Shown in pieces: positions 1 to 64,000 of a DNA stretch of 64,000 nt. The position numbers were made by a program, and so were the translations under genes. Under the pieces are notes generated by a model that worked only from the letters and a program-made list of their open reading frames with translations, was not told the origin of the DNA and ran no database searches. The DNA comes from Zhongshania aquatica (GTDB taxonomy: Bacteria > Pseudomonadota > Gammaproteobacteria > Pseudomonadales > Spongiibacteraceae), in assembly GCF_027257955.1 (NCBI RefSeq), contig NZ_JANZNQ010000002.1, positions 124,001-188,000 on the forward strand, read 5' to 3'. Each line of letters starts with the position of its first letter. Within the stretch, counting starts at the first letter, position 1.

Positions 1-66
1 GGCCTTGCCAGCGTACTTACCGCTACGCTGTAGTGTCGGTGCTGATTTTGTTGACATAGAACTCAT
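1..66 (-). CDS. N-terminal fragment of a divergent gene, possibly a TetR-type regulator
   Basis: A reading frame runs from an ATG at 66 (a second ATG lies at 57) off the left edge for 22 codons without a stop. The visible residues begin MSSMSTKSAPTLQ and end in a basic stretch with RSGKYAGKA. It is transcribed away from the esterase/GH31 pair, and the palindrome at 120-137 lies in the shared intergenic region. Many TetR-family regulators have a short basic leader like this before the helix-turn-helix and sit beside such palindromes. That identity is inference: no DNA-binding domain is visible in the 22 codons. Confidence 0.35.
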   Translation of the reverse strand, partial: MSSMSTKSAPTLQRSGKYAGKA

Positions 67-119
67 GGCTACTTGCTCAAAGCTACATATTTGACACGAT
101 GAAGTATCACATATATATT

Positions 120-137
120 TGACACTGACCAGTGTCA
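120..137. promoter_or_regulatory. Inverted repeat, candidate TetR-type operator
   Basis: TGACACT at 120-126 and AGTGTCA at 131-137 form a perfect 7-bp inverted repeat around a 4-base spacer. A further TTGACAC half-site-like copy lies at about 91-97. The site is between the divergent truncated gene and the esterase/GH31 operon, in the right place for a local repressor. It overlaps a possible GTG start at 132, which argues for the esterase starting further downstream. Confidence 0.45.
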
Positions 138-239
138 GTTAATGACTGCTCGATTATAAAAAAAACAGACACCTATATAGACCCAATACATATTCCTGCA
201 GGAGCACTGTCCGTGACATATCTATTAGCAAGCCACACT

Positions 240-1673
240 GTGGCTTGTCGTTTATATGCTCCCTTACATGGACTTAGCAGAGCCTGCTTGGCACTTTGCA
301 CCTGTCTGGCCATAGCATCCTGCGGCGGTGACAATAAGCAAAGCAACACAAGCATTAACAACGCACTCCCCAACGACACATCATTTGATTCTCTAGCGCG
401 TTGCTCGACGGTAGATTCAATACCTGCGGGCCAGCACATGGTCACCAGCTGGCGCACTGCACCCACCGACGCTCTTATTACCCACCCTATTACCGCACTA
501 ACAGTTCGTCAGTTCTTTGCCCCACACTGGGATGGCGAAGTCATGCGGCTGCAACTCTCGAATCGCTACTCCAACCTACCTGTCACGCTGGAGAATATTC
601 ACATCGCCAAGGAAGTCACACCAGGCGCCCCCGAGCTGATACCTGACAGCGAATGTCTGCTGACGGTGGGTGGCGAAAACCGTATTACCATTCCGGCAGG
701 AGGATCAGTTGTCACCGACGCCATTGCTTATCCGATTCGCGCCTTTGAGCGTGTCGGCATCAGCTTTTACGCACCTGCAATCACACTGCAGATCACACGC
801 CACTTGGGTGCAGACGAAATCCTTTATATGAGCCTCCCCGGTGATCACAGCGCCGACCCGAGTGGCACTCTGTTTCAAGCAGTCCCCGACGGCTACGCCA
901 GTAATTTTCTGGCCATCGAGGCCCTTGAAGTAGCCGCGGCGCAAAAGGTTACCACCCTAGTTGCGGTGGGCGACTCCATTACCGATGGCTCCGGCTCCAC
1001 GACCGAGTTTCTGAGTGGCGAACCTGCCCGCATGACCTCGACCGACCAACGCTACCCCAACCACTTACAGCGCCGTATTCACGAAGCTGGCTTGCCAATA
1101 ACGGTGGCCAATGCCGGCATAGGTGGCAATGAATTATTGAGCGACGGCTGGTTGCCGCAATTTGGTGTAGCCATGCTTGACCGACTGGACTATGACGTCC
1201 TCGCCATTACCGGCGCGACCCATGTGCTTGCTATGATCGGCACCAATGACTTCGGCAACCCAAAACCCGGCGCGGCGCCCAGCCCGGAAGACATGATTGC
1301 CGGTTACATCGAACTGATTGAAGACATCCATGCGGCTGGCATGAAGATCACCCTCGGCACCATCCCACCAGCCGAAGGCGCGGTGATAGATGGCCTGCCC
1401 CTGATTGGCGACCTGCCTTTCGACATTGATGTGATGCACGGCACCGCTGAGGCCCGCGACAGTCGCGATACCGTCAATTTATGGATACGCACACAAGAAC
1501 TCAGCGATGGCATCGTCGATTTCGACGCCTGCCTCGAAGACCCTGAGAATCCCGGCTATCTCGCCGCTGAATACAACAGCGGCGATAACCTACACCCCAG
1601 CCCTGAAGGCTACGCCGCCATGGCGGAGTGCGTGAACCTCGACTTATTCCGCACCCCCGACAACGCATATTAA
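240..1673 (+). CDS. SGNH/GDSL-family esterase, predicted lipoprotein
   Basis: Secreted, membrane-anchored hydrolase of the SGNH superfamily, probably acting on acetyl or acyl esters. The SGNH blocks are visible in order: block I VAVGDSITDG (nucleophile Ser), block II NAGIGGNEL (Gly), block III MIGTNDFG (Asn) and block V DNLHPSPEG (Asp/His). A hydrophobic stretch ending in LAIASC followed by GGD is a lipobox. A start at GTG 240 gives a normal-length signal peptide; GTG 132 and GTG 213 are in frame, but 132 lies inside a palindromic operator. The gene is followed 23 bp later by a GH31 glycosidase lipoprotein, so the two probably form an operon that removes ester decorations and glycosyl units from an oligosaccharide. 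Function is secure at family level only; the substrate is unknown. Confidence 0.8.
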   Translation: MACRLYAPLHGLSRACLALCTCLAIASCGGDNKQSNTSINNALPNDTSFDSLARCSTVDSIPAGQHMVTSWRTAPTDALITHPITALTVRQFFAPHWDGEVMRLQLSNRYSNLPVTLENIHIAKEVTPGAPELIPDSECLLTVGGENRITIPAGGSVVTDAIAYPIRAFERVGISFYAPAITLQITRHLGADEILYMSLPGDHSADPSGTLFQAVPDGYASNFLAIEALEVAAAQKVTTLVAVGDSITDGSGSTTEFLSGEPARMTSTDQRYPNHLQRRIHEAGLPITVANAGIGGNELLSDGWLPQFGVAMLDRLDYDVLAITGATHVLAMIGTNDFGNPKPGAAPSPEDMIAGYIELIEDIHAAGMKITLGTIPPAEGAVIDGLPLIGDLPFDIDVMHGTAEARDSRDTVNLWIRTQELSDGIVDFDACLEDPENPGYLAAEYNSGDNLHPSPEGYAAMAECVNLDLFRTPDNAY

Positions 1674-1696
1674 ATACTGCAACGAGCCCATAACTG

Positions 1697-4132
1697 ATGA
1701 AAACCATAGCTACGCACATCATCAAATACGCCGCATTCCTGCTGATCATGCTGACCACTTCCTGTGGCGGCAGCTCTGCCTCGAGTGCCAAGCAAGACAC
1801 CGCCAATAGCGGCAGCATTCAGGAAGGCAATGCACGCTTCACGGTTATTTCACCTACCCTAGTCCGCATGGAATATGCCGAGAACGGTCAGTTTGAAGAC
1901 CGCCCCACACAAACTCTCGGCACACGCCCACCAGCCTCTGCTGACTATACAACTCGTGTAGAAGACGGCGTGCGCATCGTCAAAACTAGCGCCCTGACCC
2001 TTCGCTACAACCTCGGTACTGGCTCCTTCAAACAGAACAATTTAGCAATTGAAGTGCTACGCGGCAGTGAAGTCATCGAAGTCCACCCCGACTGGTCATT
2101 CGCGCCTCAGCCCGGCAACCTCGGAGGCTGGCGTCGAGGCCTCGACAACGAAAAAGACCCGCAGGAATTGCACGAAGGCGTACTGAGCCGTGAAGGCTGG
2201 TACCTACTCAACGACAGCAACACCGTATTACTCACAGATACACCTGCCGGCTTTGAAGTTCGCCCTAATGATGGCGGCACTTATCAGGATGGCTACCTGT
2301 TCGGCTACGGTCTAGATTACGTGCAGGGTCTTAGCGACTTGCGCACCCTTACCGGCGCCGCTCCACTCCTGCCTAAGAAAGCGCTGGGCGTTTGGTTTTC
2401 AAAATGGTGGGCCTACACCGATGCCGAATGGCGTACCGAAGTTGAATCCTTTTCCGCACACGGTGTACCTCTGGATACCATTTCAATCGATACCGACTGG
2501 AAACGGGTACACCAGCCACTGGGCTGTCTAGTTTGGAACGTTGTAATCCAGGCGCCGCTTGACGATGCCTGCTCTTGGAATGGCTGGGATTGGAACCGCA
2601 ACATCTTCCCCGACCCAGATGGTTTTATCAGCTGGCTGCATGAACGCGGCATTGATGTCGGCTTAAATGTTCATCCATCTATTGCTGGCTCTGACCCCGC
2701 CTACCCGGACACAATCGCGCAAACCGGCAAGCTGATGACCGATGATGCCGAGTTACCCTGCAGTATCATTCAGGCCGATCCCTCAACACCCTGCTATATA
2801 TTCGACTGGACCCAAGCCGAGCAACTCGACGCCTACTTTGATCTGCACGAGCCGATTGAAACCACCGGCATCGATTTCTGGTGGCTGGACTGGTGCTGCG
2901 AAGGTTCGCGTGCCCAGGCCCCCGGTCTTTCTGCCGACACTTGGATTAACGCCGGCTATGCCAAACAACATGAAGACATGGGTTCCCGCTGGCCGGCCTT
3001 TTCCCGCATAGGCGGCTCATTCCAGAATGGTTTCGACGGCGTCGATAACAATGGCCTAGGCGCGTTTGCAGAGCATCGTTACAGCATCCACTTCACCGGT
3101 GACACGTGCTCCACGTGGGAGCTTATGGCCGCCCAGGCTGCAATGACGGCTGCCGAAGGCAATATCGGCCTGCCCTATGTCTCACATGACATTGGTAGCT
3201 TCCTGGGTGAACCCCTTCCTGGCAGCGACTGCACCAACAGGCTCAACACCGGACAGCATCTACCCGACGACATGTACGTGCGCTGGATACAGCTTGGTAC
3301 CTTCCAGCCCATCCTTCGCCTGCACTCTCACCATGGCGACCGCCTACCCTGGGAATATCCCGGTAAGGCCGAAACCGTAGCCAGCGACTTCCTGCGTCTG
3401 CGCGGCCAACTCGTGCCAATGCTCTACACTCTCAGTCGCAAAGCACATGACACAGGCCTGCCAATGACCCGCCCCCTATACCTGCAATGGCCTGAAAGCG
3501 AAGAAGCCTATCAGTACAACAGCCAGTTCACTCTCGGCAACGACATGCTCATCGCCACGGTGGCAGCGCCCGGCGACCCAGCAATGATCGATGTGTGGAT
3601 ACCACCCGGCGAATGGGTCGATTTCTTCACCGGGGAAGAATTTACCGGCCCGCGAAAAATCAGCCGCAGCGTACCGCTTGAAGAATACGGCGTATTCATG
3701 CGCAAGGGCGCTATTCAGCCCATGCAGCCGCAGCTGCCCACTAGCGCCCATGGCCCGCAAGACAATCTAATTATCAATGTCTGGCCAGGTGCCGACGGCA
3801 ACTTCGAGCTCTATGAAGATGAAGGGCGCGGCTTTGCCTATAAACAAGGTGCTTATCGCTGGACACCGATCACCTTATCGTCGTCAGCAAACGGTGCCTG
3901 TCACACACTCACTATCGGAGCGGCTCAGGGACAAAACTTTAACGGAGCGTTGAATTCACGCAGCTGGGAACTGCGCTTTAAGGGTATTGAAGAACCACAG
4001 ACAGTCACAGTAAACGGCAGCACGCCCACTTGGAGCTACCGCGCCGCCAGCCAAACTGTGACCATTGATGCTAACAACCTAAGCACAGGCAACCCTGTAA
4101 CCGTGAATCTGGATACCGGAAGCTGTAACTAG
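1697..4132 (+). CDS. Glycoside hydrolase family 31 lipoprotein (alpha-glucosidase/alpha-xylosidase type)
   Basis: A retaining alpha-glycosidase of family GH31. After a signal peptide with lipobox LTTSC and a Gly/Ser linker come the N-terminal beta-sandwich (roughly residues 45-210), the TIM barrel (about 215-600) and C-terminal beta domains including a DUF5110-like region (YEDEGRGFAY). The catalytic nucleophile motif is FWWLDWCCEG and the acid/base is in HFTGDTCSTW; IDTDWKR is a substrate-binding segment. Residues DWCCEG rather than the common DMNE-type sequence point to a less studied subgroup. The 811-residue length is typical. It is probably co-transcribed with the upstream SGNH esterase. 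Whether it cleaves glucosides, xylosides or another alpha-linkage cannot be read from the sequence. Confidence 0.88.
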   Translation: MKTIATHIIKYAAFLLIMLTTSCGGSSASSAKQDTANSGSIQEGNARFTVISPTLVRMEYAENGQFEDRPTQTLGTRPPASADYTTRVEDGVRIVKTSALTLRYNLGTGSFKQNNLAIEVLRGSEVIEVHPDWSFAPQPGNLGGWRRGLDNEKDPQELHEGVLSREGWYLLNDSNTVLLTDTPAGFEVRPNDGGTYQDGYLFGYGLDYVQGLSDLRTLTGAAPLLPKKALGVWFSKWWAYTDAEWRTEVESFSAHGVPLDTISIDTDWKRVHQPLGCLVWNVVIQAPLDDACSWNGWDWNRNIFPDPDGFISWLHERGIDVGLNVHPSIAGSDPAYPDTIAQTGKLMTDDAELPCSIIQADPSTPCYIFDWTQAEQLDAYFDLHEPIETTGIDFWWLDWCCEGSRAQAPGLSADTWINAGYAKQHEDMGSRWPAFSRIGGSFQNGFDGVDNNGLGAFAEHRYSIHFTGDTCSTWELMAAQAAMTAAEGNIGLPYVSHDIGSFLGEPLPGSDCTNRLNTGQHLPDDMYVRWIQLGTFQPILRLHSHHGDRLPWEYPGKAETVASDFLRLRGQLVPMLYTLSRKAHDTGLPMTRPLYLQWPESEEAYQYNSQFTLGNDMLIATVAAPGDPAMIDVWIPPGEWVDFFTGEEFTGPRKISRSVPLEEYGVFMRKGAIQPMQPQLPTSAHGPQDNLIINVWPGADGNFELYEDEGRGFAYKQGAYRWTPITLSSSANGACHTLTIGAAQGQNFNGALNSRSWELRFKGIEEPQTVTVNGSTPTWSYRAASQTVTIDANNLSTGNPVTVNLDTGSCN

Positions 4133-4523
4133 CCCGTGCTTGGAACAAGATCCCTTGTCGCCTGCCTGTTGGCCGCGCTGCCCTTGAGGGTTGTTGCGGC
4201 TCGGGTTCAGAATGCCATTGATCAACTTTTGACCCCGCCACCCCCTAGTGTAAAGAAGACAACGACATAGCAATATCCTAACTGTTCAACACAAATAGGG
4301 GATTCAGCATCTACAAAGTTAATCTTTTATATAAATATATTGTGTAGATATTTTGCTAGATCGAACTGCTTAGAATATAAATTAGTTGAGCCTTATACGT
4401 GCCTTTCGACATTAACAATATAGTGCTACACACCAGATACGTACCAAAAAATGTTAGCTCTAAAACTCCAATAGTGACTTTTCGGCGTAGAAGCTGAATT
4501 ACAGCCCTAATACAGAGGTCCGC
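4133..4523. other. Intergenic stretch without a supported gene
   Basis: About 390 bp between the GH31 gene and the DUF1499 lipoprotein. Its second half is AT-rich (around 4310-4400) and probably holds the promoter of the downstream gene. Short frames on both strands lack ribosome-binding sites and recognisable protein features. No hairpin with a T-run follows the GH31 stop. Confidence 0.5.
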
Positions 4524-4985
4524 ATGTCTAAAATAATTCGTCATTTCGTTTACACCGCCACGGTATTGATTCTTGGCGGTCAGCTGGCTGCATGCAGCAC
4601 GCCGCAGCTTGGTGTCAATAATGGCAAGTTCCAAGCCTGCTCCTCAGCGCCTCATTGCGTATCAAGCACTGAGAAAAACACTGGCAAATATATCGCGCCA
4701 ATCAAAGTTAATTCAGCACAAGACTGGCAGCGCTTGCAGCAGTTACTTTTGGCAATGCCACGCACCAAGCTAGTTGCTCAAGATACCAACTATGTTCATG
4801 CCGTAACTAGTACAGCGATAATGCGTTACAAAGATGATGTGGAATTACTGTATTCACCCTCGGCGAAAACCGCAGATGTACGCAGCTCATCACGTATCGG
4901 ATACTATGACTTTGAAGTTAACCGCGACCGCGTAGAAAAATTACGCAGCCAATTGAATGGCGACAATGCGGGACAAGGTCAGTAA
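4524..4985 (+). CDS. DUF1499-family lipoprotein
   Basis: A 153-residue predicted lipoprotein: signal peptide with lipobox LAAC at residues 21-24, followed by a domain resembling DUF1499. Supporting features are the early Cys-containing PHCVSS segment, a central YVHAVTSTAIMRYKDDVE strand pattern and the terminal SRIGYYDFEVNRDRVEKL segment, which is characteristic of this family. Its biochemical role is not known. The gene stands alone, convergent with the large glycosyltransferase fusion 72 bp away. Family assignment is good; function is not inferred. Confidence 0.75.
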   Translation: MSKIIRHFVYTATVLILGGQLAACSTPQLGVNNGKFQACSSAPHCVSSTEKNTGKYIAPIKVNSAQDWQRLQQLLLAMPRTKLVAQDTNYVHAVTSTAIMRYKDDVELLYSPSAKTADVRSSSRIGYYDFEVNRDRVEKLRSQLNGDNAGQGQ

Positions 4986-4988
4986 ATA

Positions 4989-5038
4989 CTGGGGCATAGC
5001 TAGTACGTGATAGGGCTTTGTCACTACCCTAGCTCCAG
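4989..5038. terminator. Imperfect hairpin between convergent genes
   Basis: CTGG...AGCTAG on the left pairs with CTAGCT-CCAG on the right, and GTGA/TCAC pair inside, giving a bulged stem between the DUF1499 gene and the convergent glycosyltransferase gene. There is no T-run on either side, so termination is only a possibility. Confidence 0.3.
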
Positions 5039-5056
5039 AAAACGTTGCCCCTTGCC

Positions 5057-7777
5057 CTATGTGTCTAAAAAAGAAAAATTAGCCTTTGCCAAGTTAAGGA
5101 GCGCTTGGCGCCGTTCGGCAGAGACCAAAAATGCTAAGGGGTCACGAAGGCGCTGCTCTGCCATGACATTTAAATGTTCGTAAAAATATTGGTCGGCTTG
5201 CAAAAGTGCATCTGGCATATCAAGCAACTCTAACAAGCCTGCCACCTTCGGCGTATTACTCGCGGTAACAATAAACGGTGTTTCTAAACAGGCCGCTGCA
5301 ATACTGTGATGAAAACGACCTGACACTAACAAGACGGCATTGGCGATACATTCTAGCCACTCCCGCTCAGTGTCAGCGACATACAATTCAAACTGCCCGG
5401 CTGCGGCTGTTTGCATCCATTGTACAAACGCAACATCATCAGCCGCCAAGAACGCACTGGCACCAATCAGTAATTTAACCTTATAGCCTTTGGCATGTTG
5501 CTCTCGTAAAAATTGAGTTAAGGGCGCCGCTATGGCTTGCCCCCACACCACGGATCCCGTTAACACGATATAGGGTTTATCAGTCACAACTGCGCTGCGC
5601 AATGCGGGCAGCGTGTTTATAAAAAGGGGTAAACAGTCAAAGCTCTGTACGCATTTAATGTCTAAAGATTGCAGTAGCCGCAAACTCACTGGTTCTCGTA
5701 CAGCAATATAATCGAGCTGTTGATACACCCGTTTATAGAGCTGATTTAGGGGGCCATCACTGGTCATATCGGCGTCTTGCGGATAGCAGGAGTGATTAAT
5801 TATTTGAACCGATTTTGCCAACCGGTTTTTTGCAATAAAGGCGAGATACAAAAGCCCAACCGGCACTATTCCGCCTCCGTGGAGAGTTCCCTCGCCATTG
5901 ATAAGCACAATATCCGCGGCGGCTATACTCTCAATTAACGCTGTATTTTGAGCGCAAAAATCGGCGTACACCTCGTCGCTATCAAAACCCTCTGGGCTTT
6001 TAGGTAGGCCTAATAAATTCTGAGTCCATGCAATCGGGACGGCATTTACGTCATAGCCCTTTGCACGCAGGGCACGATGAATACTTAAACTCGTACCGCT
6101 GCAGCCCCAGTGATACCAATCTGAGGTGTCATTTAAAAATAGACTGGTTTTAGCCGTTACCGATGTTACGGCAGTAACTTCTTGAGCTTCTGCAGTGTTA
6201 CTTATTACTAATTCACTGCGTTTTTTTATTTTCAGCTTGGTTAAGCGCTCAGCGACTGCAGCCATAACGTCAGCCCAGCTATCATTTACGCCACTGCTAT
6301 TTCGAAATAACTGTGCAGAGGAGTACCAAAGGCTGCTTTCGCTATCGTCGGTCCATCGTCGTTCGGCCCCACGCGGAAGTAATATCCACACAGGTACGCC
6401 CAACGCGCCGGCTAAATGCACCGTGGTATTATCGACGGAGATCACAAGATCAAGGTTTGCCATCAATGCTGCTAAGTTTTCAATATCATTGAAAGCATCT
6501 AAGTCCGCAAAGCTGTGAACATTCTCGCCAAGCTGAGCCAGTTCATCTGCCTCGCAACGATACTGCAGATTGATATAGCTCACATCTGTATTAGCGAATA
6601 GTGTCTGCCAATATTTCAAGGCGATACTACGCTCTTTCATGGCACGCACTTCAGTACCACCCCGCCAACAGATACCGACTTTTAAGGTTTTACCCAGTGC
6701 TTGTAGCTTTGTCTGCCAAAAGGACTGCTTACTTGTGTCCGCGTGCAAATAGGCTCGGCCAGAAAAGTCCTCATCACCGCGACGAAAATGCATTGGCAAA
6801 TCGCCAGCGGGTATAAAACTATCTAAGCCGACGGGGTTTGCATGACTCTTAGGCACGACTTCTGCCGAAGGGAAGGAGCGTGTAAACAACGACACCAAAC
6901 GCGGATCACACTCCAATACGCAATGCTCTGCTAGGGCCATCACATCATCGAAGCAGGAGGCGAACATAATTTCGTCGCCCAAACCTTGCTCACAGGAAAT
7001 AAGTAAGCGCCGTCCGGCAATATGTAAATGCTCGGTGTGTGGCAAGCCCCTTGAGCGCGGTGGATTGCTTTCAAGAAATGAGCTAGCACTGAATCGCCAG
7101 CGGTACTCCTGCCAACCCTCTTTCCAGCGACCAGACCGCAACAAGCTGCCGGAGCGTTTTAGGCGTAGCTCCGCATCGGCGGGTGCGATGCACAAGGCCT
7201 CGTCAAAGCATTGCAGAGATAGGGTGGTATGGCCCGACTTAAAATATAAAGTGCCAAGATTTTTTAATGCCAGCACGGACTTGGGTTGATACGCCAATGC
7301 CTGCTGATAGGCTTTCAATGCTGCGTCGTCGTTAACGGTATCTTGCAAAGCAACGCCGAGATTCTCATAGGCTTGGTAATAGTCGGGCTTTAATCGAATC
7401 GCGTGACGATATGCGTCTATGGCCCCGACATCATTACCCATGCCTTGCAATACCACACCATAGTTAAAATGATACTGCGCTACTTTTGGATTTAATTTAA
7501 TTGCTTTTGCAATCAGGGTGCAGGCTTGCTCGGTATTCTGTAAAGCCTGGGCAACAAGACCAAGTAAGTGCAGTGAGTCTGCGTGTTGGGGAAACTCTGT
7601 CAAAACCTGTTCGTAGAGCGGTGCAGCGAGATGCCACTGCCCATTTTTATGATGGGCTAAGGCCTGTTGAAATTTAGATTTGGCTGCGGCTGACAGCAGG
7701 CTAGGTACGGCCTCACTGCGCTTAGACAATGACGTGTGAGAGCGAGATGCACCGCTTTTATCTTTCTTTTTTGCCAC
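5057..7777 (-). CDS. TPR / glycosyltransferase (GT9-like) / polysaccharide pyruvyltransferase fusion
   Basis: A long cytoplasmic protein with three parts. TPR repeats occupy roughly residues 30-215 (for example YHFNYGVVLQGMGNDVGAI and YQAYENLGVALQDTVNDDA). A heptosyltransferase-like GT-B domain follows (about 225-520), with SCEQGLGDEIMFAS, GICWRGGTE and a nucleotide-site region VISVDNTTVHLAGALGVP. The C-terminal third (about 550-900) resembles polysaccharide pyruvyltransferases: WGCSGTSLSIHRAL, LINGEGTLHGGG, AVREPVSLRLLQ and LVSGRFHHSIAAACL. The start is GTG 7777 because GGGAAG lies just upstream; a longer frame to 7825 has no such site. It probably modifies a surface glycan or glycoprotein. 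TPR-GT proteins are common, but the pyruvyltransferase extension is not something I recognise as a standard architecture. It stands alone, so the acceptor is unknown. Confidence 0.8.
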   Translation of the reverse strand: MAKKKDKSGASRSHTSLSKRSEAVPSLLSAAAKSKFQQALAHHKNGQWHLAAPLYEQVLTEFPQHADSLHLLGLVAQALQNTEQACTLIAKAIKLNPKVAQYHFNYGVVLQGMGNDVGAIDAYRHAIRLKPDYYQAYENLGVALQDTVNDDAALKAYQQALAYQPKSVLALKNLGTLYFKSGHTTLSLQCFDEALCIAPADAELRLKRSGSLLRSGRWKEGWQEYRWRFSASSFLESNPPRSRGLPHTEHLHIAGRRLLISCEQGLGDEIMFASCFDDVMALAEHCVLECDPRLVSLFTRSFPSAEVVPKSHANPVGLDSFIPAGDLPMHFRRGDEDFSGRAYLHADTSKQSFWQTKLQALGKTLKVGICWRGGTEVRAMKERSIALKYWQTLFANTDVSYINLQYRCEADELAQLGENVHSFADLDAFNDIENLAALMANLDLVISVDNTTVHLAGALGVPVWILLPRGAERRWTDDSESSLWYSSAQLFRNSSGVNDSWADVMAAVAERLTKLKIKKRSELVISNTAEAQEVTAVTSVTAKTSLFLNDTSDWYHWGCSGTSLSIHRALRAKGYDVNAVPIAWTQNLLGLPKSPEGFDSDEVYADFCAQNTALIESIAAADIVLINGEGTLHGGGIVPVGLLYLAFIAKNRLAKSVQIINHSCYPQDADMTSDGPLNQLYKRVYQQLDYIAVREPVSLRLLQSLDIKCVQSFDCLPLFINTLPALRSAVVTDKPYIVLTGSVVWGQAIAAPLTQFLREQHAKGYKVKLLIGASAFLAADDVAFVQWMQTAAAGQFELYVADTEREWLECIANAVLLVSGRFHHSIAAACLETPFIVTASNTPKVAGLLELLDMPDALLQADQYFYEHLNVMAEQRLRDPLAFLVSAERRQALLNLAKANFSFLDT

Positions 7778-7967
7778 TCGATCTTCCCATATTACAATTC
7801 GGGATAAAACGCCCAACAGCGTCAATACCCGCTAAATAGTAAAGTGACTGTACCTTGTTCACTATTACGAATAACCCCTATTTTTGCAGTTTCTATCGAT
7901 GCAATTCCTATCAACGCAGATCATATCAATGTCGCTCCATAGCACGCGCATTAACAAAACTAATCAC

Positions 7968-8960
7968 TTAAGACGCTCGATACTGACATTGACGAGGTGT
8001 TAGGCCTGTTTCCCGCTTGAAAGCGCGGTGAAAAGAGCTTTGCTCCGAATACCCAAGTAGTAATGCAATTTCACTTTGGCTAAGTCTCGGATCAGCAAGA
8101 TACTCACGCGCTAACTGCATACGCAATTGTGAAAGTAGCTTTTTAAAACTCAAGCCCTGCTCATTTAAACGCCTAAATAGGGTTCGCTCAGACATATTCA
8201 TCATCCCAGCCACGTCGGCGGAACTTGCTCGGCCGCTTTGCAGTGCTCGTAGCAGAACATTGCGCAGCACCCGAGAAAAATCTTCGTTGTCTGGCAGTAC
8301 CGCTAAGCACGCCTGCGCTTGCCGCTCTAGCACTTTACGTAAGCCAGCGTCGCTATTGCTTACCGGCAAACTTAGATATTCGAGCGGAAAATAAATAGCG
8401 GTAGCGGGTTGAGAAAAAGCCACCTCCGCATTAAATGCGCCAGCGTACTCGTCACTTACTGCGGGGGCTGCAAAGGTAAAATCAACCCGCAACGGCGCTA
8501 AATGTGGTTTGGCTGTCATCTGCCGAATAAACGACAGTAAACCCGCCAGCAGTACTTGGTCAGAAAGCTGTGTCGATGGCCCAAAATCACTGGTCCAACT
8601 TATCACCATCACATTCTTTTGTATGCTAATCGTCGCTTTATCGCCATCGTGGAGTAACCGCTGATAACGCTGAAATGCGGTGAGCGCATCGGCCAAAGTA
8701 TCGCTGGCCAACGTCAAATAACCCAACACACCTAAATGCTTGGAGCGCACGCACTGCCCTAGCGCCAAGCCAATACAACGGTCTGGGAAGCGGGCCTGCA
8801 TTTTGTCCAGTAACACCCACCACTGGGCAAAACTCATACGGCTACTGAGGCTATAAGACTGCAGACTGGTATATAGCTCGCAGTGAACATCGCCTTGCTG
8901 CTCTAAAAAATCCCTAAGCAGACTCGCCAAATCACCGCTAAGCTGTAATTGCGCAAGCAT
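7968..8960 (-). CDS. AraC-family transcriptional regulator
   Basis: A 330-residue regulator. The C-terminal ~100 residues carry two helix-turn-helix units with the AraC signature LLGYSEQSSFHRAFKRETG and LTPRQCQYR. The N-terminal ~200 residues fit the Arabinose_bd-type ligand domain (PF12625) found in regulators such as OruR; RCIGLALGQ and the HLGVLGYLTLAS segment are typical. GGAGC seven bases upstream of ATG 8960 supports this start. It is divergent from the sterol-desaturase-family gene across 177 bp, so that enzyme is the likely target. The ligand is not evident; relatives respond to fatty acids, amino acids or hydrophobic compounds. Confidence 0.88.
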   Translation of the reverse strand: MLAQLQLSGDLASLLRDFLEQQGDVHCELYTSLQSYSLSSRMSFAQWWVLLDKMQARFPDRCIGLALGQCVRSKHLGVLGYLTLASDTLADALTAFQRYQRLLHDGDKATISIQKNVMVISWTSDFGPSTQLSDQVLLAGLLSFIRQMTAKPHLAPLRVDFTFAAPAVSDEYAGAFNAEVAFSQPATAIYFPLEYLSLPVSNSDAGLRKVLERQAQACLAVLPDNEDFSRVLRNVLLRALQSGRASSADVAGMMNMSERTLFRRLNEQGLSFKKLLSQLRMQLAREYLADPRLSQSEIALLLGYSEQSSFHRAFKRETGLTPRQCQYRAS

Positions 8961-9137
8961 CTATTTGCTCCTAACGCTGGCTAGCAACAAGGCTAACCAC
9001 TCTATTTTTCTAATTATGCTTGGCACATCATCGTGATCATGGCGGTAAATGTCAAAAACTTGTCTTAAATAGTCAATATCATTGTCTTCGTACTGTTTAG
9101 GATGGTTTTGTTACTAAATACTTAATGAGGTCTGCGC

Positions 9138-10034
9138 GTGCAAGACGTTCTCCATGCTCTATTTTTTGTCACCGCCTTTGGCGCGCTGTTCCTTGGGGTT
9201 ATCGGCGCGGAATACCTGTATATTCGTCATAAAGGCAAAACTGGGGTCTACCATCCCCGAGAAACCCTGGCGAATTTGGCTGCGGGTTTTTCCTACAAAA
9301 TAGTCGATGGCGTCGCCGTAGCCCTATTTATCCAGGCCTTTTACCTGTGGGTTTACCAATACGGCCTGCAATGGAACCCTGCTGCGTCGGTACTCAGTAT
9401 ATTGGCCTTAATTGTCTTCATTGATTTTTGCTTTTATATCAATCACTACATGATGCACAAAGTACGCTGGTTCTGGAGCGGGCACATCACGCATCATTCA
9501 TCTGAGCACATGAACTTTTCAACGGCACTGCGGCAGAACTTTACCTTTGCCTTTTCTGGGAGCTGGGTGCTGTGGTGGATACCTGCGGCGCTCGTCGGTT
9601 TCGACAAAAACTGGGTACTATTCGCCATAGAAGGCAATCTGGTTTATCAATTCTTCCTACACACCGAACAAATACGCAAGTTAGGTCCCCTAGAAAAAAT
9701 CATGAACACGCCCTCACATCACCGTGTTCATCACGGTAGCAATGCTGCGCAAATTGACCGTAATTTTGGCGGCATTTTTATCTTTTGGGATAAGTTATTT
9801 GGCACATTCAGAGATGAAGATCATGCCGGCGAGATTAAATATGGCGTCACCCATATGCCCGCAAAACCCTATGATCCGTTTTACTTGCAAGTTCATGGCT
9901 GGGTAGAAATGGCGCAAGACGTTTGGCGCTTCAAAGATTTACGTATTCTTTATAAACACCCTGAATGGGTAGATGAACAGTACGGTGATCGCAATCGCTC
10001 CCTCGCTGAATCACCGGCTGCAGAAAAAATTTAA
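9138..10034 (+). CDS. Sterol desaturase / fatty acid hydroxylase family membrane protein
   Basis: An integral membrane di-iron oxygenase of the FA_hydroxylase superfamily. Histidine clusters are visible in order: HYMMHK, HITHHSSEH and HHRVHHGSN, with the C-terminal DKLFGTF motif usual in this family. Four or so hydrophobic segments surround them. The start is GTG 9138, with GAGGT six bases upstream. Divergent AraC gene 8960 probably controls it. Family members hydroxylate or desaturate sterols, carotenoids, fatty acids or alkylglycerols; the substrate here cannot be chosen from the sequence. Confidence 0.85.
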   Translation: MQDVLHALFFVTAFGALFLGVIGAEYLYIRHKGKTGVYHPRETLANLAAGFSYKIVDGVAVALFIQAFYLWVYQYGLQWNPAASVLSILALIVFIDFCFYINHYMMHKVRWFWSGHITHHSSEHMNFSTALRQNFTFAFSGSWVLWWIPAALVGFDKNWVLFAIEGNLVYQFFLHTEQIRKLGPLEKIMNTPSHHRVHHGSNAAQIDRNFGGIFIFWDKLFGTFRDEDHAGEIKYGVTHMPAKPYDPFYLQVHGWVEMAQDVWRFKDLRILYKHPEWVDEQYGDRNRSLAESPAAEKI

Positions 10035-10040
10035 AGTTGA

Positions 10041-10071
10041 AAAACCTGCAGAATCTATTTTTCTGCAGGTT
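10041..10071 (-). terminator. Rho-independent terminator of the VOC gene
   Basis: AACCTGCAGAA at 10043-10053 pairs perfectly with TTCTGCAGGTT at 10061-10071 (11 bp, 7-base loop). Read on the minus strand the stem runs into a run of five T. It spans the stop of the minus-strand VOC gene and lies just past the convergent desaturase gene, so it may also stop plus-strand transcripts less efficiently. Confidence 0.7.
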
Positions 10072-10417
10072 CTGACCACACCGCAAATTCATTGCCGTTA
10101 GGGTCGGCGAAGTGAAAGCGACGACCGCCGGGAAAATCATATATTTCTTTTAGAATGGTGCCGCCAGACAGTACGACCGTATTTCGAGTTTCCTCAAGCG
10201 TTTCGCTATAAAAAACAACCAGAGCACTACCACTAACGGTGCGGGAAGAAAGATCTGCCCGGTAAAAGCCACCATCTACACCTTCATTAGAAAATGCCGT
10301 GTAATCTGGACCATAATCTGTAAATGACCAGCCAAAGGCTTTAGTAAAAAAGCTTTTCACTGACTCAATATCAGCAGCGGGTAATTCTATATAATTTATT
10401 TTTCCATGAATGTTCAT
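10055..10417 (-). CDS. VOC-superfamily (glyoxalase-like) protein
   Basis: A 120-residue single-module protein with the vicinal oxygen chelate fold: an opening INYIELPAADIESVKSFFTKAFGWSF strand-helix unit, a central DGGFYRADL segment and a closing FPGGRRFHFADPNGNEFAVW strand with the terminal metal-type Glu. Members range from glyoxalases to antibiotic-binding and uncharacterised proteins, so no reaction is assigned. It lies 14 bp after the small exported protein upstream on the same strand and may share its transcript. The terminator overlaps its last codons. Confidence 0.82.
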   Translation of the reverse strand: MNIHGKINYIELPAADIESVKSFFTKAFGWSFTDYGPDYTAFSNEGVDGGFYRADLSSRTVSGSALVVFYSETLEETRNTVVLSGGTILKEIYDFPGGRRFHFADPNGNEFAVWSEPAEK

Positions 10418-10431
10418 GCAATAACCCCAGA

Positions 10432-10731
10432 CTAATTCAGTAACTCAACAATCTCTAAGGTGGCTTGCACCAAGCGCAAACGACGATCTTCCACCATGAC
10501 AATGATATGACCGCGATCATCCACTGGCACAACAACACGGCTGTGGGCATAAATATCAGGCTCTAAACGATGCCCGACCTGAAGTTTTTTCTGCCAACCT
10601 GGCGGTAATTGACGACCTTCATCAACCTGCTTTTGTAAGCCACGCGGTAGCTCGCCACTGGGCGGTTTAGCAAATACACCTACGGTACCAAATAGTAAAA
10701 TGGCCGCTAACATCACTATTGTCATTTTCAT
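10432..10731 (-). CDS. Small exported RcnB-like protein
   Basis: About 100 residues: a signal peptide ending near VGVFA, then LPRGLQKQVDEGRQLPPGWQKKL, a proline-rich repeat typical of periplasmic RcnB/anti-virulence-regulator-like proteins, and a C-terminal stretch of alternating hydrophobic and charged residues. Several in-frame starts exist (10740 GTG, 10737, 10731, 10725); ATG 10731 is preferred because AGGTG lies six bases upstream. Function is unknown. RcnB itself affects nickel/cobalt homeostasis, but no metal site is visible here. Confidence 0.65.
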   Translation of the reverse strand: MKMTIVMLAAILLFGTVGVFAKPPSGELPRGLQKQVDEGRQLPPGWQKKLQVGHRLEPDIYAHSRVVVPVDDRGHIIVMVEDRRLRLVQATLEIVELLN

Positions 10732-10913
10732 TATCATCACCTAGTTTCAATTCACGAACACAGTTTGCTGTTCATTATGACCCTGACACCTGATGAAAGT
10801 GCAATTGATATCTCCTTTAAACCCCAGCCATCTCTGATTCGTCTAATCATTGCCCCATCCTCTAGGCACACGTACTATTTACGTCCAGCCATACACAGCA
10901 GATACGTCTCGGC

Positions 10914-11198
10914 ATGCGCAAGAGTGATAAAAAACTAGAGAATGCTATTCGATTACAGCTCACCGAGGTGTGCGAATTTGCCTTAGAGAATACCCAAGGT
11001 TTTCTGTGGTTGACTCATACTGCGGACTTCAAGCGCTTCCCCAACAGCCTAGAGGTTCGCTGTGTTTTCGCCGAAGATTGCCTACAAACTGCCGTTGAAA
11101 ATACCCCTCTCAATGAACTCATCAAGCAAAAACTAAAATGCGCCAGTATTGATATTCAAAACAGGCAAATTCGCTATACGGCTGAAGTGATTCACTGA
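10914..11198 (+). CDS. Conserved hypothetical protein, 94 residues
   Basis: A small soluble protein of a conserved gammaproteobacterial type often labelled Fis-family without experimental support. The pattern MRKSDKKLENAIR, then GFLWLTHTADFKRFPNSLEVRCVF, recurs in this group. No signal peptide, membrane segment or clear helix-turn-helix is visible, so the regulator label is not adopted. The gene stands alone between divergent and co-directional neighbours. Confidence 0.6.
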   Translation: MRKSDKKLENAIRLQLTEVCEFALENTQGFLWLTHTADFKRFPNSLEVRCVFAEDCLQTAVENTPLNELIKQKLKCASIDIQNRQIRYTAEVIH

Positions 11199-11302
11199 GG
11201 CATCTAAATCAGCTTAGCTGACGTAAATAGCGAGTAGTAGAGAATGGTAAAAATTTAAACCTACACACATAATATAAACCCTAACAATAATGAGGTATCA
11301 AC

Positions 11303-11731
11303 ATGTTACAACACTCCCCCATTTTCGCGCCGGTGATCGTACTTATTTTATGGACCTTCATCATGTTATTTTGGATGGCAGTCGCTCGTTTATCAACAAT
11401 GCCAAAGCTAAAAATTAGCTTAGAAGATGCTGAGCGCACTAGCGAGCTTGCAAAAAAACTGCCCGCAAAAACCCAGTGGAAAGCCGATAACTACAATCAT
11501 TTATTAGAACAACCCACCATTTTCTATGCCACAGCATTTTTACTCGCCCTAGTTGGCGGCGGAGATGGAATAAACTTAAGTCTTGCGTGGTTCTATGTGG
11601 GTGGCCGTATTATTCACAGTATCGTACAGTCAACAATTAACAAGGTGATGGTGCGGTTTACGCTATTTTTATTAACGTCTATTGCTCTACTCATCATGGC
11701 AATAAACGCCGCAATGATTATTCTAAAATAA
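11303..11731 (+). CDS. MAPEG-family membrane protein
   Basis: A 142-residue protein with about four membrane helices and the MAPEG pattern: an N-terminal helix, a polar AERTSELAKKLPAKTQWKADNYNHLLEQPTxFY-type segment (the NHLLEQPTIFY part is strongly diagnostic) and an aromatic GRIIHS in the third helix. Eukaryotic relatives handle eicosanoids and glutathione; bacterial ones are mostly uncharacterised. GAGGT upstream supports ATG 11303. Monocistronic in appearance. Confidence 0.85.
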   Translation: MLQHSPIFAPVIVLILWTFIMLFWMAVARLSTMPKLKISLEDAERTSELAKKLPAKTQWKADNYNHLLEQPTIFYATAFLLALVGGGDGINLSLAWFYVGGRIIHSIVQSTINKVMVRFTLFLLTSIALLIMAINAAMIILK

Positions 11732-11744
11732 GTTTCAATCAACA

Positions 11745-11779
11745 AGTGACATCGTTTTCTAAATGAAGACGATGTCACT
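11745..11779. terminator. Hairpin between convergent genes
   Basis: AGTGACATCGT at 11745-11755 pairs perfectly with ACGATGTCACT at 11769-11779 (11 bp, 13-base loop), just after the MAPEG stop and before the end of the convergent small gene. Neither side has a run of T, so it could be a transcript-end structure rather than a classical intrinsic terminator. Confidence 0.5.
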
Positions 11780-11789
11780 CGCAATACCG

Positions 11790-11978
11790 CTATATTGCTT
11801 CAGTAATCATCGCGTTCGTAATACGTACAACGCGATGAGGTTGAAACTGCGGTCCGTTCAATTTCTCTATTTTGCCGCCGTTATTTAAAAATTCGTCTAT
11901 TTGCCGAGATATTTCTGCTCTAGCATGCTGCTGATGCAAGTTAGAGTAAGTGCCGTGCTGCTTAATATAACGATCCAT
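11790..11978 (-). CDS. Small hypothetical protein with a SutA-like C-terminal motif
   Basis: A 62-residue hydrophilic protein, counted from ATG 11978, which has AAGGG seven bases upstream; an in-frame ATG at 11999 lacks such a site. The segment ARAEISRQIDEFLNNGGKI resembles the helix plus GGK turn in the Pseudomonas RNA-polymerase-associated protein SutA and in other small gammaproteobacterial proteins. The acidic region of SutA is absent. The resemblance is short, so no function is assigned. Confidence 0.55.
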   Translation of the reverse strand: MDRYIKQHGTYSNLHQQHARAEISRQIDEFLNNGGKIEKLNGPQFQPHRVVRITNAMITEAI

Positions 11979-12200
11979 ATCACAACCCTTTTCGCTCATC
12001 TATATTCGGAGAAGCTGATGCGCGCTGCGCTTTTCAGCACGACGAATGCTATACCGAGCAGATGACAAAATTAGGATGGTTTTATGACAAGCCTGCAACA
12101 AGCACATAAACACCCTCCGCTGCGTTCCCACTAACGACGCTCCATACCAAAACAAGACACCGACCTTAGATCGGCATTGACATTTACGCCACTTAATATA

Positions 12201-12216
12201 CTGTATATACATACAG
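12201..12216. promoter_or_regulatory. LexA (SOS) box upstream of imuA
   Basis: CTGTATATACATACAG fits the gammaproteobacterial LexA consensus CTGT-N8-ACAG exactly, with an alternating TA core and the flanking TA typical of strong sites. It lies 32 bp before the imuA ATG, covering the expected promoter. SOS control of imuA-imuB-dnaE2 is established in other bacteria, which makes the call strong. Confidence 0.88.
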
Positions 12217-12248
12217 CAATTATCCGCTGACCCATTTTGTACGGCAAT

Positions 12249-13079
12249 ATGAAAAATACCCCTCTCGATCAATTACTCGATGAGCGCAAGCTCTGGCGAG
12301 GCCAGCAACTCCGCCCTACGGCGGCGGCCAACGATCGCCTTAGCACCGGGTTTGAGGACTTGAATACAGCGCTACACACCGGAGGATGGCCGCGCAGCGG
12401 CTCAACCGAGCTACTAGGAAAACATGGAATTGGCGAGTTATGGCTGCTGATTCCGGCACTGCGGGAACACCTCGCAGACCGCCCTATCGCGTGGTTAAAT
12501 CCGCCCTATCTACCCTATACCCCAGCATTATCAAATCAGGGTCTAGCGGTAGATCGGCAGTTATTGATAAGACCCAAAGCCACGGCTGATGAGTTATGGG
12601 CCGCCGAGGAATTACTGCGCAGTGGCGCTTATGCCTCCGTACTCACGTGGTTTAGCAGCCCCAATCTCAATGATCGACAGCTGCGTCGCCTGCATATTGC
12701 CGCACTGGAAGGCCAGTGCTGGCATGTGCATTTTCGTCCCGGCGACTTTGCCCAACAAATATCCCCAGCACCGCTGCGACTAAATTTATGTGCAGCAAAC
12801 CAAGCCCTCCAGATTAATATTATTAAGCAACAAGGTGGTCATGCTGGGCAGCAAGTACAATTGCCACGCCCCGCCGCCCTGTATTTACAACAACGCGCCG
12901 CCACAACATGGCCGGTATATAACGCGGCGGCCGCCGTCGCTAGTCGGCAAACTCAACGTCAAGTATTACGAAAAGTTAGCCTGTTACCCAGCACCCACAG
13001 CTCCGCGATATTTTCTGGCGCAAACCTAACGGATAAGGCCGCCAAGCTGACGACTGGCAACAAAGAGTCATCGCACTGA
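12249..13079 (+). CDS. imuA: Translesion synthesis protein ImuA
   Basis: A RecA/SulA-like accessory protein of the DnaE2 mutasome. The N-terminal half shows the RecA-like pattern (STGFEDLNTALHTGGWPRSGSTELLG) with a degenerate P-loop (GKHGIGELWLL), followed by FRPGDFAQQISPAPLRLNL, typical of ImuA. The ATG at 12249 is chosen over an in-frame TTG at 12237. A LexA box lies just upstream. The stop overlaps the imuB start (ATGA), indicating translational coupling. ImuA assembles with ImuB and DnaE2 during damage-induced mutagenesis in other bacteria. Confidence 0.9.
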   Translation: MKNTPLDQLLDERKLWRGQQLRPTAAANDRLSTGFEDLNTALHTGGWPRSGSTELLGKHGIGELWLLIPALREHLADRPIAWLNPPYLPYTPALSNQGLAVDRQLLIRPKATADELWAAEELLRSGAYASVLTWFSSPNLNDRQLRRLHIAALEGQCWHVHFRPGDFAQQISPAPLRLNLCAANQALQINIIKQQGGHAGQQVQLPRPAALYLQQRAATTWPVYNAAAAVASRQTQRQVLRKVSLLPSTHSSAIFSGANLTDKAAKLTTGNKESSH

Positions 13080-14581
13080 TGCTATGGTTATGCCTCAGGC
13101 TGCCCATGCTGCCCCTAGATGCCATCAATGAAGGCCACTCAAGCGGTATGCTGGCACTAACTAGCGGCAATATTATCGTGATGGCGAATAGCGCGGCGCA
13201 GCAGGCGGGGATCGCCACGGGAATGTCGGTAGCGACCGCCATGAGCTTGTGCGCTGAGCTTGAACTTCGTCCCCGCGACAGCCAGCGCGAACAACAGTAT
13301 TTAGAAAATATCGCTCTCTGGGCCTATCGTTTCAGTGGCGATGTCAGCCTCTCGCCACCTAATGCGGTATTACTCGAACTGGGCGCATCACTGCGCTTAT
13401 TTAAAAATTTGGCCCGTTTGTATCGTAAGTTTATAAGCGCCTTTCGCCGCCGTGGACTTACCGTACACCTCGGCATAGCTAGCACTCCTCTGGCAGCGGA
13501 GTTGCTAAGCTATAAAAATGTAAATCCAACCAGCCTAGCGAATGCCGCTGGCGAACTGCAACAAAACGCGTTACAGAATGCCCTACACGCCCTGTCTATT
13601 CGCCTGCTACCGCTACCCGAAAAAACGCTGGATACATTGCAGGAAATGGGGATGCACACCCTCGGTAATATCCAAGCTCTACCCCGTGCCGCCCTTGAAC
13701 GCCGCTTCGGAAAAGACATTGCTACCGTCCTTGCTAAACTACAGGGTGAGCAAAGCGATATACGATCGAAGTTTATACCGCCAGAGACTTTTAATGCGCT
13801 GCGCCATTTTGATGGCGGCCTACACAGCAAGCAGCAATTACGCTTCCCCATCTCCGCGATACTCAGCGAGCTTGAGCACTACTTGCGCCTACGGCAGTGT
13901 TTGAATCGTGACTTGGAATGGGAGTTTCACTACCTCGACGGCAGCCGAGAAGCGTGGTCTTTAGCACTAAGCCATCGTCACTTTGATCGTCGCCGTCTCA
14001 TAGAATTAGTCATGTTGCGATTAGACCGTATAAGTTTGCAGGGTGCAGTAGAAACCCTATGCCTACACTGCGCGCAATTTATCCATAATGAGCAGCACAA
14101 TGAGCAATTATTCAACACTATCAACAACGGTAAACAACAGGAAAAGGTAGCGCAGGTATTAGATAAGCTGCGGCTCAGACTCGGCGCGCATCGCTGCCAT
14201 CAATTTAGCCTGCAGGACGCCCACCTCCCAGAGCTAAACTGGGTACTCCATGACGCTCATAGCTATGCCAGCACGAGCACTAGCCATAGCAAACCAAGAT
14301 CTTTAGTCGCAAAAGAAGAGCCTGCAACATCGCAACCCGACAATTTACTTCGACCAAATTGGCTTTGTCATCCACCGGAAGTCATTGCCGAGACCAGCGA
14401 GGGTTTATTCTGGCAGGGCAAACTACAATTACTACAAGGTCCCGAACGCTTTGATGGTCAGTGGTGGCAGCAGCGTCAAACCCGCGACTATTATATTGCC
14501 CGTCATCAACACGGCGCCCTGTGCTGGGTATTTAAAGACTGCCTGAACCGACGCTGGTATTTACACGGTTTTTTCGGTTAA
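13079..14581 (+). CDS. imuB: Y-family-like mutasome adaptor ImuB
   Basis: A 500-residue member of the DNA polymerase Y superfamily. The fold is recognisable (LHLGIASTPLAAELLSYKN, LPLPEKTLDTLQEMGMHTLGNI, the helix-hairpin-helix and little-finger regions), but the N-terminal catalytic motif of active Y polymerases is replaced by WLCLRLPMLPLDAI and lacks the acidic pair. This matches ImuB, which acts as a scaffold linking DnaE2 to the beta clamp. The C-terminal ~130 residues are the family's variable extension. It overlaps imuA by 1 bp and precedes dnaE2 by 4 bp. Confidence 0.92.
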   Translation: MLWLCLRLPMLPLDAINEGHSSGMLALTSGNIIVMANSAAQQAGIATGMSVATAMSLCAELELRPRDSQREQQYLENIALWAYRFSGDVSLSPPNAVLLELGASLRLFKNLARLYRKFISAFRRRGLTVHLGIASTPLAAELLSYKNVNPTSLANAAGELQQNALQNALHALSIRLLPLPEKTLDTLQEMGMHTLGNIQALPRAALERRFGKDIATVLAKLQGEQSDIRSKFIPPETFNALRHFDGGLHSKQQLRFPISAILSELEHYLRLRQCLNRDLEWEFHYLDGSREAWSLALSHRHFDRRRLIELVMLRLDRISLQGAVETLCLHCAQFIHNEQHNEQLFNTINNGKQQEKVAQVLDKLRLRLGAHRCHQFSLQDAHLPELNWVLHDAHSYASTSTSHSKPRSLVAKEEPATSQPDNLLRPNWLCHPPEVIAETSEGLFWQGKLQLLQGPERFDGQWWQQRQTRDYYIARHQHGALCWVFKDCLNRRWYLHGFFG

Positions 14582-14585
14582 TCCC

Positions 14586-17500
14586 ATGCTGTCTGAAAAG
14601 CCAATTACAGAGGCGTCTTATGCCGAGCTTCACTGCCTAAGTAACTTTAGTTTTTTACGCGGCGCATCCCATCCCCAGGAACTCGTCAGCAAGGCTGCCG
14701 AACTTGGCTACGATGCCATTGCCATTACCGACGAATGCTCACTCTCCGGGATTGTACGCGCCTACCGCGCCAGTAAAGAACATGGGATAAAACTAATTTG
14801 TGGTGCCGAATTTTTCCTAGACGAAGGAATTCATCTCGTCTTACTCGCACCTATACGGCAAGCCTACACCGAACTTTGCTCGCTCATCAGTCGTGCACGC
14901 TTGCACAGTAGCAAAGGAAACTACCAGTTAAACTTGAGTGATGTACATCGCTACAGTCAGCACTGTTTTGCTATTTGGATTCTGTCCGATGCCACAGAAC
15001 AAGCCGCGATAGAGCGCTACGCTATTGAGCTAAAACAATACTTTGCTGATCGCTTGTGGCTAGGTATTAACTTACACGGTCAGCAGCAAGCTGAACCTTA
15101 TTACCTAGCCCGCTATCAACTCGCCGCGCGGCACAAAATCACAATGGTTGCCTGCGGTAATATTCATATGCACTATAGGCAGCGTAAACCTCTGCAAGAT
15201 GTGCTCAGCGCTATTCGCCTTAATACCCCCGTGCAAAACCTTGGCAGACAGTTACAAGCCAACAGCGAGCACTATCTTAAAACATTAGATTTGCTACAAC
15301 GCGACTATCCCGAAGACTTGCTAAAGGAAGCTGCTAGCGTTGCCGCACGCTGCACATTTAGCTTGTCCGAGTTGTGCTATCAGTATCCCAACGAAGTAGT
15401 ACCTAACAATAAAAACGCCTGTGAATTTCTCCGCGAAATCACCATGCACGGCGCCCAGCGACGCTGGCCTAAAGGGGTACCAGAACTGGTGAACAGTCTC
15501 ATCGATAAAGAACTGTCCTTAATCGCCGAGCTGCGCTACGAGCACTATTTTTTAACTGTTTACGATATTGTCCAGTTTGCCCGCAACCAAGGTATTCTCT
15601 GTCAGGGACGAGGCTCAGCAGCGAACTCCGCCGTATGCTATTGCCTATTCATTACCGAGGTCGATCCGTCACGGGGGCAATTATTATTCGAGCGTTTTAT
15701 TTCCAGAGAGCGCGACGAGCCGCCCGATATCGATGTCGATTTTGAACACGAGCGCCGCGAAGAAGTTATTCAATATATTTATAAAAAATACGGTCGTCAG
15801 CACGCCGCCCTCGCCGCCACTATTATTAGCTACCGGCGCAGGAGCGCGGTGAGAGATGTGGGCAAAGCACTAGGCTTAGACGATTATTTACTGCAAAAAC
15901 TATCGCGCAATATGGCGTGGTGGGATGACAAAAGCACCTTTATACAACGCCTACAGGAAACCCAGTTCGACACCAGTAGCATTCCCATTCAGCAGTTTAT
16001 GACGCTACTCAATGAGATTTTGGGATTCCCTCGTCATTTATCCCAGCACGTCGGTGGCTTTGTCATTACCCGCGACCCTATCGCTAGTTTGGTGCCGATA
16101 GAAAATGCCGCGATGCCCGAGCGCACTATTATCCAGTGGGACAAAGAAGACTTAGAATCACTGGGGATGATGAAAATCGATGTACTGGCCCTCGGCATGC
16201 TTAGCGCTCTGCGTAAAAGCCTTGGCTATATCAGCGCTGCAGGCGGCAGTGTTCAGCAGCTCAGTGACATTCCTGCCGAAGACGCATCCACCTATCAAAT
16301 GCTGTGCAAAGCCGACAGTGTTGGCGTGTTTCAAATAGAATCCCGCGCCCAAATGACCATGCTACCCCGCCTGCAACCCCGCACGTTTTACGATTTAGTT
16401 ATTCAAATTGCCATCGTCAGGCCCGGCCCGATTCAAGGCGGTATGGTGCATCCTTTTTTACAGCGGCGGCAGGGTTTGGACGTAGCCAAATATGAAAACG
16501 AGGCCATAGAACGGGTATTAAAACGCACCCTCGGCGTACCGGTATTTCAAGAGCAGGTTATACAGCTCGCGATGGTCGCCGCCGGTTTCAGTGGTGGTGA
16601 AGCCGATCAGTTACGACGCGCTATGGCAAGCTGGGGTAAGAATGGTGATTTAGAAAAATTCCGCGCCAAGTTGGTCGATGGTATGCGCGAACGGGGTTAT
16701 AGCGAAGCCTTTGCCGAGCGACTATTCAGTCAAATGAAAGGTTTTGGCGCCTACGGTTTCCCTGAATCCCACTCCGCCAGCTTTGCCCTACTCGCCTACG
16801 CCTCTGCATGGCTTAAGCGCCATTATCCGGCCGCCTTCTATTGCGGCTTATTAAACAGCCAACCCATGGGCTTCTATTCACCCTCGCAACTCATCCAAGA
16901 TGCCCGCCGTCACAATATAGAAGTACGTGCCATCTGCATTAATCACAGCCACTGGGACCATCACTTAGAAGGTGATCCACAAGCACCAGCCCTGCGCTTG
17001 GGTTTAAGGCTCATTAAGGGGCTGCCCAAAAGCAGCGCTACACAACTTTGCCAAGTGCGGCAGGATGCGCTATTCCACAGCATTGATGATTTTTGCACCC
17101 GGCTCAATATTGCTAAACAATATTGGCAGCAACTAGTGCAGGCCGATGCGTTTCATTGCTTTAATTTGCACCGTTACCAAAGCTTATGGGAAATCAGTGC
17201 ATGGCAAGCACCAGCTCCTCTCGGTAATTTACAAGCCAAACAAGACGAGACCATTCAACTCTCTCCCCCCGTCGAAACCGAAGAGGTACTCAGTGATTAT
17301 CGCCATACCGGTGTCACCCTGCGGCGCCACCCTCTCGCCCTGCTCCGCAGCCACAAACTGTTCGCCAACTGTGTTCGTGCGGACAAGCTAAGTGAAGTTC
17401 ATAACGGACGATTTATTCGGATTGGCGGCTTAGTCAGCTGCCGGCAACGGCCAGGCACCGCCTCGGGCGTATTATTTGTGACTATAGAAGATGAAACCGG

Positions 17501-17702
17501 CAACAGTAATATTATTGTGTGGCCCGCCGTGCAAGAACGCTATCAAAAAGCTATCTTACAAGGTCGTATACTGATCATAAAAGGCTGCGTACAAAAAGCA
17601 GAAAGTGGTCACGCGGCACCGGTGATTCATGTCGTGGCCTTCAGTATTGAAAGCCACGACCACCTCATGAGCGTCGACACTAGCTCCCATGATTTTCATT
17701 AA
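14586..17702 (+). CDS. dnaE2: Error-prone DNA polymerase DnaE2 (ImuC)
   Basis: A C-family polymerase of 1038 residues, the normal DnaE2 length, shorter than replicative DnaE. The N-terminal PHP domain is present (YAELHCLSNFSFLRGASHP, AITDECSLSG). The palm carries the catalytic aspartates in PPDIDVDFEHERREE. The fingers show GAYGFPESHSASFALLAY, and an OB fold near the C terminus reads IRIGGLVSCRQRPGTASG. It is the third gene of the LexA-controlled cassette and performs translesion synthesis with ImuA and ImuB. No frame damage is seen. Confidence 0.95.
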   Translation: MLSEKPITEASYAELHCLSNFSFLRGASHPQELVSKAAELGYDAIAITDECSLSGIVRAYRASKEHGIKLICGAEFFLDEGIHLVLLAPIRQAYTELCSLISRARLHSSKGNYQLNLSDVHRYSQHCFAIWILSDATEQAAIERYAIELKQYFADRLWLGINLHGQQQAEPYYLARYQLAARHKITMVACGNIHMHYRQRKPLQDVLSAIRLNTPVQNLGRQLQANSEHYLKTLDLLQRDYPEDLLKEAASVAARCTFSLSELCYQYPNEVVPNNKNACEFLREITMHGAQRRWPKGVPELVNSLIDKELSLIAELRYEHYFLTVYDIVQFARNQGILCQGRGSAANSAVCYCLFITEVDPSRGQLLFERFISRERDEPPDIDVDFEHERREEVIQYIYKKYGRQHAALAATIISYRRRSAVRDVGKALGLDDYLLQKLSRNMAWWDDKSTFIQRLQETQFDTSSIPIQQFMTLLNEILGFPRHLSQHVGGFVITRDPIASLVPIENAAMPERTIIQWDKEDLESLGMMKIDVLALGMLSALRKSLGYISAAGGSVQQLSDIPAEDASTYQMLCKADSVGVFQIESRAQMTMLPRLQPRTFYDLVIQIAIVRPGPIQGGMVHPFLQRRQGLDVAKYENEAIERVLKRTLGVPVFQEQVIQLAMVAAGFSGGEADQLRRAMASWGKNGDLEKFRAKLVDGMRERGYSEAFAERLFSQMKGFGAYGFPESHSASFALLAYASAWLKRHYPAAFYCGLLNSQPMGFYSPSQLIQDARRHNIEVRAICINHSHWDHHLEGDPQAPALRLGLRLIKGLPKSSATQLCQVRQDALFHSIDDFCTRLNIAKQYWQQLVQADAFHCFNLHRYQSLWEISAWQAPAPLGNLQAKQDETIQLSPPVETEEVLSDYRHTGVTLRRHPLALLRSHKLFANCVRADKLSEVHNGRFIRIGGLVSCRQRPGTASGVLFVTIEDETGNSNIIVWPAVQERYQKAILQGRILIIKGCVQKAESGHAAPVIHVVAFSIESHDHLMSVDTSSHDFH

Positions 17703-17783
17703 TTACTGGACTTCCTCCTGTGCTGACAGTGGACTTCCCCACCAACCCTACTTTTATATTAATAGCGGAAAACACTAATGCGA

Positions 17784-17854
17784 CGGAATGTAGCTCAGCT
17801 TGGCAGACCTCTGCGTTCGGGACGCAGGGGTTTGACGTTCGCCCCCTCATTGCA
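17784..17854 (+). pseudogene. Decayed tRNA-Pro(CGG)
   Basis: The sequence matches a tRNA-Pro over the acceptor 5' strand, the start of the D arm and a perfect anticodon arm (CTGCG / TTCGGGA loop / CGCAG, anticodon CGG). The D arm lacks about four bases after CTTGGCAG. The T arm cannot form a proper stem around GTTCG. The 3' acceptor strand ends CATTGCA where CATTCCG would be needed. These defects together should block folding, so it is called a pseudogene. It lies alone about 80 bp after dnaE2. Confidence 0.7.
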
Positions 17855-17928
17855 ATCACGCTAGCTAAGTAGGACGCCAACGTAGTCATATAATCAGCTC
17901 AGCACACCATCAGCCATCCAGCAATACC

Positions 17929-17979
17929 GCCAAGACTTGCATTTTCTTTATTGTCTTGGCATATTGCCTGCCTAGGCAA
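17929..17979. promoter_or_regulatory. Inverted repeats upstream of marR, candidate operators
   Basis: Two nested repeats precede the marR gene: GCCAAGAC at 17929-17936 with GTCTTGGC at 17953-17960, and TTGCCT at 17964-17969 with AGGCAA at 17974-17979. MarR-family regulators usually repress their own operon by binding such short palindromes close to the promoter. The placement 50-100 bp before ATG 18029 is right for autorepression, but no binding motif is known for this protein. Confidence 0.4.
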
Positions 17980-18028
17980 CTATTGTTACTGCAGATACTG
18001 CCATAACACCTATTTACAGACTGTGATT

Positions 18029-18538
18029 ATGATTCCTATGGATATTCTCGACCTTGCTGTTGAAAATCCAGACGGCCCTTACAATTTGGCCGACTACCAA
18101 CAGAACGAAAGCATTGGGTATCTTTTGAAGCGCTGCTATGGATTCTTAACCGCCGCCATAGACAAGCAACTGGCGCCCTACGATTTAACCCATCCACAGT
18201 TCGCGTTTCTTATGACACTAAAGCAAAAGAACTGCTCAACAGCGGCGGAACTGGCACGAGAGACTAATCTGGACACCGGCGCCACAACCCGAATGCTTGA
18301 TCGCCTTGAAGCGAAGGAAATCATCATCCGAAAGCGCAGCCTTGAGGATCGTCGTGTCATCAAAATTGTGCTGAGCGATTACGGAAAACTCGTCGTTGAG
18401 AAAATGCCCATCATTGCGATAAATGCACTAAATCAGCACTTACAAAACTTTGACGCCGATGAAATTTCGACATTGAAGCGCTTACTCAAAAAGCTCATCA
18501 ACGACGCCGACGCCATAGCCAACCCAGAGGAAAAATAG
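18029..18538 (+). CDS. MarR-family regulator of the efflux operon
   Basis: A 169-residue winged-helix regulator starting at ATG 18029 (ATG 18038 is an alternative; a longer frame from 17951 has a Cys-rich leader unlike the family). The recognition region is STAAELARETNLDTGATTRMLDRLEAKEII and the wing is RKRSLEDRRVIKIVLSDYG, both diagnostic for MarR proteins such as EmrR. The stop overlaps the GTG of the outer membrane factor gene, so it heads a four-gene operon with the EmrAB-like pump. It probably represses the operon until a phenolic or hydrophobic compound binds. Confidence 0.9.
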   Translation: MIPMDILDLAVENPDGPYNLADYQQNESIGYLLKRCYGFLTAAIDKQLAPYDLTHPQFAFLMTLKQKNCSTAAELARETNLDTGATTRMLDRLEAKEIIIRKRSLEDRRVIKIVLSDYGKLVVEKMPIIAINALNQHLQNFDADEISTLKRLLKKLINDADAIANPEEK

Positions 18539-20115
18539 TGACTAGCCAACGTAACTCACTCTGCCTCAGTATATTGACGCTAACACTCATCACTAGTATC
18601 GGTGGATGCGCAAATTACGCGGGTATCAGCAGCGGTAAATCGATGCTCGACGCGGCGAGCCTCAGCGCTGAGCAAAGCCTAAATAACGCGCAAACTCTAG
18701 CACCTACCGTTGACGCATGGCCAAGCCAGGCATGGTGGACTAGCTTTAAGGATCCGCAACTCGATGGCTTGATCGAAGAGGCACTGGAAAACAGCCCCAC
18801 GCTGGCCATAGCGGCCGCAAAGCTTGACCGTGCTAACGCCTCACTTCACTACTTTCGAGCGGCTAGCCTGCCGAACGCCGCGCTTTCTGCGGATGCCACC
18901 CGCCAGCACTACACCGAAAACGGTATGTATCCAACGTCGCTAGCGGGAACGGCACAAAGCAGTGGCAATATCACCCTACAGGCAACATACGAATTAGACT
19001 TTTGGGGACGCAACCGCGCTGCCACTGCCGCAAGCCGTTCTCGTCTGGCGGCAGCGCAAGCTGAGTCAGCCAGCGCACGATTAATGATCGCGAGTGCCGT
19101 GTCTAAAACCTATTTCCAACTCGCGCAATTACAACATTTTTTAAGTATTGGCGAGGGCGCGCTTAAGCAGCGCCAACACATCTACGATCTTACTAAACAG
19201 CGATTTGATGCAGGTCTAGATACCCAGGTTGAGCTCAAGCAAGCAGAAACTCAAATACCGATAACGCGCACAAATATTGAGATGGTAAAAGAAAATATCG
19301 TCAATACACAAAATGCATTGGCCGCGTTGTTAGGCGCAGGACCTGATCGCGCGCTCCACATGAAAGCAACATTTCCTGCAAGCGATGCCAATGACCTCGC
19401 TCTTGCACCGAAAGATTTGCGAATTTCGCTAATTGGGCATCGCCCGGATGTAGTCGCCGCTCGCTGGCAAGTAGAAGCTACCCAGCAAGACACTAGCGCA
19501 AGCAAAGCGGCCTTTTATCCAAACATCAATTTGGTCGCGTTTGCCGGTGTATCCAGTATCGGACTGGATCGTTTACTACGTTCAAGTAGCCAAAATTACG
19601 GCGCCGGACCAGCACTATCACTGCCTATTTTTGAGGGTGGTCGCCTGCGCGCGAACTTAAAAACAAGTTACGCGGAGTACGACGCCGCCGTGGCAAATTA
19701 CAACCTAACTCTGATTGACGCCCTTCGCGATGTGGCAGATCAACTGAATAGCTATCGTTTTTTACAGACGCAAATAGAACAACAGCAACTCGCCTTACTC
19801 GCTGCCAGCAGCGCTTATGATCTTGCTATACAGCGCTACCAGGCTGGGCTGGGTAACTACCTAAGCGTGCTAAATGCACAAAGCATGGTCATTCAACAGC
19901 AGTTATTTCAATCCCAACTGCGGGCGCGCGAACTTACAAACCGTGTTGAGTTGGCCCGCGCCTTGGGCGGGGGCTACCCAAATATTGAAACTAATGAATC
20001 TACCGTAGCCACTCATTTCGAGACCGACGTCAGCTCAGAAAGCGCGAGTCCAGAAGCGAATGGCGCAAACATAATTACCGCAAGGATTGACTCTGTAGGC
20101 AGCCCAAATGACTAA
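18538..20115 (+). CDS. NodT-family outer membrane efflux lipoprotein
   Basis: The TolC-like outer membrane channel of a tripartite pump. It has a signal peptide with lipobox TSIGGC, two OEP repeats (about residues 60-270 and 280-480), and the family segments ATYELDFWGRNRA and SLPIFEGGRLRANL. The 525-residue length includes a C-terminal extension of ~40 residues. The GTG start shares a base with the marR stop; the gene overlaps the next one by 8 bp. It works with the periplasmic adaptor and MFS pump that follow. Confidence 0.92.
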   Translation: MTSQRNSLCLSILTLTLITSIGGCANYAGISSGKSMLDAASLSAEQSLNNAQTLAPTVDAWPSQAWWTSFKDPQLDGLIEEALENSPTLAIAAAKLDRANASLHYFRAASLPNAALSADATRQHYTENGMYPTSLAGTAQSSGNITLQATYELDFWGRNRAATAASRSRLAAAQAESASARLMIASAVSKTYFQLAQLQHFLSIGEGALKQRQHIYDLTKQRFDAGLDTQVELKQAETQIPITRTNIEMVKENIVNTQNALAALLGAGPDRALHMKATFPASDANDLALAPKDLRISLIGHRPDVVAARWQVEATQQDTSASKAAFYPNINLVAFAGVSSIGLDRLLRSSSQNYGAGPALSLPIFEGGRLRANLKTSYAEYDAAVANYNLTLIDALRDVADQLNSYRFLQTQIEQQQLALLAASSAYDLAIQRYQAGLGNYLSVLNAQSMVIQQQLFQSQLRARELTNRVELARALGGGYPNIETNESTVATHFETDVSSESASPEANGANIITARIDSVGSPND

Positions 20116-21304
20116 TTCAACTACTCTCGACACGTCCGCGAACAATGGCAGTCGCCGTCGCCAAATGCTTACCGCAGGATTTATTTTCATCGTCCTTGGC
20201 GCTATGGCATTCGCGCATTGGTTCTTAATAGGCCGACACCATGAAGATACCGACGACGCCTATGTAGCTGGTAATATTATTCAGGTTATGCCGCAAACCA
20301 ATGGCACAGTTGTCGCCATATACGCCGACGACACGAAGCGCGTAAAGGCCGGGCAAATGCTCATTAAACTTGACGACACTGACGCACAGATAGCGCTGGA
20401 TCAAGCCCAAGCTGAGTTGGCGCAAACAGTGCGTAAAGTACGCGCATTGTTTACCGGTAACGATGCGCTTAACGCCCAAATCGATTTGCGAGAGACCGCA
20501 CTTAACAGCGCCAAAGCAGATCTAAAGCGCCGCAGTGGCCTAGGTCAAACAGGCGCGATCTCTTACGAAGAACTGCACCATAGTGAAGTCGCCGTGAAAT
20601 CTGCGAAGTCAGACCTACTTGCCGCTCGCGAAGCGCTTTCTGGCAATCAAGCGCTAACCGAAAACACCTCCATCGAATCCCATCCAGAAGTTGTAGCTGC
20701 CGCAGCTAAGGTTCGCTCCGCCTACTTAAACCTCCAGCGTATGCGTATCCTGTCTCCTATTGATGGCTATGTCTCTAAGCGCGGCGTCCAGCTAGGTCAG
20801 CGCGTTGCACCCGGGAAACCCCTTATGGCGGTAATTCCATTAGATCAAGTGTGGGTTGACGCCAATTTTAAAGAAAGCCAACTCCATCATATTCGCATCG
20901 GCCAATCTGTCACATTAACGGCAGACATGTATGGCAGCGACGTTGAGTATCAAGGTTACGTCGTTGGCCTAGAAGCAGGTACTGGCAGCGCGTTCAGCTT
21001 ACTGCCGCCACAAAATGCGACCGGCAACTGGATTAAGGTTGTTCAACGCCTACCTGTGCGTATTGCCCTAGACCCTAAGCAGCTGGAGGCAAATCCACTA
21101 CGCATTGGTCTATCGATGATTGCAAATATTGACATCAGCGATGACACCGGCGCGCAACTAACTCAAGCGTCAGACAACCTAACAGCAACATATGCAACGA
21201 GTGTTTACGATGTCGCCGGTCACGCCGCAGAAGCCTTAGTAGACAAAATCATTAGCGACAATCTCGGTGCTCCTTCTAATTTAGCCACGCTGACCGCGTA
21301 CTAA
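20108..21304 (+). CDS. emrA: EmrA-like periplasmic adaptor (HlyD family)
   Basis: A membrane fusion protein of 398 residues: an N-terminal membrane helix (about 19-41), the first half of the lipoyl domain DDAYVAGNIIQVMPQTNGTV, a coiled-coil hairpin (about 85-200), the second lipoyl half RILSPIDGYVSKRGVQLGQ, and the beta-barrel segment VWVDANFKESQL, which is diagnostic for EmrA. A C-terminal tail of ~45 residues is longer than in E. coli EmrA. It links the MFS pump to the outer membrane channel. Confidence 0.9.
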   Translation: MTNSTTLDTSANNGSRRRQMLTAGFIFIVLGAMAFAHWFLIGRHHEDTDDAYVAGNIIQVMPQTNGTVVAIYADDTKRVKAGQMLIKLDDTDAQIALDQAQAELAQTVRKVRALFTGNDALNAQIDLRETALNSAKADLKRRSGLGQTGAISYEELHHSEVAVKSAKSDLLAAREALSGNQALTENTSIESHPEVVAAAAKVRSAYLNLQRMRILSPIDGYVSKRGVQLGQRVAPGKPLMAVIPLDQVWVDANFKESQLHHIRIGQSVTLTADMYGSDVEYQGYVVGLEAGTGSAFSLLPPQNATGNWIKVVQRLPVRIALDPKQLEANPLRIGLSMIANIDISDDTGAQLTQASDNLTATYATSVYDVAGHAAEALVDKIISDNLGAPSNLATLTAY

Positions 21305-21316
21305 GGAATTGTTGAT

Positions 21317-22879
21317 ATGGCGAATGCTGTAAATGCCGGTGCCACATTGCCACCATTACAAGGTGCAGTATTAGCGATTGGCGCTGTCTCGGTATCACTT
21401 GCCACGTTCATGAACGTACTCGACTCATCTATTGCCAATGTGGCCATCCCCACTATTGCGGGTGATCTTGGTGTATCAGCAAACCAGGGCACATGGGTGA
21501 TCACCTCGTTTGCGGTATCCAACGCCATTGCCATACCGCTTACTGGCTGGCTCTCGCAACGCTTTGGTCAAGTTCGGCTATTTATTACATCTACGCTGCT
21601 ATTTGTACTCGCCTCCTTTCTTTGCGGAACTGCGCTAAGTATTGAAATGCTAATCGTCTTTCGGATACTGCAAGGCGCTGTGGCCGGCCCTATGATACCG
21701 ATGTCCCAGTCACTCTTATTGGCGAGTTTTCCTCAAGCTAAGGCAGGAACAGCAATGGCGCTATGGAGCGTGACAACCCTCGTTGCGCCGGTCATTGGCC
21801 CTATACTTGGGGGCTGGATTTCAGACAACTATTCGTGGCCCTGGATTTTTTATATCAACGTACCACTGGGGTTATTGGCGACTTATTCGACATGGACGAT
21901 ATATAAAAAACGCGAAACCGCGACTAAAAAGTTGCCCGTAGACACTGTTGGCCTGTCACTTTTAGTCCTGTGGATTGCCTCGCTGCAAATCATGCTAGAT
22001 AAAGGTCGCGAACTGGATTGGTTTAACTCGGGACAAATTATTACCTTGTCTATCATTGCAGTCATTGGTTTTGTTTTTTTCCTAATTTGGGAAAGACACG
22101 AAAAACACCCCATTGTAGATTTATCATTATTCCGTAATCGCAATTTCACCGGCGGGGTAATTGCACTTTCACTCGGCTATGGCGCGTTTTTCGGTAACAT
22201 AGTGATATTGCCACTATGGCTGCAAACTCAAATTGCCTACACTGCCACGCAAGCTGGCTTAGCCATGGCGCCAGTGGGTTTATTCGCCATAATGTTATCC
22301 CCTATTGTCGGGCGTAATATTCATCGCATGGACGCGCGCCTACTCGCTACTTGTGGCTTTCTTATATTTTCCCTAGTTTTATATATGCGTTCGCTATTCA
22401 CCTCCGGCGTAGATAACTGGAACGTCGTGCTACCCGCCTATATTCAGGGTTTCGCAATGGCGGTCTTCTTCACACCACTTACCCTACTCATTATGTCCGG
22501 CTTGAAGCCAGAGCAAATACCGGCTGCCAGTGGTCTAAGTAACTTTGTGCGCGTTCTTTGCGGGGGCTTCGGTTCATCGATAGCTACCACCGCATGGGAC
22601 AGTCGCTCGGCTCTTCATCACAGCCAATTAATGGAGCACGCCAACGCCTACAATCCCATCTACACCGATAACATGCGCAACTTGCAGCAACTAGGCTTAA
22701 GTAGTGATCAAGCCAATGCCATGTTCGAGCGAACACTGTCTGTGCAGGCCAGCACACTAGGAGCGAATGATATTTTCTTTTTTTCATCGATGATGTTTCT
22801 TGTACTTATTTTCGCCATCTGGGGCACCAAACCCATACACGGTAAACATGCACCGGTAGACAGCGGCGGCGCTCACTGA
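21317..22879 (+). CDS. emrB: EmrB-like MFS drug efflux pump (DHA2, 14 TM)
   Basis: A proton-coupled exporter of the DHA2 family, 520 residues and about 14 membrane helices. The signature region FMNVLDSSIANVAIPTIAGDLG in TM1 (Asp included), WVITSFAVSNAIAIPLTGWLSQRFG, and motif C-like VAPVIGPILGGWISDNYSWPWIFYIN are all present. It is the last gene of the marR-OMF-emrA-emrB operon. It probably extrudes hydrophobic weak acids, uncouplers or similar compounds; the substrate range is inferred from the family. Confidence 0.93.
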   Translation: MANAVNAGATLPPLQGAVLAIGAVSVSLATFMNVLDSSIANVAIPTIAGDLGVSANQGTWVITSFAVSNAIAIPLTGWLSQRFGQVRLFITSTLLFVLASFLCGTALSIEMLIVFRILQGAVAGPMIPMSQSLLLASFPQAKAGTAMALWSVTTLVAPVIGPILGGWISDNYSWPWIFYINVPLGLLATYSTWTIYKKRETATKKLPVDTVGLSLLVLWIASLQIMLDKGRELDWFNSGQIITLSIIAVIGFVFFLIWERHEKHPIVDLSLFRNRNFTGGVIALSLGYGAFFGNIVILPLWLQTQIAYTATQAGLAMAPVGLFAIMLSPIVGRNIHRMDARLLATCGFLIFSLVLYMRSLFTSGVDNWNVVLPAYIQGFAMAVFFTPLTLLIMSGLKPEQIPAASGLSNFVRVLCGGFGSSIATTAWDSRSALHHSQLMEHANAYNPIYTDNMRNLQQLGLSSDQANAMFERTLSVQASTLGANDIFFFSSMMFLVLIFAIWGTKPIHGKHAPVDSGGAH

Positions 22880-23365
22880 AAACAGAAAATGATAGAGTGG
22901 CTCGCAGCTTTCAAATCAACTAAATATGAAATTTTAGAGTTTTAGAAACGTCAGCACTACTAGGTAAGTTTGCTTTTAGATCATAATCCACATCCACACG
23001 CGAAACGCGCAGATACAGACTAAAGACGGAACAAATCGAAATTATTCTGTACTTTGCAATTCTTGCTTCGTAATTGCCTTAAGCAAACCAACGAGGGGAA
23101 ACTGGGTCAGCACTCTTATCTGTTAATACCGCAATACCAACGGCAATATTTTGAACAATAAAATGCGATGCAAACACATTAGTATTTATTTTAAAATTCT
23201 AACTCCGAAATTATTAACTGAAACATGATGGACGCAGCGCATAAAACTACGACGGTACGCCCATCAAAAAAGTCATACTAATCACACAGAAAAGCGGAAA
23301 ATAGAAATCCGAGCACGAACCTAAGAAAAATGTAAACTGACACAGAATTAAGCCATTTACACTCA
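22880..23365. other. AT-rich intergenic stretch between convergent operons
   Basis: About 490 bp between the emrB stop and the P450 terminator. It is AT-rich and has only very short frames without ribosome-binding sites. No tRNA, repeat array or second hairpin with a T-run is visible; a small CGCGAAACGCG inverted repeat near 23000 is too short to interpret. Confidence 0.5.
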
Positions 23366-23400
23366 AAAATCGTCGTTTAGCACCAGGCCTAAGACGACGT
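23366..23400 (-). terminator. Rho-independent terminator after the CYP153 gene
   Basis: CGTCGTTTAG at 23371-23380 pairs with CTAAGACGACG at 23389-23399 (one bulged G, 8-base loop). Read on the minus strand, the stem is followed by ATTTTTG. It lies 15 bp past the P450 stop codon, as expected for an intrinsic terminator. Confidence 0.7.
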
Positions 23401-23414
23401 AAACTAAACTTTAT

Positions 23415-24818
23415 CTACGACTTAGCCGTAAGCCTTACCATCATTTTTGAGTAACCTTTCACAAAATTCGATTGCACATAGTCTGGTTCACCTATCACTT
23501 CAATATTGTCAAAGCGCTTTAATATCTCTTCCCACAATATACGCAGCTGCATTTCAGCCAAGCGGTTACCCATGCAACGGTGCACACCAAAACCAAAGGA
23601 GAGATGATTCCGCGCATTTTTGCGATCAATTAGGAATTGATCCGGCTGATCTATAGCTCGTTCATCTCTGTTACCAGAGACATACCACATAACAACCTTG
23701 TCGCCTTTTCGAATAGTTTGGCCATTTAATTCAACATCCTCTTTAGCAACGCGGCGCATATAGGCTAACGGCGTTTGCCAACGAATTATCTCAGACACCA
23801 TATTAGGAATCAGACTCGGATTGTTTTTGAGCTTAATAAATTCATCAGGGAACTGATTCAAGGCAAGTACACCACCCGTCATTGAGTTTCGCGTGGTGTC
23901 GTTACCGCCGACAATCAATAGAGACAAATTACCAATAAACTCCATCGGTCTATTAACCATGCTCTTAGTCTCTTCATTCGCGAGCAACATACTAATCAGA
24001 TCAAAGCCCATCTCTTCCCCGGCTGCCTTTTTGGCTTCTTTTGCCCGCCATAGCTCAGAGAAGGCCTTTGCTATTTCTGCCGCAGCCGTAAAGTTCTCAT
24101 CAACAGATCCCGCTCCCCCAGTTAACTGCGCGGCACCACCAATAATATCCGACCACTTTGCCAAATCACGGCGCCGCTCATAAGGAAAATCAAATAGGGT
24201 AGCGAGCATTCTAGCCGTGAGCTCAATGGACACCCTCTCGACCCAGTCAAAGGGCTCGTTGATAGGGAGGTTGTCTAAGACATCTTCTGCGCGACTGCGG
24301 ATTAGAGCCTCCATCTCCTTAAGGTTTTGCGGGGAAACCACGCCTTGCACCGCCTGGCGCTGAACATCGTGCTTTGGCGGGTCCATAGCAATAAAGGTAT
24401 CTGCATGCAGGCCGTCGGGCCGATCGCCAATCATAATAATTGGCTCAGCAGAAAACAGCTCATGATGTTTATCCACAAATAGGATGTCTTCGTAGCGAGT
24501 TATCGACCAGAATGCACCGAAAGGACTGTTTTTTTGATAGTGCACTGGGCGCTCGTCACGCAAGCGTTTAAAATACGGCTCCCAACAATTTTGCTTGAAC
24601 AGAAAGGGATTGCTAACGTCTATATCTTTAAGCTCTAAGCTCATCACATCTGGAATGTCATATTCAACAAAAGCAGGAAACCCCTCGCGCTTAAACACCG
24701 TATTCTTAGCTTTTTGAAATAAATGCGCCCCTTTAATTTGCATATGTATAGGAACCGCAGCAGAACTTTTTTCAATAATAGATCGGCCTTTTTCTTTTAA
24801 CTCAGATTTAATACTCAT
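23415..24818 (-). CDS. Cytochrome P450, CYP153-type alkane terminal hydroxylase
   Basis: A 467-residue soluble P450. The heme-binding loop is FGFGVHRCMGNRLAEMQLR; the rest of this region and the I-helix GGNDTTRNSMTGGVLALN match my knowledge of CYP153 alkane hydroxylases closely. The K-helix ExxR is EIIR, and DPPKHDVQRQ precedes the C-helix. CYP153 enzymes hydroxylate medium-chain alkanes or fatty acids at the terminal carbon using a [2Fe-2S] ferredoxin and FAD reductase. The ferredoxin gene lies 69 bp upstream on the same strand; no reductase gene is adjacent. A palindrome and divergent tetR gene upstream suggest repressor control. Confidence 0.9.
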   Translation of the reverse strand: MSIKSELKEKGRSIIEKSSAAVPIHMQIKGAHLFQKAKNTVFKREGFPAFVEYDIPDVMSLELKDIDVSNPFLFKQNCWEPYFKRLRDERPVHYQKNSPFGAFWSITRYEDILFVDKHHELFSAEPIIMIGDRPDGLHADTFIAMDPPKHDVQRQAVQGVVSPQNLKEMEALIRSRAEDVLDNLPINEPFDWVERVSIELTARMLATLFDFPYERRRDLAKWSDIIGGAAQLTGGAGSVDENFTAAAEIAKAFSELWRAKEAKKAAGEEMGFDLISMLLANEETKSMVNRPMEFIGNLSLLIVGGNDTTRNSMTGGVLALNQFPDEFIKLKNNPSLIPNMVSEIIRWQTPLAYMRRVAKEDVELNGQTIRKGDKVVMWYVSGNRDERAIDQPDQFLIDRKNARNHLSFGFGVHRCMGNRLAEMQLRILWEEILKRFDNIEVIGEPDYVQSNFVKGYSKMMVRLTAKS

Positions 24819-24887
24819 ATGATTTCAGCCGTATAATAATTTTTATTAGTTACTTCAGAACACGTTTTTAACCAGACAATACAAAAC

Positions 24888-25208
24888 CTACATTTGAAAC
24901 TCAGGTAAGCGTACGACCACGCCATCCAATGATTGCGAGGCTTTGATTTGGCAAGACAAGCGTGACGTGTCAGTTTTTTCCGGGGTCATATCCAGCATCA
25001 TCAACTCTTCATCACTCGCGATTCCAGTGGCACTTACCCACGCGGAGTCAACGATAACATGGCAAGTTCCACAGGCGCATGAACCGCCGCAATCAGCATC
25101 TATTCCCGGTACGAGGTTATCCATAGCAATTTGCATTAGGGTTTTCCCCTCGGCAATATCAACAATATGTTCGGTGCCGTCGTGCTCTATAAAAGTAATA
25201 TTGCCCAT
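24888..25208 (-). CDS. [2Fe-2S] ferredoxin, redox partner of CYP153
   Basis: A 106-residue adrenodoxin/putidaredoxin-type ferredoxin. The cluster ligands are in DADCGGSCACGTCHVIVD (three Cys of the C-x5-C-x2-C loop) with the fourth in SRLSCQI. It is the first gene of a two-gene operon with the P450. GAGGG precedes ATG 25208. It delivers electrons to the P450; the matching reductase is presumably elsewhere, possibly at 61.9 kb. Confidence 0.93.
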   Translation of the reverse strand: MGNITFIEHDGTEHIVDIAEGKTLMQIAMDNLVPGIDADCGGSCACGTCHVIVDSAWVSATGIASDEELMMLDMTPEKTDTSRLSCQIKASQSLDGVVVRLPEFQM

Positions 25209-25294
25209 AAAACCCTCGACTATAAAGGTGAATAAAAACCGCTACCTCAAGACATGCTGCGAGATTAAGAGGCGGTTAGCCGTTATTTTTCAGA

Positions 25295-25318
25295 TTAATC
25301 TACTCATGAGTAGATTAA
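25295..25318. promoter_or_regulatory. Perfect 24-bp palindrome, predicted TetR operator
   Basis: The half-site TTAATCTACTCA is followed directly by its exact reverse complement, giving 24 bp of uninterrupted dyad symmetry. It lies 87 bp before the ferredoxin ATG and 108 bp before the divergent tetR ATG. TetR dimers typically bind such sites, so the neighbour at 25426 is the expected ligand-responsive repressor for both directions. Confidence 0.75.
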
Positions 25319-25425
25319 ATGTCAAGAAGCTCGCGCGCTGAAAAGTAGATATGTGAGAAGATACAGAATGAGAACACCTACCACGCTTAAAGCCACGCTA
25401 ATTATCAGGAGTTGAAGAACACGTA

Positions 25426-26022
25426 ATGGCAAGACCCAAACGTCAAATTGATGCCCCGGAAACTCGCGAAAAGATACTGCAAGCTGCCCGTATTGAATTT
25501 GCGGCACAAGGCATTGCGGCACCACTCGAGGCGATAGCAACTCGAAGTGGAATCAAACGCCCCTCTCTGCTCCATCATTTTCCGTCCAAGCAAGCTCTCA
25601 TCGCGGCGGTCACTGACGATATTCTGCGTATAACCAGAGAACGCCTGCTCTGCGTCATTTCCGACACAGATGGCGACTACACCACGGTGATGCAGAAGAT
25701 ATTCGGCGTGCTAAGAGATGTAGAGCGCGAAGAGAATGGCGTCGGCGGTGTACTCGTTCACGCCATGCTAGCAGAAGAAAATAACGGCCCCGTAACAACA
25801 AAACTGGCAGAGTTCATTGATATCATTTACGACTCATCTGCGTTGATCGGAAGCCAAAAAACGCAGGAACCTGAGGAGCTTAGAGCTGCGATAGCCCACT
25901 TAGTAATGGGGGAATTGACACGCATGGCGTTAGGAAATCGCGCTATCTCACTCTGGGGCAACGGAGACGGTTTAACTTCGCTGTTCAGCGCCTATTTTTT
26001 AACAGACAACGACGGAAAATAG
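25426..26022 (+). CDS. TetR-family regulator of the CYP153 operon
   Basis: A 198-residue regulator. The N-terminal helix-turn-helix is recognisable: TREKILQAARIEFAAQG, IEAIATRSGIKRPSLLHHFPSKQALI. The C-terminal ~130 residues form the variable ligand domain. The gene is divergent from the ferredoxin-P450 operon across 217 bp that contain a perfect palindrome. It probably represses the operon in the absence of an alkane-derived or fatty inducer; the inducer is inference. Confidence 0.9.
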   Translation: MARPKRQIDAPETREKILQAARIEFAAQGIAAPLEAIATRSGIKRPSLLHHFPSKQALIAAVTDDILRITRERLLCVISDTDGDYTTVMQKIFGVLRDVEREENGVGGVLVHAMLAEENNGPVTTKLAEFIDIIYDSSALIGSQKTQEPEELRAAIAHLVMGELTRMALGNRAISLWGNGDGLTSLFSAYFLTDNDGK

Positions 26023-26119
26023 GGGACTTGAGTGAACTCGATTAGGTCTACTAGTAAGCGCGGTTAGACAGTCTAAGCCACCGTGCTATGTAGCTATCCC
26101 GCTGAGCACGTGGCCCGAT

Positions 26120-28135
26120 TCAATACCCCGGCTCTAATTCAACGTGTTGCTGCAATGGTAATTCAACCCAGAACAGAGCCCCGTGACCAGGCTCAGACTC
26201 AAAACCTATTGAGCCTCCCATATGTTCGACAAGTTGACTTGTGATCGCCAAACCTAAGCCTGAACCGCCTTGTTGACGAGAATCTGAACCATCTGCCTGA
26301 GAAAACCGCTGGAAAATATTCGCCCTAAAAGACCATGGAATACCACTGCCGTGGTCGGACACTTCTATACGCACGCCATCGTTTCGTTTTTTGACAAATA
26401 TATCTACCACTTCATCCACAGGTGAAAATTTTACGGCGTTTGATATTAGATTTGCCAAGATTTGCTGAAATCGTATGGTGTCTACCCGAACAAGAAGATT
26501 ACTCTCTACCGCGGGATGTAATATCAAATCAATCCGCCGACTAATGCCATAAGGACGCATATTCTCGATTGCCTGAGCAACAATTGGCATGAGCTGTTGG
26601 TATTCAAACTCAAAATTGAGCTTACCGGCGCTAATTTTTTCCAAATCCAACAGATCGTCTATCAATAGTTTTAAGCGCTGACTATTTGTATATGCAACAG
26701 TAATTATTTGCGAAATGGAATCTGAGACAGGCCCCAACACACCACTTTGAATTATATCTAGACTCCCTATTATCGAGGTGAGCGGTGTGCGCAATTCATG
26801 GCTTACCGTTGAAATAAACTCTGCCTTCAAATTAGCTAGACGCTTACGTTCAGTAATATTTTCAGCAATGCCTAAATAGCCGGTTATCTCACCCTTAGCA
26901 GAACGAATCGTCATTATCACCAATGAGACTAACAACTGATGACCATCTTTGTGAATATATGTCCACTCTCTCGTCTCATGACCATCAATTTCCGATTTGG
27001 CGACGAAAACCCGAAAGCCGGAAATTACTCGCCCAAATTCTTCACTAAGCTCTTTACTACGTCTTTCTATTTCATCAGATGAGTGCAGAATAACGGGTTT
27101 TCGCAATCCCACCACCTCCTCTGATTTGTACCCCAACATCTGCTCTGCGCCTTTATTAAATATAGTTATCACCCCATGGATATCGGTAGCAATAATTGAG
27201 AACTCTGAGGCAGACTCCAGTACCGACTGCAATAAGTCATTAGTACTTCCCAGCTCATTGTAGGCTAACTGCAAATCAACTAAGGCTTTTTCCGCACGAT
27301 CCTTCTCGGCCTGCACCTGCCCCATCAAATCATCTTGGCTAAACACAAGTGCGAAAGACTGAGTCGTCAAAAATGCTCTAATAACGCCATAGCTCAGTAG
27401 TATAAAACCCGTAGCAAAAATAATATGAGCGAACCACCAGAGATGATTCCACGGCGAGCTTAATAGAAACGCTATAGAAGATTGAGCAAAAAATAATAGT
27501 GATACCGAAAAAATTGTCATTAAGGGCGAGTCTAACTTCCGTCGCCACACTATCACTATGCACACCACGGCAATAAGTAGCGCAATAATCTCAAATATCT
27601 TCTGCGCATCCGGCGCCCAAGGCGTTGACGCCAATACAAAAACGGCAACATTAATCAACAGAAGTATCGAAACCCAAACAAACCAACGCCCACGTCGCTG
27701 CCCACTTTCCTCATCCAGAGAAGGTTTACCATAAGTAAGTAAACCCGCAAAAAAGCAAGACATCATAGCCAAGCGACTAACAGGACCATAAAGTACAAAC
27801 TGCCAAATATTTATTGACGAAATTCTGGTAAAGATGCCGTGACATGCGTAAATAAGAGTGAATGCAAAGAAGCCAAGCGCCAACCAACGGGAAAATTGCT
27901 CGCCGGAATATTGAAAACAAAGCCAAGCTATTATAGCGATGAAGCTACTTTGAACGATCGCTATGACAATCGCAATTTCATGATCGCTATGACTGTGAAA
28001 AAATAAATGCGAGTCTTGATAAATATACAGATAGGCGGTGGCAAATATTGGGATCAAACTTAGCGCGATAACAATTAAAATAGCGTAAGCAGCACTCAAA
28101 CGACGAGCAAGGTCAGACGCTTTCTGAGTATGCAT
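26120..28135 (-). CDS. Membrane PAS sensor histidine kinase
   Basis: A 671-residue kinase. The first ~265 residues contain about eight membrane helices that I cannot assign to a named MASE/7TM domain. A short coiled coil (about 270-300) leads to one PAS domain (about 300-425, ending GYLGIAENITERKR). HisKA follows with FISTVSHELRTPLTSIIG (phospho-His) and HATPase_c with NLISNAVKFS, GSGIPWSF and GGSGLGLAI. There is no receiver domain and no adjacent cognate response regulator. It lies 215 bp after cheB on the same strand, so its partner may be one of the cluster's CheY-like proteins or the Hpt/GGDEF pair at 42 kb; both are guesses. Confidence 0.88.
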   Translation of the reverse strand: MHTQKASDLARRLSAAYAILIVIALSLIPIFATAYLYIYQDSHLFFHSHSDHEIAIVIAIVQSSFIAIIAWLCFQYSGEQFSRWLALGFFAFTLIYACHGIFTRISSINIWQFVLYGPVSRLAMMSCFFAGLLTYGKPSLDEESGQRRGRWFVWVSILLLINVAVFVLASTPWAPDAQKIFEIIALLIAVVCIVIVWRRKLDSPLMTIFSVSLLFFAQSSIAFLLSSPWNHLWWFAHIIFATGFILLSYGVIRAFLTTQSFALVFSQDDLMGQVQAEKDRAEKALVDLQLAYNELGSTNDLLQSVLESASEFSIIATDIHGVITIFNKGAEQMLGYKSEEVVGLRKPVILHSSDEIERRSKELSEEFGRVISGFRVFVAKSEIDGHETREWTYIHKDGHQLLVSLVIMTIRSAKGEITGYLGIAENITERKRLANLKAEFISTVSHELRTPLTSIIGSLDIIQSGVLGPVSDSISQIITVAYTNSQRLKLLIDDLLDLEKISAGKLNFEFEYQQLMPIVAQAIENMRPYGISRRIDLILHPAVESNLLVRVDTIRFQQILANLISNAVKFSPVDEVVDIFVKKRNDGVRIEVSDHGSGIPWSFRANIFQRFSQADGSDSRQQGGSGLGLAITSQLVEHMGGSIGFESEPGHGALFWVELPLQQHVELEPGY

Positions 28136-28350
28136 AAACTACCTTTTAAATAGGATATAAGGCTTAACAATAAGATCAAGCCAAAGATATATCTAAAACC
28201 GTTACTAGGTATAACCAAAATAACAACTGATAAACCTGAAAACCAACAGTACTCAATGAGGAAGTTTGTCTAAGAAAATTTACAACTCTTATGATTCGGA
28301 AATCGACAAACAAAAATATTCGACCAAATCACTGCCGAGCGACTGCGACT

Positions 28351-29463
28351 TTACGGTCGCATTTCCTCATAAAGACTTACAATTTTAGATGATATTTTTC
28401 CTAAGCTCAGAATTTCATCAACAGCGCCGACCGCAACAGCAGCGCCAGGCATACCCCAGACTATCGACGATGCTTCGTCCTGCACAAGGGTTCTCGCCCC
28501 CGCTTCATGCATCGCTTTCAATCCCTCGGCACCATCTTTTCCCATACCGGTCAAAATAACGCCGACAGCATTTTTGCCCACATACTTTGCCACCGAATGG
28601 AACAATACATCCACCGAAGGACGATGCCGATTCACCGGATCGTGGTCACTCAGCACGCAGTAATAACGGGCACCATCACGCCGTAAACTCAAATGAAAAT
28701 CACCTGGTGCTATATATGCATGCCCATGCAAAACTCGCTGGCCGTCGACCGCCTCACACACGGTCATCGCACTGCACTTATTCATCCGCTCAGCAAATGG
28801 ACCACTAAACATCCCTGGAATGTGCTGAACAATAACCGTTCCCGGTGTATCAATAGGCAAACGTTCGAGCACTTCTCGAATAGCTTCTGTTCCCCCCGTT
28901 GATGCGCCAATGGCAATAATCTGATCTGTGGTTTTAAAGTTCAAATTACTGTTCGTAGTCACAATCCCCCCTGGTGAGATATAGGATTCACGAGAGTGTC
29001 GACTATTGCTTTCAACTAACTTTGAGACTGTTGCGTACCTAGCGATCTTTACTTTCTCGATTATCTCGCTAGCATATTCTTTTAGTTTGCTGGCGATATC
29101 TATTTCTGGTTTGCTAACAAAATCTACCGCACCTAATTCTAATGCCTCTAGTGTAACCGAGGCATTTTTCTGTGTAAGCGACGACACCATTACTACTGGC
29201 ATTGGTCGCAAGCGCATTAAATTACGCAGAAATTGCAAGCCATCCATCTTAGGCATCTCAACATCCAGAGTGAGAACATCTGGGTTAAGCAGCTTGATTT
29301 TTTCGCGCGCTATGAATGGGTCTGACGCGACGCCAACAACTTCAATATCGGGGTCAGAACTCAAAATTTCTGACAAAACATGGCGCATGAGCGCCGAGTC
29401 ATCAATGACCAAGACCTTAATTCGCGGTTTAGCACCATCAGCAAGCGTAACGGGATTCAGCAT
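28351..29463 (-). CDS. cheB: Chemoreceptor methylesterase CheB
   Basis: Receiver domain (phospho-acceptor Asp67 in LTLDVEMPKMDG) joined to a methylesterase domain. The catalytic triad regions are IGASTGGTEA (Ser), IVQHIPGMFS (His) and MGKDGAEGL (Asp). It removes methyl groups from receptor glutamates and can deamidate glutamines. ATG 29463 is preferred to an upstream frame extension because GGAGG lies six bases before it. It follows the MCP by 126 bp and works against CheR at 33 kb. Confidence 0.95.
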   Translation of the reverse strand: MLNPVTLADGAKPRIKVLVIDDSALMRHVLSEILSSDPDIEVVGVASDPFIAREKIKLLNPDVLTLDVEMPKMDGLQFLRNLMRLRPMPVVMVSSLTQKNASVTLEALELGAVDFVSKPEIDIASKLKEYASEIIEKVKIARYATVSKLVESNSRHSRESYISPGGIVTTNSNLNFKTTDQIIAIGASTGGTEAIREVLERLPIDTPGTVIVQHIPGMFSGPFAERMNKCSAMTVCEAVDGQRVLHGHAYIAPGDFHLSLRRDGARYYCVLSDHDPVNRHRPSVDVLFHSVAKYVGKNAVGVILTGMGKDGAEGLKAMHEAGARTLVQDEASSIVWGMPGAAVAVGAVDEILSLGKISSKIVSLYEEMRP

Positions 29464-29588
29464 AAAGCCTCCAGAATACCCAGAACACACATAAGGACTG
29501 TCAGATTATTTATAATTTATGCGTATTCAGAAAGGGAAGAAGCAGCGCGAAATTTCTGTGTGATATTCACGCTGCAATACCTCTACAA

Positions 29589-32500
29589 TTAGAACTCTTC
29601 CCAGTCATCGCTATGATCATTACTTGCCATCTTCCGGACTGGCAGCTTGGTTGGTGTTGGTTTCGAGCGAGGAACGATTCGATGAACATCACCACCACGA
29701 GACTCAGTAGGCTTCGGCGTTAGCGTAGCCTTGGTAGAGACTGAGGCAACATCGTTAGCCGATGTACGGAAATAAGTCATCTGATCACTCAGCCCACGCG
29801 ACAAGGAATCCATGGATTGACTGGCCGCTGCCGCCTGCTCAACCAAAGCGGCATTCTCCTGGGTTACCTTGTCCATTTCAGCAATAGCTTTATTAACCTG
29901 TTCAATACCTGACGCCTGTTCTTGGCTAGCCAAGGCTATTTCAGCAATGATGTCCGACACCTTCTTCACGCTACTCACGATTTCACCAAGTGTAGCCCCA
30001 GATTCATCAATGAGCTTAGTTCCCTCGTCCACTTTTTCTACACTATCTTTGATTAGTGTTTTTATTTCTTTAGCAGCCTGAGCGCTGCGTTGCGCCAGAT
30101 TACGCACCTCAGAGGCTACTACCGCGAAACCTCGGCCCTGCTCGCCTGCGCGCGCAGCTTCAACAGCCGCATTTAGCGCGAGCAAGTTAGTCTGGAATGC
30201 TATTTCGTCTATAACGCCAATAATGTCTGAAATGCGTTTAGACGAAGAGTTTATCTCTCTCATCGCACCTACTGCTCGGCCCACGACCTCGCCACCTTTT
30301 TCAGCTTGGCCTCTTGCGCTCGCTGCAAGAGTATTAGCTTGGGATGCATTTTCGGCATTTTGCTTAACGGTTGCGGTGAATTCCTCTACGCTCGATGCGG
30401 TTTCTTCTAATGACGCTGCTTGCGCCTCAGTCCGATTTGAAAGGTCTAAGTTACCCTGCGCGATTTCTGATGCGGAACTTTGAATACCTGTTGCCGCTTC
30501 TCGAATCTGCGTAACCATATCTCTCAGATTGTTTACAGAAAGATTTAAAGCATCTTGCATTGTGGCAAATTCACCGTGATATTCACCATTCATAACCTGA
30601 ATCAAATCACCTTCAGACAATGCAGCCATTACACGTGAACTTTCAGTTAGAGGTGCAGAAATAGCATCCATCAATCGGTTTAAACCTGCAGCTAAGCGGC
30701 TTAAGAAACCGACTGTATCTTTGTCGTTTATTCGACTATCCAATTTGCCAGCTATCGCACTGTCCAACAAACCGCTAATTTGATTTTCAGCATTGCTTTG
30801 CTCACTAACAATAGCGTCCATAAGCCCATTTACCGAAACACTCAAACGGCGCATAAAGCCTTGGTAACGCTCTGCATTCAAGCGCTGACCTAACTCTCCC
30901 TTGGACGCGGACTCTATCAAGGACGCAATCTGACGTTCAGCATCCTTTTGTTCAGTAATATCCTTCCACTCAACCATATTACCCATATATTCGCCGTTTG
31001 CTCCGAGTATCGCGGTCGCATTTACCTCGAACTCAAGGTCGGCAATTTTTATTTCGGCTCTAGCGGGTAGGTCGCTAACATTGGCCAACAAACCACGCTG
31101 ATGGCCGGGGTGCTTGTGGAATTGATCGATGGACTGCCCTACTAAATTCTCGACAGAGAACGAGGGGAATCGAGCGCGCAATACGTCTTCACGATTTCGA
31201 AGCATTTCAATAACAGCAGGATTTGCATAGGTAATATTCAAATCCGCGTCGCACATCATTAAGTTGGCTTCAGCGCCATTCACGGCTGACTGTAAGCAGG
31301 CGATTTCGATTTCCTTAGCACGCTGCTCTGTTACATCAAGCCATTCAAGTGTGTTGCCGATATAGTTACCGACTTTGTCGACTTGAGCGGTAACATTTAT
31401 ATTGAATATAAGATGACCAACATTGATATCAACCGAGTGCGGTAGATTAGACGGATCACTTAACATGCCGCGCTGGTGAGCTGGATTCTTGTGGAAAATA
31501 TCAATGCAAGTGCCAACAATATTATCGACGTCGAAGCCTGGATAGACTGCGGCCATTGCATCACGATGGCGGCCTAATAGAGTGCTAGTTGACTCATTAA
31601 CATAGGTAACAATTAGATCACGATCGACCATCATAATCGCCGTCATAGCGCTGCCTACGGCGGTTTGCAATCTCGCCACTTCGGTCTCTTTAGCGCGAAC
31701 CTCGGTTACATCAAGCCATTCAAGTGTATTGCCAATGTAAGAGCCATCTGCACCTATCTGAGAGGTAACATTAATATTAAAAATAAGGTTTCCCACATGG
31801 ATATCTGCTGAATGTGGAAGGTTCGCTGGGTCGCTTAGCATACCGCGTTGATGAGCCGGGTTTTTATGGAAAATATCTATACAGGTGCCGACAATGTTTT
31901 CAACATCAAAACCCGGATATACTTCACGAAGCTCATCGCTGTAACCTGCCAATAATTTGCGGGTTGCATCGTTAACGTAGGTTACTACCAAATCGCGATC
32001 GATCATCATGATCGCTGTCATTGCTCTATCGACTGCAGTCTGAAGCCGCACAACTCGCTCTTCCTTTGCGTGCTGTTCGGTTACGTCATGCCACTCCAGT
32101 ATGCTGCCGACGTGTACACCGGCCTCATCAATATTGGCGGTAACATTAATATTGAGTACCAATTCGCCAACAGAGATTTCTAGAGACCGAGCAGACACCG
32201 TAGGATCACTCAACTGCTGCGGTTTGTATGACGGATCGGCAGAAAAAACGTGATCAACACATAATCCGTTTAAGTTACCTGCGTCAAACCGCGAGTAAAT
32301 AGATGAGAAAACCTTAGAATGCTTCTCTAACAGAGTAATAGCAGCGTTATTCGCGTAAGTTACAATGCGATTTTTATCCACCATCATAATCGGAGTCATA
32401 ACCCCTGCGACAGTCAACCGCAATTGACTTAACTCTTTTTTCAATGCGTCAAGCTCTAACTTAGAAGATGACGATCGCGGTGCCACCTTCGCTTTAGCAG

Positions 32501-32609
32501 GAGCTCTCGCCTTGGTCGATGCTTTTGTCGCGCTTGGTGCTTTCGCTTTTGGAGTCGCCGCTCTAGAAACTACGCGCCCCTTTGTATTTGTCTTTATTTT
32601 CGCTTCCAT
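29589..32609 (-). CDS. Soluble four-PAS methyl-accepting chemotaxis protein
   Basis: A 1006-residue receptor without membrane segments. Residues 1-50 are a Lys/Ala/Pro/Thr-rich basic tail (for example [17 protein letters not shown]). Four PAS units of ~125 residues follow (about 62-187, 188-312, 313-437, 438-562), the middle two nearly identical. HAMP-like or linker units cover about 565-720. The signalling hairpin is unmistakable: [21 protein letters not shown] and [17 protein letters not shown]. The protein ends in DWEEF, which fits the x-aromatic-x-x-aromatic CheR/CheB tethering pentapeptide (NWETF in E. coli). AGGAGAT precedes ATG 32609. It presumably senses a cytoplasmic cue and drives the CheA encoded at 38-40 kb. 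Confidence 0.92.
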
Positions 32610-32675
32610 TTCGTATCTCCTAAACCGAGATTTTAACCATTTCGGTCAACTCTCTGGTCATCTATTAATTTGTTA

Positions 32676-33530
32676 CTAAATTTTTTCGTATATGGTTCTG
32701 CCAATTAAGCGATAGGACTCGCAAACCCCTGCGAGGTTTTCCGAATGACCAATCATCAACTTCCCCCCCTTACTCTGATTTTTTGAAAATCGATCAAACA
32801 GTGTTCTCTGCACATCCTTACTAAAGTAAATAACAACATTACGACAAAATATAATGTCGAATGATGTCTTTATCGGCCATTGACCCAAAAGATTTAGCTG
32901 ACGATAGGTGATCATTTCTCTCACTTTTGGATGAATCATGACAAAGCCTGAATTTTCGCCCTTACCCCGCTTAATCCAAGGATTAACAATCGAATCGTTG
33001 GCGTTATCAAAACGCTCATCAGAATATATACCTCGAGATGCGGTAGCCAAAATTGCAGTATCTAAGTCGGTTGCCAATATCTTGACATCTGCAGTTTCTA
33101 TACCCTGTACGCCGTGAAGTAGAGACATCGCCATAGAATAAGGCTCTTCGCCGCTAGAACAACCAGCCGACCAGATGCGAACTGATTTTTTAATCTTTAT
33201 CAACCGCGACACTTCATTCACCAAAAACTCGAAATGGTGATTTTCTCTAAAAAAGCTCGTGAAATTAGTTGTTATTGCACTGATAAAAAATGGCAGCTCC
33301 GATTCGTCGCCGGAGCTGATAATATCAATGTAGTCATTAAAGTCAGTTATACCTAAAGCGCGTAATCGCTTAGAGTAGCGACTGTACGTCAGCTGCTTTT
33401 TTTCATCACCTAAAGTAATGCCAGTGTGCTCGAAGACTAAGCCCTTCAACTTTTCAAAGTGCTCATTTTGAAAAGGAAATTCGAATCTTTGATCTGCTAG
33501 GTCTGCGCTAGTATTCAATTTATAGCCCAC
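32676..33530 (-). CDS. cheR: Chemoreceptor methyltransferase CheR
   Basis: An S-adenosylmethionine-dependent methyltransferase of 284 residues. The N-terminal helical domain includes YSRYSKRLRALGITDF. The catalytic domain has RIWSAGCSSGEEPYSMA for cofactor binding and FDIIFCRNVVIYFSK. It methylates glutamates in the adjacent receptor, whose C-terminal DWEEF should dock on the CheR beta-subdomain. The start is uncertain: GTG 33530 has no clear Shine-Dalgarno, and TTG about 12 bases later sits behind AGGTGG. Confidence 0.93.
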   Translation of the reverse strand: MGYKLNTSADLADQRFEFPFQNEHFEKLKGLVFEHTGITLGDEKKQLTYSRYSKRLRALGITDFNDYIDIISSGDESELPFFISAITTNFTSFFRENHHFEFLVNEVSRLIKIKKSVRIWSAGCSSGEEPYSMAMSLLHGVQGIETADVKILATDLDTAILATASRGIYSDERFDNANDSIVNPWIKRGKGENSGFVMIHPKVREMITYRQLNLLGQWPIKTSFDIIFCRNVVIYFSKDVQRTLFDRFSKNQSKGGKLMIGHSENLAGVCESYRLIGRTIYEKI

Positions 33531-33582
33531 CTGATTTTTCGTATTTACGAAGTAAACACATCACTTCCACCTATAAGCATGA

Positions 33583-33981
33583 TTAGGCTATTGGACTCTT
33601 AACAGCGCCAGAAAGAAGCGAGTTCGATCTACACGTATTGATCCTCAAAATACATAGCGCGCCAATTAACATCAGTCCGCCACCCACAACCTTGAAGTAC
33701 ACACCGTGGCTGGCGAATCCAAGCGAAGCTGATCCCATAATCGCCATCGAAAGCAAGGAAACTATCTTCGTTTTACAGTTAACACATCGCTGGCTCTCCC
33801 AGCGCTCAATACAGGGGCCAAAAAATCTATTGCTTAGCAACCAGCGGTGCCAACGCGCTGATGACTTAGAAAAACATCCGGCGGCAAGCAAAATAAATGG
33901 CGTTGTCGGCAACAGAGGCAGAACTGCACCAATTAAACCTAATGCAATAAACATGAATCCTAAAGCTGTGTAAAATCGCAT
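33583..33981 (-). CDS. DUF454 (YbaN-like) inner membrane protein
   Basis: A 132-residue protein with an N-terminal helix pair (FMFIALGLIGAVLPLLPTTPFILLAAGCF), the diagnostic segment KSSARWHRWLLSNRFFGPCIERWES, and two further C-terminal membrane helices. The PLLPTTPF motif is the hallmark of DUF454. The function is unknown. It sits inside the chemosensory cluster between the CheC/CheX-like gene and cheR, with no known link to chemotaxis; co-transcription may be incidental. Confidence 0.85.
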   Translation of the reverse strand: MRFYTALGFMFIALGLIGAVLPLLPTTPFILLAAGCFSKSSARWHRWLLSNRFFGPCIERWESQRCVNCKTKIVSLLSMAIMGSASLGFASHGVYFKVVGGGLMLIGALCILRINTCRSNSLLSGAVKSPIA

Positions 33982-34014
33982 TAATTACAACCCACAGTTT
34001 TGAGTTAGAAAACT

Positions 34015-34482
34015 CTAAATAATGCTAAATAGCATTTTTCCGAAGCCGTACCGAGGTATTTTTAGTTTGAACCCGACAGTCGTTCTAGGAGTAAAACCAT
34101 CTGATACTGCTGACGCTTCAGCTGGCCTAAAGACCTTATCCAGTTTTATGTGTGTAGATGAGTCGGACATGAGCAGCCGCGAACACACATTGATAACTTC
34201 ATAAAAGTTATCAACCGAGGTCTTAGTGAAGTCCCCACTTTTTATCATGTCTTCTGCGCCACCAGCCGGCATCATTGAAAGCGCCGCGCCTGAATAGGCA
34301 ACAAAGGCAGGATCACATGCACATAAGGCAACAAGTTCGCCATCATCGTTTATAAAATTAGCAACAAAAGCACCATCAATTTTCTTATCTGGTATCTCCG
34401 AAGTATCGATGTCGCTACCGTATAGCATCGATAACATGTCAGAAACACTTTCGCCGTTTGGTACAATCAGCCGATTCGTCAT
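34015..34482 (-). CDS. CheC/CheX-like protein next to cheY, candidate CheY-P phosphatase
   Basis: A 155-residue protein I do not recognise by overall sequence. Residues 91-98 read DNFYEVIN, and Pro120 follows, giving D-x3-E-x2-N-x21-P. As I recall it, the active-site signature of the CheC/CheX/FliY phosphatases is [DS]-x3-E-x2-N-x22-P, so all key residues are present with one residue difference in the last spacing. The gene follows cheY directly. ATG 34482 is chosen: TTG 34497 abuts the cheY stop, and GGGG lies eight bases before the ATG. The terminal IPRYGFGKMLFSII is unexplained. Phosphatase function is an inference from motif and context. Confidence 0.6.
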   Translation of the reverse strand: MTNRLIVPNGESVSDMLSMLYGSDIDTSEIPDKKIDGAFVANFINDDGELVALCACDPAFVAYSGAALSMMPAGGAEDMIKSGDFTKTSVDNFYEVINVCSRLLMSDSSTHIKLDKVFRPAEASAVSDGFTPRTTVGFKLKIPRYGFGKMLFSII

Positions 34483-34497
34483 TTTTGGGCGCCCCAA

Positions 34498-34857
34498 TTA
34501 CATTATTGCTGTTAGAACTTTTTCGAAGGATTCAACTGAAAATGGCTTGGATATTAAAAACTTGGCACCGCCTGCTGATGCTTTTGCGCGCATTTCTGCT
34601 GTTGCCTCAGTGGTAATAAATCCAAACTTTGTTTTAATACCTTCCTCGTTCATCGCTTCAAGCAATTCGATTCCAGTCATATTAGGCATATTCCAATCTG
34701 CCAAGATTAAATCTGGAACTTTATTCTTTATCGATTCAAGCGCCACAACGCCGTCTTCTGCCTGGGAAATATCGTTGCCGCCGAACCCAGCTTGCCGTAA
34801 TGTACGTATTATCATGTTACGCATAGCAGTGCTGTCATCAACAACCATAATATTCAT
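34498..34857 (-). CDS. cheY: CheY response regulator
   Basis: A stand-alone receiver of 119 residues. The acidic pocket is VVDDST (Asp7, Asp8), the phospho-acceptor is Asp54 in LILADWNMPNMTG, the switch Thr is in GFITTEAT and the conserved Lys is in ISKPF. The DWNMPNMTGIELL region is very close to flagellar CheY proteins. It heads the second half of the chemosensory cluster, followed at once by the CheC/CheX-like gene, and is divergent from the HDOD gene. Confidence 0.92.
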   Translation of the reverse strand: MNIMVVDDSTAMRNMIIRTLRQAGFGGNDISQAEDGVVALESIKNKVPDLILADWNMPNMTGIELLEAMNEEGIKTKFGFITTEATAEMRAKASAGGAKFLISKPFSVESFEKVLTAIM

Positions 34858-34995
34858 ATTTTCCTATTCCTTTTATTCGAAGTAATATAATTAGTGAGCA
34901 GTTCATCACAAGAATTGCAATCTCCCTATTAGTGATGATACTTATTGAGTAACGACTAAACTAAGCCGAATCTGTACGAATATTCCGAAGTGTCA

Positions 34996-35017
34996 ATATA
35001 CCTCTACTTAGGTATAT
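34996..35017. promoter_or_regulatory. Inverted repeat between cheY and the HDOD gene
   Basis: ATATACCT at 34996-35003 and AGGTATAT at 35010-35017 form a perfect 8-bp inverted repeat with a 6-base spacer. It lies 21 bp before the HDOD ATG and 139 bp before cheY, in the only divergent promoter region of the cluster. It could be an operator or a short leader hairpin. Confidence 0.4.
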
Positions 35018-35037
35018 GAATATCGAGTGTTTTTACT

Positions 35038-35889
35038 ATGCCTAATGCGCAGCAACTGGTAGCGGATACCACCTCATTAATATCTTTTCCCGACGTAGCC
35101 ATCGCTTTAAATAATGCGCTGAGCAAGGGTGACAATTCCGCTAAAGAAGTTACCGACATAATTGAACGCGACCCAGCGCTTACTGCCGCTGTATTGCGAA
35201 TCTCAAACAGTGCCGCCCTAAATACCGGCGTAGAGATAAACACTGTCTCACGAGCTGTTTCGCGCCTTGGATATCGTCAAATCAACGAACTCGTTATGGG
35301 AATTGAGGTAGCTCGCTCATTTAACGCGCTAACAAATGATCTGATTAGCATTGAGGATTTTTGGAAGCACAGCCTACTTTGTGCAACGATCGCTAAACGG
35401 ATTGCAAAGCAATGTAAAGGCATAGACGCCGGCGCCGCCTTCACTGCAGGACTGTTACATGATATCGGACAGCTAATTATATTTAGCCGTCTTGAGGAAG
35501 AATCTGAAGAGTTTCTTTCTAAATCCATTTCAGAATTCGACGGTCTCACGACGTATCTTTGCGAAAAAGAAGTTCTCGGCTACGACCACACCAACGTAGG
35601 CCTTGAACTAGCTATGAAATGGAAGCTACCTCGGTCACTACAGGAGTGCTTGTATGCGCACCATGAACCTAACAAAATAGTCCCAACCCCGGACTTAGTT
35701 ATGCTCATTCATATAGCAAATAGTCTAGCTGTACTCGCTGAGCTTGAAAGCGATAAATTAGAAGACGGCCCGGCAATAATGGATAGTGCATGGGATCAAT
35801 TAAAATTGGATAAAAGTCGAATTTTCGATATTCTAGACGGCGCGCAAGACGAGGTTGGCGACTTGCTCAAAATATTTATCAGCAAATAA
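35038..35889 (+). CDS. HDOD-domain protein
   Basis: A 283-residue protein consisting of a single HDOD domain (about residues 15-210; SNSAALNTGVEINTVSRAVSRLGYRQI, LLHDIGQLIIFSRL, YDHTNVGLELAMKWKLP) plus a helical C-terminal region. HDOD proteins are relatives of HD phosphohydrolases and generally act as signalling scaffolds. In this one the H-D pair is retained in LLHDIGQ, but the full metal site was not checked. It is the only plus-strand gene within the chemosensory cluster, inserted between cheD and cheY, and such genes do recur near chemosensory loci. Confidence 0.85.
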   Translation: MPNAQQLVADTTSLISFPDVAIALNNALSKGDNSAKEVTDIIERDPALTAAVLRISNSAALNTGVEINTVSRAVSRLGYRQINELVMGIEVARSFNALTNDLISIEDFWKHSLLCATIAKRIAKQCKGIDAGAAFTAGLLHDIGQLIIFSRLEEESEEFLSKSISEFDGLTTYLCEKEVLGYDHTNVGLELAMKWKLPRSLQECLYAHHEPNKIVPTPDLVMLIHIANSLAVLAELESDKLEDGPAIMDSAWDQLKLDKSRIFDILDGAQDEVGDLLKIFISK

Positions 35890-35971
35890 TCAACGTTTCG
35901 TCGATACGATCCTACCCGCAACCATCTGCAATTAAAAACTCTCCCTTAGCAAGCTCAAGCTTTAAAGCCAA

Positions 35972-36583
35972 TTAATCAAATAGCTCTATATCGCTGCTTA
36001 CTGGCTTGTCGTGTAGTTTACGCTCGTAAACTTCTTCTTCATGAATAACCATATTCGCGTGCAGGGACCTAAGTCTCTTAACAAGAACACGCCCAGTCGT
36101 TGGGAAGTAATTTATTTTTCTAGAGAACTCAAGCCCGACATCTTCGGCAACGATTGCTATTCGCTCTAATTCAAGAAAGCTGCGAACAAAAGAAATATTC
36201 TTACCGCCTACATCACTAAGCCCCCTCATCATCCTGCCGCCACCGAAGATTTTAACCTCCAAGTTTTCCCTCCGTCCGCCGACCTTAAGTATGTCGTTGA
36301 TGAGATGTTCCATCGCATAAGCCCCATACCGCGCGGCCATACCATCCATTTTGGTATCCCCCTCTGGCAGCATAAAGTGATTCATCCCACCTAACTTAAG
36401 CACCCGCTCTCGAATGCACGCGGAGATACATGAGCCAAGTACCGTGGTAATCATTTCATCTTCACGATCAGAGACATAGTATTGCCCAGGCAATACTCGG
36501 GCCGCATAGACCGCATGCGCACCATCCCAGTGTTTCTGTATTTCGGGATACTTCGCATTCACTTGTGTCTGAGTATGCGGCAC
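35972..36583 (-). CDS. cheD: Chemoreceptor glutamine deamidase CheD
   Basis: A 203-residue CheD protein. The catalytic Cys is in TTVLGSCISACIRE, the His in LGGMNHFMLP, and the substrate-site segment is KIFGGGRMM, with GGKNISFVRSFLE downstream. CheD deamidates receptor glutamines; in Bacillus it also binds CheC and stimulates it, which is notable because a CheC/CheX-like protein is encoded 1.5 kb downstream. The start is GTG 36583 behind AAGGAAA. It lies 12 bp after the CheZ-like gene. Confidence 0.93.
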   Translation of the reverse strand: MPHTQTQVNAKYPEIQKHWDGAHAVYAARVLPGQYYVSDREDEMITTVLGSCISACIRERVLKLGGMNHFMLPEGDTKMDGMAARYGAYAMEHLINDILKVGGRRENLEVKIFGGGRMMRGLSDVGGKNISFVRSFLELERIAIVAEDVGLEFSRKINYFPTTGRVLVKRLRSLHANMVIHEEEVYERKLHDKPVSSDIELFD

Positions 36584-36595
36584 TAATTTATTTCC

Positions 36596-37033
36596 TTAGA
36601 ATAGCTCAGATGTAGAGCACGACGTATCGTCATCAAAACCAAGATGAACGTTTAGCTCTTGGGAAGAGGAGTATAAATCTGCAATTTTTGCAGATAACTT
36701 CACGCTCAACTCATTATTCAGCTCTGTAGGAATTTCATTCTCAATGAGCTCAAGTGCGCTTTGAACGTGGGTTAATTTCTGCGAGAGAAGATCAAAGCAT
36801 TGCATATGCACAACGATTTCATTCAATGCATGCTCCATTTTTTCGGCAGATGACGCATCAATAAGGCCAGCTTTAGTTAGGTAGACCAGTTGGTCATCAA
36901 GTTTGACGAAATAAGACATCATTCCGCTTATATCCACGGCAGCTTCAGCAACCGCAGCCTCAACTTGCTTCGAAATAACACCTAGCAGCGGTTTTTCTAA
37001 CTGTCCATTATTCTTAATTTTAACCACGCCCAT
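36596..37033 (-). CDS. Helical protein with a CheZ-like D-x3-Q motif
   Basis: A 145-residue, mostly alpha-helical protein counted from ATG 37033, which has GGGGGAAG seven bases upstream; a frame extension to 37057 overlaps the preceding gene. Residues 77-85 read MQCFDLLSQ, placing Asp81 and Gln85 in the D-x3-Q spacing of the CheZ catalytic helix (QDLTGQ in E. coli), within a predicted long amphipathic helix. Length is shorter than classical CheZ (~214) but like remote CheZ homologues. CheZ normally ends in a CheY-binding peptide; here the C terminus is DDDTSCSTSELF. Its place between STAS and cheD supports a chemosensory role. The function is inferred. Confidence 0.55.
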   Translation of the reverse strand: MGVVKIKNNGQLEKPLLGVISKQVEAAVAEAAVDISGMMSYFVKLDDQLVYLTKAGLIDASSAEKMEHALNEIVVHMQCFDLLSQKLTHVQSALELIENEIPTELNNELSVKLSAKIADLYSSSQELNVHLGFDDDTSCSTSELF

Positions 37034-37043
37034 AGTCTTCCCC

Positions 37044-37469
37044 CTAAAGGGACTCAACCAATGAGTCTAATTTTAAATACTTCGTATAATCTAAATGCTT
37101 TGCTAGGTCGCAAAAATACAACGAAGGCTGATACCAATCTACATCACGCCCATTACGCTCTGAATGTTGGACAAAGGATGACAATAACTGCAGAACGGCC
37201 GTGTCGGAATCTGAAACAGCGGACGCATCCAGTATAATGCGACTACCTGCACTGGCGTCTAATTCGGCAAGATCTTGGTACAAGGCCATTACTGTATCAA
37301 TCGTAGATGCCTCCGAAAGTTTTAAACTGATACTGTCGGCTTGAGCATCTGAGCCACCACTATCGTCTTGGCTACCATCGAGCAGATAGACAAACTCATC
37401 CGCTTTCGGACTCACATTCGCCGAGGTCGGTTCATCAAGTAAAATCACAAATTCACTGGAGTCAGCCAT
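37044..37469 (-). CDS. STAS-domain protein of the chemosensory cluster
   Basis: A 141-residue protein. The C-terminal ~90 residues fit a STAS domain: SRIILDASAVSDSDTAVLQLLSSFV is the strand-loop-helix that in anti-sigma antagonists carries the regulatory residue. The first ~45 residues are acidic and Asp/Ser-rich with a repeated FV[IY]LLD element (residues 7-12 and 26-31), perhaps a tether. AAAGGGG precedes ATG 37469. Small STAS genes between cheW and cheD-type genes occur in several chemosensory loci, with unclear roles. Confidence 0.75.
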   Translation of the reverse strand: MADSSEFVILLDEPTSANVSPKADEFVYLLDGSQDDSGGSDAQADSISLKLSEASTIDTVMALYQDLAELDASAGSRIILDASAVSDSDTAVLQLLSSFVQHSERNGRDVDWYQPSLYFCDLAKHLDYTKYLKLDSLVESL

Positions 37470-37505
37470 ATATCCCCTTTAAATACGTTTCAGGATGCAA
37501 TACGA

Positions 37506-38012
37506 TCACGCAGCTGCGACGGCGGCGACTTCTTTAATCGTCAGTAGTTTGTCTATATCGAGTAAAATTAGCATTTTATCGTCCACAGTGGACAAACCTT
37601 TGATGAAGTCTGCACGTACCGAACCACCAAAGTCTGGCATTGCCTGCACCGTTTGTTCGTCCACGCGATAGACCTCTGACACAGCATCTACGACCATGCC
37701 AATGGTACGTCCCTTGTCAGTGCTTTCAACCCGAACAACGATAATGACGGTTGTCGGTCCAAATTCGATCGAGTCCATATCAAAGCGTTTTCGCAAATCT
37801 ATAATAGGCACAATCGCGCCACGTAAATTCATTACACCCAAGACATAGCGCGGTGAACTTGGAATCGGCGTGACGGTGTCCCAACCTTGGATGCCCTGCA
37901 CCCTTAAAATTTCAACGCCGTATTCTTCACCATTGAGCATAAACGTAAGATACTGATTTGTATCTGCGTGCAACATGTCTGAAGGCGACAACTGTAGGGC
38001 CTCATTGCTCAT
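37506..38012 (-). CDS. cheW: Coupling protein CheW
   Basis: A 168-residue CheW. It has the two-lobed SH3-like fold segments YLTFMLNGEEYGVEILRVQGIQG, YVLGVMNLRGAIVPIIDLRKRF and GMVVDAVSEVYRVDEQTVQAMP. It connects the receptor tip to the CheA P5 domain. It follows cheA by 21 bp and precedes the STAS gene by 36 bp, in one operon. Confidence 0.95.
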   Translation of the reverse strand: MSNEALQLSPSDMLHADTNQYLTFMLNGEEYGVEILRVQGIQGWDTVTPIPSSPRYVLGVMNLRGAIVPIIDLRKRFDMDSIEFGPTTVIIVVRVESTDKGRTIGMVVDAVSEVYRVDEQTVQAMPDFGGSVRADFIKGLSTVDDKMLILLDIDKLLTIKEVAAVAAA

Positions 38013-38033
38013 TTGATTTATCCTCTCTATTCA

Positions 38034-40082
38034 TCAAGCCGCACTTGACTGCGGTGTCTTTTCCAACTGGCGCATATCCATACTATGTACTAACCCAGGT
38101 ACGTCGATTATCAAGGCGACATTCCCATCACCAAGAATGGTTGCTCCCGCAAGTCCCTTAACTGGCAAGTAATTTTCCTCAAGACTTTTTATAACGACCT
38201 GTTGTTGCTCCAACAACTCATCGACGAACAAGCCCATTTTCTTACCGTCACTTTCAACCACAACTAGAAGCTCGCCTTTTTTCTCCTCTGACTCACTAAA
38301 CAGTGACTCAGACGCCATATCAAATGCTTCACGAAGACGAATCACCGGAATATAGTCTTCACGTAAGCGATAGACATTACCCGTGCCAACGACCTTACTA
38401 ATTTGTCCTTTTGATACAAGCACGGTCTCAACTATAGATAGCAACGAGAAGATATAGACTTGATCGCCAACGCGAACCAACTGTCCATCGAGTATCGCCA
38501 ACGTAAGCGGAAGGCGAATTTTTAACGTCGAACCTTTGCCCAGTGTTGACTGGAGATCAACTCTACCCCCCAAATCCATGATATTTCGGCGCACCACATC
38601 CATACCTACACCGCGACCGGAAAGATCACTAACCTTATCTGCGGTAGAGAATCCTGGTTGAAATATAAGATTATTAATTTGATCATCTGAGAGCACTTCA
38701 CCAGGTGCGACAATACCTCGCTCTATCGCTTTTTCCAGTATCTTCTTCTGATTAAGACCAGCGCCATCATCGCTAACCTTGATAACTATATTTCCACCTT
38801 CGTGATACGCGCTTAGATGCAATATTCCCGTTTCCGGCTTCCCAGCCGCAATACGGTCGGCGGGCATTTCTATACCGTGATCCAACGAATTTCTAACCAA
38901 ATGCACAAGCGGATCACTCATTTTCTCAAGAACAGTTTTATCTAGTTCTGTGTTCTCACCCGACAATTGCAACTCGACTTTTTTGCCGAGCTTAGTACTC
39001 ATGTCACGCACCAACCGTTTAAACCGGCTAAAGCTTGCCCCTATAGGCAACATACGAATTTGCATCGCGCTTTCTTGCAACTCTCGCGTATGCCTCTCAA
39101 GAACAAGCAGTCCGTCGCGTAAACCCTGTGTATCATTACCTCCGGTGTCACGATCACCAAAGCGCGCAAGCATCGATTGAGTAATGACTAGCTCACCGAC
39201 TAGATTTAAAAGCATATCTATTTTATCAATACTAACTCTAATAGATCCGCTATCTTTAGGTGCTGACTGGGTTGCAAGCTGCTTCGGCGCAGCTACCTTA
39301 GTTTCCGATACGCTGGCGGATTCAGAAATAGGCACCACAATGTGCTCCGCCATAACTTCCAGCGCCTCGATTCTAACTTCGCTTTGATTACTGACCCACT
39401 CGAATACTTCTAGGATTGCATCTTTTTCTACCTCACCTCGCAACTCTATATCCCAACAGGTATAACACGACTCGGGATCCATGCTTTCGAAGTCAGCGTC
39501 TTTAGACAAGGTCGAAATGACTGATATTTCACCCATTGACGCCAATTCACGCAGAAGACGCTTGGGCTCATTCCCGGTCTTGAAAATATTACCGTCGGGC
39601 GCGTAGTGAATCTTCCACGCCTTCAATGCCCCAGATGAAGATTGCGTCACTTTCTTTACGTCAACGGGCGCTTTAACGGCCGCAGTTTCGTTATTGAGAA
39701 GCGCATCTATTCTGCGCTGCACCGAATCTATATTCGCCTTATCAGCCTCACTTTGTTGCTGGGCTGCATTGAGCATATCTCGAATACAATCGACAGAAGC
39801 CAACAAAACTTCAATGACTTCTTCCGTCGCATCTCGCTGGCTAGAGCGCATCTGGTCTAGAATAGTTTCCACACCATGGGTAAAACCAGAAATGTCTAAA
39901 AAGCCAAATGTCGCAGCACCTCCTTTCATGGAGTGCGCGGCCCGGAATATATTGTTAATGGTTTCAATATCGGTGGTTTCTGGGGTCAGATTTAATAGAC
40001 CCGACTCCATCACATCAACACCTTCCGCGCTTTCCTCAAAGAAAATTGCGTGAATTTCTGCCATGTCTAGATCAAGCGACAT
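38034..40082 (-). CDS. cheA: Chemotaxis histidine kinase CheA
   Basis: A 682-residue CheA with the domains in normal order: P1 Hpt (phospho-His50 in FRAAHSMKGGAATFG), a region resembling a second regulatory or P2 segment (about 150-250), P3 dimerisation (SIRVSIDKIDMLLNLVGELVI), P4 kinase (HLVRNSLDHGIEMPADR, DDGAGLNQKKI, SGRGVGMDVV) and P5 CheW-like (LVRVGDQVYIFSL to the end). GGGGAG precedes ATG 40082. The cheY-like gene ends 1 bp before it, so the two are coupled. Confidence 0.96.
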   Translation of the reverse strand: MSLDLDMAEIHAIFFEESAEGVDVMESGLLNLTPETTDIETINNIFRAAHSMKGGAATFGFLDISGFTHGVETILDQMRSSQRDATEEVIEVLLASVDCIRDMLNAAQQQSEADKANIDSVQRRIDALLNNETAAVKAPVDVKKVTQSSSGALKAWKIHYAPDGNIFKTGNEPKRLLRELASMGEISVISTLSKDADFESMDPESCYTCWDIELRGEVEKDAILEVFEWVSNQSEVRIEALEVMAEHIVVPISESASVSETKVAAPKQLATQSAPKDSGSIRVSIDKIDMLLNLVGELVITQSMLARFGDRDTGGNDTQGLRDGLLVLERHTRELQESAMQIRMLPIGASFSRFKRLVRDMSTKLGKKVELQLSGENTELDKTVLEKMSDPLVHLVRNSLDHGIEMPADRIAAGKPETGILHLSAYHEGGNIVIKVSDDGAGLNQKKILEKAIERGIVAPGEVLSDDQINNLIFQPGFSTADKVSDLSGRGVGMDVVRRNIMDLGGRVDLQSTLGKGSTLKIRLPLTLAILDGQLVRVGDQVYIFSLLSIVETVLVSKGQISKVVGTGNVYRLREDYIPVIRLREAFDMASESLFSESEEKKGELLVVVESDGKKMGLFVDELLEQQQVVIKSLEENYLPVKGLAGATILGDGNVALIIDVPGLVHSMDMRQLEKTPQSSAA

Positions 40083-40083
40083 A

Positions 40084-40458
40084 TCACTCCCCTTTTGGCT
40101 CTAACACACGATCAAGGATCCGCAACAGTGCCTCAGCGTCGAATGGCTTGACTATCCATCCCGTCGCACCAGCCTCTTTGCCGCGCATTTTCATGTCAGA
40201 AGCTGACTCGGTGGTCAACATTAGAATCGGTGTAAATCGATAGGAAGGCAAACGCCTTAACTCTGAGGTTAGAGTAATGCCATCCATATTTGGCATATGG
40301 ACATCAGTAAGAACAACGTCTACCCCATTCTCTTTCGCAAAAGACAAAGCATCCGTACCATCTTCTACAGAATGGACTTCATGCCCTGCTTTACGCAAAG
40401 TCATAGACACCAATTGGCGCATGGAAGGTGAATCATCAACGGCTAGTATGCTGGCCAT
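40084..40458 (-). CDS. Single-domain response regulator (CheY-like)
   Basis: A 124-residue receiver with AVDDSPSMRQLV, phospho-acceptor Asp52 in LTDVHMPNMDGI, switch Thr in LMLTTES and Lys in WIVKPFD. It is distinct from the cheY at 34.5 kb and closer to the PilG/CheY type found immediately before cheA in non-flagellar clusters. It heads the cheA operon. Whether it is the output regulator or a phosphate sink cannot be told. Confidence 0.9.
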   Translation of the reverse strand: MASILAVDDSPSMRQLVSMTLRKAGHEVHSVEDGTDALSFAKENGVDVVLTDVHMPNMDGITLTSELRRLPSYRFTPILMLTTESASDMKMRGKEAGATGWIVKPFDAEALLRILDRVLEPKGE

Positions 40459-40610
40459 AACTTAGTCTCGCCCTCTTATTCTTTTGGGGTTAAAATGCAA
40501 TCGCCAAGATCAAACGAATTCAGAAATGATCGAGTGCTGGAAAAGATTATGATTGCAGTAGACTAATTCGGAGGGAGACTAGATATTCGTAATTGTACTG
40601 ACCGAAATAT

Positions 40611-41393
40611 CTAACCTTTTAACAATGCTGCAAAACTCGCAAAGACGGTCATCAAAAATAAAAACCATTTCAAACCTTTAGTGCTTGCCTTAATTGCGAT
40701 TCTGACGCCTATTTTTGCACCGATAACTGTACCTACAGCTAATATCAAACCCGGCACCCAGGCAACCAAACCCTGCCAGATAAATACTGCTAGGGCGGCG
40801 ACAGTTAACGCCGCCGTACACACCATTTTGATAGCATTCGTTTTAACGAGATCGTAGCGCAAACTACCAGCAAGTGCGGCAATTAATATGAACCCTACTC
40901 CCGCCTGAACGAAACCACCGTAGATGCCCGCCAAGAACAATGTCAGTCGCGCATGCGGCGCCTCATCCATAGACATTGCTTTTGTTCCCAAAGGCGGCGC
41001 AACAACACTCGGACGTATTAAAATTATTAACGCCATCGACGTCATCGCAATCAGCAATGCCGGTTTCAGCCACTCAGATGGTGCAAATGCCGCCACAACT
41101 GCGCCAACCAGTGACCCAAGCAGGGTGGGCTTTAAAATTCCAAAAAGGTCATGACGCGCCAACTGTCCATTGCGATCAAAATCCTTCGCCGCTGTCACCG
41201 ATTGCATCAATACGCCTAGACGATTAGTAGCATTGGCAACATCAGCAGGCAATCCCATAATCATTAACGCCGGAAGTGTAAGGTTTGAGCCACCACCCGC
41301 TAATGTATTAATTACCCCTGCAACAATGCCGACAACGACCAGTGTTATCGCAAACAAAGGGCTTAGCTGGAATAGCGCTCCTGAATCAACCAT
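40611..41393 (-). CDS. TauE/SafE-family sulfite exporter-like permease
   Basis: A 260-residue integral membrane protein with about eight helices. The family segments GIVAGVINTLAGGGSNLTLPALMIMGLPADVANATNRLG and IYGGFVQAGVGFILIAAL mark it as TauE/SafE (DUF81). Members export sulfite, sulfoacetate or related anions; the substrate here is unknown. It precedes the cheY-like gene on the same strand by 152 bp, with no evident functional link. Confidence 0.88.
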   Translation of the reverse strand: MVDSGALFQLSPLFAITLVVVGIVAGVINTLAGGGSNLTLPALMIMGLPADVANATNRLGVLMQSVTAAKDFDRNGQLARHDLFGILKPTLLGSLVGAVVAAFAPSEWLKPALLIAMTSMALIILIRPSVVAPPLGTKAMSMDEAPHARLTLFLAGIYGGFVQAGVGFILIAALAGSLRYDLVKTNAIKMVCTAALTVAALAVFIWQGLVAWVPGLILAVGTVIGAKIGVRIAIKASTKGLKWFLFLMTVFASFAALLKG

Positions 41394-41601
41394 TTACACC
41401 CCACAAATACATACAGACCTGTTTAAGCCAAATACGCTCATCAAGCGCAACAACACAGCACAACCGGTTTCTATTATAAGCAGTATTGACCGATGTATAG
41501 GTATAACTTCGAATCGAATATAGGCACCCGCCAACTATACTATTACTCACGATCTAACGTACTTGAATTTAACGTACACAGAAAAAATAAAGGAGAGCAC
41601 T

Positions 41602-41760
41602 ATGACTAGCTCTAAAGCCGTTACAATTGGTATCCCGGTCGCCGCCAACATCGTATTGCTCGGTCTGTCGGGAGCGGCCGCACAAATGAGTATTGGCGTA
41701 TTGCCCGCAGCAGCCCTATTAATTGCACTAATACTTAGCGCTACCGCATTGAGCGCCTAA
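41602..41760 (+). CDS. Small membrane protein, 52 residues
   Basis: A short hydrophobic protein with two likely membrane helices (GIPVAANIVLLGLSGAAAQM and IGVLPAAALLIALILSATAL). GGAGAG at seven bases before ATG 41602 makes that the start rather than a frame extension to 41563. I do not recognise a family and the function is unknown. It stands alone between the divergent TauE/SafE gene and the Hpt gene. Confidence 0.55.
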   Translation: MTSSKAVTIGIPVAANIVLLGLSGAAAQMSIGVLPAAALLIALILSATALSA

Positions 41761-41990
41761 ACGATAACTTCAGCCCATCTTAATGTCGACAATCACAGCG
41801 ACACAATAAGTAGGCATTGGCCATGCATCAAGCTGCTCAATACACAGAGGTTACAAAGAAGACTATTTCCGATTTGAGGTCTGATTAGTTTCCATAATGT
41901 ATAAACCGTGTATTATTGTGCGGCAGCTAACAGCCCTCGCCTACCAAACAATCTCTTTGCGAACGACGGCACAAGAAAGACAGGGGTGAA

Positions 41991-42341
41991 ATGATACTTG
42001 ACCATGACCGAGTACAGGATTTAACTCGGAACAATACCAAGCTGATAGCATCTATATCACAACTGTTTCTAGCAGAACTTCCTGATATGATCAGAAGCGT
42101 CGAGAAAGCCTACGAACAAAGTGACCGTAAAAGTCTATCTATCGCCATACATAGACTAAAAAGTGCGGTCGGTAATTTTGCGGTTAAAAGTTTCTATGAG
42201 CAATTCTCAAGACTAGAATTACTCGCACTCGGCAACAACGCACCCGTTATGCCGCTTAGCGACTGGCTGAATGAGTGGGACACCACTAAAGCACAGCTCA
42301 ATACAATGGTGATTGAATTAAAAGACATGGCAGGAATATAA
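41991..42341 (+). CDS. Histidine phosphotransfer (Hpt) protein
   Basis: A 116-residue single Hpt domain. The phospho-His is His54 in AIHRLKSAVGNFA, with the usual helix before it (LFLAELPDMIRSVEKAY). It would relay phosphate between a hybrid kinase and a response regulator. It lies 7 bp before a receiver-GGDEF gene and the two are surely co-transcribed. The kinase feeding it is not next to it; kinases in this window include CheA and the membrane PAS kinase, but neither is hybrid. Confidence 0.85.
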   Translation: MILDHDRVQDLTRNNTKLIASISQLFLAELPDMIRSVEKAYEQSDRKSLSIAIHRLKSAVGNFAVKSFYEQFSRLELLALGNNAPVMPLSDWLNEWDTTKAQLNTMVIELKDMAGI

Positions 42342-42348
42342 ACGCTAT

Positions 42349-43239
42349 ATGGATGTGTTAATCGTCGACGATGACGCGATCACTCGTTTCGCGCTATGCG
42401 CCGCGCTGGAGCAGTGGGGCTTTATTCCTGTCGTAGCTGAAAATGCAGACCAAGCTCTACAAAAACTCGCCACTGACACTACCCCTCATTTGCTCGTAAT
42501 AGATTGGTCCATGCCAGGCATGAGCGGTCCAGACTTATGTAAAACAATACGCAAGCGCGAAGATGGCCAATTTTTCTACATTCTTATGCTTACCGGCAAA
42601 GAGGGTAATGAAGCCATTATCGAGGCGATGGAAGCTGGCGCCGACGACTTTCTGAGCAAGCCCTTTGATCACCGCGTGCTTAAAGTGCGTATTGCCGCTG
42701 GCAGTCGCATAGTTCGGCTAGAACAAACATTGAACCAGCTCGCCTCGCGAGACGCTCTCACTCAATGCTGGAATCGACGCATGATCGACGAGCTTTTCGC
42801 CAATAGCATTGCCGAATCGACTCGCAAACGCTCAAACTTTTCAATCATGGTCTTAGATATAGACCATTTTAAGATAGTCAACGACACCTTTGGACACGCG
42901 GCAGGAGATGTCGCACTGAAACATGTTGTAAACCTATTAAATACAAATCTGCGTGAATATGATCAAGTTGGGCGTTACGGTGGCGAAGAGTTTGTCATTC
43001 TGCTACCTGCAACCGATAGAAATGAGGCATGGGGCGTCGCCGAGCGCATTCGCTCGGCCATCCAGTTCCAACCAACCATTGTCAGTGAAGATGTACACAT
43101 TGATTTAACGGTAAGTATCGGGATCGCACAATTTGACCGCAGCCGTGACGCAAATCAAAGCGCCTTTTTTGAACGCGCCGACAAAGCGCTGTACACCGCA
43201 AAACAATCGGGTAGAAATCGTATAATCTGCTCCGAATGA
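42349..43239 (+). CDS. Response regulator with diguanylate cyclase (GGDEF) output
   Basis: A 296-residue protein: receiver domain (LIVDDDAITR, phospho-acceptor Asp52 in LVIDWSMPGMSG, Lys in FLSKPFD), a short helical linker and a GGDEF domain with the intact active site RYGGEEFVILLP. The inhibitory site RxxD (REYD) lies five residues before GGEEF, so product inhibition is likely retained. It resembles WspR/PleD-type regulators that make cyclic di-GMP when phosphorylated. It is paired with the preceding Hpt gene. Its role near the chemosensory cluster could be a biofilm/motility output, which is inference. Confidence 0.92.
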   Translation: MDVLIVDDDAITRFALCAALEQWGFIPVVAENADQALQKLATDTTPHLLVIDWSMPGMSGPDLCKTIRKREDGQFFYILMLTGKEGNEAIIEAMEAGADDFLSKPFDHRVLKVRIAAGSRIVRLEQTLNQLASRDALTQCWNRRMIDELFANSIAESTRKRSNFSIMVLDIDHFKIVNDTFGHAAGDVALKHVVNLLNTNLREYDQVGRYGGEEFVILLPATDRNEAWGVAERIRSAIQFQPTIVSEDVHIDLTVSIGIAQFDRSRDANQSAFFERADKALYTAKQSGRNRIICSE

Positions 43240-43319
43240 TTAAAACATCAATGTCGACGAATAATCCGTATTGAGCCGACTGCGTATAATAATAAAAACC
43301 TAAACGGAAGCCATTATAA

Positions 43320-44066
43320 GTGGATACTGTTACTCCTCCCCCGCTACTGCATTCAATAAATGAAGTTTGGCGTGCCAGCTTGGAAGCCAGTCAACTCGCC
43401 TGCAACATTAGCGCTTTGCAAAACACGCCACGGGGCGACGGGCATTCCGTTATTACCCTTCCAGGATATGCTGGCGCAGACGGTTGCATGGCACCACTAA
43501 GGTATTTCCTAAGAAGTCGTGGCTACCGTTCTCATCGCTGGCGACTCGGCAGAAATATACCCCCGAGGAGAATTACAAGCTTAGAAGAGATGAATGAGTT
43601 TCAGGCCAGCATCCTATTGCGCTTAATCGACCGCATTAAACAAATCAAAGATAAAAGCGGTCGGAAGGTAAGCTTGGTTGGCTGGAGCCTTGGCGGTAAC
43701 TATGCCAACTTACTTGCCCAAACCCATCCAGACCTTATTAGACAGGTTATCACCTTAGGAACACCCTACGGCGATCCAAAGGGCACCGCAGCGTGGAATA
43801 TCTTAAAACGCCTTAATCGAGGCACCACCACAGACGAATCACAAGACACGGATGCATGGTCACAGGCGAGTAATGGCGAACGCATAGTCCCAACAACTGC
43901 TATTTACAGCCCAGTAGATGGTATTGTCTCTCCTCAAATTGCAAAGCTGAAGGCTGAAAATACAACTAATATTGCCGTTACCTCTAGCCATATTGGCTTT
44001 GCAGTTAACCATCAGGCATTTCGAATTATCGCTGAAGTATTAGCAAGCCACCCACGGGAGCGATAA
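43320..44066 (+). CDS. Alpha/beta hydrolase
   Basis: A 248-residue hydrolase of the alpha/beta fold with ITLPGYAGADGCMAPL (oxyanion strand), the nucleophile elbow GWSLGG, the likely acid in YSPVDGIVSP and the catalytic His in SSHIGFAVNH. No signal peptide. The organisation resembles lipase-like proteins of marine gammaproteobacteria; the substrate is unknown. It starts at GTG 43320. No clear operon partner. Confidence 0.8.
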   Translation: MDTVTPPPLLHSINEVWRASLEASQLACNISALQNTPRGDGHSVITLPGYAGADGCMAPLRYFLRSRGYRSHRWRLGRNIPPRRITSLEEMNEFQASILLRLIDRIKQIKDKSGRKVSLVGWSLGGNYANLLAQTHPDLIRQVITLGTPYGDPKGTAAWNILKRLNRGTTTDESQDTDAWSQASNGERIVPTTAIYSPVDGIVSPQIAKLKAENTTNIAVTSSHIGFAVNHQAFRIIAEVLASHPRER

Positions 44067-44341
44067 AGTAATAAAATTACAAGCATTTATGCATAAACCG
44101 ACTAATATCAATAAAAACAGGTGCTATGCAGGAGTTCATAGATACCACTTCACGCAAAGTAATACATTAACAATAATTAACTGAGCCGCACGATGACATT
44201 CTGCCTATAGAACAAGCAAGCATCAAATAAGACGGTCGAAACTACTTCAAGCGGATTATGCCTACGCTGTATTTTAATGGTTACTATGTTTTAACTAATG
44301 CATGGCATTAAAACAATAACAATTTGATCGGGAGCGCTTAA

Positions 44342-46882
44342 GTGAAGAGATTAACGCCTATAGTATCTGGACTGTGTGCATTCACAGTCTCAATGAGCAA
44401 TCCAGCTTTCTCTCAAACCGAGGCTAAAAAGAGCGGTTTTGCCCTCGAAGAAGTGATTGTCACGGCCCAAAAGAAAGCGGAATCACTTCAGGACACCCCC
44501 ATTTCACTGACTGCGTTCGGTGAAGAGCGTCTAGAAATCGACGGTATCAGTAATCTCGGTGATATCGGCTCAAAAGTGCCTAGTTTGACCATCGAGCCTT
44601 TCCCGATCAACAACGCCACACTAAGGATATTTATACGCGGTATTGGTATTGCCGATGTACAGGTGACTCAAGACCCACCGGTAGGCATCTATGTTGACGG
44701 AGTTTATATTGCCCGCTCCACCGGTACTGCCCTAGACGTTGCTGAGTTACAGCGTATAGAAGTTCTACGCGGGCCTCAGGGAACCCTATACGGTCGCAAT
44801 ACGACCGGCGGTGCTATTAACTTAGTGACCAAGCGCCCAACAACCGACGCTTTTGAGTTTAAACAAAAGTTCACTGTTGGTAATCGCGGCCTGTTTACCT
44901 CTAAAACCTCAGCCAATATCCCACTGAGTGACACCATAGCAGCCAAAGTGGCCTACCTCACCACGCAGTCGGACGGCTTTATAGAAAATACTGGCCCAGG
45001 CGGGGATTTTGGCGACAAAGACGTCAACGGTTACCGAATAGATCTGCGCTGGGATATTAGTAGCACCATGTCTCTGGACTACGCCTACGACAATTCTGGC
45101 TTTGAATATTACAACTACATGTATCAGTCGATAAATCCTGCGATACAGAACAAAGGTCAAGCGGAACCGATTCGAGAGTTTGCAGTAAGCGAATCTAAAC
45201 ACAGTGATAAACGATTCAGCAGTATGGCGACAGCAAGACCATTCGAGGCTTCAACCACTGACATCGAAGGTCACTCATTTATTTTGACCAAGGATTTTGA
45301 CAATTTCCAGTTTAAGTATATCGGTGCCTACCGAGAACTTAGAGATGCGTCCTACGCCGACTTGGGCGGCGGTCTAGGTTCAGAGGAGTACCGTGTTGAT
45401 TCCCATGAATATTGCGGCCCTTCGGTAACCGCACAAACAGGCGAAGACTGCTTGCCGCTAGTCATTCCGGTTATATCCCAAGAACAGTTTTCCCATGAAT
45501 TCCAGCTTAGCGGCTCTCTTTTTGATGACAGCGTAGACTACATAGTGGGCGCCTATTATTTTGAAGAAGAAGCCACTGAGAACAACTCACCGCTGCATCA
45601 CCAATTCAGCGCGAAAATAAGCGACGGCATTATCCCCATTCCCGTGCTGGGCGAAATCCTAGGCGGAGTGCTGATCGGCGCGGGTGACGTGCATCTGGTC
45701 AATATGCTGTCACAACGATACGACATTAAGAACGAAGCCAAAGCGATCTTTGGTCAGTTCACTTGGACACCAGATTTATTCGATAAGCGCATGCACCTAA
45801 CGTTTGGCGCTCGTTATTCGGACGATTCACGCGAAGCACTTAAAAATCAAACAGACAAAACATATATTGAAGTGCGGAGCCTTGATCTCGCCATCGATAC
45901 AGAAAATCTTAGCGCGCTCTCACCCGTGCTTGAGCAAGCTGGATTTTTATTACCCGGCGACCGCAGCTTCGACAACGTAAAGGGTCAAAAAGATTTCAAC
46001 GATGCCTCCTTTAGCTTTATCGGTGAATTTGACTTAACTGACGATGTCAATATCTACGGTAAGTTCGTGCAAGCCTACAAGTCCGGCGGCTTTAACACAC
46101 GCGACCCGCAGCGCGGCAGTACTGGCGTTGCTAGTGGTACGCCCGGCAAGGGAGACGACACCGCAACCGCAGCGGGAGACGGCAATGTATATGGATTCGG
46201 TTTTGCTGACGGCTTTGACGAAGAGCGGGTTGCATCTCTAGAAGCCGGTATAAAAAGCGAGCTAATGGATCGTCGCTTGCGTATCAACGCCAATATTTTC
46301 TACAGCGAATACACCGACATTCAGCTTAACTTTATTCTTGGCGGCACCGTTGCTGATACTAAAGTGACCAATGCCGGTGAAGCAGAAATGCGTGGTGTAG
46401 AAACTGACATCACCTTCCTTGCTACAGAAAACCTCATGCTCATGCTGAACTATGCCTTCTTAGATGCAGAAGTAACCAAGGCGATAGATGAGTTTGGCAA
46501 TGACCTCACCGATAGCTTCGGTTTCTATTCGGCACCGGGACAGTCCTACACAGCATCAGCCGACTACACTGTTGGTCAATACGATTGGGGACAATTAGCC
46601 GTAAACCTAAGCTACAACTATATGGACAACCGTCGCGGCGGTGTTAGAACCGACAATGCTAAAAACGTTTATATTGGCGAGTATGGTCTAATTAACGGCC
46701 GTATTAGCTTCAGCGAAATCCCGGTGAGCAAATACGGCACGCTCTATGTTGGGCTTTGGGGTAAAAACTTGAGCGACGAGGAGTTTGAGATCACCGCAGT
46801 AGATAACCTGCCGCATAGTGACCGCACCGTCATCTGGGGTGACCCGAGAAGCTACGGTATCGACTTAATATACCAATACTAA
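44342..46882 (+). CDS. TonB-dependent outer membrane receptor
   Basis: An 846-residue receptor with signal peptide (cleavage near NPAFS), a TonB box-like FALEEVIVTAQKK, the plug domain (about 45-170, with LRGPQGTLYGRNTTGGAIN) and a 22-strand beta-barrel ending in GIDLIYQY. The long QDTPISLTAFGEERL and KAESLQDTPI style is shared with the large marine and sphingomonad receptor group often linked to steroids, aromatics or terpenoids rather than siderophores. GGGAG precedes GTG 44342. It stands alone, ended by a strong bidirectional terminator. The ligand is unknown. Confidence 0.92.
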   Translation: MKRLTPIVSGLCAFTVSMSNPAFSQTEAKKSGFALEEVIVTAQKKAESLQDTPISLTAFGEERLEIDGISNLGDIGSKVPSLTIEPFPINNATLRIFIRGIGIADVQVTQDPPVGIYVDGVYIARSTGTALDVAELQRIEVLRGPQGTLYGRNTTGGAINLVTKRPTTDAFEFKQKFTVGNRGLFTSKTSANIPLSDTIAAKVAYLTTQSDGFIENTGPGGDFGDKDVNGYRIDLRWDISSTMSLDYAYDNSGFEYYNYMYQSINPAIQNKGQAEPIREFAVSESKHSDKRFSSMATARPFEASTTDIEGHSFILTKDFDNFQFKYIGAYRELRDASYADLGGGLGSEEYRVDSHEYCGPSVTAQTGEDCLPLVIPVISQEQFSHEFQLSGSLFDDSVDYIVGAYYFEEEATENNSPLHHQFSAKISDGIIPIPVLGEILGGVLIGAGDVHLVNMLSQRYDIKNEAKAIFGQFTWTPDLFDKRMHLTFGARYSDDSREALKNQTDKTYIEVRSLDLAIDTENLSALSPVLEQAGFLLPGDRSFDNVKGQKDFNDASFSFIGEFDLTDDVNIYGKFVQAYKSGGFNTRDPQRGSTGVASGTPGKGDDTATAAGDGNVYGFGFADGFDEERVASLEAGIKSELMDRRLRINANIFYSEYTDIQLNFILGGTVADTKVTNAGEAEMRGVETDITFLATENLMLMLNYAFLDAEVTKAIDEFGNDLTDSFGFYSAPGQSYTASADYTVGQYDWGQLAVNLSYNYMDNRRGGVRTDNAKNVYIGEYGLINGRISFSEIPVSKYGTLYVGLWGKNLSDEEFEITAVDNLPHSDRTVIWGDPRSYGIDLIYQY

Positions 46883-46895
46883 AATCACATGTATT

Positions 46896-46923
46896 AAAAA
46901 AGGCAGCCTAGGCTGCCTTTTTT
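46896..46923. terminator. Bidirectional rho-independent terminator
   Basis: A six-A run, GGCAGCC, TA, GGCTGCC and a six-T run form one perfect 28-bp palindrome. It lies between the TonB receptor stop and the end of the convergent anti-sigma gene, serving both strands. Confidence 0.92.
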
Positions 46924-46959
46924 AATTCTTTTCATATTGCTCACTGCAACAAGATAACA

Positions 46960-47646
46960 CTACATACCTACAAACGGTTGAATCAACTTAGCCAACCACC
47001 CTTTAAAGGCAAGCGGCGCGTCCATTCCCGCTAAGCAAATGCAATCCATGTCGTCAAACGCGACGGGTTGGTGTTCGGTACTGCCATCTAAATCAGCCAC
47101 ATCCCCTGCGTGGAACTCGCCCACCGCGTCACTGTACCCCCCTCTCAAGATTAGGGTTAGCTCGTTACCACGGTGACTATGCACTGGCATTTTTTGACCG
47201 GCCGCAATCCGCAACAAACGCGCCTGACCTTCGTCGCAGTCTAGAACAATTTGTTTCAATCCCGGCGCAATGGTTTTCTTCCATGGCAAAGCGTCAAAAT
47301 CATCGGCATTCAGTAAATTTACGAGCAAGGACGGCATGGCAGTGGCCCGAGGTGTCTTTTCCACTGAACCACTAGCCATAAAATCTACACTATCAGCAGA
47401 ATTTCTACCTTGTACCTGCTGCTCGAGCATTTTCAGCACATTATCTCTTGCTCGCTCAGACAAGGATTTCGGCGTTAACGCCGACATCAATTCGCCACCC
47501 AACTCCTCCCCCGCACGAACCTGCGAGCGGCACCGCGAGCAAGACTGTAAATGACATCCCACCACAAGGGCTAACGCGGCGGGCAGAGAACCCGCTGAGT
47601 AGCTAAGCAATGTATCTTCATGGGGATGATGTTCTATACGGCTCAT
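46960..47646 (-). CDS. ChrR-type anti-sigma factor
   Basis: A 228-residue protein. The N-terminal anti-sigma domain has the zinc ligands His6/His7, His32, Cys36 and Cys39 (CHLQSCSRCRSQ), matching the H-x3-C-x2-C pattern of Rhodobacter ChrR. The C-terminal cupin (about 135-225) carries metal-type residues in MPVHSHRGNELTLILRGG and STEHQPV. ChrR proteins release RpoE-like sigma factors on singlet oxygen or organic peroxide stress. It overlaps the sigma gene stop (ATGA), so sigma and anti-sigma are translationally coupled. Confidence 0.9.
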   Translation of the reverse strand: MSRIEHHPHEDTLLSYSAGSLPAALALVVGCHLQSCSRCRSQVRAGEELGGELMSALTPKSLSERARDNVLKMLEQQVQGRNSADSVDFMASGSVEKTPRATAMPSLLVNLLNADDFDALPWKKTIAPGLKQIVLDCDEGQARLLRIAAGQKMPVHSHRGNELTLILRGGYSDAVGEFHAGDVADLDGSTEHQPVAFDDMDCICLAGMDAPLAFKGWLAKLIQPFVGM

Positions 47647-48206
47647 ACGCCACTTTCTCCAAAATGCTGACGAAACGCTTTGATCGCCAGTCGTAAACTC
47701 GACTTCACACTACCTAGGGGCATACCCGTTTCTTCGGCAATCTCACTGTGACTTTTGCCCTCATAATAGGATTTGTACACAACTTGGGCCTGATTCAATG
47801 GCAAGGTGTCTAATACCGCCTTAAGCCGTTCTCCATCTGCATTTAATCGAACCTCAGAATCCGTCGTCTCCTCTAAGTTTTCGTCAGACTCGTAGGCAAT
47901 ACCACGCTGTTTTCGCAGCTTATCTATCCACAAATTCCTCGCCACTCGGAACAACCAAGTGCTTACCGCAGCCTTGTCTCGATGATAAAGATGGGCTTTA
48001 TTCCACAATGCCAACAAAGCCTCTTGCGCAAGATCCTCTGCCATCGACGAGGCAGCGCCTTGCCCCAGTAAATAAGCATTTACTCGAGGCGAAAAATGAT
48101 CAAACAACAACATAAAACTACTTTTATCGCGACTTTCAGCAACGCGGGCCATACAATCAGCCCAAAATTCCCCATTGCGTTCCGGTTCGGCGGCATTATC
48201 TGCCAT
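47643..48206 (-). CDS. ECF sigma factor of the RpoE-ChrR type
   Basis: A 187-residue sigma-70 family factor. Region 2 includes AEDLAQEALLALWNKAHLYH and VSTWLFRVARNLWIDKLR; region 4 includes LPLNQAQVVYKSYYEGKSHSEIAEETGMPLGSVKSSLRLA. Paired with a ChrR-type anti-sigma, it belongs to the group of R. sphaeroides RpoE (ECF11-like). A matching promoter (TGATCT, 18 bp, TAAGA) lies just upstream, so it probably activates itself. It is expected to turn on photo-oxidative stress genes; none of the classical targets is adjacent. Confidence 0.92.
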   Translation of the reverse strand: MADNAAEPERNGEFWADCMARVAESRDKSSFMLLFDHFSPRVNAYLLGQGAASSMAEDLAQEALLALWNKAHLYHRDKAAVSTWLFRVARNLWIDKLRKQRGIAYESDENLEETTDSEVRLNADGERLKAVLDTLPLNQAQVVYKSYYEGKSHSEIAEETGMPLGSVKSSLRLAIKAFRQHFGESGV

Positions 48207-48229
48207 AGATAAACCCCTTAGTTCAGGCC

Positions 48230-48258
48230 TCTTACGCTGCCTGTAGACTTTTAGATCA
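48230..48258 (-). promoter_or_regulatory. Putative autoregulated ECF promoter of the sigma gene
   Basis: On the minus strand, TGATCT (48258-48253) is followed after exactly 18 bp by TAAGA (48234-48230), 24 bp before the sigma ATG. I recall the R. sphaeroides RpoE promoters as TGATCC and TAAGA with about 18 bp between. The site overlaps the last codons of the upstream DoxX gene, giving the sigma gene its own promoter. Confidence 0.6.
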
Positions 48259-48634
48259 GCTTTCGATCACTATTACCTGTTGACCATAAAATGCCAGCTA
48301 TTAGTACAAATTGCAGTGGAATACGCAACCAAAGTAACTCTGGCGCAATCGAACCGCCAAATATTGGCACATCGCTTATTGCTTGGTAAATATTCGCGGG
48401 TAAGACTAACAAACAATAAGCCGCCGCCGCTCGGCCGGTAAATGAACGCGTGCTAGGCAGCAACATACCTACAACCAGCGCGAACTCCACTACGCCGGTT
48501 AGTAGCACAATCGCCGTTGGCCACGGTAAAAACGGTGGCACAATACCAGCAAAGTCGTCGGTAAGTACAAAGTGGGCAATACCACCGAAAAAAAACACGG
48601 CGCAAACCAAAACTCGAATGACAATTTTAAGCAT
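48251..48634 (-). CDS. DoxX-family membrane protein
   Basis: A 127-residue protein with four membrane helices. It fits the DoxX/DoxD superfamily: an N-terminal AVFFFGGIAHF helix, the FLPWPTAIVLLTGVVEFALVVGMLLP loop-helix with the conserved Glu, then LVLPANIYQAI. Relatives occur near oxidative-stress regulators. It lies 44 bp before the ECF sigma gene and may be co-transcribed with it, although the sigma gene has its own promoter. Confidence 0.82.
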   Translation of the reverse strand: MLKIVIRVLVCAVFFFGGIAHFVLTDDFAGIVPPFLPWPTAIVLLTGVVEFALVVGMLLPSTRSFTGRAAAAYCLLVLPANIYQAISDVPIFGGSIAPELLWLRIPLQFVLIAGILWSTGNSDRKLI

Positions 48635-48815
48635 ACACAGACCTATTCAACTGCTAACCCTTCTTTTAAAGACTATTATTTTCAAATACACAGATATTCG
48701 GTCTAGCAACGCCGTGTAATAAAACAACAAGATTAGCACATACCAACCTAATAATTAGCATTGCCGCTGTCGTCTCACAGCTATACCATTGAGACTGCAA
48801 AAAACGGAGAAAAAC

Positions 48816-49826
48816 ATGCGTTTGCCTAGTGCTAAATCGATGCCAGACCTTATTGGCAACACACCATTGCTTCACCTTAAGCAGGTATCAGAACTCACCG
48901 GCTGCACCATCCTCGGGAAAGCAGAATTTTTAAACCCAGGCGGGTCGGTAAAAGATCGCACTGCGCTGGGGATTATCCGCGATGCGGAGAGCAAAGGAAC
49001 CTTGCGCCCCGGTGGCACCATTGTTGAAGGCACCGCTGGCAACACCGGCATAGGGCTCACATTAATTGCCAATGCCCTTGGCTACCGCAGTGTCGTCGTT
49101 ATGCCACACAGTCAAAGTCGCGAAAAAATAGAACTACTCGATTTATACGGTGCAGATCTTCGCCTTGTCGCGGCAACAAGTTACAGCGATCCCAATCATT
49201 ATATTCATACTGCTCGCCGCCTTGCGGAAAGCTTAAATGAAACTGAGCCCCACGGCGCCGTGTGGGCTCGGCAATTTGATAATACTGCCAACTGCGATAT
49301 TCACGAGACGACCACCGGTCAAGAGATTTGGGAACAAACCGGGGGAAATATAGATGGCTTCATTTGCGCTGTTGGAACGGGCGGCACCCTCGCCGGCGTC
49401 AGTCGTGCGTTAAAATCCCACAAGCCCGACGTGACCATCGGCATTGCCGACCCAATGGGTTCCTCACTTTATAATTATTTCACCACTGGAGAACTGCGGG
49501 GCGAGGGTCGATCCATCGCCGAGGGTATAGGCATCAGTCTAGTCACCGATAATTTACGTCAGGCGATGGTCGATGAAGCATTTGAAATCAGCGACGCCGA
49601 AGCTCTGCCGTACATCTTTAATATTCTTCGTCACGAAGGTTTGTGCCTTGGTGGCTCATCTGCCATCAACATTGCCGGCGCGGTCAAACTTGCTCGCAAA
49701 CTTGGCCCCGGTCATACCATTGTCACTATTTTGTGCGACTACGGTGACCGCTATAAGAGCAAATTATTTAATCCGGTGTTCCTAGAGAATATGGGGCTAC
49801 CCGCGCCCGACTGGATGCGAAACTAA
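48816..49826 (+). CDS. cysK: Cysteine synthase A (O-acetylserine sulfhydrylase), PLP-dependent
   Basis: A 336-residue fold-type II PLP enzyme. The PLP lysine is in NPGGSVKDRTALGI, the substrate loop is GTAGNTGIGL and the phosphate-binding loop is AVGTGGTLAG. It is somewhat longer than E. coli CysK and ends LGPGHTIVTILCDYGDRYKSKLF, as in the longer CysK-like enzymes. ATG 48816 has CGGAG nine bases upstream; a frame extension to 48789 has none. It catalyses cysteine formation from O-acetylserine and sulfide. An alternative is a cystathionine-synthase-like activity, so the symbol is provisional. It stands alone. Confidence 0.85.
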   Translation: MRLPSAKSMPDLIGNTPLLHLKQVSELTGCTILGKAEFLNPGGSVKDRTALGIIRDAESKGTLRPGGTIVEGTAGNTGIGLTLIANALGYRSVVVMPHSQSREKIELLDLYGADLRLVAATSYSDPNHYIHTARRLAESLNETEPHGAVWARQFDNTANCDIHETTTGQEIWEQTGGNIDGFICAVGTGGTLAGVSRALKSHKPDVTIGIADPMGSSLYNYFTTGELRGEGRSIAEGIGISLVTDNLRQAMVDEAFEISDAEALPYIFNILRHEGLCLGGSSAINIAGAVKLARKLGPGHTIVTILCDYGDRYKSKLFNPVFLENMGLPAPDWMRN

Positions 49827-49910
49827 TACAGGCGCGCCGAGGCGGCACTCCGCCGCCAATGCCTACTTGGGCCCAACAAGAATATTCTAGCAAACTGAGT
49901 TTATCTAACT

Positions 49911-51149
49911 ATGTCGCAATGCCCCTTTGCCAACCTGTTAAGCCCAGACACCTACGCACAAGGAATGCCCTACGAGGCGCTTAAAGCGATACGCCAACAG
50001 GGTTCTGTAGTCAAACTTGACGATCCACTAACCGGCGTACCCTATTGGGCAGTAGTTGGCCAGCAAGAGTTAGATTTTGTCAGTAAAAATCCCGCGCTGT
50101 TTTCGTCGGCTAAGCGAACAGCCTTTCCGATGGAAATCCCTCAGGACGAGGTCGATTTTATCCATTGTCACACCATCATCAATATGGATCCACCCAGACA
50201 CCAAAAAGTGCGACGCATTGTTCGCGAGGCCTTTACACCTAAACGCGTAAACACCTACGAACCCGCATTTAGAGATCACGCTAAACGCATCCTAGATCGG
50301 GTTGTCGCACGCGGCGAGTGCGAATTCGTGGAAGAAATAGCTGCGGAGCTCCCCCTTGTGGCGATTCTAGAGCTACTCGGCGTACCCATTGAAGATCGCA
50401 AACAATTTTTTGACTGGACGAATACCATGATGTTTGCCGACGACCCCGACATGGCCGTTAGCGTTGAAGATGGTCAAATTGCTGCGGGCGAGTGCATTAA
50501 TTACTCACTCAAACTCGCCGCCCAACATCGTGAGCACCCCATGAGAAATATTACTGGGGCATTACTGAATGGCACGGTAGACGACGAACCAATCTCTGAA
50601 GAAGATTTTGCGTGGATGTTCATCCTTATTTTGGTTGGTGGTAATGAGTCGACGCGCACAGTTATCTCCCAAGGCATGCGGCTACTAATGGAACACCCAG
50701 ACCAACTTGAGTATCTCGTTCAGAACCCCGATAAAATCACCCACGCCATCGACGAAATACTCCGTTTTAATACCGCGTTTATTCAAATGCGTAGAACCGC
50801 GACCGAAGACATCGAGCTCGGCGGCCAGCAGATTAGCGCTGGCGACAAAATCATACTGCACTATCATGCCGTCAATCACTCCGAAGCGGTTTTTGGCGAT
50901 GACGCCATGAGTTTTGATGTACGACGCAGCGAGCGAATGCCGAAACTCAGCCAACAAATACGCTCCTTTGGCATAGGTCAGCACTTTTGCATTGGTTCAC
51001 ATCTGGCAAGGCTTGAGCTACAGGTGATGTTTGAAGAAATAATTCCACGTCTTCGAAACCCTAAATTACGTAGCGACATAGCTTATACTCGCTCATATTT
51101 CGTGAATGGCATCAAAAACATGCATATTAGCTTCGATGTCAGCCGCTAA
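49911..51149 (+). CDS. Cytochrome P450
   Basis: A 412-residue bacterial P450. The heme loop is SFGIGQHFCIGSHLARLELQ, the K-helix ExxR is EILR, the I-helix reads GGNESTRTVIS, and the substrate region MDPPRHQKVRRIV is present. It resembles sterol/cholesterol and fatty-acid P450s of the CYP125/142-type group more than CYP153, but no subfamily is claimed. No ferredoxin or reductase gene adjoins it; the pair at 61.9-63.5 kb could serve it. It is transcribed alone, 85 bp after cysteine synthase. Confidence 0.9.
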   Translation: MSQCPFANLLSPDTYAQGMPYEALKAIRQQGSVVKLDDPLTGVPYWAVVGQQELDFVSKNPALFSSAKRTAFPMEIPQDEVDFIHCHTIINMDPPRHQKVRRIVREAFTPKRVNTYEPAFRDHAKRILDRVVARGECEFVEEIAAELPLVAILELLGVPIEDRKQFFDWTNTMMFADDPDMAVSVEDGQIAAGECINYSLKLAAQHREHPMRNITGALLNGTVDDEPISEEDFAWMFILILVGGNESTRTVISQGMRLLMEHPDQLEYLVQNPDKITHAIDEILRFNTAFIQMRRTATEDIELGGQQISAGDKIILHYHAVNHSEAVFGDDAMSFDVRRSERMPKLSQQIRSFGIGQHFCIGSHLARLELQVMFEEIIPRLRNPKLRSDIAYTRSYFVNGIKNMHISFDVSR

Positions 51150-51223
51150 TTTTATCAATTTCACCTTATACTCATCTACTGAAAACCTTAAGTGTCTAAT
51201 GAGTGAACAAAAGGAATAGCGAC

Positions 51224-51796
51224 ATGGAAATTGGTTTTATTATCAGCCTTTGTCTTCTGGTTTTTGCCATTGCCTATGTGGCCATGCTTTATAACGGTTT
51301 GGTAAACCTAAAACACAATGTTGCCAAACATTTGGCCAACATCGACGTTCTATTAAAGCAGCGACACGATGAACTACCCAAGCTTATTGAAACCTGCAAG
51401 CAGTACATGCGTCATGAACAGGAAACACTGACCAAGGTTATCGCAGCAAGACAAAACGTCGCTGACGCTCAGTCGAACCAAGACATGAAAGCGCTGGGCC
51501 AAGCGGAAACAGGTCTACGCGCATCAATGGGTCAACTATTTGCCCTAGCCGAAAACTACCCAGATCTAAAAGCAGACAGTACTTTCACCAATTTACAAGG
51601 CCGTATATCCGCCCTCGAAAATGCTATTGCTGACCGACGCGAGGTGTATAACGAGGCGGTAAATAACAACAATGTCCGTATCGAGCAATTCCCCGACGTC
51701 ATCATTGCCCGTTGGTTTAATTTCAAAGCCTTTGAATTACTGCAATTCAAAAAAGAAGAAATCACCGACATCAACGTAAAATCACTGTTTAGCTAG
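51224..51796 (+). CDS. lemA: LemA-family protein
   Basis: A 190-residue protein with one N-terminal membrane helix (IGFIISLCLLVFAIAYVAML) and the LemA helical domain: YNGLVNLKHNVAKHLANIDVLLKQRHDELPKL, then LQGRISALENAIADRREVYNEAVNNNNVRIEQFPDVIIA, which is diagnostic. AAGGAA precedes ATG 51224; a GTG at 51203 is less likely. The exact role is unknown; bacterial LemA proteins occur with GIDE-like or Htp-type membrane proteases. It is followed 2 bp later by the GIDE-like gene. Confidence 0.92.
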   Translation: MEIGFIISLCLLVFAIAYVAMLYNGLVNLKHNVAKHLANIDVLLKQRHDELPKLIETCKQYMRHEQETLTKVIAARQNVADAQSNQDMKALGQAETGLRASMGQLFALAENYPDLKADSTFTNLQGRISALENAIADRREVYNEAVNNNNVRIEQFPDVIIARWFNFKAFELLQFKKEEITDINVKSLFS

Positions 51797-51798
51797 CG

Positions 51799-52683
51799 AT
51801 GGAAGTAGACTTACTTACGCTGGCGATCTTCAGCGTCATATCCCTTGTTACTGCCTACGGCAGTATCAGCAGCCTGCTCGCCGCCAGAGTCATTGAAGAT
51901 ACACCCACATCCAAAATTCGCTCCGCCCACCAAGGTTATGTAGAGCTCATCGGCTTTGCTAAAACAGGCCTAGAACAAACGCTGTTTAGCGGACTAACCA
52001 ACACCCCCTGCATTTGGTTTCGCTATAATATCGAGCGCTACGAATCCTCAGGTAAAAACAGCAGCTGGCGCAGCATCGAGAAAAAAACCAGCACACAAGC
52101 TTTTATATTGAATGACGGCAGCGGTGATTGCTATGTAATGCCAAACCGCGCTGAGGTAAGCGCCATCCGTAAAAAAACATGGCACGGGAATTCACGCCAC
52201 CCTAGTGAGACAAAGGGAAGCAGTCTTTTCGGTAAGCGCTATCGCTACACCGAGGAAATGCTCTGCGCCGATGACCTTTTATATGTTATTGGACTTTTTG
52301 AAACCAGCCATCCACCCAGCCCAGCGGCCGTCGTAGAAGCCGAAATGGCAAAGATACTTGCCGATTGGAAGCAAGATTACGATAAACTAGTCGCCCGTTT
52401 TGATCGCAATAGCGACGGCAACATCGATCTTCAGGAATGGGAGCTGGTCCGCGCTGAAGCAATGCGTAAAGCCGAGCGCAATCAACGTAATGGCGTGGCA
52501 CTTGAACCAGTGCACACTATCAGTTATTCGCCCAATCGCCGCCAACCCTATATTATTGCAAGCTCAGAACCTGAATCGCTGAGTCGGCGCTATCGATGGC
52601 AAGCATTCGGACTCCTCCTCGCCAGTATCGGCTCTGCCGCAGCATTGGTGTGGATAATATTGCAACCGCAGAACACTTATTAA
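51799..52683 (+). CDS. GIDE-like membrane protein with an EF-hand
   Basis: A 294-residue protein: N-terminal membrane helix (about 7-27), a GIDE/BAM-type domain (about 30-180; LEQTLFSGLTNTPCIWFRYNIERYE, DGSGDCYVMPNRAEV), a helical insertion with one canonical EF-hand DRNSDGNIDLQEWE, and a C-terminal membrane helix. The GIDE domain is the non-RING part of the mitochondrial E3 ligase MUL1; bacterial versions have no ubiquitin system. It is coupled to lemA (2-bp gap). A calcium-sensing function is inferred from the EF-hand (D-x-N-x-D-x-N-x-D-x2-E). Confidence 0.78.
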   Translation: MEVDLLTLAIFSVISLVTAYGSISSLLAARVIEDTPTSKIRSAHQGYVELIGFAKTGLEQTLFSGLTNTPCIWFRYNIERYESSGKNSSWRSIEKKTSTQAFILNDGSGDCYVMPNRAEVSAIRKKTWHGNSRHPSETKGSSLFGKRYRYTEEMLCADDLLYVIGLFETSHPPSPAAVVEAEMAKILADWKQDYDKLVARFDRNSDGNIDLQEWELVRAEAMRKAERNQRNGVALEPVHTISYSPNRRQPYIIASSEPESLSRRYRWQAFGLLLASIGSAAALVWIILQPQNTY

Positions 52684-52711
52684 AAAAAGATCGAAAGACA
52701 AGGACAAGAAC

Positions 52712-53317
52712 ATGGCTACCCGCCGCAATACCAAAGAACGTATTCTCGACATTGCTGAAGACCTCTTCGCGCAACAAGGTTTTGGCGCCACATCAGTAAG
52801 CGAGATCGCCGTTCAGGTAGGCATCAGCAGCCCCGGTATTTATAAGCACTTTAACAATAAGTTCGATATCTACGAACAAGTTTGCCAAAGGCTGTTCGCA
52901 CCCCTCGCCGACGCAACCCGCGGTTTGACGGCCGACGCTGATTTCACCGAAACACGTCAGCAAATTCATCAAGTTATGTCATTACTGGCCAACAAACCAA
53001 ATACCGCTAGAATTGTTCAACACGCCACCCTCGCCAGAGACGAAACGCTGGATCTTCTGAGTGATCGCTGGTACCGGAAATTTTTTTCCACCATTAGTGA
53101 CCCGGCAAGCAACCCAGACAAAGAGTGGATCAACGTACCCACGGCTATGGCTTTCCACTGCATGATTTTGGGCTATGTGACGCTCGCGCCGTTGCACAAA
53201 TCTATCTTTGGTGTAGATCCACTTTTACCCGAACAACTCGAAGCTCAGCTGCAATTCCAGCAAGACATGGTTGACGGCTTAAGTGGCTTGGTACAAAAAC
53301 CCGTCAACAAAAAGTGA
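52712..53317 (+). CDS. TetR-family regulator
   Basis: A 201-residue regulator with the helix-turn-helix pattern TKERILDIAEDLFAQQGFGATSVSEIAVQVGISSPGIYKHFNNKFDIY. The C-terminal domain is variable and has no recognised ligand. AAGGA precedes ATG 52712. It follows the lemA-GIDE pair by 28 bp and is probably in the same transcript; no operator palindrome was seen upstream. Confidence 0.9.
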   Translation: MATRRNTKERILDIAEDLFAQQGFGATSVSEIAVQVGISSPGIYKHFNNKFDIYEQVCQRLFAPLADATRGLTADADFTETRQQIHQVMSLLANKPNTARIVQHATLARDETLDLLSDRWYRKFFSTISDPASNPDKEWINVPTAMAFHCMILGYVTLAPLHKSIFGVDPLLPEQLEAQLQFQQDMVDGLSGLVQKPVNKK

Positions 53318-53397
53318 GCTTGGCTTAGCGTGGCCTATGTAACTACGAAGTCTAAGTCACCTAGGTACTCAACATCACTTAGCTCGGCCTAAGCCAC

Positions 53398-53850
53398 TTA
53401 GTCCACCAAAGCCTCCGCTGCGGCGCGCACCCGGTCACTATACTTCCCCTCCAACAAGGCCATTTCCGCGCCAAAATGGGCGCGTTGTTCGGCTGTTAAG
53501 CCTTTCCAAGCCTGATGGGTCGGAATATGTGCCAACGCCGCGGCCATTTCAGTAAACACCGTGGTATCTTTAGAATAGGCTGGATCTAATGCCGCTGTTT
53601 CCGTTAACACCGCCACACGCAGTGCGAACTCGCTAGCTCCTAATTGTCCACCTAAATAGCAGCGGGCCAAAATACCGATGCCATTCTGGGCATCAAGTTG
53701 CTCCACAAGAGACTCTCGCTCAGCCACTTCCAAGGCCGCTTTCTCTTTCTGGGTTTGCTGACGAAGTCGCCAAAGCAGCCGCGCGGCGACAACTGTTAAA
53801 ACCACAATAATAAGTGCGGCCAATATTAACCACACCAAGTAATTCGACAT
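53398..53850 (-). CDS. DUF2489-like membrane protein
   Basis: A 150-residue protein with one N-terminal membrane helix (YLVWLILAALIIVVLTVVAARLLW), a short coiled coil, and a helical domain including GILARCYLGGQLGASEFALRVAVL, as in DUF2489. No function is known. Convergent with the tetR gene; a broken inverted repeat between them is not strong enough to call a terminator. Confidence 0.65.
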   Translation of the reverse strand: MSNYLVWLILAALIIVVLTVVAARLLWRLRQQTQKEKAALEVAERESLVEQLDAQNGIGILARCYLGGQLGASEFALRVAVLTETAALDPAYSKDTTVFTEMAAALAHIPTHQAWKGLTAEQRAHFGAEMALLEGKYSDRVRAAAEALVD

Positions 53851-54011
53851 TCAAAACCCCTTTATGTATGCCATTAATATGTAATAGCCAGCAGTTAACT
53901 TTCTACGACGTTAAAATCTGTCTTTAGGATGCGTGAGCACAAAAAAACGTTGCAACATCCGCACACAACAATTGCTTTTTAACAATCCTAGGAGCAATCG
54001 TCACACTGCTT

Positions 54012-54017
54012 TATAAT
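54012..54017 (+). promoter_or_regulatory. Possible -10 element of the mtn operon
   Basis: TATAAT preceded by TGCTT (extended -10-like) lies 29 bp before the mtnA GTG. No good -35 is present at the usual distance. No SAM-type riboswitch is visible: the remaining leader of about 20 bases holds only GGAGG. Confidence 0.35.
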
Positions 54018-54045
54018 TACGTCCCCAAAAAAGTGGAGGCAATCA

Positions 54046-55098
54046 GTGGCTACTCCAAGCGCTATCATCTGGTCCAACAATCAACTGCAACTGCTAGACC
54101 AGCGTATTTTGCCTGTCCAATGCGAATACCTCCACTACCAAGATCCCTTTGCTGTCGCCGATGCCATTCGCGACATGGTGGTACGCGGCGCGCCGGCAAT
54201 CGGCATTACCGCAGCCTACGGTATGGTGCTCGCTGCGCAACAAATCAACACGTCACCAGCCAGCGTTGCTGCATGGTGCTTGGCCTTAGGCCCAGCGAGA
54301 GAATCTCTGGCAAATTCCCGCCCTACCGCGGTTAATCTATTCTGGGCCTTAGAGCGCTGCGACCGCGTTATTGAAGAATACGGCAATGGTGGCCAGCTTT
54401 TGCAAGCCCTCACCGCACTTGCAGTACAAATTCATGCAGAAGACCTAGAGATTAATCAACGCATTGGTGATTTTGGCGCCAGCTTAATTCCCTCCGACAG
54501 CATTGTTTACACTCACTGCAATGCCGGCGCACTTGCCACAGGCGGCTATGGCACTGCCTTAGGTGTCATACGCTCAGCCCACCGAGATGGGAAAATACGT
54601 GGGGTGTTTGCCGGAGAAACCCGTCCCTGGTTACAAGGCGCAAGACTAACAAGCTGGGAACTCATGCAAGACGGTATTCCGGTGACATTGGCTATAGAAG
54701 GCGCCGCCGCCCATTTAATGCGCGAACACAAACCTAGCTGGATTATCGTCGGCGCAGACCGCGTCGCCGCCAACGGTGATGCCGCTAATAAAATTGGTAC
54801 CTATAACCTGGCCATTATTGCTAAACATCACGGGGTCAAGGTCATGGTTGCCGCTCCAACAAGCACCTTCGACGCCGACATTGACGGCGCGCAAATTCCA
54901 ATAGAGCAGCGCCCCGCCCATGAAATAACCCACAGTTTCGGTAAGCGAATAGCCCCTGAAGACGTGATCACCAGCAACCCTGCCTTCGATGTCACACCCG
55001 CGCAACTGATAGATGCTATTGTCACTGAACACGGCATTATCTATCAGCCTGATCGCAGTAAAGTACTTGCGCACCTTGCTGAAGCGAAAATAAAGTAA
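54046..55098 (+). CDS. mtnA: Methylthioribose-1-phosphate isomerase MtnA
   Basis: A 350-residue MtnA of the eIF2B-like family. The active-site Cys is in YTHCNAGALATGGYGTALG and the Asp in GADRVAANGDAANKIGTY, with RGAPAIGITAAYGM upstream. GGAGG precedes GTG 54046. It converts methylthioribose-1-phosphate to methylthioribulose-1-phosphate, the first step of the four encoded here in the methionine salvage pathway. mtnP/mtnK and the final transaminase are not in the window. Confidence 0.95.
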   Translation: MATPSAIIWSNNQLQLLDQRILPVQCEYLHYQDPFAVADAIRDMVVRGAPAIGITAAYGMVLAAQQINTSPASVAAWCLALGPARESLANSRPTAVNLFWALERCDRVIEEYGNGGQLLQALTALAVQIHAEDLEINQRIGDFGASLIPSDSIVYTHCNAGALATGGYGTALGVIRSAHRDGKIRGVFAGETRPWLQGARLTSWELMQDGIPVTLAIEGAAAHLMREHKPSWIIVGADRVAANGDAANKIGTYNLAIIAKHHGVKVMVAAPTSTFDADIDGAQIPIEQRPAHEITHSFGKRIAPEDVITSNPAFDVTPAQLIDAIVTEHGIIYQPDRSKVLAHLAEAKIK

Positions 55099-55109
55099 TA
55101 GGTGGAACA

Positions 55110-55733
55110 ATGATTGATAGTAAATACTTTTATCAACAAGCAATTGCCTTGGCAGCCGCAGGCGAAGATCTTTATCAGCGCGGCTGGGTACCCGCGACCA
55201 GTGGTAATTTTTCCGCACGTCTAAGTCTCGACGCTGCCATCGTCACGGCATCAGGCAAACATAAGGGCCGACTCAGCCCCACAGACTTTATTGCCGTAGA
55301 TCTAAAGGGTAACGCCATTAGTGACGGCAAGCCCTCTGCAGAAACTGAGTTACACACCCAGCTGTATGCGCGTTTTCCAAACGTCGGTGCGGTTTTACAC
55401 TGCCACTCACCCAAGGCTACCGTTCTGTCGAAAGCACTGGCAGCACAGCGATCAATTACTCTCAGCGATTATGAATTACTAAAAGCCTTTGATGGCATAA
55501 ACACTCACAATACCAGCGTCGATATCCCAATTTTTGACAACACCCAAGACATTAGCTCGCTGGCCTCGGAGGTTGACGTCTATCTGGCAACGCAGCCTAA
55601 GTGCCCCGGTTATATTATTCGCGGTCACGGTGTGTATTGCTGGGCCGAGGATTTAAACAGCTGCATGCGCAACCTTGAAGCCTTAGATTTTCTTTTAGAT
55701 TGCGAATTAGCATTGACGCGTCTAGCGCGATAG
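55110..55733 (+). CDS. mtnB: Methylthioribulose-1-phosphate dehydratase MtnB
   Basis: A 207-residue class II aldolase-fold enzyme. Zn ligands are in LHCHSPKATVL and RGHGVYCWA, with the opening GWVPATSGNFSARLS phosphate loop. It dehydrates the MtnA product to the diketo phosphate. GGTGG precedes ATG 55110, which is 11 bp after mtnA. Confidence 0.94.
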   Translation: MIDSKYFYQQAIALAAAGEDLYQRGWVPATSGNFSARLSLDAAIVTASGKHKGRLSPTDFIAVDLKGNAISDGKPSAETELHTQLYARFPNVGAVLHCHSPKATVLSKALAAQRSITLSDYELLKAFDGINTHNTSVDIPIFDNTQDISSLASEVDVYLATQPKCPGYIIRGHGVYCWAEDLNSCMRNLEALDFLLDCELALTRLAR

Positions 55734-55743
55734 GAAGCCCATC

Positions 55744-56289
55744 ATGAGCCAATTGAGTATTTTCTCAGATACCGATAACAAGCACCCGTTGACCAGCACA
55801 CGTGACGCAGATCAGATTAGCAAGCTATTAAGTAACGTCGGCGTCCGCTTTGAACAGTGGCAAACACGAAACGATATTGCCGCGGGAGACAGTCAAGAGG
55901 CGGTGTTAAGCGCATACGAAAGTGACGTCAAAAGGCTAATTACCGAACAGGGCTACCAAAGCGTGGACGTCATCAGCATTGCCAAGGACAATCCGCAGAA
56001 AGATGCATTGCGACTAAAGTTTTTAGACGAACACAGCCATAGCGAAGACGAAGTACGCTTCTTTGTTCAGGGCCAAGGCTTATTTGCATTGCATATTGGC
56101 GATAAGGTTTTTGAAGTAACCTGCGAAAAAGGCGACCTCCTCAGCGTACCCGCGAACACAACACACTGGTTCGATCTCGGCCCCCAGCCCGATCTGGTCG
56201 CGATTCGTTTCTTCAACAATCCCGATGGCTGGATAGCCAATTACACTGGTAACGATATCGCCACGCGTTATTCGCGACTCGACTCCTGA
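55744..56289 (+). CDS. mtnD: Acireductone dioxygenase MtnD
   Basis: A 181-residue ARD cupin. Metal ligands are in HSHSEDEVRFFVQGQG (His, His, Glu) and in THWFDLG (His). Depending on whether Fe or Ni is bound, ARD yields the methionine keto acid or an off-pathway product. It is 10 bp after mtnB, within the operon. Confidence 0.94.
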   Translation: MSQLSIFSDTDNKHPLTSTRDADQISKLLSNVGVRFEQWQTRNDIAAGDSQEAVLSAYESDVKRLITEQGYQSVDVISIAKDNPQKDALRLKFLDEHSHSEDEVRFFVQGQGLFALHIGDKVFEVTCEKGDLLSVPANTTHWFDLGPQPDLVAIRFFNNPDGWIANYTGNDIATRYSRLDS

Positions 56290-56310
56290 ACTGTATAAAA
56301 GGAATACGCC

Positions 56311-56994
56311 GTGATCAAAGCGATAGTCACTGATATTGAAGGTACTACCAGCTCCATCGAGTTTGTGCATAAAGTCTTATTTCCCTACGCCGCAAAGAAT
56401 TTGCCAGAGTTTATCCGCACACAGCGCGGCGTCAGCGAAGTAGAGTCTGCTTTAGAGAGTGTGGCCAAAAACGCAAATATCGATATCGACGACACCGAGA
56501 AGTTAGTCGCCCAGCTGCTACGGTGGATAGCTGACGATAAAAAAGTAACTGCGCTAAAAACGATCCAAGGTCTTATATGGGGTCGCGGCTACCGCAATGG
56601 CGACTACACAGCGCATATTTATCCAGACGCACTGAAAAAACTCGCCGAGTGGTACCAAAATGGGACGACACTCTATGTGTATTCTTCTGGCTCAGTACAC
56701 GCGCAAAAATTGTTCTTCGGGTTTAATGACGGGGGCGATTTGCGGTATTTGTTCAAGGACTATTTCGACACGACCACCGGCCCCAAACGCGATGCAAATT
56801 CTTACCGTTCAATACAAGAAGCCATCGGACTTCCCGCAGAGGATATTTTGTTCGTGTCAGATATCGTTGAAGAGGTTGATGCCGCGGCAACTAGCGGCAT
56901 GCAGACAGTGTGGATTCAGCGAGAGCCTGCAAAATTATTAACGCACCCTCAACACCAGTGCGTTAATAATTTTAGCGACATAGACGTATCCTAG
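56311..56994 (+). CDS. mtnC: Enolase-phosphatase MtnC (E1)
   Basis: A 227-residue HAD-family enzyme catalysing both enolisation and dephosphorylation. Motif I is VTDIEGTTSSIEFV (Asp, Glu), motif II is YVYSSGSVHAQ, and motif IV is ILFVSDIVEEVDAA. AAGGAA precedes GTG 56311. It is the last gene of the mtnA-B-D-C operon. A 16-bp perfect hairpin falls inside its last codons (56931-56973), so the C-terminal sequence is constrained by an apparent terminator. Confidence 0.94.
   Translation: MIKAIVTDIEGTTSSIEFVHKVLFPYAAKNLPEFIRTQRGVSEVESALESVAKNANIDIDDTEKLVAQLLRWIADDKKVTALKTIQGLIWGRGYRNGDYTAHIYPDALKKLAEWYQNGTTLYVYSSGSVHAQKLFFGFNDGGDLRYLFKDYFDTTTGPKRDANSYRSIQEAIGLPAEDILFVSDIVEEVDAAATSGMQTVWIQREPAKLLTHPQHQCVNNFSDIDVS
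56931..56973. terminator. Intragenic hairpin at the 3' end of mtnC
   Basis: AAAATTATTAACGCAC (56931-56946) pairs perfectly with GTGCGTTAATAATTTT (56958-56973) around an 11-base loop. The A-run and T-run at the ends are those of a bidirectional intrinsic terminator. It lies wholly inside the mtnC reading frame, ending 21 bp before the stop codon end, and would also stop transcription from the convergent DUF6491 gene. Confidence 0.75.
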
Positions 56995-57021
56995 CTAAAC
57001 ACGCGAGCATCGAAAGCTGAA

Positions 57022-57414
57022 CTATTCGGTGCGATGCAGTTTAGAAATAGACTCAATACTGCAGTGTTTAGAAACGCCAGTCTCCGGCACAACAACCTCG
57101 TCAAACTTTGACAGCGCGCTATTACGCGTTTTGAATAACAGAGTTTGAGAGCTTTGTAGTTCACGACAATTGGTTTTTAAACTCACGAGGTATTGTTCAC
57201 TTAGGCCGTTGCTAAACATGATGTGCTGGCTATCTAAGTAGGTCCAATCACTGATTCGATACGACTGAATTTGATCAACATTTTCACCAGGCCGATAACC
57301 GTATTCAGCTAATCGTTCATCTAGCCCCATCTCATCGTCTTTAACGACGCCGCAGGCAAGCAGGGCCAAACTCAATACAATCACCACATTACATTTTATC
57401 ATTATCTTGTTCAT
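57022..57414 (-). CDS. DUF6491-like lipoprotein
   Basis: A 130-residue predicted lipoprotein from ATG 57414, which has GGAGG five bases upstream. The signal peptide ends in LSLALLAC. The mature part has the pattern RISDWTYLDSQHIMFS, YLVSLKTNCRELQSSQ, FDEVVV and CSIESISKL, matching the DUF6491 family as I know it. The function is unknown. It lies between mtnC and the helicase gene; its stop is close to the mtnC terminator. Confidence 0.65.
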   Translation of the reverse strand: MNKIMIKCNVVIVLSLALLACGVVKDDEMGLDERLAEYGYRPGENVDQIQSYRISDWTYLDSQHIMFSNGLSEQYLVSLKTNCRELQSSQTLLFKTRNSALSKFDEVVVPETGVSKHCSIESISKLHRTE

Positions 57415-57518
57415 ATCCACCTCCGAGGAAATGAGTGCAGCGAATACGCCGCATAGTTCTCAGACCTTTTCGCCACGATATGGTTCGTCGATAGCCATTG
57501 AGAAAAACCAAAGCCGCA

Positions 57519-59942
57519 CTAGGCAATACGGGTTGCGTGAAATAAGTCCCGCCGAAATGTTCTGTCGCCATCGCGAAAACGAATATAAATGAAACGTTCG
57601 TCAACGGAGGACACCACTCCCCGGCCAAACTTACTGTGCGCTAAAACATCGCCACTGGCGAAAGCGCCACTATTGTCACTTAACACGGCTCCCTCAGTTG
57701 GCCCATCGATGATGTCTAAGACGTGGTTAACTAATATTGACGAGAAATACACTTTGCCGGTATCGAACTGCACTGCCATGCCATGTTCATCAATGGCGAC
57801 GACACGTCCCTCGCCATGATGACGGTGACGAACCACATCACCTAAATCAAGCCTTGCTTCTCCTCGATTATCAGATGAGAAGTCATCAGCTAACGCCAAA
57901 GCCTCGAGATATCGCGAGGAAATTGGGGTCTGCGGGATTGTAAGTTTGTTTTCAAAATCGCCTTTACTAATACTAGCGCCTAGCTCCGTTGCCAATGGAA
58001 TATTCATTTCACCCAAAAAGGGGCTGGGAAGTAGATTTAACTCTGGCCGTAAGCCGCCATCCCAGCCATTGCGGCAATCTACACCAGGCGCAAACAAATA
58101 CAGCGCATTGATGGCGCGGGTCATCGCCACATACATCAGACGTCGCTCAGACTCCTCTTGTTCATCATCCGGTCGCCGCCGATTACCCGCTTGATACGGC
58201 ATATAGTGCGCACTCAAACCAGGTAAAATTACCACCGGCCACTCCAAGCCCTTGCTCCGATGCATTGTGGTAATCGTAACCGCATCGGTGAGCAAGGCGC
58301 TGTCATTTGGTTTACTGCCTGTATCCCTTAAACCCTCAATGAGGCTGACCATGGCAGACGGCGTTTGATCTTTCTGCATCGCGATAAAGCTAACAAAGGC
58401 ACTCACCGTCGCCGCTCTGTTTTCGCCATCCTCCCTATTCAATGCATTGTCGCGAATAGACTTAAGTAGATCTAACTCGGTTAAAAATGCCGCCACGCCC
58501 GCGCCAGCCGACGCTGATTTTTCAATCCGTGTAAGTGCATCTGCAACACGCTGCAGACGCTGTTCTTGATAGACCGACAGACTATCTTCGGACATCCGCA
58601 GCGCATTAAAACCCGCCCCGTTCTGCAATGATCTCAGGGCATAGCCGCGCAAAATCTCGTGCTTAATTTTTAACTCACAAAAACGCAAAAAATCATATAT
58701 TTGTTGTTCACAATCGCTGGCATCCTGCTCAAAAAACTGCCCCGCCATCACCCGCAACAAAAACATCAAGACCTTGGTTTCTTGCCGCTCGAGCACACGG
58801 CTGCCGCCGGCAATGCGATTTGGTATGCCACGCTGTAACAACACTAGTTCGACCGGTGCCGCCTGCGCCCAAGTCCGGCACAAAAACACCATATCTCGAA
58901 ACGGCCGGCCACTTTTGTATTCTGCCAAGCACACTTCTGCAAGCGAGAAGCCATCCATCGTTTGCAAACACAATTCAATTTTAGTCTCAGGCGCAGTCTC
59001 TGCACTGATACATAAAACCGGCTCCCGACGCTGATTGTGGGCGATAAGATGTGCCGCGGCTAAAGCAAGGCAATGGCCATAGCGAAAGGTACGTGACATT
59101 TGATAGCTGCGATGAGGGTAGCTCTCACCAAAATGTTTGAGCATATATTCTGGACGCGCCCCGCGAAATTCATAAATACACTGATCAGCGTCACCCACCA
59201 CCTGCATGCGCGCGCGATCACCGGCAAGGGTTTTCAGCAAAAAAAACTGGATGTCGTTGATATCTTGAAACTCATCTACAACAAACAATTCGACACGGTT
59301 GGCGAGAAAATTTGCCAACTCTGGCTTAGCGGCGATTGCCAAACAGGGATCGTATAGGTAGTCAGAAAATGTAACTCTCGCCTCAGCCTTGCGCCATTTT
59401 TCGAAACGAGCAAAGGCTTCAATAAAAAGTTGATATTGATCAGCATAGCCCGCCGTAAAAAAGCAGGTTTCCGGGGTATGCAAGCTAGACTTTGCCAAAT
59501 CAACAAAACCGGTAAAAGCATCTAGCCATTGCTGCTGCTCTTCACGGATGGCTGAGCGCTGTGCCGACGTCCCTGCCGAGGCCTGTAACGCGCGCAACAT
59601 TTCAATCGCAATTTGAGCATCGCTGAGTGGCGTCGGATCAAAAGTCGGAAGGTAGCCCTCCCTCGCCAGCGAAATTGCTAAATTGCGCCCCATTGCGTGA
59701 AACGTTCGCACCGGCGGCAATGTGACACTGGGCCCGGCAGAAAGCTGTAATTTGCTACTAAAATCTTCCTGTGCAGCTTTATTAAACATCACCACCCGAA
59801 TTAGGCGCGGATCAACACCTGACTTAAGCTGTTCAAGTACAAAGCGCACCATTGTGCTTGTTTTTCCAGCACCCGCAACCGCCGTTACTCTCGCGTGACC
59901 ACTACTGTGGTGCGCTACCAGTCGCTGCTCATCGGTCAGCAT
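57519..59942 (-). CDS. UvrD/PcrA-like SF1 helicase with two C-terminal Tudor-like repeats
   Basis: An 807-residue superfamily 1A helicase. Motif I (Walker A) is VAGAGKTSTMV, motif II VVDEFQDIND, motif III GDADQCIYEFRGA, motif V/VI regions TMHRSKGLEWPVVILPG and RRLMYVAMTRA. The last ~120 residues contain two related units beginning LGDVVRHRHHGEGRV and SGDVLAHSKFGRGVV, each like the single Tudor-type module at the end of UvrD and PcrA that can contact RNA polymerase. The helicase core is shorter than UvrD in parts of domain 2B. It translocates on DNA using ATP; repair role is inferred. No Shine-Dalgarno is obvious at ATG 59942. Confidence 0.85.
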   Translation of the reverse strand: MLTDEQRLVAHHSSGHARVTAVAGAGKTSTMVRFVLEQLKSGVDPRLIRVVMFNKAAQEDFSSKLQLSAGPSVTLPPVRTFHAMGRNLAISLAREGYLPTFDPTPLSDAQIAIEMLRALQASAGTSAQRSAIREEQQQWLDAFTGFVDLAKSSLHTPETCFFTAGYADQYQLFIEAFARFEKWRKAEARVTFSDYLYDPCLAIAAKPELANFLANRVELFVVDEFQDINDIQFFLLKTLAGDRARMQVVGDADQCIYEFRGARPEYMLKHFGESYPHRSYQMSRTFRYGHCLALAAAHLIAHNQRREPVLCISAETAPETKIELCLQTMDGFSLAEVCLAEYKSGRPFRDMVFLCRTWAQAAPVELVLLQRGIPNRIAGGSRVLERQETKVLMFLLRVMAGQFFEQDASDCEQQIYDFLRFCELKIKHEILRGYALRSLQNGAGFNALRMSEDSLSVYQEQRLQRVADALTRIEKSASAGAGVAAFLTELDLLKSIRDNALNREDGENRAATVSAFVSFIAMQKDQTPSAMVSLIEGLRDTGSKPNDSALLTDAVTITTMHRSKGLEWPVVILPGLSAHYMPYQAGNRRRPDDEQEESERRLMYVAMTRAINALYLFAPGVDCRNGWDGGLRPELNLLPSPFLGEMNIPLATELGASISKGDFENKLTIPQTPISSRYLEALALADDFSSDNRGEARLDLGDVVRHRHHGEGRVVAIDEHGMAVQFDTGKVYFSSILVNHVLDIIDGPTEGAVLSDNSGAFASGDVLAHSKFGRGVVSSVDERFIYIRFRDGDRTFRRDLFHATRIA

Positions 59943-60308
59943 AAAGAAGAAGGTAGCGGTGACATAGGAGGCATTTTTGTACTATTTCCTGTAACGGGCG
60001 GCGACAAAGAATAACAAGGTTCGGCGAAATTTTCTGTATCGCAGATAAGTTAAAGGGCGAACACCTTTACATTTCGGTATGACTAATCCATGTATTAAAA
60101 CCCGTTAATCGAAGAGCTTTGGACCCGTCTCAGCTTATAAATTCGCTGTATCGGTAAGTGCAAAACCGACTTTTAGACCATTGAGCATGGCGCATTGCGG
60201 CCAAGACATGCAAAATACCGGGCGACTCAGCTCCTCGGTATCAAGACAAAACTCATACTGTGTATGCGCACAGTCGTATTAGATGCCGATACAATAGGAT
60301 GATATAAA
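59943..60308. other. Divergent intergenic region, helicase / crotonase
   Basis: About 366 bp with no supported gene. A small TAAAGG / CCTTTA inverted repeat occurs near 60050. The better dyad at 60258-60273 is annotated separately. Promoters for both divergent genes should lie here, but no strong -35/-10 pair was identified. Confidence 0.5.
60258..60273. promoter_or_regulatory. LexA-like or repressor-type dyad upstream of the crotonase gene
   Basis: CTGT-GTATGCGC-ACAG fits the bare LexA skeleton CTGT-N8-ACAG, with TA in front, but the core is GC-rich rather than the usual TA alternation. It lies 36 bp before the crotonase ATG and over 300 bp from the helicase start. A TetR-type operator for the fatty-acid genes is equally plausible. 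Confidence 0.35.
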
Positions 60309-61106
60309 ATGAAATTCCAAGAAATCACCGTTGAGATTCGCGAATCCGTCGGTATTCTCACCCTGAATGCACCAGAAACCTTAAACGCGCTTACACCAAC
60401 CATGGTCAAAGAGCTCTCTGATGCCATTGATTACCTATCTGAAAATGCACGCGCCATGATCTTCGCTGGCGCTGGACGAGGATTTTGTTCAGGCGCTTCG
60501 CTTAACCCAAATAACCCGCTAACGCCGATGTCGGCTGATCGCAGCGAACGCGATATTGGGTTAATTTTGGAAAAATACCTAAACCCCATCATGATCAAGC
60601 TGAAAAATCTGCCAATTCCCTGGATTTCAGCGGTAAGGGGCAGCGCGGCGGGTTTCGGCGCCTCACTCGCCCTTGCTGGCGACATGATCATCGCCAGCGA
60701 AAATGCCACATTTATACAGATATTTTCAAAGATAGGCTTGGTACCCGATGGTGGTTCGACGCATTTGCTAAGCCGAACTATCGGCCGAGCACGCACCATG
60801 GAGCTGATGCTGACAGGCGACCGCCTAAGCGCTGAAAAAGCACTCGATTGGGCACTAATCAACCGCGTAGTGGCTGACGATCAATTAGAAACCGAGGCGT
60901 TTAAGACCGGCCTTGCACTCGCACATGGCCCAACAATAGCGCTGAGCCTAATCCGTAAAGCGGTATGGACAGCAGTAGATTCAAACTGGGAAACAAGCTT
61001 ACAAACCGAGCGTGAACTCCAGAAAATTGCCGGTCAAACCGCGGATTTCGATGAGGGCGTTGCGTCCTTTGTTGAAAAGCGAGCCGCCAAGTTCACTGGC
61101 CAATAA
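60309..61106 (+). CDS. Enoyl-CoA hydratase/isomerase family protein
   Basis: A 265-residue crotonase. The acyl-CoA oxyanion hole regions are FAGAGRGFCSGASL and VRGSAAGFGASLALAGDMIIAS; the second catalytic segment is FSKIGLVPDGGSTHLLSRTIG with Asp in the usual place of the second Glu, as in isomerase-type members. The C terminus is FDEGVASFVEKRAAKFTGQ. AGGATG precedes ATG 60309. It probably acts in beta-oxidation or a CoA-linked catabolic pathway. A related but broken gene follows 26 bp later. Confidence 0.9.
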   Translation: MKFQEITVEIRESVGILTLNAPETLNALTPTMVKELSDAIDYLSENARAMIFAGAGRGFCSGASLNPNNPLTPMSADRSERDIGLILEKYLNPIMIKLKNLPIPWISAVRGSAAGFGASLALAGDMIIASENATFIQIFSKIGLVPDGGSTHLLSRTIGRARTMELMLTGDRLSAEKALDWALINRVVADDQLETEAFKTGLALAHGPTIALSLIRKAVWTAVDSNWETSLQTERELQKIAGQTADFDEGVASFVEKRAAKFTGQ

Positions 61107-61132
61107 ATCAACTGCCTATCGGGACGAGAACG

Positions 61133-61870
61133 TTGATGAACTTCCAATATCTGCTTTATAAGCTTAAAGACGGCATTACAACGATTACCGTCAACCGTCC
61201 CGATAAACTCAATGCGTTCACACCCGGTATGGCCGACGACCTTATTGCGGTGTTAGACCATATAGACGCCGACGACAAAGTTAAAGCCGTGGTGATTACT
61301 GGCGCGGTCCGCCCATTTTGTGCCGGCGCCGACCTCTCGTCTGGCAAAGATACCTAACGTGCAAGGCGACGGTGAATCTGCAGTACGTGCGGACTACGCT
61401 CTCGATTACAACGACGAATCTGTAAGAGACATCGGCGGCCTAGTCACCCTGCGACTTTATCAATGCATCAAACCGATTATTGTGGCGATAAACGGTGCTG
61501 CAGCGGCTGTGTTTATCCAATTTTCGAGATCAAAGACGGCGGATTGATCAGAAAAGTGTGTTCTAAGCAAGAATTACTTCCTGAAGCCTATGCAATTGCA
61601 CGTGAAATCGCGGACAATACTCCTCCAGTTTCCGTAGCCCTGATCAGGCAAATGTTGTGGCGCGGACTGGATATGAATAACCCAATGGATGCCCATAGTT
61701 TGGACAGCAGGGTAATACTCAGCCGAGGACGAAGCAGCGATGCCACTGAAGTTGTTGTATCATTCATAGAGAAACGGCCCTCGGAGTTTACAAATCAGGT
61801 GTCAACGCACATGCCAGATTTCTATCCGTGGTGGGACGAACCGAAGTACCATAAAAGTAGGTATCTTTAA
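61133..61870 (+). pseudogene. Enoyl-CoA hydratase pseudogene (frameshift and internal deletion)
   Basis: The first 70 codons encode a crotonase N terminus up to FCAGADLSSGKDT, then a stop. The reading frame continues in another frame (IPNVQGDGESAVRADYALDY to KPIIVAINGAAA), and the C-terminal part from LIRKVCSKQELLPEAYAIAREI to FYPWWDEPKYH returns to the first frame. The middle of the domain, containing the second oxyanion and catalytic region normally after VAINGAAA, is missing. The order of fragments shows one gene broken by at least one frameshift near 61345 and a deletion of a few hundred bases near 61505-61540. Sequencing error could explain the frameshift but not the deletion. Confidence 0.85.
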
Positions 61871-61959
61871 AGTAAGTACCTATAAAACACATAATCCATG
61901 AGTCTTACGGCAGACCGCAAGACAACATGAAACAGAACAAGAGCCTCCTGGAAATTATT

Positions 61960-63180
61960 ATGACTGATCATTGCATTATTATCGGCGCCAGCCACGCGGC
62001 AGCACAGTTAGTCTCCAGCCTGCGACAAGAAGGCTGGGAAGGCAAAATATCGCTAATTGGCGATGAGCCTAATCTGCCCTACCATCGCCCGCCTTTATCC
62101 AAAGCGTTTTTTGTTGGCGAAAAGACCGAAGACGAATTACTGATTCGCGCCGCAGATTTTTACGAAAAAAACAACGTCGACCTGCTATTAGGTTCGCGGG
62201 TGACCAACATCAACCGCGATGCAAAGAAGATCACCCTTGAAGACGGCGCTGAGATTTCTTACACCAAGCTGGCCCTCACCACCGGTGCTCGTGTACGTAA
62301 GATCCCCTTCACCGGCTGTGAACTTGCTGGTGTTTTCTATATGCGCGACCTTAACGACGTTAAGCAAACCCATAAATTTACCGGCCCCGGTAAGTCTGCC
62401 GTCATTATTGGCGGCGGCTATATCGGCTTAGAAACAGCGGCGTCACTGCGTAAAATTGGCATGAACGTCACCGTAATAGAAGCCATGGAACGCGTATTAC
62501 AGCGTGTTACCGCCCCCGAAGTTTCAGCTTTTTATACCCGTATTCACACCGAGGAAGGTGTGAATATTCGCACTGAAGCGGGCGTAGATGCCATTGTCGG
62601 TGACAAACACGTTGAAGGCGTGCGTCTTGCAGACGGCACAACAGTGAACGCTGACCTTGTGATTATTGGTGTCGGTGTTATTCCCAACATTGAGCTAGCA
62701 GAAGCCGCTGGGCTCACCATAGACAATGGCATCGCTGTTAATGAATTTGCCACCACCAATGACGCAGACATCGTTGCGGCTGGGGATTGTACTAATCACT
62801 ACAACCCCATCTACGATCGCAAACTGCGCTTAGAGTCGGTACAGAACGCCACCGATCAAGCGAAGATAGCGGCGAAGAGCATTTGTGGTAAACCAGAAGC
62901 GTATAATGCACTGCCTTGGTTTTGGTCAGATCAGTACGATCTAAAGCTGCAAATTGCGGGTCTGTCTCAGGGATTCGATCAAGTTGTCATCCGTGGAGAC
63001 AGTGAGCAAGGCAGAAGCTTTGCCGCATTTTATTTCTGCGAAGGCCGACTTATCGCGGTCGATGCAATTAACCGCCCCAAAGAATTCATGATGACTAAGC
63101 GCGCTCTTGCAGCAGGACAAAATGCAGATCCGCTAAAACTTGCCGACGAGTCTATTGAAATCAAAGACGTATTCAACTAA
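61960..63180 (+). CDS. FAD-dependent ferredoxin reductase
   Basis: A 406-residue reductase of the putidaredoxin reductase type. FAD binding is IIIGASHAAAQLV (the GASHAA form common in this family) and the second FAD region is AAGDCTNHYN; the NAD site is AVIIGGGYIGLETAA. The C-terminal domain includes PWFWSDQYDLKLQIAG, typical of ferredoxin reductases. ATG 61960 is preferred, with CTGGAAA upstream; ATG 61927 is an in-frame alternative. With the following ferredoxin it makes a complete electron-transfer pair for a class I P450, of which this window encodes two elsewhere. Confidence 0.92.
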   Translation: MTDHCIIIGASHAAAQLVSSLRQEGWEGKISLIGDEPNLPYHRPPLSKAFFVGEKTEDELLIRAADFYEKNNVDLLLGSRVTNINRDAKKITLEDGAEISYTKLALTTGARVRKIPFTGCELAGVFYMRDLNDVKQTHKFTGPGKSAVIIGGGYIGLETAASLRKIGMNVTVIEAMERVLQRVTAPEVSAFYTRIHTEEGVNIRTEAGVDAIVGDKHVEGVRLADGTTVNADLVIIGVGVIPNIELAEAAGLTIDNGIAVNEFATTNDADIVAAGDCTNHYNPIYDRKLRLESVQNATDQAKIAAKSICGKPEAYNALPWFWSDQYDLKLQIAGLSQGFDQVVIRGDSEQGRSFAAFYFCEGRLIAVDAINRPKEFMMTKRALAAGQNADPLKLADESIEIKDVFN

Positions 63181-63203
63181 TCAAAAGCACGAGAAAACAT
63201 ACC

Positions 63204-63524
63204 ATGCCATTAATTATTTACAAATCTCACGACGGTGCGACCCAGGAAGTTCATGCGGAAGTCGGCACCAGTATCATGCAAGCTGCGGTTGATAACGGTA
63301 TCGACGGTATTTTGGGTGAATGCGGCGGTTGTTGCAGCTGCGCGACCTGCCATTGCTATGTTGACCCGGCCTGGGTAGCTAAGGCTGGCGAACCTGACAG
63401 CACCGAAAAAGACATGCTTGACTGCGTGCTAGATCCCCAAGAAACCAGCCGCCTAAGCTGCCAAATTATTATTACAGATGAAATGGACGGCATGGTCATT
63501 GCCATGCCTGAGTCCCAGTACTAA
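63204..63524 (+). CDS. [2Fe-2S] ferredoxin
   Basis: A 106-residue adrenodoxin-type ferredoxin. Ligands are in GECGGCCSCATCHCYVD and SRLSCQI. Extra Cys residues (CGGCCSC, CHCYV) distinguish it from the CYP153-linked ferredoxin at 25 kb. It is 23 bp after the reductase gene and forms an operon with it. Confidence 0.93.
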   Translation: MPLIIYKSHDGATQEVHAEVGTSIMQAAVDNGIDGILGECGGCCSCATCHCYVDPAWVAKAGEPDSTEKDMLDCVLDPQETSRLSCQIIITDEMDGMVIAMPESQY

Positions 63525-63535
63525 TTTACTGTACT

Positions 63536-63564
63536 CGGAATAGGGTGTTAATCGCCCTATTCCG
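63536..63564 (+). terminator. Hairpin after the ferredoxin gene
   Basis: CGGAATAGGG at 63536-63545 pairs perfectly with CCCTATTCCG at 63555-63564 around a 9-base loop, 12 bp after the ferredoxin stop. No T-run follows, so it is a strong transcript-end hairpin but not a classical intrinsic terminator. Confidence 0.55.
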
Positions 63565-63706
63565 CTCTCCACACCCTCGCCAAACTACCCCTGTTTCGTC
63601 CCTCTAACAGATATACCGCCGCCACGCCTTTGGTAATCCACCCGCACACAGTTTATAATCTGCGCAGATTTATCAACCCCAACGCAATCTGAAATGGAAG
63701 CCCACA

Positions 63707-64000
63707 ATGAGCTACAACCAAATTCCCGCTGGTAAAGACCTACCAAATGACATCTACGTCGCTATCGAAATCCCTGCCAATAGCAGCCCGATCAAGTACG
63801 AGATCGAAAAAGAATTCGACGCTCTGATGGTCGATCGTTTCATGGCAACCCCGATGTTCTACCCAGCGAACTACGGTTACATCCCGAACACGCTATCTGA
63901 AGACGGCGATGCACTGGACGTTTTAGTAGTAACGCCTTACCCAGTAGTACCAGGCTCAGTAATTCGCGCGCGCCCAATCGGCATTTTGAACATGAGCGAC
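63707..64000 (+). CDS. ppa: Inorganic pyrophosphatase, 5' part
   Basis: The first 98 codons of a family I soluble pyrophosphatase, cut by the window edge. The opening [35 protein letters not shown], the Mg-site approach [24 protein letters not shown] and the Asp residues of DGDALD identify it clearly. GGAAG seven bases before ATG 63707 supports the start. It hydrolyses pyrophosphate released by biosynthesis. It follows the ferredoxin gene and hairpin and probably has its own promoter. Confidence 0.97.

Follow-up and report, generated by a model that had tools for sequence, protein, structure and literature searches.

The chemosensory cluster described here raises the question of how a CheY signal is switched off in Zhongshania aquatica, in the genome of which no Pfam-recognisable CheZ, CheC, or CheX was found. 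Two genes of the cluster, called X and Zlike below, provide concrete candidates for this task. According to one study, both CheX and CheZ act by inserting amide and acidic side chains into the receiver active site (PMC3035606). The cluster is located in a window of 64,000 nucleotides, the whole stretch of DNA that was analysed, and contains the following features.

34015..34482, minus strand: X, 155 amino acids, putative CheY-P phosphatase with a predicted CheC/CheX/FliM fold (open reading frame with ATG start, predicted model, alignment)
34171..34224, minus strand: codons of helix 87-104 of X, bearing the putative catalytic pair (predicted secondary structure; coordinates by arithmetic)
34198..34200, minus strand: codon of E95 of X (E in 31 of 31 stand-alone members)
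34189..34191, minus strand: codon of N98 of X (N in 30 of 31 stand-alone members)
34498..34857, minus strand: cheY, 119 amino acids, likely the substrate of X (Response_reg, E 1e-22)
33583..33981, minus strand: DUF454 protein, encoded between X and cheR and so labelled at this place in nine of the 12 X-bearing genus members (by eye)
32676..33530, minus strand: cheR
29589..32609, minus strand: chemoreceptor with repeated PAS, HAMP_2, and MCPsignal domains
28351..29490, minus strand: cheB
35038-35889, plus strand: HDOD-domain gene between cheD and cheY, in the same place in 11 of the 12 X-bearing genus members (by eye)
35972..36583, minus strand: cheD
36596..37057, minus strand: Zlike, 145-153 amino acids (ATG at 37033 or TTG at 37057), possible second CheY-P phosphatase (predicted helical hairpin, D-x3-Q, no Pfam match)
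37044..37469, minus strand: STAS-domain protein
37506..38012, minus strand: cheW
38034..40082, minus strand: cheA (Hpt, dimer, HATPase, and CheW domains)
40084..40458, minus strand: second cheY-like receiver (cheY2), 124 amino acids, upstream of cheA

The genes are thus ordered cheY2-cheA-cheW-STAS-Zlike-cheD-(HDOD gene on the other strand)-cheY-X-DUF454-cheR-mcp-cheB. The end of cheY is separated from the ATG of X by 15 bases. That X adjoins cheY and lies 1.5 kb from cheD, as the first-pass annotation had stated, was borne out by the coordinates of the open reading frames and by Pfam. Two FliM matches are also present in the genome of Z. aquatica (G000:C14:67731-68306 and G000:C74:54209-54787); two such matches per genome were seen in 20 of the 21 genomes of the taxonomic family, which points to a second switch protein, of a rotor or of a secretion system.

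The sequence of X gave no Pfam match at E values up to 10, a single NCBIfam row at E 0.064, far under the cut-off of that family, and rows of E 0.63 and 0.79 against the sequences of the PDB. Structure comparison of the predicted model of X revealed the alpha/beta fold of CheC, CheX, and FliM over the whole domain, with no other comparable match. The earlier suggestion of a CheC/CheX-like fold too diverged for recognition by sequence, for which structure prediction had been named as the check, is thereby supported. Its assignment of X to this kind of family held as well, and it had rightly put forward phosphatase activity as an inference. E95 and N98 are both located in helix 87-104 and, by a helical-wheel estimate on the predicted model, on its polar side, in line with the helix-surface position that the same annotation had called for. 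By Z score, the model is nearer to the middle domain of FliM (11.8-14.0) than to CheX (9.2-10.8). FliM middle domains, the nearest folds, are not phosphatases, so the activity does not follow from the fold by itself.

The residues D91-x3-E95-x2-N98 followed by P120 are indeed present in X, with P120 located 21 residues after N98. The occurrence of such a pattern by chance was estimated from 721 unlabelled six-frame open reading frames of 120-400 amino acids from the fetched regions, which are mechanical frames, many of them not genes. [DS]x3Ex2N was present in 21 of these (about 0.02 per 155 amino acids), in four with a proline 20-24 residues later and in none with a proline 21 or 22 residues later. 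The full pattern with the proline is uncommon, yet alone it proves nothing. Residue counts over the 31 stand-alone members of the X family, 12 of which are from the own genus, show E95 in all 31 and both N98 and N92 in 30. Position 91 varies (D in 13, E in nine, A in six, G in two, and Y in one), and position 120 is a proline in only eight of the 31, so that P120 was rejected as a family feature. D91 and P120, proposed in the first-pass annotation as key residues of the signature, are therefore not conserved. The signature of the stand-alone family, as read from the alignment, is N-x2-E-x2-N, and the D91 and P120 of X weigh little. N92 is kept in three of four receiver-X fusions and is replaced by glycine in all five X-CBS proteins; it may have a role in fold or binding rather than in chemistry.

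The family comprises these 31 stand-alone proteins, five proteins in which an X-like domain is joined to CBS domains (X-CBS), and four receiver-X fusions. The only relative from a named species, that of Zhongshania aquimaris, is 75 % identical to X, in keeping with a host that is probably a marine gammaproteobacterium of this genus or close to it. Stand-alone members fall to 24-27 % identity with X. By protein search, X was found in 12 of 21 genomes of the taxonomic family, all of the own genus. Profile searches, from overlapping genome draws with the own genome included in every count, gave 13 of 244 and 19 of 390 genomes for the order, 13 of 274 and, at E up to 0.01, 18 of 369 (two doubtful) for the class, and nine of 398 for the phylum. 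The X family is thus present at low frequency in the class (18/369 genomes, E up to 0.01). Two further matches (L144 in genome G951 and L145 in G286; E 4.7e-5 and 3.2e-4 in the set of open reading frames) were dropped as not established before the 31 rows were counted. They are partial, have no cheY nearby, and lack the E/N pair; their inclusion would add two more unlinked rows without the pair. No description of the X family was found among the open-licence papers of PMC that were searched, including passages of PMC2577667, PMC3035606, PMC9321776, and PMC7750401.

A cheY-like receiver gene is located directly upstream of X, on the same strand, in 29 of the 31 stand-alone members, with a gap of -58 to 73 bases. 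All 29 (12 in the genus, 17 outside it) have kept the E-x2-N pair, as have all five X-CBS proteins, which also have cheY upstream; of the 34 members next to a cheY, all 34 thus retain the pair, albeit that these rows, judging from the tree, are not independent. Of the two stand-alone members without an upstream cheY, L124 carries N98G and L136 keeps the pair, the latter counting against a reading of X as phosphatase. A tblastn search with the CheY of the window found nothing in the regions around these two genes. In genome G451, X is followed on the same strand by fliL, fliM, fliP, Bac_export_1 (FliR-type), and flhB, with other open reading frames in between, which ties cheY-X to flagella in this organism. 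A gene for a Pfam-recognised CheX precedes cheY-X in G910, and G589 carries the order cheY-CheX-cheY-X-CBS, again with a Pfam CheX; X is therefore not simply a replacement of CheX. These layouts give the impression that every CheY could be served by a phosphatase of its own. At loci L142 (5069-6478) and L146 (the CheX of which was also retrieved as L080, 287-793), CheX, cheY, and X or X-CBS are contiguous on one strand, so that one or two CheYs have both phosphatase-like types as neighbours.

Direct sequence routes from X to CheX failed, whether through Pfam, NCBIfam, PDB sequences, or hhalign. CheX was absent from the 11 Pfam families matched by any of 27 X members. The hhalign comparison of these 27 with 11 aligned CheX proteins gave an E value of 0.26, which is not significant, a later run gave 0.1, within the range of the controls, and addition of the X-CBS rows brought this to 0.053, with the best control hardly worse at 0.086. 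The CheX reference consisted of 11 of 31 PF13690 matches, cut-off and more divergent rows having been omitted, so that the invariance of its columns, among them the D at -4 and the proline, is partly a matter of choice. The spacer in its first row is 21 residues, as in X, and P120 of X was not clearly placed on the CheX proline in the profile alignments.

An indirect route was provided by the phylum search with the X profile, which yielded the X-CBS proteins. At their loci (L146-L150), the X-like domain joined to CBS domains is encoded directly after cheY. X matched the X-CBS profile at E 1e-7 and, in a second run, 4e-8 (seven controls at 0.058 or worse), with EVxN of X aligned on E(V/I)xN of X-CBS. 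All five X-CBS proteins match Pfam CheX at E 0.00076-0.025, under its cut-off. The X-CBS profile matched CheX at E 0.0016 with probability 16 (controls at 0.14 or worse); in a smaller comparison (E 0.027, probability 2), E fell on E and N on N. The pair of X would thus correspond to the catalytic pair of CheX through a chain that is weak as a whole, its first step being strong and its second weak. It is through this chain that the E-x2-N on the predicted active-site helix places X with the CheC/CheX/FliY phosphatases. CBS domains often bind nucleotides, and those of the X-CBS proteins might tune the decay of CheY-P.

In class terms, the predicted model places X in the CheC/CheX/FliY/FliM superfamily, outside CheX, CheC, and FliM as their models define them. 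X has no match over the curated cut-off of PF13690, and the D at -4 and the proline conserved in CheX are not conserved in the X family, though both are present in this copy. Neither X nor any of the 27 members compared matched the CheC family PF04509, and a second conserved E-x2-N was not seen in the alignments (by eye); FliM (PF02154) and the FliN-like C-terminal domain (PF01052) were not matched by X, which is only 155 amino acids long.

In the four receiver-X fusions (L126, L127, L128, and L164), the receiver domains of which are recognised by Pfam, E95 and N98 are both lost, being replaced by R/K, R/K, S/S, and L/D. Three of the four group in the tree at 91/78 (not starred), on long branches like those of the X-CBS rows and with L164 not included; the loss of the pair in these three may be one event. 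The gene next to L127 and the divergent neighbour of L128 appear to encode membrane-anchored proteins (by eye). With their catalytic residues lost, these fusions are a natural system in which to test how a binding domain may arise from a phosphatase.

Zlike, a small and fast-evolving protein, is possibly a CheZ-like CheY-P phosphatase. Its model is a helical hairpin of two long helices (pLDDT 74.5) with a low-confidence tail. It carries D81 and Q85 (counted from the ATG) in D-x3-Q and ends in ...ELF, somewhat like the tail of CheZ. All 15 Zlike relatives, five of which were chosen by position between STAS and cheD or cheR and not by similarity, share Q-x2-D-x3-Q-[RK]; eight end in LF, six of these in ELF. 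D-x3-Q, the active motif of CheZ according to PMC7750401, is thus present in 15 of 15, and the two long helices of the predicted model, with the low-confidence tail, are a further likeness. In contrast to the AXXFQ-D motif given there, the phenylalanine before D is one residue nearer (PMC7750401). Zlike had no Pfam match to the CheZ model, nor was CheZ among the 25 of 32 families listed for 13 Zlike proteins. Foldseek gave no structural proof of Zlike being a CheZ: among the 50 of 95 matches listed, no CheZ was present, the best E value was 0.64, and none was significant. A precedent for CheZ and a possible CheX homologue within one genome is described for Campylobacterota (PMC9321776).

The open reading frame, the confidently predicted fold, the conservation of E and N, and the operon position beside cheY make it likely that X, with the fold of CheC, CheX, FliY, and FliM, acts on CheY-P as a phosphatase with a single site and serves specifically the CheY encoded directly upstream. 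If X worked as CheX does, its helix 87-104 would bind to phosphorylated CheY; N98 would orient the water molecule that attacks the aspartyl phosphate, and a salt bridge would link E95 to the active-site lysine of CheY. Dephosphorylation would end the signal of the chemosensory operon. An unlikely alternative is a protein that binds CheY-P without hydrolysis, as a FliM-like adaptor, sink, or output domain, with Zlike or CheA/CheY itself providing the phosphatase activity. The proximity of the solved FliM middle domains by Z score would fit such a role, the fusions without E and N indicate that the fold can serve without catalysis, and Zlike, with D-x3-Q in 15 of 15, is another candidate enzyme. 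A binder of this kind does not explain why E-x2-N is kept in every member with a neighbouring cheY while the identity of stand-alone members with X drops to 24-27 %, and X lacks the FliN-like C-terminal domain that a FliM-like protein would bring, in agreement with its length and the missing PF01052 match.

It is very improbable that X is a CheC-like partner of CheD that tunes receptor deamidation, with phosphatase activity secondary. The first-pass annotation had taken the proximity of cheD as a link; this did not hold, as seven of the 25 stand-alone clusters with cheA retain cheY-X without cheD (counted by eye, within the retrieved stretch only), whereas cheY adjoins X in 29 of 31. A CheC role argued from cheD linkage was set aside for this reason, and X has one E-x2-N against the two of CheC. 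Least probable, and strongly disfavoured, is an accidental likeness, X being a small unrelated protein whose E-x2-N arose by chance: the direct comparison of X with CheX was not significant and [DS]x3Ex2N does turn up in control frames, but the fold match without a comparable rival, the sequence bridge through X-CBS, and the linkage to cheY all argue against it.

X probably represents a new, strongly diverged branch of the CheC/CheX enzyme group, judging from its predicted fold and the two key residues. A wider and more doubtful reading is that X is a further E-x2-N branch beside CheC/FliY and CheX, that one operon holds two unrelated phosphatase types (X and Zlike) for two CheYs, and that the X domain of the fusions has been disarmed into an output domain of response regulators, an enzyme turned reader of its former substrate. 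Inventories of chemotaxis genes based on profiles can miss a branch of the CheC/CheX/FliY/FliM superfamily.

Compared with known systems, X differs from CheX (PF13690; T. maritima 1xko, B. burgdorferi 3hzh) in having no Pfam or significant direct profile match and in its conserved residues: those at -4 and at the proline are not conserved in X, and an N at -3 is conserved in stand-alone X. CheC has two active sites and FliY carries a flagellar C-terminal domain (2f9z, 1xkr, 3qta, 4hyn), whereas X is a single domain with one E-x2-N. In FliM, a rotor protein, the catalytic pair is absent and the middle domain is flanked by N- and C-terminal extensions; X is a free-standing domain that carries the putative pair.
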